Source: Leucosporidium creatinivorum
Lineage: Eukaryota; Basidiomycota; Microbotryomycetes; Leucosporidiales; Leucosporidiaceae
Direction of reading: 5' to 3'
Assembly (NCBI GenBank): GCA_001600635.1
Contig: BCKL01000017.1
Coordinates: 328,003-392,002 of the forward strand
DNA length: 64,000 nt
The notes under the pieces were generated by a model. The model was not told the origin of the DNA, did not search any database, and was given only the letters and a program-made list of their open reading frames with translations. Shown piece after piece: positions 1-64,000 of the stretch. The position numbers and the translations under genes were made by a program. Each line of letters opens with the position of its first letter. Within the stretch, counting starts at the first letter, position 1.

Positions 1-2067
1 AGGCCCTGTTCGTGTGTAGAGGCGACGAGGGGGTCAGCGTCAGCGAGGGAGGAGAAGGAGGGAGCAGAGGAGAGGGGGAGAGGAAGCAGGACGAACGCCG
101 AAGATGCCAATGAGGATGAAGAACCCCAGCTCGAAGAAGTGCCAATCGCGGTCGAAGTGGACTTGGAAGAGGACGAGCTTGCCTGTTCGGTAGGGGTTCA
201 TGGCCTGATGCCATCACCGACGCTGATCAGCTTGGCTCGGCGGGGCGGGAGGGAGAGCAGAGAGAAAGAACGAACGGAGAGAACGACGGTAGCGATCAAA
301 GCACAGAAGAAGGAGCGCCACATGGTTTTGATGGGAAAGTTGATGGTCATTTCCTGTTGTAGGCGGGCGAAGCGAGTCGGCGAATGATTTAGCTCGGTCG
401 CCCGTCGAGAGAGCACAGACGAGAAGGGACTCACCTCCAGCGAGAACAGTACACCACCTATGGGACTTCCAAACGCGACAGCTACACCAGCAGCAGACGC
501 GGCGGTGACGATCTCGCGCATCTTGGCTGGTTCGGCGACAATGTTTAGCTTGCTCCCTCGCCATCTCGGGTCGTGAAAGCGAAGACGGGGACCGCACCTT
601 TACTCCTCGAGAACCTCTTGAACTGCCCCGCCACGACGTTACCAATCGCGCTGGCGACATGGACCGAAGGGCCTTCCTTGCCGACCGACAGTCCCGAGGC
701 GATGGCGATGGGCTGGTTCAGATCCGCTCGGCATCAGCATCCTCCTTCTCTCATCCCTCAAGCCGAGCGCGCAAGATTGAAACGATCAACTCACCAAAGT
801 GACCGACTTGATGACCATCGTCTGAAACGACAAGAAGCCCTTGATGATGAAGCCCGCGAGGATGCATTTGATCTCGGAGATACCCGAGCCGGCGGCGTAG
901 GGGGCGTGGGATTTGACGATGTAGCCGCAAGTGAAGGCGAAGAGGCCCTGTGTGGCGTCGGCGGGTGAGGGGAGGGGGTTCAGCTCGGCGCTCTCGGTCT
1001 TAGCTTTCCTACTTTTACGCCTACGGCTGAACGCAGCGAGGTACACGAGAGGGACGAAGAGCAAGACTCACCGCCATCCCCACATAAACCAACCACTGCA
1101 CCCCGACCCACTGTGTCCATTCCTGCCAGTCTTCGCACCCTCCTCCAGCGCCCTCCTCGACCATCTCCCAACAACAGAACTTGCGGTTCAGCCACCATCC
1201 CTGAGTGCAGTAGCCTAGTTTGAGGTCGGAGAGCCAGGCGGTGATGATGGACATAAGGGCGGCGTTGAGGCCTATGAAGGCGCCTGCAAGGGGCGGGGAG
1301 GGGAGGGAGGTTAGCAAAGCGGCGAGGAGGGTCGTGAGCTGCAAGAGGGTCGAGCGAGGGTTCTGTAGTCGACCTCTTGTCGGCTACAGCTTCTCCATCT
1401 CTTCTATCTCAGCCGTACTAGCTCGTCTCGGCGCTCCAGCTCGGTCCCCCCCCCCCCCCTCCCTCGTTCTCCCTCCCTCTCTCTTCTCTTCTCGCCTCTC
1501 CCCAACCCTCGCCGACGTAGGGAATCACCCAACTCACCAACCACCCCGACAACAAACCAACTCTGCCCCGCATCCACCACCCTCCAAAAGACGGCCCGCG
1601 CTGAGCCTCCAACCGCTCGGTGGTTCGATGCGGCGTCCCTTTGCCGACGGGAGCGTTCATGGAGGGTGTCGTGTAGCCAGTCTGTGTGACGGCGGCGTTA
1701 GCAGGAGGGAAGAAGTAAGAGGAGGGGAAGAGGGGAACGGGGAAGGAGCGGGGAGGGGAAGGGAAGGGAGAGGAGCAGGGGGGACGGACCGATGGTAGTG
1801 AAGTCCTCGTCTGGAGCGTAGCAGCATATGTCAGCTTGGCCTTTGGTTATAGCGCTACAGCCCCGGCGGCCGCCCTCGCTCTGGCCCTTCCGCCAGCACG
1901 CGCCAGCCAGTCGAGAACAGAGCCAACCAGCAGTACCACGCACATCTCCTAGCATCCTCACTCTCCCTATGATCATACTGGAATTGAATAGACGGTCTCC
2001 TCCCCGTCGAGCCGAGGGAAGGGGAAGGGAGATGCTGAGGCGTTAGCTGGTGTGGTCGGGTTGGCAT
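1..2067 (-). CDS. CLC-type chloride channel / Cl-/H+ antiporter (5' part; C-terminal part off the left edge)
   Basis: Voltage-gated chloride channel family (yeast Gef1 type), an integral membrane protein expected in Golgi/endosomal or vacuolar membranes. Read right to left, the exons give the N-terminal DEDFTTIDW motif typical of fungal CLCs (about 1790-1811, then 1676-1550). Next come an exon with '[14 protein letters not shown]' (about 1070-1290), 'GSGISEIK' (family GSGIPE, anion site; about 800-970), '[12 protein letters not shown]' with the gating glutamate (about 640-720), '[12 protein letters not shown]' (about 450-510) and '[10 protein letters not shown]' (about 105-200). A further acceptor lies at about position 6, so the next exon and the CBS-domain end are outside the window. 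At least seven short introns are present, the leftmost with a GTTCGT donor. The start at 2067 (MPTRPHQL) is a guess: the first exon is not conserved. Family call is secure; organelle is inference. Confidence 0.9.
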
Positions 2068-2559
2068 CGCGCTCGTGTTAGCCCTTTTGAGACCGAGCGA
2101 GCAGGCGTGTTTTACTGAGAGTGATAAGACGGCGCGGACGAGGAGATGAGACAAGAGAAAGCGGGGAGAAACGAGGAAAGAGGTGCAAGAGGTGGAGCGC
2201 GTCTCGCCAGCTGGAAGCTGCAAGGTCAAGCGCGCATGTGCTCAGTTATCTCGCTACAGCTGTGTGAGCTCACGCTTGAGGTGAGCACTCCTTTTGACAA
2301 ATCTCGGCTCAGCAGAGCTTTGGCATGAGATCTGGGCCCTCACGAGCGACTTCGGCGCAAAAGGGTTCGCCGAGCAGCTCTCTCCACTGTCCCTCGCCGT
2401 TAAGGACCGCTAAGAACACTGGGATACAACAACTTGGAACTATGCACCACTACTACTACTACTACATCACTGACCACACACCAGCATCATTCGTATATCC
2501 TTCCTCCTCGCTCTCGCCTCGCCTTCTCCCTCTCATTTCCTCAGCCCCGAGCCCTCAGC
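2068..2559. other. Gap between the CLC gene and the next gene
   Basis: Upstream flank of the CLC gene and downstream flank of the gene ending at 2560. It holds a CTACAGCTGTGTGAG stretch near 2254 and a short (CTA)n run at about 2448-2466. No coding region is convincing here. Confidence 0.5.
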
Positions 2560-3777
2560 TCACCCATCCAAATCCATCCCCTCCACCCCCCTCTCCACAT
2601 CCCCTACCTCTTCCTCACGCATCCCCAAATCCGCCTCCCTCTCCTCCCTCTCCTGCGCTCTGCGAAAGTCGTCCAACTCCTCGGCCCTCTTGGCTCGCCG
2701 TCGCTCCCGTTCTTGCTCTGCTGCTGTAGGTGGAGGGGATGCTGGAGTGGAGGGAAAGAGGAGGGGGCGGTAGAGGATGAGGGAGCCGGCTTGGGAGTGG
2801 GATTGGGTTCGGGCGGAGAGGAGCGAGGGAGGGAGAGGGGAGGGTGGGAAGGCTCCTCCTTTTGCTTGTGCGAGGAGGGTGGGGTGTAGTTCTAGGGAGG
2901 CCCCTCCTGCTGGGGAAGATGCTGGTGGTGCGGGTGGTGGAGCGGGATCGTCTTCATCGTCCGAGAGGGAGGCGATGTAGATGCGGTGGGGGGAGAGGTC
3001 GTATGAGCCGCGGGAGGGGAGCATGTCCGCGTCTTCCTCCAGCGTTACTTCCATCTCCATCCCCGTCCCCATCCCCATCGCCTCGTCCGACATGCCAACG
3101 TCCAGATCCTGAGCGTCTGCGCCGAGCTGCAATCCCAATCCGAATCCTTCGGCGGGCGCAGGGGGGGCAAAGCCCAGGGATTGAGGACTTGGAGTCGGTT
3201 CGAGGTTGACGACGGTGGGAGGGAAAGAGGCCGAGAGGTGCGAAGGACCTTGTTGTAATGGCGGAGTCGTGGGTTCGGCCGAGAAGGAAGGAGAAGGGGC
3301 GGGGACCGCCAGAGTCGGATAAGGGGAAGGCTGGGGGATGTCGAGGCTGGGTGGTAATGTCGGTAATGGCCCCCCATTGGGCGAGAGGGGGTTAACCAGA
3401 CTGAGCTTCCCAAACGCCTCATAATCGGGCTCCTTCTTCCTCCTCCTCTTGTTGCCCTCTCTTTCCAACCCCTCTGCCAATCCTTTTGCCCACTGTTCAT
3501 CTACAACACTAGCTCCTACTCGTTCATCGGGACTAGTCGCCTCTGTGATAGCCTCCAAGCCGGTTAAAGGTCGTTTGAGTCTTGGACGAGAGTTGGCATT
3601 GGTATGAGGAGGGAATGGGGGAGGAGCGAGTAGAGGAGGGGAAGGGAGTAAAGTAGAGGGAGTTGTAGGGAAGGGTGTGGTGGGAGGTGCTGCTGGTGGT
3701 GGAGGAGGGGATAATAGTAGGGAAGAGGCAGGGGAAGGGGAAGGGTGTGGAGAGCCTTGTTGTTGTTGAGGGTGCAT
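2560..3777 (-). CDS. Pro/Ser-rich protein of unknown function, probably nuclear
   Basis: One open frame of about 405 codons. I chose the ATG at 3777 (MHPQQQQGS) rather than an in-frame ATG 51 codons upstream, because the upstream part is Leu/Ser-rich without signal-peptide order and looks like leader sequence. The protein is mostly disordered: Pro/Ser/Thr-rich blocks, a basic patch 'NKRRRKKEPDYEAFGKL' that could be a nuclear localisation signal, a short acidic segment 'RIYIASLSDDEDDP', and a charged C-terminal helix rich in Arg/Glu ending GMDLDG. 'KRPLTGLEAI' near the first third looks conserved in style, but I do not recognise a family. It is divergent from the TBC gene at 4179 with about 400 bases between the starts. 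Coding status rests on the long frame in codon-biased sequence; function unknown. Confidence 0.6.
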   Translation of the reverse strand: MHPQQQQGSPHPSPSPASSLLLSPPPPPAAPPTTPFPTTPSTLLPSPPLLAPPPFPPHTNANSRPRLKRPLTGLEAITEATSPDERVGASVVDEQWAKGLAEGLEREGNKRRRKKEPDYEAFGKLSLVNPLSPNGGPLPTLPPSLDIPQPSPYPTLAVPAPSPSFSAEPTTPPLQQGPSHLSASFPPTVVNLEPTPSPQSLGFAPPAPAEGFGLGLQLGADAQDLDVGMSDEAMGMGTGMEMEVTLEEDADMLPSRGSYDLSPHRIYIASLSDDEDDPAPPPAPPASSPAGGASLELHPTLLAQAKGGAFPPSPLPPSLLSARTQSHSQAGSLILYRPLLFPSTPASPPPTAAEQERERRRAKRAEELDDFRRAQEREEREADLGMREEEVGDVERGVEGMDLDG

Positions 3778-4178
3778 TTGGGCGTAGGACTGATGAGCTA
3801 CAGATACGGGAAACTGTAGGACGATAGCCCCCGACGGTTGGACGGCGGCGACGAGACGAGTTGAAGCAGAGCAGAGCAGAGCAGGACGAGGTAAGAGGGA
3901 GAGATGCGAGAGAGAGCTGCGAAATAACAAGTGAAGTTCTAAGGGGGTAAGAGATGAAAGGGTACAGAATTGATACCAGTCTATTAGAGCTTTTAATCCA
4001 CTCTATTCAGTCGCTAATCTCTACTTTCTAGCTGCTAAGGAGGTGGTCGCCCCTCCTCGTCCCGCTCAGCTCTCCCGGCTCTAAGTCTCTCTCTCTCTTC
4101 CATCTCTACACCTCGTCTTCTTCTCCTCGACCTCGGCAGCTGTACCTCATCAGCTCTTACATAGAGGACGACTCTCAA
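3778..4178. promoter_or_regulatory. Divergent promoter region
   Basis: About 400 bases between the start of the Pro/Ser-rich gene (-) and the TBC gene (+). CTACAG and CTGTAG both occur at 3798-3830. The part before 4179 is pyrimidine-rich (CTCTCTCTCTTCC), as is common before fungal starts. No specific factor site can be named. Confidence 0.4.
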
Positions 4179-8418
<4,240 letters not shown>

Positions 8419-8856
8419 ATTTCGGCTGCGGGGGTTTAGGCCATTGGCGATCATTAGTCTCGTTTGTACGTAGCTGCATTCTTATCATCTCATTCTTCAC
8501 GGGATCACTTCTCCGAAGCGGTCAGGCGAGACTGCTGTCGAGTCTGCCAGCGTGGAGAGGCGACCTCGCTACCTCGGTGCTCAGCTCGACGCGCTCGTGT
8601 GGGCAACTTAGACATCCGAGAACCTCTCGGCCCCGAGTAGTGAGTCTGACTGCCTCTTACAGATGTCTCTACAGCTCGGTCCGACCGGTACCTCCACCCA
8701 ATCCCCGTTTTTACCTCCGTATCAGCGGGAGCCAGGCTTTTCCAACCTCGGTCGATCACTCCCGTTGCTGCCCAAGCTTTCTCCCCTTCGACTTTCTCGC
8801 GTTTGCGCGTTCTGCTTTTTGCCTTCTTGCATCTCACTTCTACTATTATACCGACC
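8419..8856. other. Intergenic: TBC gene to first Cys-rich gene
   Basis: Holds the 3' flank of the TBC gene and the promoter of the Cys-rich gene at 8857. TCTCTACAGCTCGG occurs near 8670, and a CT-rich leader ending CTACTATTATACCGACC lies just before the ATG. No gene seen. Confidence 0.45.
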
Positions 8857-10232
8857 ATGCTCTTCCAAGTCTGCGCATCACTCGTCGCCCTCGCTGCTCT
8901 GGCTCAGGCTCTCCCCGCCGAGCTGGAGAAACGAGGTGAGCTCTGCAGCTGGTTGTCGGTTGCGCAACATAGCTGACGCCGTTCTTCACCAGTTGGATGC
9001 CCTCGCGGCTCTGTCGCTACTAGCACTTGTCAGCCGTTCTACTCCTCCCCCGCCGTGGTCCGAAGCTGACTTTCGCCGAAACAGCTCCCCTCCTCTGCAC
9101 CCCATGCACTCAGCTCTTCGGCCAGGGAGTTGCGTTGTGTACCACCACTGCACCAACTGCTTGGTGAGCTTTCATCTTGACTCTACCGCTGCTCCTCGCT
9201 GATCTTCGTACGCTCTCCCCAGCTCGGCGCCATACTTTCTGAAGAGCGGCGGACGCGGAGGTGCTGTCTGTGTGACCGATTGCGGCTCGGGATTATTTGG
9301 AGTCACCAAGGCGCCTCGTACCTGCAACACTTGTACCGTCAAGTACGGCTTGCAAGCCCTGCGCTGCGACGAGACGGGCATTCTCGCTTGGTGAGCTCGG
9401 CTTTCGCTCTAACAGATCACGACGGCACGCTCACAAGTTCTCATCAACAGCAAGGGACGTTATAAGCTCTACAATGGAGTTTGCTCTTTGTCATGCCCAG
9501 CCAACACGTATGCAACATCAAGTGAGCTTTCACGCCGAAGGCAAGCTCGGCGCACGCTGACCCTCCCCTCACAGGCACTTGCACGCCCTGCAGCGACCCC
9601 AACGCTCTCACATGTAATGCTGAGGCTTCCCTCAGCTGCGTGAGCGGTCAGATGGTCACGCTCGGCATCTGCGCCGCTCCCGTGAACGGTCCTTACGCCC
9701 AACTCCGCGACTTCGAGCTCGCGACGAGCTCCCCCTACTACACGGACCTCCCCAACACGACACCAGGCCAATGCGCTGCTTACTGCGCCGCCAACGGCAT
9801 TCCCTACTCCAAGACGGCCGGCGACTTTGCGCCTGGCGCCAACCGCTTCTGCATGTGCAAAACCGCTTCGCCCGACGAGGTCGTCTACCCCGCCAACGAG
9901 CTCATCTACGACGGCTTTCCCGCCTACCTCATGGTCCCAGGGCAGACCTGCGCCGAGATCAAGCCGACAGTGCGCGACGTTTGTGAGTCGGTGGATGAGC
10001 TGGGTTCGGCGCTAGGCTCGGTGCACCCGAAGACTATTGCTGACTCGGGTACATGACACAGGGCAATCTTACGTCGACGAGAGGTGTGTTGATATCGTCT
10101 TCACTGCCAACGTCTGTGCCCGTAAGCGATCTTTTTCCTCTCTTCTACGCACTCTTCTCGAGACCTTCGCCGAGCGTTTCTCGCTGACGTCGACTTCGCA
10201 CAGGCGCCGACAATGGAGGATCTTGCTACTAG
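8857..10232 (+). CDS. Secreted Cys-rich repeat protein A
   Basis: Exon 1 (8857-8935) encodes a signal peptide, 'MLFQVCASLVALAALAQA', followed by ELEKR, a Kex2-like Lys-Arg site. The next exons carry furin-like/growth-factor-receptor style Cys modules: CTPCTQLFGQGVALC, APRTCNTCTVKYGLQALRC, SRTCTPCSDPNALTC. The last third (from about 9640) is a different Cys domain with 'CAAYCAANGIPYSKTAGDF' and 'ANRFCMC', reminiscent of WSC/apple-type lectin-like domains. It ends with the tail RADNGGSCY-stop at 10230-10232. Total about 310 residues, eight or more introns. Several introns split a Cys codon after TG, the same place as in the related genes at 10771 and 50703. The tail matches that of the 50703 gene (RVDNGQPCY). 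Secretion is well supported; the role (wall, adhesion or metal binding) is unknown. Small internal exons are approximate. Confidence 0.8.
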
Positions 10233-10770
10233 ACAGGTTTTGGTGTTTGATGAGATGTAATTTGTAGCAGGCTGCGATCCAATGTGCCAAGGACTCTTGC
10301 GCTGCGAACGACAGGCGAGAGCCCAAGACCTCGGCGATGAGAGAGGGTCAGTCCGCGCCGAGCAAGGGTTCGCTTGGCCTGTTGGGTGAGTTGGCCGTAT
10401 GAAGACCTGGGCACGTGTTGTATCAGCGAGCAGGCTTCGTCCAGCCCCTCGCTTCTGCTCGCCGAGCCTGCGTTGCCGAAAGCTTCTTCGCCGAAGGGGT
10501 CGCTTCCTTCCCGCTTCTCCGTCGAAGGAGGTCTGGCTTCCGACCTTGTGGGTTACGCCAATAAGGACCTTCCCGTTTCGCTGGGTCACCATGCGGCACC
10601 TGTAACAAGGTTCAAATCCGGACCCTCTCCGAAGAATGGCCTCGCCCGGCCGATCTCGACCGATCTTCCAACTTCCTCGGTCGATTTTCTTGCTTTCCTT
10701 CTCTGTTGAGCTTCTCTCCATCTCTTTCCTCCCTTCTCCTCACTTGTTCTTCATACACTCAACGCCCAAC
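10233..10770. other. Intergenic between the two tandem Cys-rich genes
   Basis: About 540 bases, presumably the 3' flank of gene A and the promoter of gene B. CGCCGA/TCGGCG elements recur (for example CTCGCCGAGCCTG near 10459 and TTCGCCGAAGGGG near 10488). A B-box-like GGTTCAAATCC at about 10611 does not fold as a tRNA arm. The last 80 bases are CT-rich leader. Confidence 0.45.
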
Positions 10771-12349
10771 ATGCTCCTTCGCCTCGTTTCGACGACACTT
10801 GCACTCTCGGCTCTCGCTGCTGCTCTCCCCACCGCCGACTTTGAGAAGCGTGCTGGTACGCTCTTCACTACTATCTTAAGCTTCCGTAGGCCTCAGGACT
10901 GACCTAACACTTCCAAAGGTACCCCTCGTACTTGCGCTGCAGGCCAATACTTCTTGAGTAGGCGCTTTGTGCCGTCGTCGCCGAGCTTCTCGCTGACTTG
11001 ATGTCCCTATCAGACTCCAAGTGTGTTTCATGCTCCACTCTCGACGCGGATGCTAGTGCTTGCAGCGCTGTCGCCGGAGTGACTGCTTGGTGAGTCACTA
11101 CAAGGCCGAATTCTCATCGCCGAGGCTGAACCTCCCAACTGCTACGTCGTTCCAACCCGCACAGCTCGACCAAGTACCTTACCCCAAGTGGAAAGTGCTC
11201 CGATCCATGCCCAGCTGGAACGTACATCAACGGTAAGTTTGCCAATCGTCGTGAGGTTCGACCGAGCTCGGCGCTGATTTTGGCTCGCAGGCAAGATCTG
11301 CTCTCCATGCTCCGCCCTCTTCACCGGCGCCGCGGAGTGCACTGCTAGTGCAGCAACGGCTTGCGCTGCACCCTACTACCTCAGCGCTGGAGCTTGCGTT
11401 TCGACGTGCCCCTCCGCTTCTTACGGGGCCTCCACCGCTCCTCGAGCCTGCAAGACGTGCTCCTCGGCCTTTGGCTTAAACGCCGGTACATGCACAGAGT
11501 CCGCTATCCTCACCTGGTAAGTTCAATATCTTGTCTGCCGCTCTTGTCGAGTTGCAAGACGAACGCCGAGGCTGACGCCAAGCTTTCGTGCAGCCGAGGA
11601 AGGACCCACGTCTCGAGCGACAAGAAGTCATGCGTCGGATCCTGCGTGACCGGCACCTTCGTCGAACCAACCACCAACACCTGCACCTCCTGCGCCTCTC
11701 TCGACCAGAACGCCCTCACCTGCTCGGCGACCAAAGTCCTCACCTGCAAGGACGGATTCAACCCCGCCGGCGCCACCTGCGTCGCCTCCACCCCCATCCT
11801 CACATCTCGTGTACTTTCTCGCTCTGTTGACCTGGGGCTCGTGATGGCATACGCCCCTCTCGCCACCAGCACAGCGGCCAGGGACCTCACCGAGTTCGGC
11901 TGCTATTCATTCTGTGCTGCTCAGCCTGGATGTGAGTCATTGTTCGGCGAGCTGGTCTCTCATACTAACTGCTCTCTTCCTACCCTCTCCTCCTACTCTC
12001 TCCTCCTACCCTCTCTTCTTCTCTCCTCCAACCTTCTCCTCCTACTCCGCTGCCTCTCCCCCTCACAGTCGCCGATCAAGGCTACAGCTTCGTCTACCTT
12101 GCAGACAATCTGTGTACTTGCCCTACCTCGTTCTACACCCACCCGGAGCCCGTCTACAAGGCCAACACCGTCATCGTGTGGGACTCGTTCCCCGACGATA
12201 TGGGAATGCCCGGAATGGGCTTCGAATTCCCCCCTACTCCTCCCTGTGAGAACGCCTACTGGAACGGCGGACAGTGTGAGGCAATCCAGTACACCTCGGA
12301 CGGAGCTTGCTTCCTCACTGGAACCAGCACTCCCTGCCGAAAGCCTTAA
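10771..12349 (+). CDS. Secreted Cys-rich repeat protein B
   Basis: The start at 10771 opens a clean signal peptide (MLLRLVSTTLALSALAAA) followed by FEKR, a Kex2-like site, the same plan as gene A. Repeats follow in separate exons: 'CVSCSTLDADASACSAVAG', CSPCSALFTGAAEC, CKTCSSAFGLNAGTC, CTSCASLDQNALTC. The C-terminal domain has LTEFGCYSFCAAQPGC and LADNLCTC, then a tail ending TSTPCRKP-stop (12347-12349) that differs from the CY tail of gene A. About 330 residues. Introns again interrupt TG|C of a repeat Cys codon (for example at about 11091 and 11516). A tandem, same-strand neighbour of gene A with a shared architecture points to local duplication followed by strong divergence. Function unknown; probably cell surface or secreted. 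Confidence 0.8.
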
Positions 12350-12667
12350 AGAACGTTCGCCGAGCTCGGCGATGTCTAGCCGGAGCCTTATGCCTCCCTA
12401 CTCCCTCCCACTACCCCTCATACCCTTATTGGTCTAATTGCGACGCTTTCCATGTACCCTGTGTAGCACTACTTTGCAAGAAGCCCATTCCTTGCCCACT
12501 TTCAGAGCAGTCCTCGCTTCGGCGAAGGCTCCGAGCACTCGCTTCTCTCGACCATTCACATCGCCGATCACGAGTCGCGAAAGAGAGGAGAAGCCTGTTG
12601 CTAGGTATGTACAGCTGCTACGGAACAACGACACTGCTATCGAGTTTCTTGGGTTCGAGTGGTCCGC
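12350..12667. other. Convergent 3' flanks of Cys-rich gene B and the UBR1-like gene
   Basis: About 320 bases between two stop codons. It contains the palindromic stretch TTCGCCGAGCTCGGCGATG near 12357. Nothing coding is convincing. No hairpin plus T-run terminator is expected for a Pol II gene. Confidence 0.45.
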
Positions 12668-15600
12668 TCAGAGCGAGCTCCATCCTCCCTGCGAGTGAGG
12701 GGAAATGGGTCAGCGAGCTCACGAGGGTCGGAGGCCCCCGGAGAGAGCCTTCAGACGTACATGGTCCGTCATCGCATCCAATTTGCGCGCGACGAATGTC
12801 GGGATGCCATGCGAGAGCCAAGTCTTGCGAATCTCGTCGTATCGGCCGGGATGCAAGAACTGAGGGAATTGGTTGCGACCTCGTCTGTGGGGGCAGAGAA
12901 AGAGAGTCAGTTGACTTCGACAAAGAGGAAGAGGAGAGACCGCGACTCACCGTCCGCCGATGTCGACTTCGCCATGCGAGTCGAGGTAAGGAGGAGTCGA
13001 GAAGGTGCCCTTGTCGGTGTAGAGGTAGAGGACCGAGTTGCGCTTGATGAGGAAGTAGATGCCGATCGAGCCGCCGCAGCTGTTTGTATAGAGCGATGGA
13101 GAAAGGAAGGGAATGAAGCGAGAGCGAGGCGAAAGGTCAGCTCCCAACGACGGCGGAGCGAGGAAGAGGAGACCTAAACTCACGTCCACATGTGCATGTT
13201 GCACTCGCCATGCTGCGCCTCATCCTCGCTGTCCATGCAGCAGAAGCTCTGCGAGCAGACGATTTGACCGCAGAAGAGGCAGAGCGCTGGGTCGGCGGGC
13301 ACCTGGTTGCATCGCTCGCACTTGCGCTGTAGGCTCTCCGCCGCGAGAGTGTCGAGTTGTTGAGGCAGACCGATGAGCTCGTAGATGGCGGGGTGCTGGA
13401 GAGGTGGGCATGAGGAGAGGATCGACTCGGGGAGTGCGAGAGGAAGAGAGGTATGAGGGTCGATCGAGTCGGGCGCAGGGTTGGCGAGGTTTTGTCGCCA
13501 GCCGGGGATGGAATCGCGAAGGGCGAGGATGTGCGCCTGGATGGCGGCGACGGTGGGAGTGAAGCGAGAGACGTCTTGCCGCAGCGAGACCGCAGGCGAG
13601 GGGATGCGGAGGAGGTGCATGAGTCGCGCATACTCGGAGCTGTCGTCCAGGTCGAGGTCGGCGTCGGCGGCCATTGAGTGAGCTTCGGGACCGAAGATGG
13701 TACGGTGAACGATGGCAGCTCGGCGAAGGAAGGGGAGGGTGAACGAGTAGAGGAGCTTGCCCAGCGTCGACGCGCCCGCCTCGCTCTGGATCCCGGTGGC
13801 CGAGGGCGAGACGAAGAAGAGGCGAATGAGAGCGAGTGAGGCGCGCTCTCCCGCGGCCTTGTCGGCGGCGTCTCCCTGGTGCTCGACGACGGTAGTGCTC
13901 GACTCGGCAAGCTTGGAGATGGCGAGGTAGGTGCGCACGAGCTCGGTGTAGAAGGCGAAAGCGACGACGTGGTGGAAGGCGGAGGACATGACGGCAGCCG
14001 CTTCGATGACGGTGGCGAGGGGGTCGAGGGAGAAGAAGTCGCTGTTGCGCTTGTCCGATGCGAAGAGGCCGCCGAGGTGGGGCAGGACAGCCATGGCGGC
14101 GAGATCCTGACTGGCCTCGAGTCCCGTCTGAGCGTGTACGAGGTTGGCGAGGACGAGTAGGAAGCTCTTGAGCATCCTCGATGTAGCATCCGAGACGGCA
14201 TCGACCGCTTCTCCTTGTCCTCGCGAGGCGACCTCCAACGATGAGATGGTGTAGGCGAGCAGTTCGTTGGGGATGAACGAGACGCCGGATCCTCCGTTGA
14301 TTTCCTGCATAAGCGGGTCGAGCACGACGAGTAGTCTCGCCGTCATGAGGGGCTCGCCGCCAGCAAACTCGCTCGGCACCGACGATGGCAAGGTGAGCGA
14401 GATCCTCCACGGCTTGAGTCCCATAACGCCATTCGGTGCTCGAGTTTGGAGGTTGCGTGACTTCTGTTGCGCCTCCTCCACGGCGAGACGAGCGGCTCCT
14501 TGAGCGATGGCGGCGGCGGTCGGGTCCATGGCGAGCTGAGCCCACTCGGCGAGGTCGTGCTGGTCGACGGCGGTGTCGAACGCCTCCGACTCGACGGTGG
14601 CGGGGAGTAGAACGTTACCGAGGCTCTTGCAGAGCGGGCAGATGAACTCGCATCGAGTGGTGTTCTCGGGATGGCAGCGAGTCGGCTGAACGTGATGGCG
14701 CTGCTCGATCGACTTGTAGTAAGTGTCGAAGCAGGCGAGATGCATCATGTGACCGCATGCGGAGGCGACGAGACCCGACTGGGTGTGCTGCGAGGAGAAG
14801 CCCTTGGAGAGACCGTCGCCCGAGTCGTCGTCGGCGTTGACGGCAATCTTCTGCGAGGCGATGCCGAAGGGACGAAGATGGGAGGCGTGGTGGTCGAGGG
14901 AGGAAGGGGTGGCGAGGATCTCCGATTGGTAGTCGGCGTTATCACCCTCGGGCGTGAGGCGAATGATATTGCTCGTCTGGACGAAGGTGAGGGCGCCGAA
15001 TGCTCTCGACGAATCGAGCTCGTCCTGGCAAACGATGCAGCTTCCGAGCGACGGCTTGGTGGCCTCTCCCTCCATCCCTTCGTCCTCCTCCACCTCGTCG
15101 TCCTCATCGTCGACGCTGTCGAGGAACGACTGCTGAGCCTGCGCGAACTGCTTCATGATCGCCGCCTGCCTCGCCTTGGCCGCCAAGCGCTTAGCGTCGA
15201 GCGCCTTGGCGGGGGAAGTCGTATCCTCGACCTTGCGAAGGGCGTTGACTTGCGAGCCGAGGATCTCGTTGAGTCGGTCGAGACACCACTTGGCCTTGTG
15301 GCGAACGGCCTTCATCCGCTCGTCCTCCTCCACCTTGACGAGAAGGTGGATGAGCGTCTCCTCCTGGGGCGGCGAGTCGACCTCCTCCGAGATGGAAGCC
15401 TCGCGAGGAGCGGGGCTGGAGGCGAACGAGGCGAAGGCGGCGGGCGATTCGACGAGGGCGAGCATGCAGAGGTGGAGAGCCTCGTCGACGAGGATTTCGG
15501 AGAAGAGCTCTCCACGCGCTCGGCCTGCACGCATCGAGTAAAAGATGATGCGATGGAGGACGTCGGATCCGAATGATTGGGCGAGGGTAACGAAGGGACC

Positions 15601-18600
15601 GCGTTCGATGCCGAGCGGCTTTGGGACGATGACGGGCTCCTTGCCTCCTCCTTGCTTCGTGAGTTGCTCCCGTACGATCTTCTCGGCCTCCTCGCGCTGG
15701 TTGCGAGAGTAGCGAGGGAAGTAGGGGTTGACCTCGGCGAAGCACTCGGGCTTGAGCGTGTAGGTCCCTTGGTCGGCGGTTCCGACGGGGTGCTTGAAGG
15801 TCGAGACGTCGGCGAGGATGCGAGTGAGAGCTGGATCGTCGGCGAACTTTTCCGAGACGCGGCGCATGAGGTCCGAGTAGGGGGAGGGACCGAGGCAGAG
15901 GTTGTGGATGAGCTCTCGGCGGAGAATGGCTTGGTCGGAGAGTCCACCGGCGTAGGTAGGGTCGGAGAGCATGATGAGGATGAAGTAGACCATTTCCTCG
16001 GCCATGGCCATGGCTTGCGCAGGCTCGAAAGCGGGATGGTCGGGGGAGGAAGGGGAGGCGAGCCAGTCGAGGAGCTGGAAGCGGTCGAGAATGGCGACAA
16101 GGACGAGGGAGGGGTCGAGGATGACCATGGCGCTCTGGAGGAAGACGATGTCCTGGTCGTACGTGTTCTCGCGCAGGGAGTACTCCTTGTAATGCAGCTG
16201 TTGAGCACGCATGGCGAAGCCGTTGCGAACCCAGAGCCCGACGCGAACTTGAGCGACGAGGACGATGACTGTGCACAGAGTGAGCAGGATCAGCGATCAG
16301 ATCTCGCGTTGGAGCTCTGCAGTCGCAAGCTCACCTCGTAGCGGGTGATCCATCGAAGCCAAGAACACGAGCTGTCCCTGCCTCCCGAGCGCGATCTGGC
16401 TCAGACTGTTGACACCAATCGGCTCCAGCGCGCTCTGGTCGAGAGCGTTGACATTCTTGACCATCTCGGCGAACAGCCATGCGAGAGGGTGATGGAACGA
16501 GATGGGCTTGCTGGCGACGTCAAAGTCGGCGAGTTGGTAGGTCGCTCCTCCAAAGGTGACGGCGTGGAAGGCGGCCTTGCTTCCTCCGCTCATGCGAGCG
16601 AGGAGTGCGCTGAGTCCTCGAGCGAGTTGCAGAGGCGTAGCGAGCTGGTAAGCCTCGCCGAACGAGCGGCAGATCTTGCCGAGCTGGATGGTGACGTTGA
16701 AGGCGATGACCCAGAGGTCCGACTCGTACTCGACATGTGTGTTGACCGCCCGAGTGTTGGGGTTCATCGAGGTGAAGAGGGCGAGGAAGGACGAGAAGTC
16801 CTCCATCAGCGTTGAGGACTCGCAGATGAGGGCTTGGACGGCGGGGGAGGAGATGAGGTGGTTGAGGTCGGAGAAGACTTGGAAGTAACGCTTCTGCTTG
16901 AAGGCGGGGGATTCGGGGTCGATGCGTCGAATGGTGGGGTTGGGCGGAAGGACGAGGTGCTTCTTGCCCGAGGGGTGGGAGGAGTCGAGTTGCTCGGTAA
17001 AGAAGGCGAAGAGGATGGCGATGAGGTGGGAGAGGAAGTGGTGTTGCGAGACGAGGTAGGCCGAGACAGAGGGGACGGTGAAGATCTGGACGCCGAAGAA
17101 GATGATCGAGTTCTCGGGCTCGCGGTCGGTGAGGAGGTAGGCTTCGGCGACTTGGGAGTAGGTCTGAGCGAACTGGACGCCTGTTGGAGAGGGGGAGGTG
17201 AGAGACGAGGAGAGGGTCGGCTTGCACTCTTCGAGTGAGAGCTCGGCGAGGAAGGGCTGCGACTCACTCAGCTCCATCTTGACCTCTGCGCTAACGCCGA
17301 GCAGCGTCACAAACACCTCCGCTAATCCTTTCCTCGCCTCTTTCCACAGCTTAGCATCGCTCTGCACCAGCATCTGGAACCTGCTCGTCGGCGCTCCCTG
17401 CTCCCCCGTCGCTCCCTTCCAAGGCGCCAACAGCACCTCACTGACCACCTGACTCAACACTCCACCCTCCTCACCGACCCTCACATCACAAAGGTCCCTC
17501 AGCATTCCCACCAACTCGCCCACCACCCCTTCGGCGAACGTCTCCCTCGCCGTTCGGACCGTCACTCCCAACTCAATCGCCGCAATCAGCTTGGTCACCG
17601 CCAACAGCTGAGCAGGATCCGACGAGATGTAGATGACGTCCCTGCCGTGGGTGTCGACCCTCTGTGCGACCTCTGCGGCTGCTTGACGGGAGACGCCGGT
17701 GGCTCGGTTGACTTGGTCGATGACTTGGGAGAAGGAGTGCTTTTCGTCGTTCCACAGGATGACGGCCCAGGGGCCGGCGGGCTCGGAGGGAGGTGCGGTG
17801 GGAGCGTCGGTGAGGGAGGGAACGGGGGAGGTCTCGCGAGCTTTGCCTCGCGAGGTGGAGGAGATGTAGTTGGGAGGAGAGGCGGCGCGGAGGGTGGAGG
17901 GGGAAGAAGGGGCGTCGGTTTGCATGGCGGAGGCGGCGAAGGGGTCGAATGGGGCTGCCGAGGTGGAAGTGGAGGGTTGCGGGATGAGGGGAGAGGACTC
18001 GGCCGAAGTGGACGAGGAGCCGGGCACCGAGGGGGAGGAAAGGGAGAGGTGGGGAGTGGTTTCCTGCTCGGGACTAGGAGCGGCGACGGCCTGCATGATA
18101 TCCTCGACCGATTTGGGCGGTTCCCTAACGTCCGGACTGTCCTGCAGCACCTCAATCATCCAGTCGACGAGGACCTCCAACCGCTCCTTGACCGTCCCCT
18201 TCAGCGCTAACACCTCAGCGCTCTCCACTTTATCCTCTCCCATCTCCAATACCGAATGCCACCGACATCCACCCTCTACGCCCTCCTTGAACGCCTCAGC
18301 ATCACCACAATCGCAGCAGCCCGCTCCAACTCCGGCGTGCACGCTCATCGTAACGTCATGCCGCTCCTTGGCGTGACTACTCCCATGGTAGCACTTGCTA
18401 CAGAGCACGCAGGTGGCGTCCAACGTGCAATCCCTACAGCGGTAGACCGACTCCCCGGGGCGAAAGACATGGCCGCAGACCTTGCCCCTCCTACTCTCAC
18501 TGTACTCGCCGCCTACGCGATCTCCTTGCGCTGAGCTGAGCGTCCAGTCGTCGGTGACGTCGGCTAGAGCTGGTGCTGTAGCTTGGTCGGGAAAGAGGAG

Positions 18601-18810
18601 CGAGCGGAAGGGGGAGGAAGGGTCCAAGGCGTAAGAGTACAGAGCCGCTTTGAGGTGAGTGCGACTGGAGGGAGTTGTAAGAGAGTAAGAGGAGGGGAGT
18701 GCCAGCGAGTCGATGTAGGCTGGTAGCGAGGCCGAGTCGACGCTGAGAGCGTTGCTAAGGGGAGGAAAGGGAGGCGCTGGCGGCAGCGAAGGCCGCGGTC
18801 GGCGGAGCAT
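12668..18810 (-). CDS. UBR1: UBR1-type N-recognin E3 ubiquitin ligase
   Basis: Recognises destabilising N-terminal residues and ubiquitinates the protein (N-degron pathway); cytosolic/nuclear. Exon 1 (18810-16337) carries the UBR box: 'CGHVFRPGESVYRCRDCTLD', then CCDCGDAEAF. After a disordered linker comes a ClpS-like domain, 'VILWNDEKHSFSQVIDQVNR', for bulky hydrophobic N-termini. The second large exon contains 'VLVAQVRVGLWVRNG', the RING-H2 (CIVCQDEL, 'SACGHMMHLACFDTYYKSIE', FICPLCKSLGNVLLP) and the Cys/His-rich C-terminal domain (CERCNQVPADPALC). The last small exons give 'YTDKGTFSTPPYLDSHGEVD' and FPQFLHPGRYDEIRKTW, ending DHGGWSSL-stop, the usual UBR1 C terminus. About 1,930 residues, normal for the family. 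Antisense frames across this gene are long but are GC-bias shadows. Confidence 0.95.
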
Positions 18811-18812
18811 AT

Positions 18813-18867
18813 CTGTAGGGGTACAGGCTTAGCTCTGAGCTCTAGAGAGTGCTGCAGCTGAGCTTAC
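18813..18867 (-). other. Probable 5'-UTR intron of the UBR1-like gene
   Basis: On the minus strand a good donor (GTAAGCTC) is followed 55 bases later by CCCCTACAG, two bases before the ATG at 18810. CTGAG and CTAAG candidates for the branch site lie between. It would place an intron in the leader immediately before the start. Confidence 0.55.
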
Positions 18868-19518
18868 CGTGTTGTAGCTGAGGAATCGCAGTTGTGGCGA
18901 AGGGAGAGAGATGAAACGCGAGCTGACATCGCTTCCGCGCGAATACATAGCAACAAGCTGTGAGTGAGCCAAGTAGCTCTGCTCATAGCTTCTGATCAAT
19001 CCGCAGCTTGCTGGCTCCCAGCCAAGTCCCTTTCAATCCTCGCCGACCCCTGCTCGGCGCCGAACGACCTTCGCCTCAGTTCTGAGGTCGCTTTTCACTA
19101 GGTGTTGCTCTGCAGGCTCACCATATCTCTCAGAATTGAAAGAGTATTCTGCTGCTGCTGCACCGAGGGCCCAAGATGCCTCGCTCGGTCCACAGCCCTT
19201 TCAGTCGCCTCGGACGCCATCGCCGAGCTGCTTCCTCGAGCCGGGTGCCGTTTGGTCGGCTTCAGGCAAGAGGATCTGCCTTGGAATTCACAGAGCCGGC
19301 GAGATCGCTTCTCGTAGCCCTCTACTCGCAAGAAAGACGTGCTCGCCTGACGACGTCACCTCCCCTTCGCTCAACACCATCGGCATCTCCGCCTGGCAGC
19401 GCATCAAGCACAGAGAAACGGCAAAATGGAGTACAGCACGATCTACAATGGACTGCTCTTGTCGGGGTGTAGTGAAGTCGTAAGCGTGTATGGCGGTGCG
19501 AGCTCGAGTGGGGCCGCT
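18868..19518. other. Intergenic upstream of UBR1 / downstream of the I9 inhibitor
   Basis: About 650 bases of promoter for the UBR1-like gene plus the 3' flank of the inhibitor gene. CGCCGA elements cluster at about 19030-19070 (CTCGCCGACCC...GCTCGGCGCCGAACG). No gene recognised. Confidence 0.4.
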
Positions 19519-19940
19519 TCACTGCGTCGTCACCTCTCCGTCGGCCTCTACTCGATGTACTGGATCAGCTGGAGTGCCAGAGCAGCGAGAGATACACAAC
19601 AAACGTACCAACATATTTGACGGCATCGTTCGACTCGAGCTCCTTCTTCAAGTCGTCCGAGAAGGATCCAGCGAACCCACGGAGCGAGCGGCCTTCGTAG
19701 CGGTGCTTGATGCTGTAGGATGATGTGCAGCGCGTCAGCAGGAGCGCAGAGTATAGCTAAGTACGCTACAACTCACGATCCGCCCGAGGACTCGACCTTG
19801 GATGCGAGCGACGAGATGTGGTCGTCTGTAGCCTCTGCGTGATCCTTCTCGGACTTGAAGACGACCTGTAGGATGTTGGAGCGTTAGTACAGATCTACCG
19901 GCGAATTTGGAGGACTCGCGATGTAGGCGTTGTTGGACAT
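19519..19940 (-). CDS. Peptidase inhibitor I9 family protein (yeast proteinase B inhibitor 2-like)
   Basis: Small cytosolic/vacuolar inhibitor resembling a free subtilisin propeptide. Four exons give about 80 residues: MSNNAYI, VVFKSEKDHAEATDDHISSL, ASKVESSGGSIKHRYEGRSL, RGFAGSFSDDLKKELESNDA, VKYVEADGEVTTQ-stop. 'VESSGGSIKHRYE', 'GFAGSFSDDL' and the end 'YVEADGEVTTQ' are the family hallmarks, and the length matches free I9 inhibitors such as yeast PBI2. There is no signal peptide, so it is not a protease precursor. The first intron appears to start with GC rather than GT (ATC|GCGAGT...CCTACAG|GTC); no GT donor nearby keeps the frame. The third intron ends TCGAGTAG|AG, which restores GAG (Glu). 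The likely partner is a vacuolar subtilisin-type protease. Confidence 0.85.
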
Positions 19941-20904
19941 GGTGGATTAGAGCTGAAGTGGCGGAAGGCAGAGAGGTGGGGCCGGATTTCCTGAGCTGTT
20001 CATCGCGTAGAGTGTACTTCAAGAGTCGGTGCAGAGAGCGCAGAGCACTAAGGTGTATTATGGTGGTTTTTGATTGAGCGCCTCGCTTACTGTAGCTATC
20101 CCCACCCTGCTCGGCGCACCATGTACCCCTCGGCGCAGGCAGTTGGCGGCGGCTTCTGCGCCTTTACAGGGTTTAGCAGCTTCATGATCCAGTGGGAACA
20201 GCCTTCACTTCCCGATCAAGGGCTCGCGGATTCGCGCAACGTCTCTAGCCTTCCTGAGGCGATAGTCTTTATGTGAGCGACATCGCCGAACTCGCTCCAA
20301 CAGCTCCGGCCCCCTTGTCTGCCGTCTTCAGGATGCTCCGAGTCTCGTGCTTAGCAAACATTGTGTGTGCCTCGATGCTCTCGCACTCTACAGCCCCGTA
20401 AATCGCCTCACTGGCCGTTTAGCCGGTGTCCCCACCTTCGCCGAGCATCTCCTTCGCCCAGCTGCACCGAGACTACACGAAGCAAGCGGTCAAACTCAGT
20501 CTCTGAGGCCCATTCTGGATTCGCCGAAATTATCTCCGAAGGTGCCACTTTGCTTCCATCGCGAAAGAAGGGCGCAAAAAAGGCGGGGCGCCTCCCGAGC
20601 TCGGTTTTCGGTGAAGGCGGGAAGGGATGGCTGTAGGCAGAGGAAAAGCTACAGAGTCAGATCAGTTACAGCCGAGTTGTGAGATACACGGCTGAGCTCT
20701 GCACCCTTTGACTTGCACCTGAAGACGTCCCTGACACTAGCTCGTCGAAGCTCCAAGCGGCAAGTCGACCTGCTCCCTCGGCTTGCTCTCCACCACTTCG
20801 CCTCGTTTCTCGTCTCTCGTCTCTCTGCGTATCGTACATATCAAGCTACAGGACCAACCGGCTACTAGGGATCCTAGGCGTGTACCTCGCTACAGAGGCC
20901 TACA
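19941..20904. other. Intergenic, no gene recognised
   Basis: Nearly 1 kb. It contains the promoter of the I9 gene on its left side and several sense CTACAG motifs (about 20390, 20648, 20845, 20889). Short open frames have neither conserved motifs nor the intron signals seen in real genes here. Confidence 0.4.
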
Positions 20905-21184
20905 ATGTCTACCCCGCTGCTAGTAGGCGCAGCTTCGAGCCTGCTAGGCGGTCACCTCAAACCGGACGAGGCCGTCATCCCCCTGGCCAGTGGCAGGGAC
21001 TGGTGGGCTTGGTGGACGGTATGGCTCGGTGTTTGCTTGCTAGGTGAGTCCTCGAGCGCTGAGCTGTAGGAGATCAGGAAGCCGTAGCGATGAAGGGCTA
21101 GGCGACGAAGGGGGGGAAAACTCGTGGACGGGTAATGAGCGAGCTACAGAGCTTGTAACAGCGAGAGGAGCTGGCAGGTGGTAG
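20905..21184 (+). CDS. Doubtful microgene: candidate two-exon small membrane-like protein
   Basis: An ATG at 20905 opens 46 codons (MSTPLLVGAASSLLGGHLKP ... RDWWAWWTVWLGVCLLG) ending exactly at a strong donor (GTGAGTCC at 21044). An acceptor GGGCTAG ending at 21101 would restore the frame for another 26 codons to a TAG at 21182-21184, giving about 75 residues. The Trp-rich hydrophobic stretch could be a membrane segment. I recognise no family, and alternative acceptors exist. The evidence is the open frame, the donor and the CTACAG-containing leader only. Confidence 0.25.
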
Positions 21185-21860
21185 TGATCACCTACAGCTG
21201 GCTTCACTTTGCTGGGCGGCTACTCCCGAGATTAGCGACGAGCTTCGCTGCCTCGGAGGACGGCTCAGGATGCGCGTCTTCTTCGAGTCCAAGCTAGCGA
21301 TTTAGAGGGCCTAGGAGCGCACAGAGGGTCCGATGAGGTGCACAGGACCACCGTGTACTTCTTTAGACTGCATCAGAAGAGCCGCTTGCTCTTCGGCGTC
21401 CGCAGCGCAATCCCGTGCGGGAGCGGAATGGCGACGATGGGGGCTCGGTCGTTGGCCATTGTCCGTTTGTCTGCAGATGTAGACGAGCGGCCTCGACCTG
21501 TCTACGAGGGTGTCCATCTCCTCTGCACTCCTTTCCTGCCTCTGCTTTCAGCTGGTCCATTCGCCTTGTTCAATCCGCTGACTCGATGCCTCCCGCAACC
21601 TCTCAACAGCCTGGCTCGGTAACCCAACGCCAGCCTCGTTCCGCACCCACCTCACCTCCCTATCATTCTACACCCATCTTCGTCGGCTCTCCTCGCCCTC
21701 CAGAGTCCCCGCTTCGACCTCGCCGACCAAGCCCGCCCCGAACGCCAAACCGACCGACAATGCACCTTCGCATGTCCTCTCCTTCAGCAATCGCATCTCG
21801 CTCTCGGTGCGGACGCCACCTTACACACTTCGGTCCTACTTCTTCTTCTCTATCGTCATT
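21185..21860. other. 5' flank of the coiled-coil gene
   Basis: About 680 bases before the ATG at 21861. Open frames pass through the right half in more than one reading frame, but they lack motifs. I treat the stretch as promoter and leader. Confidence 0.4.
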
Positions 21861-24777
21861 ATGTCGTCCCCCCCGCCGCCTTCACTCGACGCCGCCCTCT
21901 CATCGGCTAAGGCTCAGCGCACTGCTCGCGCAGCCGGTCGTGCTGTCGATGAGGAAGGTGGTGAAGCTCCTTTGGCCGCCGAGAAGGCCGAGCAGGAGAT
22001 CTGGGTCGGAGCCTTCGGGCGTTGGTACTCTTGGAAGGGCTGGAGTCAGCAGGGCGAGGAGGGTGAGGAGGAGGAGAGGAGAGGAAGGTTGAGCAGGGGA
22101 GTAAAGGGTATGGAGCGCGAGGATCATCTGGCTGTCGCCGAGACTAGTACTGGTGAGTTCTCAGCCGAAGTGGAAACGACCTTTCGCCGAGCCAGGCCGA
22201 AAGTGACGAGGCGCTGACTTCCTTCTCACCGCAGTCGAACCTGAACCCTCCACCCCTACCACCACCGATCCCGCCGACTCAAACGAACCGCCTCTCTCCC
22301 CCACCTCCCGCTCCTCTGCGGCCGCCGCCACCACGAACCGCAACCCTCGCTCCAACAAGCGAGTCTTCCGCGCCGGCCAACGTCGTGCATCGCCCAACTC
22401 TCTCGCTCGCCTACGCTCCAAGACCGAATCAACCAATACCACCGCCAACACCTCGACCAATCCCTCGACCGCTTCCTCCGCCTGCGCCACTTCTCCCTCC
22501 GGCTCGGTCGAAGGGCAGCATTCCAAAGCTGCGAGCGAGGATTGGGACGCTACGGTTAGAGAAGCGGCAGCAGCGGGGAAAGGACATCCCCCGCTGCCTG
22601 GTCATTTCGATTTGCGAGGTTCGGGTTCAGGTTCGGGCGGCGAGGGAGAAGGAGGAGATGGCGCGACTACCACTACTACCAGTATCAACGAGGACGACGA
22701 TCCGGTCCTCGTGGAGCTCAAGATGCAAGTCGAGGAGCTCAAGACCGCTACCGCCGAGAATGAGACGCGGCTGCAGGACGAGCTGGAGGTTCTGCGGGGC
22801 AAGAAGAAGGAGGAGGATCAGTTCCGGGCGGAGTTGAAGGCTAAGACTAAGGTGTTGGAGGAGCAGAAGCGGGTCGCCGATTTGAGGAGGGTGGAGGCGG
22901 AGAGGGAGCTGGGGGAGCGGAGGTCGGCGATGAGGGGCGTGCAGGAGAGGGTGGAGAGGGTTAAGACTGAGATTGGGAAGATTGAGAAGAAGGAGATGGA
23001 GGTCGAGGAGAAGAAGGAGAAGAAGAAGAGGGATCGGAAGGAGAGGGAGAAGAAGCTGAGGGAGGACGTCGGCAAGAAGAAGGAGGAGTTGAAGGGGGTC
23101 GAGGAGGGCGTCGAGGAGCTGTTGGAGAAGGTTCGAGGGTTGGAGCGGAGCGTGGAGAGCAAGAGGGAGGTGTTAATGAACAAGAGGAACGACATGACGG
23201 CGAGGAGCATGGGATTCGGCGCCTACGGCGGAGGAATGCCGGGCGGAATGGGCATGGCGGGCGGCGCTCAGGCGTTCAGGAGGACTCCTGGACCTCTCTC
23301 GGCGCCCTTCGGTCACATGCACGGCATGACGGGACCCGGCAACAACTCTCGCCCTTCCTCCATTCGCTCTGGCTACGGCGGCAACCAGGCCTACGCCTCC
23401 GCCCCTTCCTCCCCCATTCTCGCCGCTCACCCCGGTCCCGTCTCCCCTCTCGACGACAACGCCTCCTACTCCGATGCTGCCACCAAGTTCTACGGCGGCG
23501 CCTTCGCTCCCGAGCCCTACCGCTCCAGCGCCAATCACTCGCAGCAGGGCTTCCTCGAGCATCGCCTTCAGCACCGTCGCGCAGAGCAGCTCGTCGACGG
23601 TCTCATTCAGCCTACCAACCTCACCTCGACTCTCCCTTCCGCCGACGACATCCCCACCTCGTTCCTCCCCTTCGATTTCGACGCCCACGACCTCAGCCCC
23701 TTCGGTCCTGGCTCTTCCAGTCGCCCTTCCTCCCTCTACGCCCACGACGACGTCAACGGCACCGGCTCGGGAGCCACTCGTGGTCGTCCTCAGCTCGCCC
23801 TCCCGCTGCAGTACCTCGACTCGGGCCTACTCGCTTCGTCCGAGTCGCCAGGTCTCGAGGGTCCGCTCTCGCCCATGACGCCGCATCAGACGAGCCTCAT
23901 TCCCAGTCAGCTGTTCCAGATGCTCGACGAGGATGAGGAGGATGAGTTTGTCATGCCCGATAGCCCTACTTTCGGCGCTGGCAACCGAGACGAGTGGAAG
24001 GGCTTGGGATTGGACGTGCAGGACGATGGGGATATGATGGCGACGCTCAAGGGCACGAGGAGTGCGAGTGGAAGTGCGGGAGGCAGTGCGGGAGGAAGCA
24101 AGGAGGGCAGCGAGGCTGGATCGGATGGACGCAGGAGGGACGACTCGCTTTCGCCTCGCATTCTTTCGCCCATCTCGCCCGTCTCGACTCATTCCCACCA
24201 CTCCGACACGACTTCTCCTCGTCCTCACCCTTCCCTCCTCTCCACCAACTCGCTCACCGCGTCAGCCGAGACTGCCTCTCCTTCGCCTACCTCCGCTGTC
24301 GTGCCCCCTTCCTTTAGCCCCTGGGACTCGAACGACCAGCTGCTCTCCCACCGCCTCTCGCCTCAGCAGGAGGACGACCTCCCTCGCGCCGGACTGTCCC
24401 TCAACCCCGACGCCAAAGCCTTCGCCTTCCAACCTCGCGCCTCGCCCACCTCGACGCTCCCTCCGTCCGCTCTCGGTCACGGCGTTCGCTCAGCCTCGTC
24501 GTCGTCGTCCAACGGTGGAGCCGCCTCGCCCACGACCGGCGCCTTCAATTCGGTGATCGGCCCTCCCGTCAAGTCGCGCATGGAGTTCTCCTCGACCAAC
24601 GGCACCGCCTCGGCTCATCCTCTCGGCCATGCTACCACGGCGAGCGGGTCGAGGTTCGACTTCAACAATTGGCAGAAGGCCCCCTCGCCCGTCGTCGCTT
24701 CGGCGACTTCGGCCGTCCCCTCGGCGTCGGCGTTCGACCCCTTCAATGACGAGCTGCTGGGACCTCTGAGGAAGTAG
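21861..24777 (+). CDS. Large coiled-coil protein with disordered Ser/Pro-rich C-terminal half; function unknown
   Basis: Two exons, 21861-22152 and 22236-24777, joined in frame (TST|VEPEPS). About 944 residues. The N-terminal part contains 'WVGAFGRWYSWKGWSQQG', then basic/Ser-rich sequence. A long coiled coil follows (about 22690-23190): runs such as 'EELKTATAENETRLQDELEV' and then very Lys/Glu-rich repeats (EKKEMEVEEKKEKKKRDRK) with heptad spacing. The rest is Gly/Met (GGGMPGGMGMAGG) and Ser/Pro/His-rich, with an acidic patch 'MLDEDEEDEFVMPDS', ending NDELLGPLRK-stop. No catalytic or known binding domain is visible. A cytoskeletal or scaffold role is possible but unsupported. Reading-frame call is secure because of length and codon bias. 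Confidence 0.75.
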
Positions 24778-25105
24778 AGATAGATGGGGGAGATTATAGG
24801 GTTTATAGCGTGTTTGGCCGGGGAATCGAGAACGATTTGACCCGATGAGTCGCTGCTTTCACCGAAGAGACCTGCGAACGCTCGGCGACTCACGGTCTCG
24901 CTCGCGCTGACTTGCAGCTGATGGACCGCAGACAGAGAACCCGTGGAGTAGTGATAGCAAGTGCATAACCACTGCTATGAAAGAGGAGAGAAACCTAAAG
25001 CCCTAAAAATGATGAGAAGCTACCAAGAAGCTTGTAAATGCTCAGAAACGAAATGAACGGCGATCCCCCCTCCTGACCGGCCCCTTCCTAGCCAGGTCCT
25101 ACACA
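24778..25105. other. Convergent 3' flanks (coiled-coil gene / transporter gene)
   Basis: About 330 bases between two stops, with A/T-richer patches around 24970-25040 (CCCTAAAAATGATGAG) as expected for 3' ends. Nothing else seen. Confidence 0.4.
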
Positions 25106-27548
25106 CTAGACCTGCTCCTTGTGCGAGTCGTCGCTGGAGGCCTGCTTCTTGAGCTGCTCCTCCTTGTCGTAGCCGAGCTCCTCCTGCTCAGGCTTCTCCA
25201 TGGGGACAGAGGGCGAGATGGCCTTGGGGTTGAGGGCGAAGGCTCCGATGGGGATGAGGGTCGAGAGTAGAATGATTACCGAAGCAACAGTAAACTGGAT
25301 ACCACCGACTGTGACGGAGGAGAGAGAAGGTCAGCGCTCGGAGCGAAGCGGCATCGCCGAAAGCGTCGACGGACCTTGCTGGAGCGACTTGTAGATGCTT
25401 TTGTTGGCAACGAAGTCCTTGTCAATGACCTTGCCGAGCGTGGATGAGAGGACTGATGACGCAGGTCGGGTCAGCCTCGTTCTTACTCCCTCGCCGAGCG
25501 AACCGCCGAGACCCACCAGCATTCATCACCACGTAGGAGCTGAAGAGGAAAGCCATCACTGCGCCGAGAGGAGAGACATCCTTGGACTTGATGTTCATGG
25601 CGGTGAGAGTAGACTGGATGTAGGCGGCGAGGGAGACCTGCGATGTCGCCGAAGCCGAATCAGCCAACGAGGACTGGCAGAGTCACAGCTAGTGGCACTA
25701 TGTACGTCACCCGCTGCCCACCCAAACGAGATAGGAATGAAGCAGCCTGCGAGCTTCCAGGCGGTACCAACAGTGCGAGGCATCGTCCTGGTGAAGGCGG
25801 GCATGACCCAGACGATGTTAAGGGCGAGAGCATCGAGACGGAGCCAGGGCATAGGGGTGGGGACGTAGTCGCTGAGGAGGAAGACAGTGAGAGCGCCTAG
25901 GAGCTCTCCGAAATTGCTGCCGCCGACGATGACTGTGAGGAGCCCGAGTCAGCCCTCGGACAGTTGGGCCGAGCTGGAGACAAGCGACTCACTCTGCGAC
26001 CACGCCGAGGTGCCGAGGTAGCGCTTAGCAAAGGCGGGAGCGAGAGACGATTCGAGGAAGCGGTGAAGGTACAGAGCAACCGCGCTGTGAAGCAAATGTC
26101 AGCTCACAAGGAGGGGAGAGAGGAGTCGCCGAGCACTCACTAAGAGGTAAAGAGCCAGCAGAATGCACGCGAGCTAAAGATGATCTGTCCACCGAGGTAA
26201 ATCGACTTGAAGAAGAGAAGGAAGCCGCGACCGATTTGCTTGAAGTAGCTGCTCGAAGAAAAGCCGGGTCAGCAAGCTGCGCTAAAACTTGGGGACATGG
26301 GCGTTCTGCACCTCATCGCAACGGGATGAAGATCGCACAGGTCAGAGACAACTTACTTCTTGGACTCCCCAGCACGCTCAACAGCAGCAAGGGCGGGCTC
26401 GTCGCCGTCCGCCTCGTCGTGAACGGCACGAAGGGCGCCGATTCGAGTCCACAGGAGTCCACCAAGGCAGAAGAAGACAGGGGAGAGGAAGAAGCTGTAG
26501 TTGTTGCCAAACTTGGAGATAGCCGAGGAGGAGGCGAAAGCTCCAGCAGTTCCAGCGACCTCGTACAAAACGTGGACCGTGGCGTCCATTCTACGAAGCT
26601 TTCCAGGGTTGGCTCCAACTATGAGAGGTAGACAGGAAGAGTCAGTAGATGTCAGAGCTCACTTGACTATGCTGGAACTATGAGCCCTCAGACGCCCCAG
26701 CCTCGAGGCTCGGCGAACTCGAAGTGGCCGCGAAGGGGAGAGAACTCACTGATGTCGGCGGGGATGACTCGGCGGATGAGCTCCACCATTCCATACGCAA
26801 TACCAGCGAGACCCCAAATGGGGAAGATGGCATCGGCGTCCCAGGAGCCGTAGCTGGGTTTTTGCCCCGGCTCGCGAATGTGGCCTCCAGTAGCGGCGTC
26901 GACGATCATGAGGATGGAGGTGAAGAGCGCGAAAGCGACAACGGCTCCGGCGAGCACGGTACGAGTAGGGAGAACCTTGATGAGAGGAGCGATGAGAATG
27001 GCGCCGACACCTGGACGAGCCGAAGAAAGACCGGCGAGACTGTCAGCGTCGTATATGTCGGGTTGGATCGCCGCCCGTCCTCAAAAGACTCACATTGAGC
27101 CGCCTGGTTGACACCCTGAGCAGCTCCGAGCTTGGTGAAGGCGTTGGAAGCGTTGAAACGGTCGGTAGCGAGGGTGGTGATGGATCCGTTGCTGTTCAGG
27201 TTTCTGGTCAGCTCGTCTTCTCCCTACAGGTCGGGGCGAGCAGAATCACAAAAACTCGAGCCCGAGCTTGTAGAACATGATTCCGCCGATGTAGAAAGCT
27301 GCGGGCGGGGCAGGGTCAGCACGAGCGCCGAGCCGAAAGTCTCCGCCTCGCAGAACTCCACACTTACCGATGTTGCGCTTCTGGTCGCTGGTGTAGGCTG
27401 TTGTCAGGTCATCGAAGGGGATTTTGAGGGCATTCGGAGGGGCAAAAGGCGAGCGATGCGTGCGGCAAAGTCAGTTTGATTGCTCCTCCCACTTCGGCGC
27501 AGGCTCGGGAAGTCACTCACAGCGCCAGACCTCGGCAAAGTTGGTCAT
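25106..27548 (-). CDS. Fungal major-facilitator-like membrane transporter
   Basis: Multi-pass membrane protein read right to left from ATG 27548 (MTNFAEVWR) to a stop at 25106-25108 (SHKEQV). Exon products in order: 'RNIGFYIGGIMFYKLGLEF', SNGSITTLATDRFNAS, 'AFTKLGAAQGVNQAAQCVGA', 'VDAATGGHIREPGQKPSYGS', 'IPIWGLAGIAYGMVELIRRV'-like segment, 'RRMDATVHVLYEVAGTAGAF', 'SQIIVGGSNFGELLGALTVF', 'AAYIQSTLTAMNIKSKDVSP', then 'VASVIILLSTLIPIGAFAL'. These fit a conserved fungal MFS-type family with 11-12 membrane helices; the substrate is unknown. About ten short introns. The internal part 25392-25752 has a nearly identical inverted copy at 28684-29045. The cytosolic tail is charged (EKPEQEELGYDKEEQLKKQ). 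Confidence 0.8.
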
Positions 27549-28275
27549 GGTGAAGGCTTTTGGGTGTTTGGTGAAGTGCTGGTGGTGAGGAGAAGAGTTG
27601 TTGGAGGCAGCAGAAGAGTTGAAATGCTCGTCGAAACGGCGAAGAGCCCTCAACTACCTTCGCGCTGCTGCTGCTTCTCCGTGGTGCTCATGAGCAACTC
27701 GATCTCGAGCGCAAGTCCGAATCCTCGACCAATCATCTGCTACCGCTGGCGAACGAGCGTACCAAGCTGCACCGAGATGTGCCCGCCAAGCGCTCTGTAC
27801 GGCTGGGCAAGTCAAGGGCGAGATCCCTCGTTGACGGTGGAAGCGTGAGAGGACTCAGAGGAGTGCAAGAAGGCAGCACGTTGTCGCTTGGTAGCACGGT
27901 GGAAGCGAGGACCCTGCACGCTTGTACAACGTGGCTGAAGAGCCGTCGACGAGCAGCTGGGTCGAGTCCGAGTCGCCTGAGATCGCCGAGGGGCAGACAG
28001 AGCGGGAAGGAGAGCACGTGCATCCTGCAGCAAAGTGGCGAAATGTTTACGATGAACGTGATGGCTTGCAGGCAGATTCCAGACGAGCAGCAGAGATGAA
28101 GAAGGAGAGACGAGGGGAAGGGAAGGAGAGGAAGAGGGAGCGACTTTTTCGGGCTCGTCGTCTTGTGCAGCGCCTGCTAGGCGCCAGACAGCTTTCGGCT
28201 TTCGTACCGGCCGGTCTGGGGATGCTCGGATAAGTACTTTACCTTCAGAAGATGCTCCGCCGACTGCCCGTCAAA
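27549..28275. other. 5' flank of the transporter gene
   Basis: Promoter side of the transporter gene, about 730 bases, with no recognisable gene. Open frames on both strands are short and lack motifs. The stretch ends where similarity to the syntaxin 3' end begins. Confidence 0.4.
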
Positions 28276-28550
28276 GCCTGAGGGTGGACCTCGGCGCTCG
28301 CTCGACCTCGCTGCTCGGCGCTGACCTTCGCCGCTTGCCTCTGGCTCAACAGGTGTTTGGAGTTCTGATCTTTACCTTCCTAATCTTTGTGATGGTCTCA
28401 TAGTGTGGTAGCACATCTGAAAGGGTGCAACTCGGTCATCCTCAGCAGTCTTGAGCGGCGTGCAGCTGGCGACTCGGGAGAGAGCAAAAGGTGCGCCAAG
28501 GACAGCGGCGACTCGGAGAAAGGACGGCAGAAGAGCTTCGGAAACATGAT
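28276..28550 (+). pseudogene. Inverted copy of the 3' end of the Sed5-type syntaxin gene (last intron, last exon, 3' flank)
   Basis: The sequence matches 31105-31372 in opposite orientation at roughly 90% by eye. It includes the last intron (CTCGGCGCTCGCTCGACC...GCTGACC...CAACAG), the membrane-anchor exon and the 3' flank through CTCGGAGAAAGGAC. The copied exon still reads VFGVLIFTFLIFVMVS-stop, against ...FVLVS-stop in the functional gene, with several silent and flank changes. The intron is retained, so this is a DNA-level duplication and not a retrocopy. No upstream syntaxin exons accompany it. Confidence 0.85.
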
Positions 28551-28683
28551 ACCGAGAAGCTCAGTAGGCGAGAGGACGTGCATGTTACTGGTTCGAAGTA
28601 CGGGGCAAGAGTCTCCCACTAACACGCCTGCTCGCTCGGTGGTTTCGAGCTTCGCCGAGCTCGCAGCGAGTCGGCTATTACGC

Positions 28684-29045
28684 CCAAGCTCGCTCGCAGG
28701 CTGCTTCACCTATCTCGTTTGGGTGGGCAGCGGGTGACCTACATAGTGCCACTAGCTGTGACTCTGCCAGTCCTCGTTGGCTGATTCGGCTTCGGCGACA
28801 TCGCAGGTCTCCCTCGCCGCCTACATCCAGTCTACTCTCACCGCCATGAACATCAAGTCCAAGGATGTCTCTCCTCTCGGCGCAGTGATGGCTTTCCTCT
28901 TCAGCTCCTACGTGGTGATGAATGCTGGTGGGTCTCGGCGGTTCGCTCGGCGAGGGAGTAAGAACGAGGCTGACCCGACCTGCGTCATCAGTCCTCTCAT
29001 CCACACTCGGCAAGGTCATTGACAAGGACGTTGTCGTCAACAGTA
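28684..29045 (+). pseudogene. Inverted copy of internal exons of the transporter gene
   Basis: Matches 25392-25752 in opposite orientation with only a handful of differences in about 360 bases (for example a GACGTACATAG/GACCTACATAG change and a short indel at the left edge). It covers the end of one intron, the exon encoding SLAAYIQSTLTAMNIKSKDV, the following intron with TCGGCGG, and the start of the next exon (LSSTLGKVIDKD). It then diverges into unrelated sequence. Much younger than the adjacent syntaxin fragment, judging by divergence. Confidence 0.9.
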
Positions 29046-29509
29046 GCAGTATTTTTCATGAACCTAGACCCGCATTCTCAGCTTTCGCGATCCCTCCTGA
29101 ACTACACAGACGCCGACCGAGCACGAAGGCGAAGGGCGCTCCTCAATGCAAGCTGAGCACGATGAGAACATCCCAGCTGCTCGTCATCGCTTCAAGATAC
29201 CGCTGCAACTTTCGCCGACTCTGCTTGAGTAGCTCCCCTGTACAAAGCTGCAGACGAGTCCTTCGGCGTTCACTTCTCTCCGGCATTCCACCTCGGCGCT
29301 CTCGACTGACCATCAAAACACTCCTCGTCTCACAGGCTCGTGTTGGATCACTAGTAGCAACGTTGCTCTTTGTCTCAGCATGCCCTTGTGTGGCAAGCTA
29401 TCCCTGGCTCGAACTCGAAGCTGGCGACCTGCGCCGAAAGCAGACTTGAGTTAGCGAGATCGGTCGAACGGATGAGTGGACCCGCTCACCCATCAGCGTT
29501 CACAATCCC
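29046..29509. other. Unassigned spacer
   Basis: About 460 bases between the transporter fragment and the stop of the F-box-like gene. The frame of the transporter fragment runs on for a while (VVVNSSSIFHEPRP...) but without any conserved motif. No further match to other parts of the window was noticed. Confidence 0.35.
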
Positions 29510-30760
29510 CTAATGTAGCTCGAACTCGACACCCGCCTGCTCCGCCACATCCTCCACATCCGCGAGGTCCTGCTCGGTCCAGATTTGAAGGAGCGTTTCG
29601 GGGACGGAAAGGTGCTTGAGATTCGTCGTGCCGGCGATGTAGTGCTTCACCGAGGCAACTCCGACGGGGAGAAGCGGGCACGCTTCTCTCGGATAGCGAG
29701 GCTCCTCCGCTCTCAGTGTGAGCGATTCGAGAGTAGGGAGATCGGCGAGGAGATGAAAGAGGATGTCGAGGTCGAGCCCTCGAGGCGCTATCGTTAGGCG
29801 TCGAATCGAAGCGAGGCTTTTGACGAAGGCGTGGACGGTTTCGGCGGGAAGTGGCTGCCAAGTCGTCCTCCCGACGAGCTCTAGTTCGACGAGACGGTGA
29901 GCCGCAGAAGCGAGCTGTTCAACTAGGCGGCCCCCAGGCCAGTCGACGTCACCGACGCGTACAGTGCGAAGAGATCCTAGCGAGCTGTGGACAAGTCGAG
30001 GCGCCGCATCCAGGGAGCGAGGGTTGGTAATTTCGAGATGCTGCAGTTGCGACGAGGTCGGTCTCGGCTTCGACCACCTTCCGCCGCCTGCGCCGAGCTC
30101 GTGAACTCTCAGTTTGAGCTGGAGCGACGGTGCGACGAGCTTTCGTAGCTTGAGAAGATTGGTGAAGATGCTGAGGGAGATCCAGATTAGTTGGCGCGCT
30201 CGGGCAAGGGACGCCGAGACTCACTGCTCAAACGACGCGGTGCCCAGGAGGATGTTGCCGTACATCTCGAGCTCGACTAGGTTCCTAGATGAAGTGATGG
30301 CATTCCTCAATCCTTGTCCGAGGCTGGCGTACACACCAGCGAAGCCCTTCTCCAGCGTCAGGTGGAGACGCTCGAGGATGGGGCAGGTGAGGAGTAAATC
30401 GCCGATGAGCTTGGAGGATTTGGCGGTCGTCTCGTTGCCGACGCTGATGACAAGAGCTCGGACGCCTTCCGGCCTGAAGGTGAACTCCTCGTTGAGCAGC
30501 GCCGTCGAGAGTCGATGCGCCTGCTTTGAGCCATGGACGACGAGTTCCCTCTCGCTAGCAGCGACGGTCCACCGATGCTTGCACACGTTCGAAACAGTGA
30601 GCCTCGTCTTCTGACGCTCGAGCGGCTTCAGATCCTGCAGCGCGAGGTCGAGGATCTGCGTCAACGTCTCGGTGGGAAGAGAAGCGGCGGGCGAGTCTGT
30701 AGGCTGTCGAGGGCGGGCGTAGGGTGTAAGAGGAGCTTGTTGAGCAGCTTGATCTTCCAT
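29510..30760 (-). CDS. F-box-like / leucine-rich-repeat-like protein, copy 1
   Basis: Starts at ATG 30760 (MEDQAAQQAPLTPYARPRQP). An F-box-like segment follows: 'SLPTETLTQILDLALQDLKP', then VCKHRWTVAASERELVVHG. After it come LRR-like lines (LIGDLLLTCPILERLHLTLE, LRNAITSSRNLVELEMYGN). One short intron (about 30171-30224) splits ...FEH|IFTNLLKLRKLVAP. Exon 2 continues with LRR-like units and ends DVAEQAGVEFELH-stop at 29510-29512. About 400 residues. Two relatives lie at 40016 and 41731 on the other strand, and their similarity extends about 90 bases upstream of the ATG, so promoter and gene were copied together. By analogy it would act as a substrate adaptor of an SCF ubiquitin ligase; that is inference, as the F-box match is modest. 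Confidence 0.7.
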
Positions 30761-31250
30761 GCTGAACTTTGAGGCGACGAGGCGAAGAGAGCGATAAACG
30801 AGAAGTGAAGCGTAGGAGGACAAGGGGCGTCTGAGCGAATCGAGCTGAGAAGAGCAACGAGGTCCGAGCTCAAAATTGGAGGCGAAGGTGGCCGGGAGGG
30901 TGCTGGCTAGCTCCAGAGCTGTAGTCGGCAAAGATGGATTCCTGTATCCAAGCCGGCGCCTCAAGCGGTTCAACTCGCTTCGCGATTCTCCTTCTCATCG
31001 CCGAGCACTCGCTTCGAGCGCTTCTCAGCTGCGTTGGACTGAAGCGAAGCCGCCGTCATCCCAAGCACGAGCGAGCCCATCTGAGATCGTCTGCCCTTCT
31101 TGCATATCGTTTCCGAAGCACCACTGCTGTCCTTTCTCCGAGTTGCCGCTGTCCACGGCGCACCTTTTGCTCTCTCCCGAGTCGCCAGCTGCACGCCGCT
31201 CAAGACTGCTGAGGATGACCCAATTGCACCCTATCAGATGTGCTACCCCG
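30761..31250. other. Intergenic: F-box-like copy 1 promoter / syntaxin 3' flank
   Basis: Contains the conserved leader shared by the three F-box-like copies (about 30761-30850 read on the minus strand, CGCCTCGTCGCCTCAAAG) and, at 31105-31250, the syntaxin 3' flank that was copied to 28.4 kb. No gene. Confidence 0.5.
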
Positions 31251-32778
31251 CTAACTCACGAGAACAAAGATTAGGAAGGTAAAGATCAGAACCCCAAATA
31301 CCTGTGGAGCAGAGGGTAACGGACGAAGGTCAGCGCCGAGCAGCGGGTCGAGCGAGCGCCGAAGCTCACCTTGAGCATCAACCAGCGATTCGACGAGACC
31401 GAGGCGTAGTATCGTAGTAGTTCCCTATGATCAAACAACTATCAGCTTTCGTCCTGCACCTCAAAGCGCCACACAACTCACGTCTGCGCCCCGCTGACAT
31501 TGGTTGCAATCTCGTCCGTGTCGGCGTCGATGCGGGTGACGACCTCTCCTTGAATGGCGACCATGGTAGCAAGTTGAGAGAAGATCTGCCCCAGTTCTGC
31601 GACGGTGGATTCAATCGTCTCGATGGCTGTACTGCGCTGGTTGAGGTATTGATCCTGCAACGAACTCCGAGTCAGCGACGAAGCCTCGAGGACCGCTCGA
31701 ACAACGAGACCCACATCGCCCTGCTGCTGCGCCAACTCCATCTGCATGAACCCTTGCTCGCTATGTCCCGTTCCCTCCTGCCCCGGTCCACCGAGGTCCA
31801 GCGCCAGGAAATCGGCTCCCCCTCCCTGACTACCATTCATCTCTCTTCCCTTGCCCTTGTTCCCTCCTGTCGGCGTAGTCGTCTGAGAGCGATACAGCGG
31901 GGAATCTGAGCGGAGGTTGGCGTTGCCGGGAGAAGGGGGGTTGTTGCGAGAGCGAAGGACTTTGTGTGAGTGAGCGGGCGCCGAGCTTTCGTCAGAATGG
32001 GGCGGAGAGGAGCAGAGAGGAGCGGGGAGCGTACCTGATGATGGATTTGCTGGTCCGTTGTGACCGGTGTACATGAACTGCTCTGTTCGGTCTCGGGAGG
32101 CCTTCATGTTCTGCGAAGGGGTGGCGGAAAGGGTCAGCCGAGCTTCCGCCAAATCCCTCCCTCCGAATGCTACACACCTGCGTTCGAATCTCCAGTACAT
32201 CCTTGAATCCGATACTCGTGTCGGCGAGCTTGCTTTGCAGCATCATGACGATGTTGTTGTTGTGCTCCGAGACCTGCTTCGATCCTCCTGCCGCGTTGAG
32301 GGTGTTCTTGGTGAATTGCTGCAGCTGGGCGATCTGCTGGTTTAGGGCGGCGATGTCTTGCTTGATGATGTAGGTGAGTTCCTGCAGAACGAAGCGACGG
32401 CGTTAGATCTGAGGGGGGGAGGCTCCTGCTCGTCGAGGCTGCTAGAGCTACTCACGCTGATCTCCACTGGCCGGTCGTCGAACAGCGTTTTCCTCTTGGC
32501 CACTGTATTCGTTCACCGGGGCTGTCAGCGCTGTACCGAAGTCCATTGGTCGCTAGACGAGACTCACGCTGAGCGAGCTTCTCGAGCTTGAACGTCGTTC
32601 CCTGAATGTCCTTGCCAATCTTGGCTGCCATCCTAGCGAATTCTGACCGCTGTCCCTTCTTATCATCCCTGGTATTGAGCAGCGGCCGCCTCGCCTCGTT
32701 GGAAGCCGAAGCGCGAAGTGACGCTGATTCGACACAAGCCCGGAACTCGTTGGTACGGTCCTTGAGCGTGTAGGACAT
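31251..32778 (-). CDS. SED5: Syntaxin-5/Sed5-type Golgi t-SNARE
   Basis: Q-SNARE for ER-to-Golgi and intra-Golgi fusion. From ATG 32778: 'MSYTLKDRTNEFRACVES', the Sed5 N-terminal motif that binds the Sly1 type of SM protein, then the Habc helices ('EFARMAAKIGKDIQGTTFKL', 'ELTYIIKQDIAALNQQIAQL'). A Ser/Pro/Gly-rich linker follows. The SNARE helix 'DQYLNQRSTAIETIESTVAE' continues to 'LGQIFSQLATMVAIQGEVVT' (with the zero-layer Gln) and RIDADTDEIATNVSGAQTEL. The C-terminal anchor is VFGVLIFTFLIFVLVS-stop (31251-31253). About 350 residues, about seven introns. The last intron, last exon and 3' flank have an inverted copy at 28276-28550. The family call is very strong; the Sed5 branch is supported by the N-terminal motif. 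Confidence 0.92.
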
Positions 32779-33239
32779 GATGAAGGAAGGTAGATGGGCG
32801 GTAGGAAGTGCTCGGTAGCTGATGCGGAGCCTTCAAAGCCGAGCGGAGGTGGTTGAAGCTAAGCGAGAGCCTTTGGGACGTGGCCAAGCGAAGGGGTCAA
32901 GGCGCGATTGACGGGAGGGTGCTGTAGGCGAGTGTGGGAAGCTGTAGGTGATTGCTGTAGCAATGTACGATCGAGCGGGCGAGAAGACGAGCAATTGACG
33001 AGGGAATGGCGGGAGCCAGGCGTGCCTTCAGCGCGATTCGTAGACGGCCAAGTCGGCGAAGCATTCCTCTCTCTTCCTGAGCTCTTTGTTCTTCTGTTCT
33101 GCACCTCTCTTTCGCTTCTGTACTTTATCCCAGGCCTCCGCGCCCGCCCTCCACCGCCCGTCGGCATCCACACTCGTTTCGACCGAGCTTCCCCCTTGCT
33201 TCGCGTCGCTCCCGCCCATTCCTCGCTGCGCCTTTTGCC
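32779..33239. promoter_or_regulatory. Divergent promoter, syntaxin / GH5 enzyme
   Basis: About 460 bases. Close to the syntaxin start are three CTGTAG motifs within 40 bases (32925-32965; sense CTACAG for that gene). The right part is a CT-rich leader for the enzyme gene. No known factor site identified. Confidence 0.4.
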
Positions 33240-36215
33240 ATGCTCGCATCTTTTCGCCCGCTCGCGCTGGCTCTACTACTAGCTACACTATCGACCACCA
33301 CTCTCGCGCAGGAAGAGCCTGTACCGCGACGAGTACGAGCGGAGCGAGCTCATCAAGAGCTCCTTCGCGCGCAACAGCAACAACAACTCGGCGCAGTCGC
33401 CGGACCAGGCCAAGGGCTCGGCTTCGACGTCGCTGGAGCTCAGAATGGGATGGCATCCGTAGTAGGATGGACCGGAACCCGAGCCGATGAGCTGGATGAT
33501 GCGCCGAGCTGGGATGTCGTCGAGTCCGAGGCAGATGCTGCTGAAGACGATGCGACGGCGAGTGCTGGAGAGCAAGAGGAGGAGATTCACGAACGAGCAG
33601 CATGGGGCAGGCGAGCGCACCTGAAGAGGCGAGGTACCCCTCGAGTAAAGCGTGAGTACAAGCTTCGGCGTTTCTCATCTCGCTTCGGCGCGTGTTGGCT
33701 GACTCTTCGCTCTCTTTGACAGCCACGACGACGACCCTTGCTTCAGGTAGATAAATCCTTATGGATTGCCTGCCCCCACGAGCTGACTTCCCTCCTACTC
33801 AGGATCGACGTCTGCCAAGTCGACACCCACCGCAGCCGCCGAGTCTGCTTCGGCACCAGCATGGAGCATTCCCGGCGCTTCCTCCTCGAACATTCTTGAG
33901 TCGCCTTCTACAGGGTCGACCAATGCAGGTTCGCCAGCCGCCGCCTCTTCCAGCGCGGCAAGTAGCTCGGCCGAGGTCTCCTCGATCCCATCCAGCACCT
34001 CAAGCGACATCTATTCCTCTACGCCAACCTCCTCGGGAGACCCATCATCCATCTCGACCACCTCCGCTCCCTCCAGCACGATCACTTCGAGCCCTTCTTT
34101 CGTGAGCGCCGCCAGCTCCACCCTCTCGGGCCTCAGCACCTCCACCCGCCCCAACTCGACGCTTACCTCCACCATCTCGCCCGCACCGACGAACGGCACA
34201 GTCACTCGCGCGCTAGCAGCTTCTGCCTCCGCTTCCACCTCAACCGCCTGCGCTGCCATCTGGCTTGCGCCGACGATGATCAGTGGAACGGGCACGCTGC
34301 CTAAGCCGACGAGCTTTGTCAAGCGCCAGCCTACTGGTCTCGGACTGGGACTGGACGGAGCGTCGTGGAAGATTGTTGGTACCAGTGAGTCTGAGTTTGC
34401 GAGCCGGGAGCTGAGCAAGAGCTGACCCCGGCTTCCCTCCTCCCCCTCCCCACAGACATCTACTGGATCTGCAACAACGAGGATACGCTCCCGAAAGGAC
34501 AGCTCACTTCCAAGACTCGCATTCGTGAAGCCCTGGCCATCGCAGTTGCCATGGGAGGGAACACAGTGAGTCGCTTCTTCGCCGAACTTTGCTACTTTCG
34601 GCGCTGATCTTGTGAGCTTGCAGGTCCGCCTTATCTCGTGTGGAACCAGCGTAGGAACCGTCTACTCCGTCGAGCCCAAGCTCGGCAACTTCAACCAGGT
34701 CAACGTGAGCTCGCTCTTCTCGTCTCGGCGCTTAAGTTCTCTCGGCGTGGCTCGCTGCTCCAAGCACGAGCTCTCCGCTGTCTCGAAGACCGGAAGCCTT
34801 CTCTTACTGATTCTCACCTCACCTCTTAACCCTTTCAGTTCCAGCAAGTCGACTATGTGATCTACGCCGCTCGCGAGTATGGTCTGCGAGTCATCATGCC
34901 GCTGACGGACAACTACAAGTTGTGAGCTCGCTGTCTCATCTCGAATGGCATCCTACTTCACTCGAGGAGCTGCTGGATCGAGCGTCGATGCGTCCCCCGA
35001 CTCGCACGCCGGCAGGCGATTCTCGGCGCAGCCTTGCCTCTGATTCTGAGAGCTTGCTAACCCTCCCTTCCTTCCACACAGCTACCACGGCGGGAAATAC
35101 ACCTTCCTATCCTGGCGAGCGATCTCCACCGCCAACAACGGCGCTCAGTTTTACACGAACAATCTCGCCATCGCCAGCTTCAAGTCCTACATCCTCCAGA
35201 TGGTCACCCGCACCAACATCTACACGGGAGTCAAGTACTGCAACGATCCGACCATCCTCGCTTGGGAGACTGGTGCGTTTCTCCTCCATAACGTCTTTGA
35301 GCGCCGAGCTAACTCTCTCTCGGCGCAGGGAACGAGCTCGGAGCCTACCTCGGCGCTGAAGGCTACCCGCCACTCACATGGACCAAGAACATCGCATCCT
35401 ATATCAAGTCTCTCGCTCCCAATCAGCTCGTCATCGACGGCTCGGACGGCTTCCTCAGCGGCGGCGGAGCAATCGCCCCTGGCGTCAATGTCGACGCGGT
35501 GGACATCATGACTGATCATGCGTACCCGAGGAATATCGCGTTGGTCAACTCGGAGATCGCTATCGCTAAGAAATACAACAAGAACTTCTTGATCGGAGGT
35601 GAGTCGAGGGAGGCGGGGAGGAAGGCTCGGCGCTGACCTTCCTTGCCGCGCAACAGAGTGGGACTGGCGCTCGTCGGGTGGAGGAGATACTCTCGCTGCT
35701 TATATCACCAAGCTCGAGAGCCACTACTACCTAGGCGACCTCGTCTGGTCGATTCAAGGTTCGTCTTCGGCCGCTTCGGTCTCGCTCTCCCTTCTTGTCG
35801 CTAACTCTGCTCTCCTTCCTCCAGGCCACGACGACCAATGCTGCGCTTTCTTGCCTCACGTGCGCCCTCCTCGTTCTCACACCTTCGTCCTTCTCGGTCG
35901 ACCCATCGCTGACCCTCGGCGCTCCCTGCCCGCTCACAGAACGACGGCTACAGCATCTACTACCCCAATGGCAACTCTCCTGCAGACATGCAAGCTATTC
36001 TACAGGTCGTGCAACATGTAGGCCGACTCGTTCGCCTTCTTTTGTGCTCACAACTGACCTCGGCGCTCTCTCACAGAACTATCGGTGCGCTCTCGCGTCG
36101 ACTCCTCTCGCTTTGCTGCTTCGCTAACCGCTCCCTTCACTCTCCTAACAGCTCAACATACCGCACCCCTCCCACCATCCTGCCCGGCGTGGCATGCCCT
36201 CAACCCGCCTTCTAG
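33240..36215 (+). CDS. Secreted GH5-family endo-beta-mannanase-like glycoside hydrolase
   Basis: Signal peptide MLASFRPLALALLLATLSTT (exon 1 from 33240), then an acidic Gln-rich pro-region ending in dibasic KRRGTPRVKR, then a Ser/Thr-rich linker of about 150 residues. The catalytic domain begins near 34320: 'GASWKIVGTNIYWICNNED', TRIREALAIAVAMGGNTVRL, 'VDYVIYAAREYGLRVIMPL', TDNYKFYHGGKYTFLSWR. The acid/base Glu lies in 'ILAWETGNELGAYLG' (NE pair) and the nucleophile Glu in 'FLIGEWDWRSSGG'; 'VDIMTDHAYPRN' carries the conserved His-x-Tyr. It ends ILPGVACPQPAF-stop at 36215 after two small final exons. About twelve introns. Likely cuts mannan/mannoside polymers in the wall or in plant material. 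The catalytic residues look complete; substrate is inferred. Confidence 0.88.
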
Positions 36216-36927
36216 ACATCGTCGCCGAGCACTTGTTACGGCTCCCATAGATCTTCTCCTGCGCTTATCGTGCTCTTCTGTCGTAGTATACCTCCCGCTA
36301 AGGTCGCGGGAGAGGTTTCCTCGGGTCCTTAAAGGTCAGCAGTACTCAGAGCGCCGAGGGAGACGAGCAGAGACGGAGAGCCGAATCGTTTGCTCTCTTC
36401 TCTCCAGCAGTCGGCAAAGTCAAGGCAAAAGCACTGTTAATTACCCTCGAGCGAGCAACTCCGTTTCCTACCTAGTCGTACATCACTCGAGAGGGTTTGG
36501 GGGGAATGAGTCGAGTCAGGGAGGGAGGGGGAATGAAAAACGAGAGAGTTGGAGTGGGAGTGAAAGAAGGGGTATCCAGCGTGGGGCATGGGGAGGGGGA
36601 GCTATTACGAGTCAGAAGGGAAGGGGGAAACTATGATTCACGAAAACTGGGAGCACTGAGAAGGGAAGAGAAGGGTAACTAAGAAACGCGACGTCGGCGC
36701 CGAGGCGAGAGAGGCGAGTGGGTCGCAAAAAGGGCGACGAGTGGTGAAAGTCCGTGAGAGCGATGGGTGTGGGGTTGTAGGCGCCTGCTGAAGTGGGAGA
36801 TGAGAGGAGCAGGCGACCGAATTTTGACGAGGGTAGTCGAGGCGAGGGAATCATGAGAGGCCGTGGGCGTGTTTGCGAGTATGGTGGAAGAGCCGAGTGT
36901 GCGTGGGTGCGTTGCCGGTAGCGAGGG
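36216..36927. other. Convergent 3' flanks, no gene
   Basis: About 710 bases between the stops of the GH5 enzyme and the phosphatase. A purine-rich run (GAGGGAGGGGGAATG...GAGTGGGAGTG) lies at 36490-36640. No supported coding region. Confidence 0.45.
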
Positions 36928-39142
36928 TCTAGAACTGGAGTTGCTGGTACAGTCCCGCGTCGAGGACGGAGCGAATGTCGTCCACTTGGCCGAGGTCGGT
37001 GAGGAAGGGAACGAGATCCGTGAGCTCGGTGTCGTGTCTGTAGAAGCCGATCGAGGTTGAAGAGTGGACGGAGAAAGGAGAAAAGAGCGAGTCAGCGCTT
37101 GCTTCGAGGCGGAGATGGAAAACGGAAGGGAAACGCACGGGTCGTTGAACCAGGACGAGATGGGAACGGCGTTGTTGACGTGGAAGACATAGGAAGCCGG
37201 CGAGTTGTCAATGATGATGCACTCCGACATTGGCCTGCCGAGCTGGGAGAGATCCTGCGAGACGACGAGATTGAAAGTCAGCGCTCGCACTCGAGTCGAC
37301 CGTTCACCGACAAGCGGCGCTGAAGGGAAAGCGAGTCGAGCGCAGTACACACCTTGACATAGTTGCCCTTGTTGTTGTAGCAGCTCTCGCGGAACAGGCG
37401 GTGCTGGACGACTCGGTGAATGTCGAGTTGGTCGAGGACGGGATCGGCGTACTTGGAGAGGGAAGCGGTGAAGATGACGACCTCGTAAATCTCGCCCATG
37501 GCCTTGAGGAAGGCTGTGCGATGGGGTAATGAGTCAGCCATCGTCGAAACGAAGCGAGCGAGAACCGAAGACGGACCATCGACTCCAGGTCGCTTGATGA
37601 CATAGACGTTGTGGTACTGGTTCTCAATCTCGACAGGAACAACGTAGTCGGCTTGGTGTACCATCTGCTCCACGAGGAGGAACATCAGCGAAGCTCAATC
37701 GCCGAGCATGAGAGGAAGCGACGCACCTTGAACGAACTGTGCACCAAGGTCTCGTCCAAGTCGAGTACCAAGCATTTTCGTCCCTTGAGCTCGGGAGCCA
37801 GCTCGTCGAGAAGGGGATGCGGGAGGCCGTCCTGCGCAGCGTCAAGCGAATCAGTTCAAGCTCGGCGCGCGCTTCTTCGAGCCGACTCACCTCGCCAATA
37901 GGGATTCCGACACCGCCGCGAGCAATCAGACTCTGCTCCTCATCTTCCTCATCCTCGTCCTCGCTCTCATCTGTTCCTTCCTCCGAGCTGTCCTGCACAT
38001 GCGCCTGTCCCGGCTCGGGCACCTGAGTGATGATGCTCTCGGGAGCCTTGCCGCTCCTCCTCCGCTTGGTCTTGCCCGGGGCTGTGCCTGCGCCAGCCTC
38101 CTTGCCAGGCGCCATTACTGCTCCCGAGGTGACTCCCTCGGTCTCCTCCTGGGAGAGCACGACGCCCGAGGAGGGCAAGGGAGTGGAAGTCGGGGGAGGG
38201 ACGGCGACCTCCTTCTCGTCGGTCGAGAGGTCGGTAGGGAGGGGAGTGAGGGAGGAAGATTTGGTGGTACTGGCGGTAGAGTCGGGCGTCTTCTCATTGA
38301 GAGCGGGATCGGCCTTCTCCTTGTTGCTCGTGGTGTTGGCAGCGGGAGTGGGTGTCGACGTCGAGGCGGCGGTGGTGGTCGGGCGACGGGCGTTGGGAGG
38401 GGTATCGTCGTGGGCATTTGATGAGATGCAAGGGATGCAGGCGGCAAAGAATCCAGCGAGGCCGCCCTTCTTCTTCAGGGACTTGGGCCGTGCGGTGTTG
38501 TTGGCAGCGTTGGTCGAGCGGGGAGTAGGATCGCTTGTCGTCGCGGCGGGAGCGGAAGCCGAGGCGACGGGAGGCTTTGCAGCCGTAGCGTCGGTGGATT
38601 TGAGGGTAGAAGACTGGTCTGCCGTGAGGGCCGAAGGGGCGGGCGAATCCTTCGAGTCGACCTGTGCGCTGCTGGCTCCTGGCCCGCCTGGCGCCGTGTT
38701 GACCGACTTTGTGAGGGACGAAGCGGTCGTCTCCTCGCTGCCGTCAAGCTGCTCTCCGTCCACCTGATCCCCTACAGCTGCTCCCTCATCCTCGTCGTCC
38801 TCCGGGGCTTCTCCTACAGCGGTCGCGCCTGTCGCCGCGTCAGTCGACTCGCCCTCCTTCCGCTTGGCCTTGGGCTGGCGCTGAGCCTTGGAAGGGCGCG
38901 ACGGCTTCGCTCCAGGATTGGGCGAATTTGGTGAGATTTGGGTGATGATGGACGCTGCGAGCTGTAGGGCATCGAAGGCCGAGGGGAGCAATCAAACAAG
39001 AGCGCGCGGTCAGTGAGCCTGTTTTGAGGGTCAGAGCTGTAGACAAGTGATCACGTACAGCGTCCGAGATGTCGGTGGATGACTGCTCTGGTACAGCAGC
39101 GACTGGGACGGCCGAAGACGATGCCTCGGGGGCAGAGGCCAT
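36928..39142 (-). CDS. NLI-interacting-factor/SCP-type protein phosphatase (yeast Psr1/Psr2-like)
   Basis: HAD-superfamily Ser/Thr phosphatase of the FCP/SCP group; Psr1/Psr2 act at the yeast plasma membrane in stress response. ATG 39142 ([16 protein letters not shown]). The N-terminal two thirds are low-complexity (Ala/Ser/Thr/Pro) with a basic block and '[16 protein letters not shown]', Cys residues that could be lipidated as in Psr1. Catalytic domain: [18 protein letters not shown] (DxDxT nucleophile and acid), '[20 protein letters not shown]', '[20 protein letters not shown]', '[20 protein letters not shown]', '[20 protein letters not shown]', ending [10 protein letters not shown]-stop (36928-36930). 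About 590 residues, seven or so introns. Domain order and length fit Psr-type enzymes. Confidence 0.9.
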
Positions 39143-40015
39143 TGGATTCGAAGCGAGAGAGGGAGCGCGAGCTGGGTGGGGAGTTGTTGAGGGAATGCGC
39201 TGCTCTTGAGAGGGAAGTAAGGCCGGGGGAGGGCAGCTGAAGAGGTGCAGAAGTTGCTGCTAGGCTGTCCTGCGACGAACGAGCGGCGGAGGCGAGCAAA
39301 CGGCGAGAGAGCTGGATCAAGAGCGAGTGGGAGGAGTGAGAGCCTGAAGCCAGAGAGAGTACGGAGGTGAGCCGAGAGGAACTGCCTTCGCATCTGTGTA
39401 TCTTCCGCTGTTGCAGCTGTTATTCGCCAGAAAATAATGTATACTGCTCGCCCAGCTCCCACTGTACCTCATTACACGCGCTCGATCTCCAGCCGGCTTT
39501 CCCCAGCGCCGAGGTGTCTCAGCTTAGCTAGCTGATGCCATGCTCTTCGGAGGCGAGTCATCGCCGGGGTGGTCAGAACAAAACGTAGTTCAGAGCCACC
39601 CGAGTCTGTCACCGAATAGCTTGGAGCATCGCACAGGGCACAAAATCACCTCGGCCGAGCCCTCAGCTCGCTGCAGACCTACAGGACCGTCTGTAGGAGC
39701 TATTTCAGCTCTCGACAGGCTCTACGGAGTGTCAACGATGTTCGAGATGTCCCGTAGCTGTCCAAGCAGCACCCAGTCCACCGCCCGCCTGCTCGGCGAT
39801 GCTTGCGAAGAGCGCCGAGCACGAATCGAGCTCTGGCAGCCTCTGGATAGTGCGGTGCGTAAATAGGGCAGTTGTCTAATGAGACGTGAAGATCTGTAGT
39901 GAAGCAGCCTACTACTTGCGATCCCTCTTGAGCTCGCCTCGTGCCGCGCCCCTTGTCCTCCTACGCTTCACTTCTCGTTTCTCGCTCTCTTCGCCTCGTC
40001 GCCTCAAAGCTCAGC
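39143..40015. other. Divergent intergenic region, phosphatase / F-box-like copy 2
   Basis: About 870 bases. The last 90 bases are the leader conserved among the F-box-like copies (CTTGTCCTCCTACGCTTCACTTCTCG). Around 39480-39800 there are CGCCGA/TCGGCG elements and CTACAGG. An open frame at 39540 has no motif and is not called. Confidence 0.45.
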
Positions 40016-41290
40016 ATGGAAGCTCAAGCTACTCAACAAGCTCCTCCTACACCTTACGCCCGCCCGCAACAACTTACAGACTCGCCCGCCGCTTCCCTTC
40101 CCACCGAGACGTTGACGCAGATCCTCGACCTTGCGCTGCAGGATCTCAAGCCGCTGGAGCGTCATAAGACCAGGATCGCACTCTCCAAAGTCTGCCAGCA
40201 ATGGTGGACCGTCGCTGCTAGCGAGAGGGAGCTCGTCGTCCAAGGATCGAAACAAGCTGGAAGACTCGCTGAGGCGTTGCTGCAGGCCGACACGGTGGAG
40301 AGACAGGAGGCGGTCAAGTCCCTCGTAATTGAACTGGATGGCATTACCGACAAGAGTGATGCCAAACCCGCGGCGGACCTCCTTCTCTGCTGCCCGAAGC
40401 TCGAGCGCCTCTCCCTCACCTTCACCGGCGGACTCAACCCTGACGCCAAATACCGGATGCTCGGAAAGCATCTGAGAGACGCTCTCACTACGTGTAATAG
40501 CCTGACGGAGCTCGAGCTGCTGGGAAATGTAATCGTGCGCCCGAACGATTTCGACAGGTGAGCCAACTTTCGACGTTCGCACCTCGCCTAGGCCTAATCG
40601 GCCTTCCTTGCTGACGCTTCGGCACTCAGCATCATAAACCAGATGCCATCCCTTCGCAAGCTGATCGTACCAGCGGCCGACCTGCGCACCGTCTGGGCAT
40701 ACGAGCACCTCTCGCCGGCTCTCAACTCGCTGGAGACCCTTCATATCAGCATCACCGACTACACTACACCCAAGGACATCGCACAAATGCTTATCAACTC
40801 GTCCCTCACGACCATCAAGTCCGTCCGCCTTGGACTCGACCGCCGGGGGCGCTTCACCTTGGAGGAGGTCGCCCGAGCGCTGCTGCCCGCTGCAGGTCAG
40901 CTACTCGACCTCGAGCTTCCAGAGACCCTCCCAGATCCAGCCTTCAACGGCCCTCCTCTCGACTTCCCGCTCCTCATTTCACGCCTCTCCAGCATTCGCA
41001 GCCTCTCCCTCGGCATCGTGGGCTACGCCATGGACGAGCTCTTCACCATCCTAACGCCTCTCGATACCCTCGAGTCTCTCACCTTGAGAGCTCCCTCTTG
41101 GTTTCCCCCCGGTTTTCCCAAGCCGATTATCAGCTACACGCCTACTCTCGACTACGTCAGGTCGGCGAGCCGTGGGAAGTTCAAGACCCTTTCGCTCCCC
41201 GGGAGTTTGGTACGAGATTGGACTGAAGCGGAGATAGACGATGTCAGGCGCGTTTCTAGGGAATTCGGAGTAGAGCTCGGTATTCATTGA
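40016..41290 (+). CDS. F-box-like / leucine-rich-repeat-like protein, copy 2
   Basis: ATG 40016 (MEAQATQQAPPTPYARPQQ). Same plan as the 29510-30760 gene: F-box-like 'SLPTETLTQILDLALQDLKP', then SKVCQQWWTVAASERELVVQ and LRR-like lines (LLLCCPKLERLSLTFTGG, LRDALTTCNSLTELELLGNV). A 72-base intron (40558-40629) sits at the same place as in copy 1. Exon 2 has 'MPSLRKLIVPAADLRTVWAY', 'GQLLDLELPETLPDPAFN' and 'LDTLESLTLRAPSWFPPGF', and ends FGVELGIH-stop at 41288-41290. About 400 residues, intact. Exon 1 is much closer to copies 1 and 3 than exon 2 is, so the LRR-like half is evolving fast or has been exchanged. An SCF adaptor role is only an analogy. Confidence 0.72.
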
Positions 41291-41730
41291 TTGTGAGAGT
41301 CAGACTGAGGTGAGCTTGCCTTTCCCGTTTCCAACGCCGAGCCCCACTGACTTCCTCTTCGCCTTGCACAGATCGCATTGACCGTCGTGGAGCTGCTCGA
41401 GATGGATGCAATGCTTTAATAGACGGGTGCGTGTGTTGTGACTGCCAATCGAACCCGGAAAGACTCGACTCGAGAGCTCGGCGATGAGCAAGCAACCTGC
41501 GAAGCGAGCCGGGTATCTTGTGAGCCTCGCTCGGATACAGCAGGAGACGTTGTTGTAGATCATCAACAGGCTCTGCATCTCACGCCCAATCTACAAGGCA
41601 CCTTCACCGCCCGCTTCTGAGCTTGGACCTCTTCCTCTTCTTAGCTCGTCTCGACTCTCGCGCCCCTTGTCTTCCTACGCTTCACTCGCTCGTTTCTCGC
41701 TCGTTTCGCCTCATCACTTCAAAGGTCAGC
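41291..41730. other. Spacer between F-box-like copies 2 and 3
   Basis: About 440 bases. The right-hand 90 bases repeat the copied leader (CCTACGCTTCACT...CGCCTCATCACTTCAAAG). A GTGAGC...CTGACTTCC...CACAG pair near 41309-41371 looks like an intron in the 3' flank of copy 2. Confidence 0.45.
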
Positions 41731-43540
41731 ATGGAAGATCAAGCTACTCAACAAGCTCCTCCTACACCCTACGCCTGCCCTCAACTACCTACAGACTCGC
41801 CCGCCGCTTCCCTTCCCACCGAGACGTTGACGCAGATCCTCGACCTCGCGCTGCAGGATCTCGAGCCGCTGGAGCGTAGCGCCCAAGACGGACGAGCTCG
41901 TGGTCCACGGCTCAAACCAGGCGCATCGACTCTCGAAGGCGCTGCTCAAAGAGGAGTTCGCCTTCAGGCAAGAAGCGATCCGAGCCCTCGTCGTCAGTGT
42001 CGGCAACGAGACGAGCGATAAAGCTTCCAAGCTGGTAGGAGACGTCCTCCTCAGCTGTCCCCTCCTCGAGCGACTCCACCTCACCATCAACAAGGCCTTC
42101 TCCGGCGAGTTTGCCACGCTCGGCAAGGGCTTAAGGGATGCTATCGCCTCGTCTGACACGCTGATTGAGCTCGAGGTGTATGGCATGATCATGCTCGGCC
42201 GTGTGTCCTTTGAGCAGTGCGCCGTTGGTTCGTTCGGCTAGCGTTGCTCAAGAAGAAGCTAGCTGTATATGATCAAGTTGCAGGTCGAAGTTCACGGAGG
42301 CTACGAGATGGGAAGCGGTGACTACGTAAACTGATGTAACAAAGGGATGGTGGGCGGGGACCAAAAGTCCTCCGAAGTCATTCTGAGAGAAGCGACGAGG
42401 GTTAGGCGGGAGCTCAGAGCGCGAGGGCTGTACTAAGCTCACCTGAGAGAAGCGACGAGGTAGCGGTATTAAGAGAAGGTCTTATTGAGCTGCTACTGCT
42501 GCTGTCTCTCTGCGAGTGGGAAGGGAGAGGGTTAGGCGGGAGAGCTCTGCGCTGCAAAGCTTCTACGACGTACGGAGCTCGCTGAGCGTGTAGTGCTACC
42601 GGGGAAGGTGGTAAGCATGCTGTACAATGTACGGCAGCCGAGGAGGAGGCTTACAGATGCGAGACCGAAAGGAACGATGAAGAGCACCGCGACGAGCGAA
42701 GGAGAAAGCGCTCGCCTGGCGGCTTGAGAAGTCAGCTCTGAGGGTACTGCGCAACCACGCTCTCAAAGCTGCCTTCTCGTCTTCAACAATTCTTTAGCTC
42801 TGTTAACGCTTGCCAAAGAACCTATTGCTCTGCTCCGCAAGCTCCGCCCGCTAAGGATAATCCTCTTCACCGACGATTGAGCTTACGCCCTCCTTCCCTC
42901 CTCCAGCATCTTCAGCAATCTACCCAACTTGAGGAAGATCGTTGCTCCCACGCTCATCGTCAAGTCCTACATCTACGGCTATGGGATCGGCGCCACCTAC
43001 CCGAACAAACTTGAGCACCTCGAAATGTCTGCTGGATCTTCGAAAGGAGGCGCTTCAGCGCTCATCAAGCCAGCCAAAGGATCTCTCACCTTGGTTCGAG
43101 TCGGTATCGTGGAAGGTCCCCAAAGTGTGGTCTCCGACCTGTTGCCGGCTGCGCCCCGCCTCGTTGATCTCGAGCTGCTCGGAGGACCAGCTTGGCCCCA
43201 CTCCAACCCCAACTATCTCACATCGATCGTCAAAGCTCTTTCTTCCATCCGTCACCTTTCAATCGCTCTCTCTGGGTACGAGATCGCCACCCTCTTCGAC
43301 CTCCTCGTCGACCTCGCCACTCTGGAGTCGTGCACGCTGAGCAGCAAGGCTGGTCCGAACGATCGAATCCGCGCGCTGCAGGTTATAAGTCCCTCAGAAG
43401 TTGCCACCTACATCTACACCGCCCAGCAGCTCGCGCAGCTCAAGCTTCCCAAAGCGCTAAACTCGTGCTGGACCGAAGAGCAGCTCGGGAATGTCGAAAG
43501 GGCGGCGAAGAAGGCGGGAGTCAGGTTCAAGTTGCGCTAG
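41731..43540 (+). pseudogene. F-box-like / LRR-like gene, copy 3, damaged
   Basis: ATG 41731 (MEDQATQQAPPTPYACPQLP) with the F-box-like line 'SLPTETLTQILDLALQDLEP' intact. Right after LEPLER about 50 bases present in copies 1 and 2 (coding for the KVCxxWWTVAASE part) are missing. This shifts the frame, and the following family sequence (ELVVHGSNQAHRLSKALLKE, LVGDVLLSCPLLERLHLTIN) is in another frame. Exon 1 ends at 42216, then a 690-base intron, then exon 2 (from 42907), which is open to KKAGVRFKLR-stop at 43540 ('LPNLRKIVAPTLIVKSYIYG', 'APRLVDLELLGGPAWPHSN'). One clear lesion plus an enlarged intron suggest a recently inactivated gene. A sequencing error is less likely for a 50-base loss. 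A shorter product from an internal ATG is possible. Confidence 0.75.
42217..42906 (+). other. Enlarged intron of copy 3, probably containing an insertion of about 620 bases
   Basis: The intron at this position is about 55-72 bases in the other two copies but 690 here. Inside are direct repeats: CTGAGAGAAGCGACGAGG at about 42382 and 42443, and GAGGGTTAGGCGGGAG at about 42397 and 42527. No terminal inverted repeats, transposase frame or poly-A tail were found, so the origin is unknown. Confidence 0.55.
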
Positions 43541-44684
43541 GAGGCTTCAGAGTCAAGCGGTGAGCTTCTCGACCCCCCTCCCCGCGCTATAGGCCCTTAG
43601 ACTGACTTGAGGCCTGTCTCGGCGCCGGTTGTTAGCTTCGGGTTCAAGTCGGGGACAGACTGCTGCAGATTGGCGTGCTCAGAGGAGGAAGAGGAAAAGA
43701 GCTTTGACAGTGATGGTACGAGACCCGCTTTTGAAACGATGAGTGCTTCGATGTATGACGTTGAGGGCGGAGGCGAAGCGAGCGAGAGAAGCGAACGCCG
43801 ACGGGCCGTCCGAGGCCTTGCATAACGCGGGAAGTTCCCAAGTCAAGTCAGCCAGAGCTGAAGTGATGTCTCTTAGGGATGAAGGGCAGTCGGGAGCTGT
43901 TTAGCTTCTTGCTCAGCCTGGATCGAGCAGCGCCCGTCTCCTTCGTGCTCGGTCGGCGTCCGTGTAGTAAAGGAGGCGTCGCGAGACTCCGAAGACGCGG
44001 CTCTGGGTTAATACAGATCACTTTTCCCCCCTCCGACTGACGAGGACCACAGTAGACCCACAGAACGAGCCAGCAGAAAGCACGCTCACTCGGCCTGCGA
44101 GCTCGCCCTGGGCCTGCTCTCTCGAGACGGCCTCTCATCTCTCTTGGCTTCCTCCCCTTCTCCTGCTCATCTCAAGTCGAATCGCTGCAGCAGGCTGGAC
44201 TACAGCTCGACTAGAAGCTCTACAGCCTACTGCCCAGGTTCTCTGGCCGCAGGCTTACACTCTACAGCTCACAAGAGAGCGTGAAGGCGACTGCTCCGCT
44301 CCTTCGCTCAGCTGGAGGTCATCGCTCTTCGTCTGGACGCCCTACAGCAGCTCGGTCGCCTACAACTCACTCGGCACACCTCCAACATCCCCGAAATGCG
44401 ATTGCTCCCCGCCATCCCTTCGTGCTCTTCTACAGCTCCCTGAGGCGACTGGGAGACGCGCGCCGAGGCAGCTCGAATGGCACCCTGCTCAATCGACTAC
44501 AGCACCGAGCCCTGCAGCACCGAGACAGCTGCATAACGACCAGCAAACGACACCGCCGGGTGAAGCAGGAATCTAAGCGCTGAGAAGGGCAAGGCAAGGG
44601 CGAGGCCAGCAGGCGAGAGGGTCTGCCTCCTGCCGTTCACTGCTCGCCGTCTCTTTCGCCCGTCGCTGTATACCAATACTCAAG
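43541..44684. other. Large 5' flank of the Bim1-like gene; CTACAG-rich
   Basis: More than 1.1 kb without a supported gene. The portion 44190-44560 contains at least six sense CTACAG(C) motifs (for example 44200, 44220, 44260, 44341, 44429, 44508). The final 40 bases (CTGTATACCAATACTCAAG) lead into the ATG at 44685. Confidence 0.5.
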
Positions 44685-45521
44685 ATGAAGTCTTTCCTCG
44701 CTCTCGCTGCTCTCGTACCCCTCGCCGCCGCCCACTTCACCCTCGACTACCCTACCTCGCGCGGTTTCGACGAGGATATTGAGCCGAGTGAGTTCTAAGC
44801 AGCGCATCCCCAAGCTAGCACACAGCTAAAGCTCGGCTTTACCTCTACAGACTTCTGCGGAGGCTTCCCCGACCCCTCGGCCGTGCGCCAGCCCTTCCCC
44901 CTCAGCGGCTCGGCTCCCATCCTCATCGACTCGCATCACCCTTCCGCTCAAGTCGGCATCATCCTCTCGCTCGACAGCAACCCTACCTCCTTTGACAACT
45001 TCACTACCACCAGCTCGGGCGATGCCATCCCCATGCTGCTTCCCTTCGGCCAGATTACTGGATCCGGAGAGGTGCGTCTTGGTTCTTGCTCGGTTGAGGG
45101 AGATGCAGGCTGACCTGTTGCCCTACAGTTCTGCTTCAACGTCGATGTCGCTTCTCTCGGTCTCAAGAACATCACCAACGGCACCGTAGCCACCATTCAG
45201 TGAGTTTTCGGCTCGGCTCGGCTGTCGTCTTCGCTCTCNCTGACCNTNCTNNTNCGCTNNAGGGTCGAGTTCAACGGTGGAGATGGCCTCCTCCTCCAGT
45301 GCACCGACGTCGTCCTCGTCTCCGACTACACTGTCCCCTCCAACGTCACTTGCGCCAATGCTACGGCCACGGACTCCGCCTCGAAGTCGGCCAGCAGCTC
45401 GGCGTCGGCTACCGGAGCTGTAGGATCCGCTACCTCGACTCCCGCCAGTGGAGCTAGCAAGGTCGGAGCTGCTGTTGGAGCTGTTCTTGCTGTCGTCGGA
45501 GCTGGCGTGCTCATGCTATAG
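44685..45521 (+). CDS. Bim1-like (X325, histidine-brace) copper-binding GPI-anchored surface protein
   Basis: A 16-residue signal peptide (MKSFLALAALVPLAAA) leaves His as the mature N terminus: HFTLDYPTSRGFDEDIEPN. A mature His1 followed by a second His site ('ILIDSHHPSAQVGIILSL') is the copper-site pattern of the X325/Bim1 group, LPMO-like folds that bind Cu without cutting sugars. Four Cys (FCGGF, FCFNVD, LLQCTDV, VTCANA) can pair. The C-terminal part is Ser/Ala/Thr-rich and ends in a hydrophobic tail, VGAAVGAVLAVVGAGVLML-stop, as for a GPI signal. About 210 residues, three introns; the third has several N bases at its acceptor. In Cryptococcus, Bim1 works with Ctr1 in copper uptake. Here a Ctr gene lies tail to tail 163 bases away. 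Confidence 0.87.
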
Positions 45522-45684
45522 GGAGGAGAGGGGATCGTCGCTAGGCTTCGGAGGCTGAATAGTGCAAAAAGGACACAGCAGTAATCGCAATCTCTTCGTT
45601 CGCTGTACAATAGTCTGTCGTCGGCCGAGAAGAGTATAGACAAGAAAGCTACATTACCGACCAGCGGCTTCTCCAACTCCTCCC

Positions 45685-46387
45685 TCAGTAGTGCAAGCCG
45701 TCTCCTGCTCCCGCATGTGTACTCCACCGACCAAACAGCAGCTCCCCACTCATCAGCCCGACGATGCTGGCGATAAAGAACCACGCCGAGTAGGACATGA
45801 CTGCCAGCATCAGCAGGTAGCCGACGAACGCTTGGAGGCCGAAGAGGGCTGCTCGGGGGGCGTCGATAGACCAGAGGAAGGGAGGAGCCTGCTTGAACTT
45901 GGCAGCGACGGTGGGTGGGCGATCATTGATAGTCGAGGAAGGGGTGGAAGAGCCTTTGGCGAAGGACTTGTCCTCGATGAGGTCGAGTCGGATGGCTTGA
46001 CGGCGGAGGGCGAGGGATTCGGCCCAGGATTGCTCGGCGGAGGAGCGGACAGCGGAGAGGAGGCGAGAGAAAATGGCGAGGAAGAAGAGGCCTATTGAGG
46101 CGCCTGCTGTGGCGCCGGCCGAAGTGGGTGTCCAGGAGGTGAACCAGAGGTTGGAAGCGCCGAGTCTGGGTAGGTCGGAGCGAGCGTCAGCGCGTGAGAT
46201 AGAGCTGAGGAATGGGAGAGCGCACGCTGTAGTGAACGAGGTCATCATCATTGTCGAAGTGGTCGAATTGGTCGTGCCCGTGTCCTGTCGGGAGGGAGAG
46301 ATAAAGTTGAGAACGGGACGGCTCGGAGCTGTGACGGTTGTAGCTCACCATCGAGGACATGTCCATGCTACCGTGACTGTGCGCCAT
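45685..46387 (-). CDS. Ctr-family high-affinity copper transporter
   Basis: Exon 1 (46387-46349) encodes MAHSHGSMDMSSM, and the next exon adds DTGTTNSTTSTMMMTSFTTA: a Met-rich extracellular N terminus for Cu(I). After the second intron, 'LGASNLWFTSWTPTSAGAT' begins TM1. A cytosolic loop (RLDLIEDKSFAKGSSTPSST) follows. TM2 has MxxxM ('YLLMLAVMSYSAWFF') and TM3 has GxxxG (VGLMSGELLFG), the pore and packing signatures of Ctr1. It ends THAGAGDGLHY-stop at 45685-45687. About 200 residues, a normal size; it would work as a trimer in the plasma membrane. A good donor at about 46473 and an acceptor (CTCACTAG) five bases before the ATG suggest a 5'-UTR intron. It faces the Bim1-like gene and is divergent from the reductase. 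Confidence 0.93.
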
Positions 46388-46866
46388 TGTGCTCTAGTGA
46401 GCGAGCGAGCTGGTTCCTAGTTAACGAGAAGGATGAGCGCGGCCAGACGAACAATGAGGCGAGCTACTCACCAGTGGCGGGGTGTAGTCAAATCGCAGAG
46501 CACAAGCAAGCAGCAGACGATCCTGTAAACTGTTCTGGAGCAGACGGCGCAGCTGTAGCGGACGGATAAGGGCGCGAGACGAGAGCCGAGCAAGTCGAGG
46601 AGGACGAGGCAGGAAGGAGAGAGCAACTCGGCTCAAATCGCCAGCTCTGTCTGCTTCCTACCGTCTCCTACCGTTCACTTGTACTCGTCTCTTCTCACCT
46701 TCAACACTCGCTCCGGCTGCTCTCCTACAGCCCTACAACTTATCAGAGGCTACACACATCAGCAACAAGCCGCACCCGGCTCTCCAGCGCAGCTCAGGCG
46801 AGAGAGCAGCTTCTCTCTGTAGCCTCATCGGCGGGTCATTGAGCAGCGTAGGGAAGAGCTAGTAAC
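46388..46866. promoter_or_regulatory. Shared divergent promoter of the Ctr transporter and the metalloreductase
   Basis: 479 bases between the two starts. It contains a probable 5'-UTR intron for Ctr (about 46393-46473 on the minus strand) and CTACAG motifs on both sides (GCAGCTGTAGC near 46546; CTCCTACAGCCCTACAAC near 46725). A single TGATAA GATA-type site lies near 46740 (as TTATCAG). Copper or iron co-regulation is expected from the gene pair but not proven by these sites. Confidence 0.5.
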
Positions 46867-49731
46867 ATGTCGTGCAAGAACGCAGCGGGAGCTCCGATCC
46901 CATGCAGTGGATGGGCAGGTGAGTCGACCCATCCCCTGGTCGCGCGCAGCTGTTCGGCTGGCTAGCTCGGTGTGGCTTCCCCGTCGGGGTGGAGGCTAGG
47001 TTGGTCAGAGATGTGATACAGAGCCTGCTCGACTTCCACCGAGCTATATGTAGCAGACTCCGACGACCGAGCCGACACGGGCGCTCTCGGGACATGGCCA
47101 CTCTTCACGAACGCGATTGACTGTANGCTGACCTCNGCTGCTCACCTGCACAGTCTACGACTCGTATGTCACGGACCCACGCTACCAGCGATACTTCAGC
47201 ATCGCTTGGACCTGCCTCTTCGCCCTCGCCTTCCTCTTCACCCTCCCCAGCATCCTCGGCTGGCTGAGATCGGGACGATGGAGAGAAGGATCTCTCGCTG
47301 GTCGGCTCGGGGTGTATGAAGATATAAGTGGAGGATACCGTCAGATCGACTCGACCGAGCCAGCTCCTTCTACCGTCAAGCGGAGTCGACTGCCTCGGCC
47401 CATCCTCGCGATTTCTGCCGCCGTCAAGTCGCTGGCTCTGGCGACTCCTCCTTTCCCATCTTTCCTTTCCCTCGACCGTATCCCTCTCCTCCGAACTCGC
47501 CGAGCCGCGTCGTGCCATCCTACGCGCAACCTCCTCCCCTTCTCATTCGGCACCCTCCTTATCACCCTCCTCATCCCCGCCTTCTTCCTCGCCACCCTCC
47601 TACCCGAGTCCGAGCTTCGCACCAACCCCAACAGGTTCGGATTTCTCGCCCTCGCCGCCATCCCGCCCACCTTCGTCCTCTCCTCAAAGAACGGCGCCGT
47701 TCAGTGGCTGCTCGGCAAGGGCTGGACCAGCGTCAACTTTCTTCATCGCTGGCTGGGAAGAATGATGGTGCTACTGGTGTTGCTTCACTTCTACTTCTGG
47801 ACGATTCAGGTGAGTTGCTGCCTCTTGAGTCTCTCGAGTTCGGCTCGGCTCACGCTGACCTCTCGCCTCTACCACAGTACGCTCCCTCGCATCAAGTGAC
47901 CGAGTTCCTGTCCGGCACCAAAGAGCAACGCGGTATCGGAGCCCTCGTCTTCCTCCTCATCATCGCCATCTCGTCGGCTGGACCCCTTCGCCGCTTCTCC
48001 TACCCCGCCTTCTTTATCCTGCACTATGTCGGCATCATCGGCTTCCTCGTCTTCGTCAACAAGCACACCATCTACGCTCAAGGATGGGCCACCTACTCGG
48101 TCGTCGGCATCTACGGCCTCGACATTCTCGGTCGGCTAGCGGGCCTGCGAGTGCGCTACGTTGAGGTCGAGGCGATGGAGGGTGGGGTGGTGCGCGTAGC
48201 GATGCGAGGGTTACATGGAGGATGGAGGTGTGTTTCTCACGCCCCTCGCTGGTCGCCTTTCACTGACCTCTCATGACCTCGCAGAGCTGGCCAACACGTC
48301 TCCCTTCGACTCTTCTTCACCCCTCCCTCTCCTTCCATCTTCTCCCTCTTCCGCTCCTTCGAAGCACATCCCTTCAGCATCTCCAACGCTCCTCCCTCCC
48401 ACGGCATCCTTAACGCCTCCTCGCCCGAGCGCGGCGCCGAACTCTTCGTTCGCTCGTGCGGCGAGGGAAGCTGGACGGGCGATCTCTATGATACGGCTCT
48501 TCTCGGTCGGAGGGTTGCTCAAGCTCAAGCGGATGAGCTGGCACGCGAGGGAGGCGATGGAAGGAGGAAGACGATGCACATGCTCGCTCTCGTCGAGGGC
48601 CCGTACGGAGGCTTGGGCACCTTCGTAGAGGTCNAGCAGGAGACGGTGTTGCTCGTCGCTGGAGGTAGTGGCATGAGCTTTACGCTGGGTGTGCTGGACG
48701 AGGTGCTGGGAAAGAGGAAGCAGAACGGTCGAGGAGGCAAGATTGAGGTCGTTTGGGCGGTCAGGGACAAGGGTGCGCNCTCGGCTTTCGTTTGCTCTTC
48801 TCGCTGTTGCGATGCTGACANNTCGANTCTGCAGCACAAATCGCTTGGTTCGAGGAGCCCCTTCGCACTCTCATCGACTCGGTCTCCTCCATTCCCAANC
48901 TNANNATCACCCTCCGCATNTTCCTCACTTGCGATCCGACTCTCACGACCGAGCCCTCTTCTGCTTCTCCCAACACCTCGACTTACCCTCCATCGCCCAC
49001 CTCTACCAGCTTCGCACCACTCCCTCACACCCAACTCATCTACACCCGCCCTCACCTTCCCACCCTCGTGCACGACACCCTCGCCGCCGCTCTCGCTCCC
49101 TGTGGCAACTGCTATCCCATCTGCCGCTGCGGAGAGATTGACGGCGGTGGAATCTGCGCCAACGATGAGGAGGAGTGCTGTGGAGGTTCGGGACCGGCCG
49201 ACGGGATCGAGCTGCTCAGCGGAGGCAGCCAGGAGGAGGAGAGGAAGGGCGAGAAGGAGTCGTTCGATGAGGTGCCGGTGCTTTCGAAGAGCAAAAGCTG
49301 CTGCTCGCCTCCCTCGGACTCCCCCAAGGAGGACGACGAGATCATCGAGCTCGCGCCTTCGACCTCGGCGCCCGCCTGCTGCTCGAGCAAGCCTGGCAAG
49401 GGAGCCGAGGCGGAGAAGGCGCCCGCTTGCGGAGGAGGATGCTGTGCAGGGACCGGGGGAGCGTGCTGCAGTGGTGGAGTCGAGGGAGTGAGAGAGCCGA
49501 AGGAGGTCGGTCCAGTGAGGGTGAGGACGGGAGGTATGGCGGTCGTCGTCTGCGGGCCAGGCAACATGATCGTGAGTGACTGCTTCTGGCTTCGAGCTCT
49601 TTGTAGAGCTCTTCAATGACTCCTTCTCCTCTCTATAGGCCGAGATGCGAAACGCCGTCGCCCGAGTCCCCATCGCTAAGCAGGCGAGGGTCGGCGGCAT
49701 CGACCTGCACTCGGAGCACTTCTTGCTATAG
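46867..49731 (+). CDS. FRE-type ferric/cupric reductase with an internal Cys-rich metal-binding-like insert
   Basis: Plasma-membrane flavocytochrome that reduces Fe(III)/Cu(II) for uptake. Exon 1 is short (46867-46918, MSCKNAAGAPIPCSGWA), followed by a 235-base intron. Membrane part: 'SIAWTCLFALAFLFTLPSIL', heme-ligand pairs in 'FLHRWLGRMMVLLVLLHFYF' and 'FFILHYVGIIGFLVFVNKHT'. FAD site: FEAHPFSISNAP; NADPH sites: LLVAGGSGMSFTLGVL and VVVCGPGNM near the end. Stop at 49729-49731 after LHSEHFLL. Between the NADPH motifs lies an insert (49101-49480) with 16 Cys, starting CGNCYPICRCG, with ECCGG, KSCCSPP, PACCSSK and CGGGCCAGTGGACCSGG. Several N bases occur in exons (48634, 48899-48920). About 800 residues. 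Confidence 0.92.
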
Positions 49732-50702
49732 TACTGCATATAGATCTGTACCCCTCTATGTAATCCCTCTGTTCACCTCGACCGCCGATGTCGTTCTCGG
49801 CGACTTCTCGGCGCCGTCGGCGAGAAGTGAAGTCGACTTCGCCGAAGCTTGATCTCCTCCCTCTCCTCGCTCCTGGTCGTATCTCGAAAGCTGCCTGCAA
49901 TCAGCTACCACCTTCGCTCAGCAGTCCTGCAGCTCGTCGCTCGACCAAGCTCGGGAACTTGGCCCAATCTGTCGTCGCTCAACACAAACGGCGGAGCTCT
50001 CGCGGCGCGCTCTCGAGACGGCCTTACGGGCCTCATCACAGCAGCAGGCTTCATGTCGAGCTAACGGGAAGCTTCTCCACGGCGGCCTTTGCTGCTTCCC
50101 GTCGATTAGGTAGCGAGGAGGTGCGTGCACTTGAGATGTCTCTTCTCTCGCTTGTCGTGGGAGGCCCGACAGCGCTACATGGGAGTAGAGGCTTTGATGA
50201 GGAGCTCTGAATGAGCACTTGTTGCTCTGTATTGCGCTGTACACCTCTCCAAGCAGCTGTAGGCGTCGAGCGTCGAGCTCCGCCGTTGAGCATCACTCTT
50301 TCGCTCAGCTCCTGTGCTAGCTGAGTTCCTCGGCTTCGGTCCATGTTCCAAAGTGGAGTTACGAGTGGGGGACGGCTGTGGACGAGTGTGACTTGCTTCC
50401 CGTCTTTCTGGGGAGGAGGCGCCTGCTCAAGACCTCGACTGTGGCTCGGACCTCCTCTGCCCTTCGCTCCCAAGCCCAGAGGCATTTGCTGCAAAGGTAC
50501 CAAGGGTCTTTTGTGGCCCACCGAGCCTTCCCGTCGGACGGGCTTGAGCTTGATCACAGAGTGAGCTCGCGGTTCGGCCGTTGAAGGGGGTCCTCGCTCG
50601 GCTCAGGTCAAAGCCGCCGCTCACAGCCTCTCTTCCTTCTCTTCACAGCTCACCACCTTCTCCTTTCCCTTCCAACTCTTCCATCGCCCGTGCCAGCGAC
50701 AA
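49732..50702. other. Intergenic: reductase 3' flank and promoter of the giant Cys-rich gene
   Basis: About 970 bases. It contains dense CGCCGA/TCGGCG elements just after the reductase stop (GTTCTCGGCGACTTCTCGGCGCCGTCGGCGAG, about 49793-49825) and a CT-rich leader before 50703. No supported gene. Confidence 0.45.
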
Positions 50703-53700
50703 ATGCGCGCCACCTCCCTCCTTACGGGGGCGAGTCTCCTTCTCGCCTCCTTCGCCGAAGCTCATTGGCACTCTACGCCCAAGCCTCACGCCGGTCTGGT
50801 CAAGGCCAAGCGCTCTGCTCTCGTCACTTGCCACGCTAAGCAGTACAAGTACAGTAAGTTACTGTTGACTCTCCCCCGGCTCGAGAACGGTGCTGATCTC
50901 CTTCCCCTCTCCTCTTCTCCTCCGCCTCGCTTTCATCGCTACAGAGAACGCCTGCCACGAGTGCACCGACAAGCACGCCCTCACCTGCGACTACAAGGGC
51001 CCCCTCACCTGCAGCTCCGGCCTGTACCTCAGGCCTTATGGCGGCCGAGCCTGTGTGAAGGCTGCAGCATGCGGTGACAAGTGGTTCGCCAACTCGAAGA
51101 CCATGAACTGCGAGCGCTGCGCCGACGGCAACGCTCGTACTTGCTCGAGTGACGGCAAGACAGCTCTATCTTGGTGAGCGCCGAGCTCGCTCTTTTCTCG
51201 CCCATCCGTCGCTGACCTCGTCTACCATATACAGCGCTGCTCGCTTCCTTCACAAGGGCAAGTGCGTAACTCAGTCCAAATGCCCTTCGAACTACTTTGC
51301 AAACTCCCGCTGTACGTCCAGGCTCTCGAGCTCGGCGACGAAGCTTTGCTCATTACCGCTCTCTTTACAGCCCGTACCTGCCAACAATGCGACGACTCTG
51401 ACGCCATCAAGTGCTTCCCTGCTTCTACTGCTCTTTCCTGGTACGCCTGTGCTTTAGGTCTCGAGGTCTCTCATGCTGGGCGCTGACTGTCAATCGCCGA
51501 GCAGCTCGACCAAGTACCTCTCCAACGGCAAATGCATGGGCTCATGCCCTTCCGGTTCATACACGGATAAGAAGAATCACGTTTGCGTTCCCTGCAAGGA
51601 CTCGAAAGCGTCCAGCTGTACCGCCGACCAGGCTTTGACTTGGTGAGCTCGCTCTCTCTCATCGCCGAGCGTGCATTGCTGACCTCTTGCATCAGCGCCA
51701 ACGGATTCCTCTACAAGGGAGCTTGCGTCAGCACCTGTCCCAGCAAGTACTTTGAAGATTCTGCCAGTGAGTCGCCACGGGTCGACCGACGGAGCTGGGG
51801 TAGCGCCGAGCGCTTTACTGACCCGTTCTCCCACTTCCGTAGCCAGCGCCTGCGTTGTATGCTCCAACCCAGGAGCCACTCGGTGCACTGGCACTGCTGT
51901 CGATACAGCTTGGTGATTGTCGACCTTGGCTAAGCTCCAGCTCGCCGACTGACCCGCTGCTCCTCCTCGCAGCGGAATCAACGACGTCAACGAGCACACC
52001 TACCTCGACACCTCGACTAGCACGTGCGTGCGACCGCAAGATTGTCCTACAGGATCGTATCCTCAAGCCGGTGCGTTCTTCTAAACCTTTGTTCGGCGCT
52101 CGGCGCTCGGCGCTCGGGACTGATGCTTGCGATTTCGACCACAGCCTCGTCAACTTGCGCTTTGTGCCCCGGATCCGGAGCTGCTTCTTGTGATGCTACG
52201 GGTGTGACTCTCAGCTGGTACGTCGCCCCGTCTTCCCAATCGCGAGCGTTTCCTCGTTGCAGAAGCCCCGCCAGCGCCGAAGCTGACTGCTGCTCTCCAC
52301 AGCTCCACCGGCTTCCTCAGCGGTACCGACTGCATCGCGACTTGCCCCATCGGTTACTTTGGCGACGACGAGGACAAGGTCTGCAAGCCCTGCAGGGACG
52401 GAGTCACCACCTGCGATGCCAGCGCCGAGCTTTCCTGCGGCAAGACGTCCAAGGGGATTGAGACCTACCTGGACATCTCCGCCGCCCGCTGCGTCGAGTC
52501 TTGCTCCGATGGCACCTTTGCCGATGCCGGTACGCCCTCCAGGTGGCTCTCGTCGAGGTCCTAGCTGACCCGCTTCGGCTCAACCAGATTCGTTCACGTG
52601 CGCTACTTGCCCCGGATTTGGGGCTCTTACCTGCGACTCGACCGGTCAGACTACGAGTTGCTCTGTCGGCCTGCTGTGGAAGGGAGCTTGCTTGGAGAGC
52701 TGCCCCGGTATGAGCTACGCTTCAACCGGTGAGCTTCCTGACTTCCTCTCGGTGCCGAATCCACGCTGATTGTTCTTCTCTTCTCTACAGTCTCGACGTG
52801 TGCCGCTTGCCCTGACGGAGCCGTGACTTGCGACGCCGACAAGAGCCTCTCTTGGTGAGTTTCGGTTCGGCTCTCTGGCTTCTTCGGCGCTGACCGATCG
52901 TCGCTCCTTCCACAGCGGCTTCAACGCTGCTGGATCCGCCACCTACCTCGCTTCGGGACGCTGTGTTGAGCAGTGCCCCTCGAGGACCTACGCCGATACT
53001 AGTGAGCCTTCCTCCTGCCCGCGGGCTGCACCGAGCGCTGACCGTTCGTGCTTCTCCGGTCTCGCTAGTCACCTCCGAGTGCTTGAGCTGCGCTGACGGC
53101 GCGCTCACCTGCGCTTCTGCTGATGTGGCCCTCTCGTGCGGCAAGAACTCGAACGGCGTCGCGACCTTCCTCTCCTCGGGCTCTTGTGTGTTCGCCGAGT
53201 CATGCACCCCTGGAACCTTCGCCAGCACTGGCGAGTCTCTTACCTTCCCTGCAGAAGACTTGAAACTAACCTCTCGTTATACAGACGACTCGACCTGCGC
53301 CTCCTGCGCTTCTGGAGCGGCTACTTGCACTTCGGCGACCGTTGCACTCACCTGGTTAGTCTCTTCCCCGTTCTCTCGAGACGAAGCCGTTTGCTGACTC
53401 TCTACATCCACTGCAGCGAGACTGGACTCTTCCTCACGGCTGCGGGAGCCTGCGTCCGAACGTGCCCTGTCTCAACATACCCCAAATCGGCGCCCGCTTC
53501 TCTTCGCCGCAGGGCTCTCACCTCGTCGGCCATCTCGACCTGTGCTCCTTGTGAGGATGGCGCCACGAAGTGCACCGCTACCTACAGCACCGCTTGGTGA
53601 GCTCTTTGACTCTCGAAAGCGACGTCTCAAGGGCGAAAGCTGACATCGACTTCTCGGTGCTCGGCTCTCGCAGCGGATTGAACAAGGCCGGCACGCAAAC

Positions 53701-56334
53701 CTACCTTCTCAACGGGCACTGTGTCTCACGCAAAACTTGTCCCGAATGGTCGTACGCCGACGACGTGACATTTGTCTGCCGCCGCTGCTCGACCATCTCG
53801 CCTGGTTCTATGACTTGCGACGCCAAGGGCGCTCTTACCTGGTGAGCTAGAGGCTTCGCTGATCCTTCGAGAGCTCGGCTAATCTCTCGCTCCATCCTTT
53901 TCCACTCGCAGCGGAACCAAGTCGGCCGGCGCTCAGCTCTACGTTACGCCCAACCAGAACTGCTTGCTTCCTTCGCAATGTCCTTCGAACACTTGGCCTG
54001 ACGCCTGTAAGCTTACGCTTGGCTTCAGACTGCCACCGAGCCAAGCTAACTCTCGCTTTCCAGCCTCAAACTCGTGCAAGCTCTGCGACGACGGAACGAC
54101 CCAGTGCTCTGGAAACGGAGCCGGAAAAGCTCTCGCTTGGTGAGCAGTCTCTCTTCGTGTCTCTGAGCGATACTGATTACCTTTTCGTTCCGTAGCGGTC
54201 GCACCTCGGCCGGTGTCTCGGTCTTCCTCACCCCTTCCAACACCTGCTCGCCCTCTTGCCCTTCCACCTTCTTCGCCGACGACGCCACTTCCACCTGCAT
54301 GGCCTGCGCCGAAGGAGAGACGACGTGCAAGAGTAGCGGACCTGGCGACGCTCTCACCTGCGGCCTCAACAAGAAGGGCGTTCAGACCTACCTCACCCCT
54401 TCCAAAGACTGCAGCGCTTCTTGCCCTGCCGCCTACTTTGGAGATGCTCAGTCGCTCACTTGCGTTCAATGTGACGCTGGTGAAGCGTCCTGTACCTTCG
54501 CTGGACCTGGCGGAGCTACATCATGGTGCGTTCGCCGTCTTTATCGGCGCCGAACTCGGCTGACCTCCTCCTCTTTCTACAGTGCCGAGAATGATGCTGG
54601 CGAGCAGCTCTACCTCTCCGGCGGCGACTGCATTTCTTCCTCGGATTGTCCTGTATCCAGCTTCGTCAGCGAGAGTCCGTGTTCCGTGCTCGACTTCCGT
54701 CCTCGACCGAGGCGTCCACATAGACGAGCTAACATCCTCCTCCCTCTCCTATAGGCGACCACACCTGCTCGCCTTGCGCCGATGGAGCCCTCATCTGCAC
54801 CTCTCTGACCGACGCAAGCCTTTGGTACGCTTGAAACCTCGCCAAGCTTTCCTCCGCCGCTCACGTTCTCTCCTCCGTTCACAGCGGCATCAACAAGGCC
54901 GGCAGGGCGGTCTATCTCGACGACGGGCTGTGTGTCGAGTATGGCTCGTGCGAGAGTGGTGAATTCCCCGACTCAGAGCTGTTCGTTTGCCGCGAGTGCG
55001 ATCCCATCATCGAGGTCGATGCCAAGACGTGCACTCCCAACGGTGCTTTGACTTGGTGAGTATCCGCTGTCTCGACTCCCTCTTCACCACTCCTCATCAC
55101 GTCTGTGTGGCTCTTGACCGAGTTGGGCCCCTCAAGCTGGAGTGCTGCCTCAATTTTGTAGCTCGGCGCTGATCTCCTCCCACTCTTTCTCTCCCTCTCT
55201 TCTCCGCCTCACACCTACACAGCAAGACTCTCTACGCTTTCGCCGGCGAGTGCATTCAAAAGAAGGATTGCCCTGCTGATACCTACGCAGATGACTCCGG
55301 TGCGCTCATTCCCCCGTTTTGCGAGCGCCGAGCTCCTTCGCTACGATCTCAAGGGCCACGCTGACCCTTGGAGCTCCCTACAGCCCGCATCTGCACTCCT
55401 TGCTCGTCCATCCAGCCCGGCTCTGCGACCTGCGACTTCTCCAAGGCCCTCAGCTGCCTCCCCGGATCCTTCCTCCTCAACGGAAAGTGCCCGACTTCAT
55501 GCCCCGATGGCTTCTACGCCGACTCGAGCAAGCATCAATGCGTCGCTTGCAGCACCGTTGACCCTGATGCTGCTACCGTACGTCTTCACTAGCGACCGAG
55601 CTCGAGGCCGAAGCTGACCTTCTCATCGCCGAACTGCAGTGCGCTAGCGCTTCCCTCGTCACCAGCTGGTAGGCTCTCCCATCGCGCTCAATCTTGCGTC
55701 CATCGAGCTAACTTGTTCTGCCCACTCTACAGCAAAACCCCCAGCAACGTCGCCGCCTTCAGCCAGTGCATCTCGGGCGACCGCTACGCCTTCTTCCCCA
55801 GTTCGTCCGGCTCTCTGCTCTTCCGCTGGCTCCCTTGCTGACCCGCTCTACACACAGACTTCTACTTTGACAATTGGTTCGACAACAGTGCCGATGCTGG
55901 CGGCTCCCGCGCCCTCTCCCCAGCCCAAGCCGCCATCCAGTGCTTCACTCGCTTCAACGCCGCCTGGGGCTTCTACTCGGGACAGCCGCACGTAGCTGGG
56001 TCGTTCTCCCATGCTCACTGCTCTCGCAACCCGGGACTGTACCAAGGTACCTTTGCTGGTGGAGCCGACATCGGATTCGCTATGATCAAGGGACTTAGTT
56101 GCAACATCGCTGCGGCCGCCAGTGAGTTCTCGTCGCTCGTCCTGTCGCTGAGGTGCTTACTGACCTTTTTGCTTTGTAGTCAACGCCAACGCCGCCGCTA
56201 CTGCTGCTTGCTTTGATGCTATCGTCTTGCCCGGCTCTTGCCGCCGTACGTCTCTTCGCCGAGGTCGCTTCTCCTTGCCTTGACTGACCTCCCATCGTCC
56301 CTCAGGTGTCGACAATGGTCAGCCATGCTACTAA
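50703..56334 (+). CDS. Giant secreted Cys-rich repeat protein C (about 20 furin-like modules)
   Basis: Signal peptide MRATSLLTGASLLLASFAEA with a KAKR site after it, then about 20 repeats of 40-55 residues. The pattern is CxxC-x(6-10)-C-x(6-10)-[LTS]C-...-G-x-C-x(3-5)-C-P, with a Tyr/Phe-Ala-Asp spacer. Examples: CVPCKDSKASSCTADQALTC, CKPCRDGVTTCDASAELSC, CATCPGFGALTCDSTGQTT. The unique C-terminal domain ('FYFDNWFDNSADAGG', AAIQCFTRFNAAWGFYSGQ, ATAACFDAIVLPGSCR) ends RVDNGQPCY-stop, like gene A at 8857. Roughly 1,150 residues and well over 100 Cys. At least 14 introns fall inside the Cys codon (TG|C or TG|T) of the same repeat position; others are phase 1 at the module border. A cell-wall, adhesion or metal-binding role is possible. 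Some exon joints (51780-51850, 53220-53290, 54660-54760) are uncertain. Confidence 0.85.
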
Positions 56335-57073
56335 GCAGCCCATCGGCTTTGTCTCGGTTTGCATGATGTCGTTCCATCGGTGTACAGGTAGCGAAGGAGG
56401 GTGGAGCTGCTCCCATTTTGCTTTATAATCGCCGCTTATCGGCTCCTTGTGTATACAACGCATTTGCAAAATCATTTGCAGCATCTCTGAACTCGTCTGA
56501 GAATGCGAAGAGACTCTTGGGACTCGCTGAAGTTGGCCTTCGGCGATAGCGGGTCGCGCTCGGCAGCCTAGGCCTCAAGCATGACCGACCGCTGAGACGG
56601 CTAAGGTGCGGTCAGCCTTGATTCGGGGTCACTTTGCGCCGTGCTGTGCTCTAGTAGCTGACTTCCCTGTCGCTACCCTGTCTGGAGGGCAGCTGAAGCT
56701 CGGCTCCTGCTCGGCTCCTTCGGCCGAGCAGCTCGAGGTGCGCGGAGTGCAAGACGGCAAAGCAGAAGGTGTCTGGGTACAACTGAACGTGGAGCACTGA
56801 GTCTGTAAGCTATCGTGCTACACGTCAGATGCCCAGCAGGAGCAGCCGGCCTGCAGCGGAGCGTGTTGTCGCGAGAGGGAGATAAGAAAGAGCGAGACCG
56901 AGATGTAGTCGGGGCTTGTAGCATGGCTGGGCGACTTTGGTGCAACATATGGCTAACGAGTTGACCCTGGACCAGAACAGCGAAGAGAGAGCTCAAGAAG
57001 CGGGACTGGACTTGAAGGCTTGTGCTCCTCCTGCTCGCTCGTCTGTACCTCCCCAACTCGCGCGACTCTCAAC
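56335..57073. other. Intergenic, no gene recognised
   Basis: About 740 bases from the Cys-rich stop to the KPWE gene. The first 150 bases are A/T-richer, as for a 3' end. TTCGGCCGAGCAGCTCGAG lies near 56719. Nothing coding is supported. Confidence 0.4.
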
Positions 57074-57684
57074 ATGACTACAGAATCTACAGAATCGTTC
57101 TCCACTGCTTCAGGAGCTCCCACGACCAGCTCTGCTACCTCGGACCCGGCCTTCCTCGTCAGTCCCATCGCTGTCTCCCTCTCGCTGTTCTTGCACGCTG
57201 ACCGAGGTACCGCGACACGTACAGGCCGGCTTAAAATCTATTCTGGAACCCTACTACGCTCGCGGAGCTTCTCAAAAAGAGATCCAAGAGGTCACAGCCA
57301 GAGCCGAAGCCTTCTACCTTCAATCGTCGGTCTTATGCTCGGCTTGAAGATCGGAAGGACCGCTGACCACTCTCTCTAAGCAGACAACAACCTACCGACG
57401 CCCCCGCCGCACCCCCAACAGCTCCCTCCGCTCCTCCGCCGACCTCGGACACCCCTCCCTACCCGCTTTCCTTCGCATCCCTCGCCGTTCTCATCGCTTC
57501 AGGTGCTCCCATCCCCGGCATCAAAGACATCCCCGACAAGCTCGCCGAGGGCTCTCCAAGTGAGAGCAAGGTCGACACTGGGAGGATCAGGAAGCCGTGG
57601 GAGAAGGAGCCCGAGAGCGGTAGTTTGGGGGTGGGAGATGAAGCGAAGGAGGCGGCGGCAGAGGAGGGAAGTGGTCAGGTGTGA
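57074..57684 (+). CDS. KPWE-domain peroxisomal import factor (Pex39-like)
   Basis: Three exons: 57074-57157, 57225-57324 and 57384-57684, joined as DPAFL|AGLKSILEPYY and LQS|QQPTDAP. About 160 residues. A short N-terminal helical region ('AGLKSILEPYYARGASQKEI', then QEVTARAEAFYLQ) is followed by a Pro/Ala linker. The conserved core is 'PLSFASLAVLIASGAPIPGI', KDIPDKLAEG and RIRKPWEKE. The pattern F-x(2)-L-x(2)-LI-x-SG-x-PIPGI ... KPWE is the signature of the family that includes yeast Yjr012c and human C6orf226, described as Pex39, a helper of Pex7-dependent PTS2 protein import. The first helical part is loosely like the Pex14 N-terminal region, with which this domain is fused in some fungi; that link is weak. 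No signal peptide or membrane segment. Confidence 0.72.
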
Positions 57685-58248
57685 TGTTGAGTAGAGCTCA
57701 AGACCCCTTCGAAGTGCTTGTTGTACTCTATCTCGTCCCCAATCGACCCCCAAAGCCCCCGCCGAGCCCTTCAGCACCGTTACTCTGGCTTTGCTCGATT
57801 TACAGTCCACTTGGCTGAGTTCAAAGCACTAACAGAGTTGTGTTCTCTATCTGCAGCTCATGCAGCTGGTCTGTAGCCCCACGGGGTTTCCGAGAACGTG
57901 CCCCGGCGCGACCTTGAGAAAGAGGGGGCCACGTCTCGGCGATGGCTTTACTAGCTAAGAATCGCGGTACTCTGCAGCGCTACAGCTCCAGTTGATCTCC
58001 TCGCGACCTGGCAAGGCTCTGTTTGGTCGCGGAGGGCGATCCTTGCCGTCCATTCCTGGCGCGGCGCCCTCAAGCTCGGGTTGCCCTCTTCCACATCCTC
58101 GTCGCGCTTTCTTCGACCACCGTCTCGCATTCTACTAAGCTACAAGCCAGCTGGAAAGCCGCTCCTACTCTACTACACCTCAGCTCGCCCTTCCCGTCGC
58201 TTCGGATCCCGCTAGGCCGAGCTTCACGCGCCTTTGCCCTCTTGCTTG
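57685..58248. other. Intergenic, promoter of the single-pass membrane protein gene
   Basis: About 560 bases with a sense CTACAAGC and TCTACTACACC near 58140-58170. No coding region supported. Confidence 0.4.
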
Positions 58249-59851
58249 ATGGCGCGTCTCTCTTTCCTGCTACTGTCGGCGCTGGCTGCCGTATCAGAAG
58301 TGAGCGCTCCTGCTGTCCCTGCTTCTGCTGCCCAGTAAAAGCTAATGCGCTGCCCCTTCGCTGCTTCCTCCACAATCAATAGGCCGCTTTTCTCATCGAC
58401 GGCCCTCCTACACTCGTCGCCTGCCAGGATGCTACGTACAACTGGACAGGAGGAGCAGCACCATACGACATCCACCTCGGCCGGACAGTGATTGCAGACG
58501 AGCGAGTGCTGAGGACGAGCAAGCAAACGACTTGGCTGGTGAACTACCCCGCCGGTACGCTCGGAGAAGCTGCAGAGATGTCTCAAAAACTGACTCGTAC
58601 TCCTACAGGTGCCCTGCTTAACATCAGGATCGACTCGGGGAGCGTGAGTGCTGCCTGCTATTTCTTGAGTGGGCCCCGGTCGGAGAGCTAATCGCTTCCT
58701 TCTCCGTGTAGGCTGGATCTCCCAACTACGCCTACGCTGGCAGCACGGTAGTCCAGGCGGGAACCGATACCTCCTGGTGAGCATCTACCTGCTGTCCGAA
58801 CCCTCTCAAAAACGCCGAGCTGACCCTTCGGTTGCGTCCGATCTTTCGCCCTCGGTTTCGCTCAACAGCATCCCACCAGAGAATGCCAACATCACCATTC
58901 CCACCAAGTGAGTTCTCTCAAATCGGTCTACCTGCTCCCGCTAACCTGGCCCTCCTTTTGCAGCCCGGTGAGCATCCCTTTCGTGCCGACCGAACCCTCG
59001 AACCACGCCAAGTCGATCCTCGGCACTGACTTCTTCCGCCTTGCAGATTGAGTTCACCACCACTCCTACTGAACTTCAAGCATGCGAGACGTCGACTTGG
59101 ACCTGGACCGGTGGAACGGCGCCCTTCACTCTCATGTTCCTCGCGGTCAACTCGGCGGGCATGTTCTCCTCCTACACAGTTCGCACGGCTCGCACCTACG
59201 ATTGGGAGGTGAACTTCCCTGTGGGAGCGACCGTCTACCTCAACATCGCCGGAGCCGACTACCTCACCACCTCGGCGCCGAGCTTCAGCAAGACTTATTA
59301 CATCACGAACGGGACTACGGAGGGCTGGTGAGCTGCTGACAGTGCTTTTGTCAAAATTGTACCTCATCTGACTCGCTCTGGATCCACAGCGTCCCCCGAG
59401 CAAACGTCAACGCCTCCATCTCCGAGCCTCCACCAACGCCCATCGCGTTCGTTCCGCCTCGTTCCGCTCTCGCTCCACCACGCTAAATTCCGCTCCATTC
59501 TACAGCATTTCCAAATCCCGCACCGCAACTCTCTCCACCGCCACCTCCACTGGCCTCACCACAGGGAACCGTTCCGCCGTCTCCTCCTCCCTCTCGGGCG
59601 GCGCCATCGCCGGCATCATCGTCGGCGTCCTCGCTCTTCTCGTCATCTACCTCGTCTACTTCTTCCTGTCAAGGAGGCAGAAGAGGGCCGACAAGGCGAG
59701 AGGGGATGTAGTTGGGATGCAGAAGTTGGAGGGAGGCGGGAGTGGAGCGAGTTTGGAGAAGGTCGTGGCGGAGGGTGGGGCACAGGGGAGCGCTAGTGCG
59801 GTGAGGAGTGGGCTGGTGCCGGATTTGAAGATGAAGGGGAGGGCGGTTTGA
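58249..59851 (+). CDS. Single-pass membrane protein with repeated extracellular domain; function unknown
   Basis: Signal peptide MARLSFLLLSALAAVSEA. Two similar units follow: TLVACQDATYNWTGGAAPYD ... and, after the exon at 59047, ELQACETSTWTWTGGTAPFT, each with the C-x(5-6)-W-TGG-x-APY/F pattern of Ig-like or cadherin-like sandwich repeats seen in fungal surface proteins. N-glycosylation sites are visible (NWT, NIT, NGT, NAS). A Ser/Thr stretch leads to one transmembrane helix, 'AIAGIIVGVLALLVIYLVYF', then a basic stop-transfer (SRRQKRADKARG) and a cytosolic tail ending KMKGRAV-stop (59849-59851). About 330 residues, seven introns, one with a GTTCGT donor at about 59446. Looks like a plasma-membrane sensor or wall-linked receptor by architecture only. 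Confidence 0.75.
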
Positions 59852-60427
59852 GGTGGTGAGGCGCTTAAAGCAGGGAAATTGCTCCTTAGCTCGAGCTCTT
59901 TCGAGGGAAATATTGCCGGGGACAGGTGCTATCATTGTCATACTATTGGATTGGGCGTGTTGGAAGTGGTGGAAATATGTAGATACATTGCTCGACAGGA
60001 TCTGTCAGCTTCTTGACCCTCAAAGCGAGCAACGAGCAGATCTCGGCGATGCTCTCGACTCTCCCTCTTCTCTCAAGCTCGCTCCTTCTTCTCCCTCCTT
60101 CATTCGAGTCGCGCTCAAATCAATAGCAATGCACCAGGCATCGCCACATAATCCGAGCCACTGGAGCAACTAGCACGAGAGAACTGGCCGACGAAGAAGA
60201 AGGGACAAAGGAGGGAGGGGCGGGGAGGAAATCTATCAGGCGAGAACGATGCCACCAAACTCTTCTCCCATAGCTGCGAGACGCTTCTTGAGGAGCGAGC
60301 CGATGGTCGAAGTTGGCTCGGCGGGGCTGTCGTCGTCGAGGGGGGAAAGAGCGCCGAGCAAGGGAAGTCAGCTCGGCGCCGACCGAGGGGATGGCAGGGC
60401 GGAGGTCAACTCACACGTCCCTCTCCT
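59852..60427. other. Convergent 3' flanks
   Basis: About 580 bases between the stops of the membrane protein and the secreted protein. It contains GAGCGCCGAGCAAGGG and GCTCGGCGCCGACC near 60347-60385. No gene. Confidence 0.4.
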
Positions 60428-62393
60428 TCAAACCAACCTCGATATCGACTCCCCTTCCATTCCTTCCTCCCCTCCTGTTGCGGAATCCACCAAAGCGATC
60501 GAAGCGCCCACGACCGTTTCCTCGACGTCCACTGGTGCTCGACGACGCAGCAGCAGCGCTCGTCGTAGTCGCAGCCGATCCTCCTCCAGTAGCCGAGGCG
60601 GAGGCAGCCGAAGCCGAAGCCGCCGAGGTGGAGGAAGCGACCGAGGAGAGACTGGTCTGTCCCGAGCTGATGTTGGGCGTCGAGGAAGCGGGGGCGAGGT
60701 TGCTGTCAGAGACGGCAGAAGCCGAGGCGGTGGCGGTGGCTTGTCCTGCGCTGGTAGCGCTGCTACCGCTGCTGTTGCCCCCAGCGGCCGCGGCGTTGTC
60801 TGAGACGGTCTGCGAGAAGGAGCAAGGGTCAGCTGGGGGCTCTGAGGTGCAGCAAAGGTATGAGGGAGATGCACAAAGTAGACAGCATCATCAAGCGAAC
60901 CGTGTTGAGCGACACCGATGAGAGCGGGCTGGTGGTTGGACGCCGAGTTGATCGAGGACATCTGCGCGAGCGCCGAGAAGCTGTCAGCTGCTGTCTGCCC
61001 GACTCAAATCTACGGGCGTCTTCAATCTTCAATTTACGTAGCTAGCTCCCAAACACACCTTGTACACGCCAGCAGGAAGTCCACCAGTGACGTCGGCGCT
61101 GAGGATACCGTTGACGGCGGCCTCGTTGAATCCCTTGAAGAAGGCAAAGTTCTGCGAGTTGGTCACGGTGGTCGAGTCGAGCTTGTCGATCTGCTCGATG
61201 ACGACGTGCGAGTGACCTGTGGGACATAGGGAGAAGAGCGAGGGGAAGAGTCGAGGTCAGCTCGGCGAAGGCAAGGAGAAGGGAGAGAAAGCTCGCTCAC
61301 CGATGATGATGCCGTTGTTGTCGGTGTTCTGAGGCGCGGCGAAGTAGTTGGACTGAGCATTGACAAAGTTGCCAGTGACGAGCTGTCGAGAGAGCGCCGA
61401 GGCTCGGAGATCAGCTTCCTGGACAGCAGAACGGAAGCTACGACTCACATTGTTGATGGCCATCTGAACGGTGAAGTCCTGCTTGGACTGGATGGTAGCC
61501 AAGTTGGGCGGGTTAATGAACTTCGACGTCGGCGCTTTGCTCTGAGCGCCAATCACTCCCATGGGGACGTTGTTGCACGATCCAGTCTTGACTTGAGCGC
61601 CGTTGGTGAGGGGCTGTGGAGGACGAAGGCGAAGACACCGGTCGTCAGCGAGCCAGCTCGGGAAGGAAAGAGTGCCGAGCGAGAGAACAGACGAGGTCGG
61701 CGCGGGTGAGGCAGAAGTTGATGACTGGGGTGTGAAGTAGATAGTGTTAGAGGGGTGTCCTGTGCCCCGAGACAAGGTGAGCGCACTCACAGTTGTTCAC
61801 CGAGGTGGCCGACGCGACTTGGTCTGCTCGGCGATGAAGAAGCGCGGCACTGTCAGCTCTCCTACGCCTCTCCTCTCTCTTTCGTCCCTTCCACCGCTTC
61901 GGAGAGTACTCACTAGCAGCAGGAACCTGCTGACCATCGAGTGCGAGGCCAGGCTGCACCTGACTCGGGTCGAGAGTGAGGGAAGTCTGAGGGTCCTCGG
62001 TCGAGTTTCCTCCTCCTCCGCCGTTGTTGCCTCCATTGTTACCTCCGTTGTTTCCACCGCCGTTGTTGTTTCCACCGTTGCCGTTGCCGTTGTTCTGACG
62101 ACGAGCGAGGGACGAAGCTGCAGCCCGAGAGAGGAGCGAGAGTGAGTCGAGAGATCAAGAGAAACGCAGCGTGATCAGCTACAGCCCTCTCCCAGCTGCT
62201 CTCAAGCTCCCTGAAGCACCATAGCTCTGATCTAGAGACACGACTCACCCGAACTAGCGCCCAACGCCCTCGCCTTCTGACGGTGAGCTTCTCCTGCCAA
62301 AGCGAGCTCTCCGCTCGAGCTCGATCCAGCGGTGACGAGGGAAGAGAGGGACAGGGAGAGCGAAAGAGCGACAGTAGCAGCGTTGAGCTTCAT
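60428..62393 (-). CDS. Conserved basidiomycete secreted protein (role unknown)
   Basis: ATG 62393: MKLNAATVALSLSLSLSSLV is a signal peptide; a later LARRQ may be a Kex2-like site. An Asn/Gly-rich run follows (NGNGNGGNNNGGGNNGGNNG). The conserved core comes from several exons: 'GSCNNVPMGVIGAQSKAPTS', 'NLATIQSKQDFTVQMAINN', then 'NFVNAQSNYFAAPQNTDNNG', IIIGHSHVVIEQIDKLDST, 'NFAFFKGFNEAAVNGILSAD', VTGGLPAGVYK and SINSASNHQPALIGVAQHGS, LDDAVYF. This core is very common in basidiomycete secretomes, where it has no assigned function. The tail is Ser/Ala-rich and then Arg/Gly-rich (RRGNGRGRFDRFGGFRNR), ending SISRLV-stop at 60428-60430. No GPI signal seen. About eight introns. Confidence 0.82.
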
Positions 62394-63190
62394 GCTGCTG
62401 TACGTGACTAGCTTGAGTCGAGTGAGAGTGGTTCGAGAGAGAGTGGCGGTCGCGCTGCGAGCTGAGTTGGAAGTGAGCGAGAAGGGGGAGAGGGAGACAG
62501 GCGACCTGCGTCTGTAGGGGTGTAGTACTGAGAGTGGTAAAAGTGTGGTACTAGCGAGCGAGACTAGCTCGAGCTGATTAGCGACCACTCGAGACCAGAG
62601 AGCAGTGAATGGTAGGAGAGAGAGAGGCGAGGAGCGAGATCTCGCTCGATTTAGCCCATTCGGGCTTCCCTTGCGCCGCTGGCGAGGATGCTCGGCATCG
62701 CTGGCATCGGTCTGTAGTCACTCAGAATAATCGGGAACAGCCCCCAGACTCGTCGCCCTGAGGCGGTAGCGGGACGTCTGGTGAGCTGCGAAGGCAGGCG
62801 AGCGCTGCTCGGCGTTCACTCTCTTCCTCGCTTCGCACGCGACTGTGAGCTGCAGCAAGCTCGAGCAGGAGTAAGAAAGTGATTATGTAGACAGCGAGTA
62901 AGAGGCAGAACTCGCCTAATAGCTCTCCAGCTTCTCGGCGGCCCATTCGGCGCTCCTTTCTCTCCCTCGGTCGAAGATTCTGGTGCAAGCTCGGCTTTCA
63001 TATACAACGAGTGATGAAGCACATAAGCTACGCACGTCTAATAAGCAAAGTAGCCTCGTGGTAAAGAGCCACTGTAAAAGGGTAAAAGTAACATCGTCCG
63101 CCGAATCCGAAAGTGCAAAAGAGTGTCCACGTCGCCAATCTACATCCTCATCGTCCATCGTCCATCCATCTCAAGAGATTGTCCATGCTC
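62394..63190. other. Intergenic, promoter of the secreted protein gene and 3' flank of the last gene
   Basis: About 800 bases. TCTGTAGGGGTGTAGTAC (sense CTACAG for the secreted protein) lies near 62512. The region 63030-63100 is A-rich. No gene or RNA recognised. Confidence 0.4.
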
Positions 63191-64000
63191 CTACCTCCTT
63201 CCGCCTCCGTTCAGCCTATCCTCGAGCACCTCCCCCGGCGCTCTATACGCCCCCTCCCCGCTCCCCTCGCTCCTCGTCCCATCGTCCCCCTCATTGGCTC
63301 TCCTCACCCTCTCGCTCCTCTCCTTCGCCTTTGCATCCCTCCTCGCCTCCTGAGCAATCCGCTGCTGGAGCTTATCGAGTGGGGAGGTCGGGACATTGGC
63401 TGCGAGAGCGGCGGAGGGCGGGAGGGAGGTGTTGATTGGTGGTGGGATGGGATGGAGATGCGCTGCGGAGGAGGAGGAAGAAGTGGAGGGTTGGGAGGAA
63501 GAGGAGGAGTGTGTGGGAAGGTGACCGCGGTGTTGGCGGTGAGGGGAGGAGTGGTGGGAGGAGGAAGAGTTGGGAGTGGTGGCTGAGTCGGAGGGGGAGC
63601 GACGACCGCGGGAGGAGGAGGAGGTGTAGCCTTGCTGTTGATGAGGAGGGAAGGAGTGGCCAGCGCCGGAGGAGGAGGCGTAGGGTTGATCGCCGAACGG
63701 AGCGCCGAGGTTGACGAGCTCGGCCTCCTTGCCGATCTCGCTGCTTGGCGCAAAGTCAAGAGTCGACTTGTCGGTCGAGATGACCTGGCCTGGCGGTGGA
63801 GCGAGAGGAAGTGGCGGGATAATGTCGATGCGAGAGTGAGGGGCGTGAGGAGCGCCGGAGAGGCGATTGGTGGAAGGGAGGGAGCGCATCTGAGGACCAT
63901 TAACATGCGCGTTGATGCCGTAGAGTGATCGCCGAGGTGCGCCGAGGGAGGAAGCCATCGAAGCGCGCGAAGCGGACGAGTTCATGCCCGCCACGCCGCC
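63191..64000 (-). CDS. C-terminal part of an unknown gene entering from the right edge
   Basis: One open frame of about 270 codons runs from the right edge to a stop at 63191-63193; there is no obvious start, so it is probably the last exon of a longer gene. Sequence is disordered: Ser/Pro/His-rich with homopolymeric Ser, short ordered lines such as 'DIIPPLPLAPPPGQVIST' and 'SSEIGKEAELVNLGAPFG', and a charged C-terminal helix (LDKLQQRIAQEARRDAKAKE). I do not recognise the family. It could be the tail of a trafficking or signalling protein, but nothing here decides that. Confidence 0.6.
   Translation of the reverse strand, partial: GGVAGMNSSASRASMASSLGAPRRSLYGINAHVNGPQMRSLPSTNRLSGAPHAPHSRIDIIPPLPLAPPPGQVISTDKSTLDFAPSSEIGKEAELVNLGAPFGDQPYASSSGAGHSFPPHQQQGYTSSSSRGRRSPSDSATTPNSSSSHHSSPHRQHRGHLPTHSSSSSQPSTSSSSSAAHLHPIPPPINTSLPPSAALAANVPTSPLDKLQQRIAQEARRDAKAKERSERVRRANEGDDGTRSEGSGEGAYRAPGEVLEDRLNGGGRR

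What the first reader, a model, noticed from the sequence alone, without database searches (positions are those of the whole stretch)
44685..49731. Three-gene copper capture, reduction and import cluster
A Bim1-like protein with a mature N-terminal His, a Ctr transporter with MxxxM/GxxxG and an FRE reductase lie within 5 kb. Bim1-like and Ctr are tail to tail (163 bases); Ctr and FRE share a 479-base divergent promoter. From known biology, FRE makes Cu(I), Ctr imports it, and Bim1 of Cryptococcus feeds copper to Ctr1. In the fungi I know these genes are not usually described as a physical cluster, so this may be a co-regulated copper regulon locus.
Basis: partly seen in the sequence, partly recalled or inferred. 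Interest (0 to 1): 0.8.

Follow-up and report, generated by a model that had tools for sequence, protein, structure and literature searches.

The report
Duplicated fungal copper-uptake gene trio
Three neighbouring fungal genes that look built to catch, reduce and import copper are really there and exist twice as an inverted pair, but the same trio was already known side by side in the mould Aspergillus fumigatus, so this is a new example of a known kind of gene cluster.

Summary
A BIM1-like gene (44685-45521), a Ctr copper transporter on the other strand (45685-46387) and an FRE metalloreductase (46867-49731) splice to full proteins with Pfam matches of 2.6e-33 to 2.4e-24. The spacers are 163 and 479 bases, as reported.

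A 6.9-kb inverted copy (93%) lies about 59 kb away on the same contig with all three frames open. Outside three blocks that look assembly-collapsed, dN/dS is 0.14 (Ctr) and 0.24 (FRE), so both copies appear selectively kept. The reductase carries a 137-residue insert with 16 cysteines, absent from the four paralogues whose matching region could be read.

The novelty claim fails. In A. fumigatus the adjacent trio Afu6g02800-02820 rises together on neutrophil exposure (PMC2481287), and Ctr-Fre neighbours with Mac1 sites are common (PMC7705104, PMC11563359). What remains of interest is a probable Pucciniomycotina host, the duplication and the cysteine-rich reductase. Co-regulation by copper is untested; promoter evidence is only suggestive.

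The parts
44685..45521 (+). BIM1-like (X325) gene, exons 44685-44787, 44851-45071, 45129-45199, 45263-45521; signal peptide, mature N-terminal His17, second His64, hydrophobic GPI-type C-terminus
   Evidence: gene model; PF20238 E 4.5e-29; 6ibh E 2.1e-23 aligned from His17 to chain residue 1
45685..46387 (-). Ctr copper transporter, exons 46349-46387 and 45685-46284; Met/His-rich start MAHSHGSMDMSSM, MxxxM at 172, GxxxG at 189
   Evidence: PF04145 E 2.6e-33; motifs
46867..49731 (+). FRE-type metalloreductase, exons 46867-46918, 47154-47809, 47878-48227, 48285-48772, 48835-49571, 49639-49731; His 215/229/285/299, HPF 381, GPYG 458, CGPG 755
   Evidence: exons, corrected start and protein; PF01794 E 2.4e-24 and PF08030 E 8.2e-12; motifs
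49095..49505 (+). 137-residue Cys-rich insert (aa 603-739, 16 Cys, 5 CC pairs) in the NADPH-binding domain of the FRE
   Evidence: all 16 Cys kept in the second copy
46388..46866 (.). 479-base divergent spacer, presumed shared Ctr/FRE promoter; 8 TGCTC cores, 6 of 8 kept in copy A; no TTTGCTC(A)
44100..44684 (.). upstream region of the BIM1-like gene (bounds chosen by me); 6 CTACAGC and 7 TGCTC
42863..49731 (.). segment duplicated in inverted orientation at C17:304556-311416, 93.1% identity; the right breakpoint falls on the FRE stop codon
41470..42234 (.). further part of the inverted duplication (83.4%) in an F-box/LRR-like repeat family (named by eye)
44873..45559 (.). identical block holding 8 of the 20 shared N; probably one collapsed consensus used in both copies (likewise 47010-47764 with 2 N and 48484-49035 with 10 N)

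Best explanation
This is a surface copper-acquisition module present as two inverted copies. Shown: three intact, family-typical genes in one unit, duplicated and kept by purifying selection. Inferred from the families (general knowledge): FRE passes electrons from cytosolic NADPH across the membrane through its haems and reduces Cu(II) to Cu(I). The GPI-anchored BIM1-like protein captures copper at the wall with its histidine brace and hands it on. Ctr imports Cu(I) as a trimer. Inferred: a Cuf1/Mac1-type copper-fist regulator drives the three under copper shortage from the divergent Ctr/FRE promoter and the BIM1 promoter. The cytosolic 16-Cys insert of the FRE probably binds Cu(I), as a local buffer or as a brake on the reductase once copper enters.
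For: Gene models and Pfam matches. The closest solved relative of the BIM1-like protein is the X325 copper protein 6ibh/6ibj, and His17 aligns with its mature residue 1. Ctr motifs and four FRE histidines spaced 14/56/14. Improbable adjacency. Inverted copy with all frames open, dS 0.11-0.17 outside collapsed blocks, dN/dS 0.14 for Ctr and 0.24 for FRE. Copper-fist exons at three places, one followed by a frame with Cys boxes such as CFGGDSCICGGCAH. TGCTC excess in the Ctr/FRE spacer: 8 against 2.2 expected, a level reached in 3 of 3069 background windows. The trio is adjacent and rises together in A. fumigatus. The P. destructans BIM1-like gene VC83_03095 and reductase gene VC83_03096, consecutive by number, both rise on copper withholding.
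Against: No expression data here. In A. fumigatus copper itself does not move the trio as one: excess copper lowers ctrA2 (Afu6g02810) 4.85-fold, while the reductase Afu6g02820 is among genes more strongly upregulated in wild type than in an aceA mutant (PMC8425704, passages). The full Mac1/Cuf1 site TTTGCTC is absent from the Ctr/FRE spacer in both copies. The background windows are not promoters, and an unclustered BIM1-like locus on C6 reaches 8 TGCTC in a 585-base window overlapping its start. Only 3 of 6 CTACAGC upstream of BIM1 survive in copy A. Metal specificity of the FRE is unknown. Copper binding by the insert is composition only, and all 16 Cys staying unchanged is expected by chance about 9% of the time.
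Confidence: 0.75

Rival explanations
1. The BIM1-like protein works mainly in the cell wall (chitin/chitosan integrity, development) and its place beside Ctr/FRE reflects shared regulation only.
For: Cbi1 mutants of Cryptococcus have cell wall changes (PMC9258870, passages); X325 members in other fungi are tied to development (PMC9695133, passages); one of three P. destructans BIM1-like genes, BLP1, barely responds to copper.
Against: Adjacency to Ctr and FRE here and probably in A. fumigatus; copper-withholding induction of two of three BIM1-like proteins in P. destructans.
Confidence: 0.15
2. The FRE is an iron reductase that happens to lie beside copper genes.
For: Many FREs serve iron (general knowledge); the genome has 11 other FRE-like loci, two of them below the family cut-off.
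Against: Ctr-Fre adjacency with Mac1 sites recurs in other fungi; loss of the A. fumigatus trio did not reduce growth on iron-limited media (stated as data not shown).
Confidence: 0.12
3. The second copy is an assembly or haplotype artefact, so there is only one locus.
For: 20 N at the same aligned places in both copies, all inside the three longest identical runs, suggest that the assembler mixed the copies.
Against: Flanks beyond the FRE stop are unrelated. Diverged stretches with dN/dS well below 1 lie between the identical blocks. The stretch upstream of BIM1 differs by 14%.
Confidence: 0.1
4. Chance neighbours with no joint function.
For: Nothing in the calls directly; gene order in relatives was not tested.
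Against: Chance about 4e-6 under simple assumptions; a like trio in an ascomycete.
Confidence: 0.03

Closest known systems
Aspergillus fumigatus Afu6g02800-Afu6g02810-Afu6g02820 (GPI-anchored protein, Ctr, metalloreductase)
   Same: [quoted passage not shown] That the GPI-anchored protein is the BIM1/Cbi1 homologue is my inference: PMC13208438 (passages) lists XP_747797.1 as A. fumigatus homologue of P. destructans BLP2 and XP_747796.1 in the row of PdCtr1a, which are consecutive accessions.
   Different: Ascomycete, one trio described. Relative orientations and any Cys-rich insert were not seen in the passages. Under excess copper the Ctr and reductase genes are reported to behave differently.
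A. nidulans ctrA-freC; F. oxysporum ctr3-fre9 and ctr1b-fre12
   Same: Ctr and Fre genes adjacent with a shared promoter and Mac1 sites (PMC7705104, PMC11563359, passages)
   Different: No BIM1-like gene is named in those pairs in the passages read (the third F. oxysporum gene is called a SAM domain protein); TGCTCA-type sites are reported for F. oxysporum
Pseudogymnoascus destructans VC83_03095 (BLP2) and VC83_03096 (Fre)
   Same: BIM1-like and Fre genes with consecutive locus numbers, both induced by copper withholding (PMC12113139, passages)
   Different: The Ctr genes have distant locus numbers (VC83_00191, VC83_04814); adjacency itself is inferred from the numbers
Cryptococcus neoformans Cbi1/Bim1 with Ctr1
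   Same: GPI-anchored histidine-brace protein that aids Ctr1 copper uptake (PMC11509074, PMC9258870, PMC7924993, passages)
   Different: The passages read describe no physical cluster

Membership tests
BIM1/X325 (PF20238) | family profile match | tested here: met
   E 4.5e-29, 102.1 bits against cut-off 27
BIM1/X325 (PF20238) | N-terminal His after signal cleavage and second His of the brace | tested here: met
   His17 and His64 align with His1 and a His of 6ibh; cleavage is inferred, and that the aligned His is the brace ligand is inferred
BIM1/X325 (PF20238) | Asp as further copper ligand | tested here: inconclusive
   Asp ligand reported for X325 (PMC10952591, passages).
BIM1/X325 (PF20238) | GPI anchor | tested here: inconclusive
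   Ser/Thr-rich stretch and hydrophobic C-terminus in the translation; no GPI predictor run
BIM1/X325 (PF20238) | copper binding and delivery to Ctr | not testable with these tools
   needs protein work
Ctr (PF04145) | profile match, MxxxM and GxxxG | tested here: met
   E 2.6e-33; MLAVM 172, GLMSG 189
FRE metalloreductase | Ferric_reduct and NAD_binding_6 domains, two bis-His haem pairs, HPF FAD motif, NADPH motifs | tested here: met
   the His spacing rule and motif meanings are recalled
FRE metalloreductase | cupric rather than ferric activity | not testable with these tools
   needs assay
BIM1-Ctr-Fre copper cluster (Afu6g02800-02820 type) | the three gene kinds adjacent | tested here: met
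   and again in the inverted copy
BIM1-Ctr-Fre copper cluster (Afu6g02800-02820 type) | joint response to copper, driven by a copper-fist factor | tested here: inconclusive
   copper-fist exons present, 3 matches of 4 candidates; TGCTC cores in excess but no full site in the Ctr/FRE spacer; no expression data; not clear-cut in A. fumigatus either
BIM1-Ctr-Fre copper cluster (Afu6g02800-02820 type) | common descent with the ascomycete cluster | not tested
   no relatives held for this genome; no ascomycete protein was compared

The most novel reading that the evidence does not exclude
The trio is an old or horizontally passed module shared by ascomycetes and Pucciniomycotina. In this fungus it was duplicated as a unit, and its reductase gained a metallothionein-like cytosolic insert that takes Cu(I) arriving through Ctr and throttles the reductase: a self-limiting copper gate.
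Probability: 0.12. Interest if true: 0.65.

Novelty: new member of a known kind. Interest (0 to 1): 0.35.

Why it matters
If the trio is the same module as in Aspergillus, gene order for copper uptake has been kept or moved across the two great fungal groups, and the BIM1-Ctr partnership seen in Cryptococcus would be tied to a specific reductase. A retained inverted duplicate gives a natural pair for dosage and specialisation tests. The Cys-rich reductase gives a concrete, testable candidate for feedback between copper entry and copper reduction.

Tried and rejected
Rejected: that identical stretches between the copies are gene conversion. All 20 shared N lie in the three longest identical runs, which points to assembly collapse, so those blocks were left out of the selection estimate. 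This leaves only 41 BIM1 codons and 423 FRE codons; all 212 Ctr codons lie outside the blocks. Four further identical runs of 125-269 columns hold no N and were kept.

Tried: canonical copper sites in the promoters. TTTGCTC and TTTGCTCA: 0 in the Ctr/FRE spacer of both copies; 1 in the BIM1 upstream of copy A only. The S. pombe type pattern DWDDHGCTGD (recalled) is near expectation (1 and 1 against 0.68 and 0.83). CTACAGC stands out upstream of BIM1 (6; no background window of 3063 exceeds 4), but CTACAG is also the splice acceptor of 2 of the 3 BIM1 introns and only 3 of 6 sites are kept in copy A. I count it as unexplained.

Tried: another gene with the Cys-rich insert. The best hit outside the cluster, C11:138263 (E 0.0015), lies opposite long frames of another kind and was judged compositional by eye. 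A Cys score over 20 FRE-paralogue loci (about 3 kb each, some overlapping) was at most 10 against 14 for the two cluster loci. The stretch before the matching C-terminal motif was read by eye in four of the 11 other FRE-like loci (C28, C6, C20, C26) and lacks the insert; for the other seven it was not identified, so absence is not shown for all.

Tried: clustering of paralogues. Profile searches put no FRE on C1, where the other Ctr lies, and the FRE on C6 lies about 384 kb from the other BIM1-like gene. A tblastn of the window proteins also found no FRE in the 9.0 and 7.0 kb read around them, but it missed the known Ctr and BIM1-like paralogues there too, so it is a weak test.

Solved structures: nothing for the N-terminal 469 residues of the FRE or for Ctr.

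Their listings (titles and abstract starts; two searches listed 20 of 23 and 12 of 17) showed no report of this trio in a basidiomycete or of a Cys-rich FRE insert. The library lacks most subscription papers, among them the two founding BIM1/X325 papers.

Changed on rechecking: confidence lowered from 0.8 to 0.75 because of the A. fumigatus copper result.
Full report
Observation. Splicing gives a 217-residue BIM1-like protein (4 exons, 44685-45521, +), a 212-residue Ctr (2 exons, 45685-46387, -) and a 791-residue FRE with a few X from N (6 exons, 46867-49731, +). Pfam matches are PF20238 4.5e-29, PF04145 2.6e-33, PF01794 2.4e-24 and PF08030 8.2e-12. The only convincing solved relative of the BIM1-like protein is 6ibh/6ibi/6ibj, E 2.1e-23, aligned from His17 to chain residue 1; a review names 6IBJ as LaX325, of the same family as Bim1 (PMC7924993, passages). 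The Ctr has MLAVM at 172, GLMSG at 189 and a Met/His-rich start. The FRE has His 215, 229, 285 and 299, HPF 381, GPYG 458 and CGPG 755.

Second copy. Searching the genome that holds the window (27.7 Mb, 63 contigs) gave 3 Ctr matches of 5 candidates, 3 BIM1-like of 3, and 16 Ferric_reduct exon matches of 18 at 13 places, two of them the cluster copies and two others below the family cut-off. Two Ctr, two BIM1-like and two FRE genes belong to one inverted duplication: C17:304556-311416 against 377733-370865, 6.9 kb, 93.1%, with about 59 kb between the copies. In window coordinates it runs from 42863 to 49731, its right end falling on the FRE stop codon, and continues at lower identity (83.4%) into 41470-42234. 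Beyond the FRE stop the flanks are unrelated. In the second copy all three frames are open; one FRE intron there has a GC donor.

Assembly caution. All 20 N of the window copy occur at the same aligned positions in the other copy and lie in the three longest identical runs, 687, 755 and 552 columns. I read these runs as one consensus used twice, so identity there is uninformative. Outside them dS is 0.11 (BIM1, 41 codons), 0.17 (Ctr, 212 codons) and 0.16 (FRE, 423 codons), with dN/dS 0 (41 codons only), 0.14 and 0.24. Nine of the 11 Ctr residue differences crowd into residues 34-53; elsewhere Ctr dN/dS is 0.03. Both copies therefore look kept by selection as a unit.

Cys-rich reductase. Residues 603-739 of the FRE hold 16 Cys and 5 CC pairs within the NADPH-binding domain, shortly before the CGPG motif. 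Of 34 residue differences between the two FRE copies, 18 fall in this insert and none touches a Cys; that would happen by chance about 9% of the time. The crowding into the insert is overstated, because two FRE stretches are collapsed; dN/dS is 0.33 in the insert and 0.17 in the rest outside the collapsed blocks. Four of 11 paralogous loci had a C-terminal region that I could read, and lack the insert (C28, C6, C20, C26). Since this domain is cytosolic in the FRE family (general knowledge), a Cu(I) buffer or brake is the natural guess, but only a guess.

Regulation. Copper-fist exons lie at C19:91160 and, in a 636-bp duplication at 95%, at C24:428530 and 430147. The second C24 exon is followed by a frame with Cys boxes such as CFGGDSCICGGCAH, like those of Mac1/Cuf1 (recalled). 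The Ctr/FRE spacer has 8 TGCTC (2.2 expected; 3 of 3069 background windows, at 2 places, reach 8), 6 of them kept in copy A. The BIM1 upstream has 7 (50 of 3063 windows, at 15 places, reach that), 4 kept in copy A. Against this, no full TTTGCTC lies in the spacer and the background is not made of promoters. Of windows at unclustered loci, the 17 on the Ctr locus of C1 reach at most 4, but one of the 8 on the BIM1-like locus of C6 reaches 8. The regulatory claim stays plausible, not shown.

Prior knowledge. The trio is not new as an arrangement. In A. fumigatus a GPI-anchored protein gene, a Ctr gene and a metalloreductase gene are adjacent, rise together in hyphae exposed to normal relative to CGD neutrophils, and were deleted together; the deletion did not reduce growth on iron-limited media (PMC2481287, passages). 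That the GPI-anchored protein is BIM1-like is inferred from consecutive accessions (PMC13208438, passages). Against a simple copper regulon, excess copper lowers the Ctr gene there, whereas the reductase gene is among those more strongly upregulated in wild type than in an aceA mutant (PMC8425704, passages). Ctr-Fre neighbours with Mac1 sites are described in A. nidulans, where 110 of 127 screened species have the pair (PMC7705104, passages), and in F. oxysporum (PMC11563359, passages). P. destructans has a BIM1-like gene and a Fre gene with consecutive numbers, both induced by copper withholding (PMC12113139, passages). [quoted passage not shown]

Organism. One gene fragment tested, a phenylalanine ammonia-lyase exon, matches 1t6j/1t6p and 1y2m at 193 bits and the next entry at 98 bits.

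Verdict. What is left to interest a specialist is its probable basidiomycete host, the retained inverted duplicate and the Cys-rich reductase.

Noticed in passing
window 39926-43540, also 30222-31011; C17:311418-315661: Several diverged copies of an F-box/LRR-like gene family flank both copies of the trio, a possible substrate for the inverted duplication; family named by eye, no Pfam scan run.
   Followed up: partly
G000 C24:428092-428727 and 429709-430341: A stretch holding the copper-fist exon of a Cuf1/Mac1-like gene is duplicated in tandem, 636 bp at 95%, so the regulator locus also carries a duplication.
   Followed up: partly
window 44200-44503: Six CTACAGC copies in about 300 bases upstream of the BIM1-like gene, more than in any of 3063 background windows (max 4), only 3 of 6 kept in copy A.
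   Followed up: partly
window 50703-51074: The next gene downstream seems to start with a signal peptide followed by AHWHSTPKPHA, a His-rich mature start; not identified.
   Followed up: no
window 52894-54751: Open frames with repeated Cys-rich motifs (CASCASGAATC, CMACAEGETTC), like a secreted or surface Cys-rich protein.
   Followed up: no
Ctr of the window (45685-46387) against Ctr of copy A on C17, residues 34-53: 9 of the 11 residue differences between the two Ctr copies crowd into 20 residues of the N-terminal region (dN 0.24 there, 0.005 elsewhere), possibly ectodomain divergence.
   Followed up: partly
G000 C6:447946-448509 (L048): A distant BIM1-like gene stands alone; the nearest FRE match on C6 is about 384 kb away and no Ctr match lies on C6.
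   Followed up: partly
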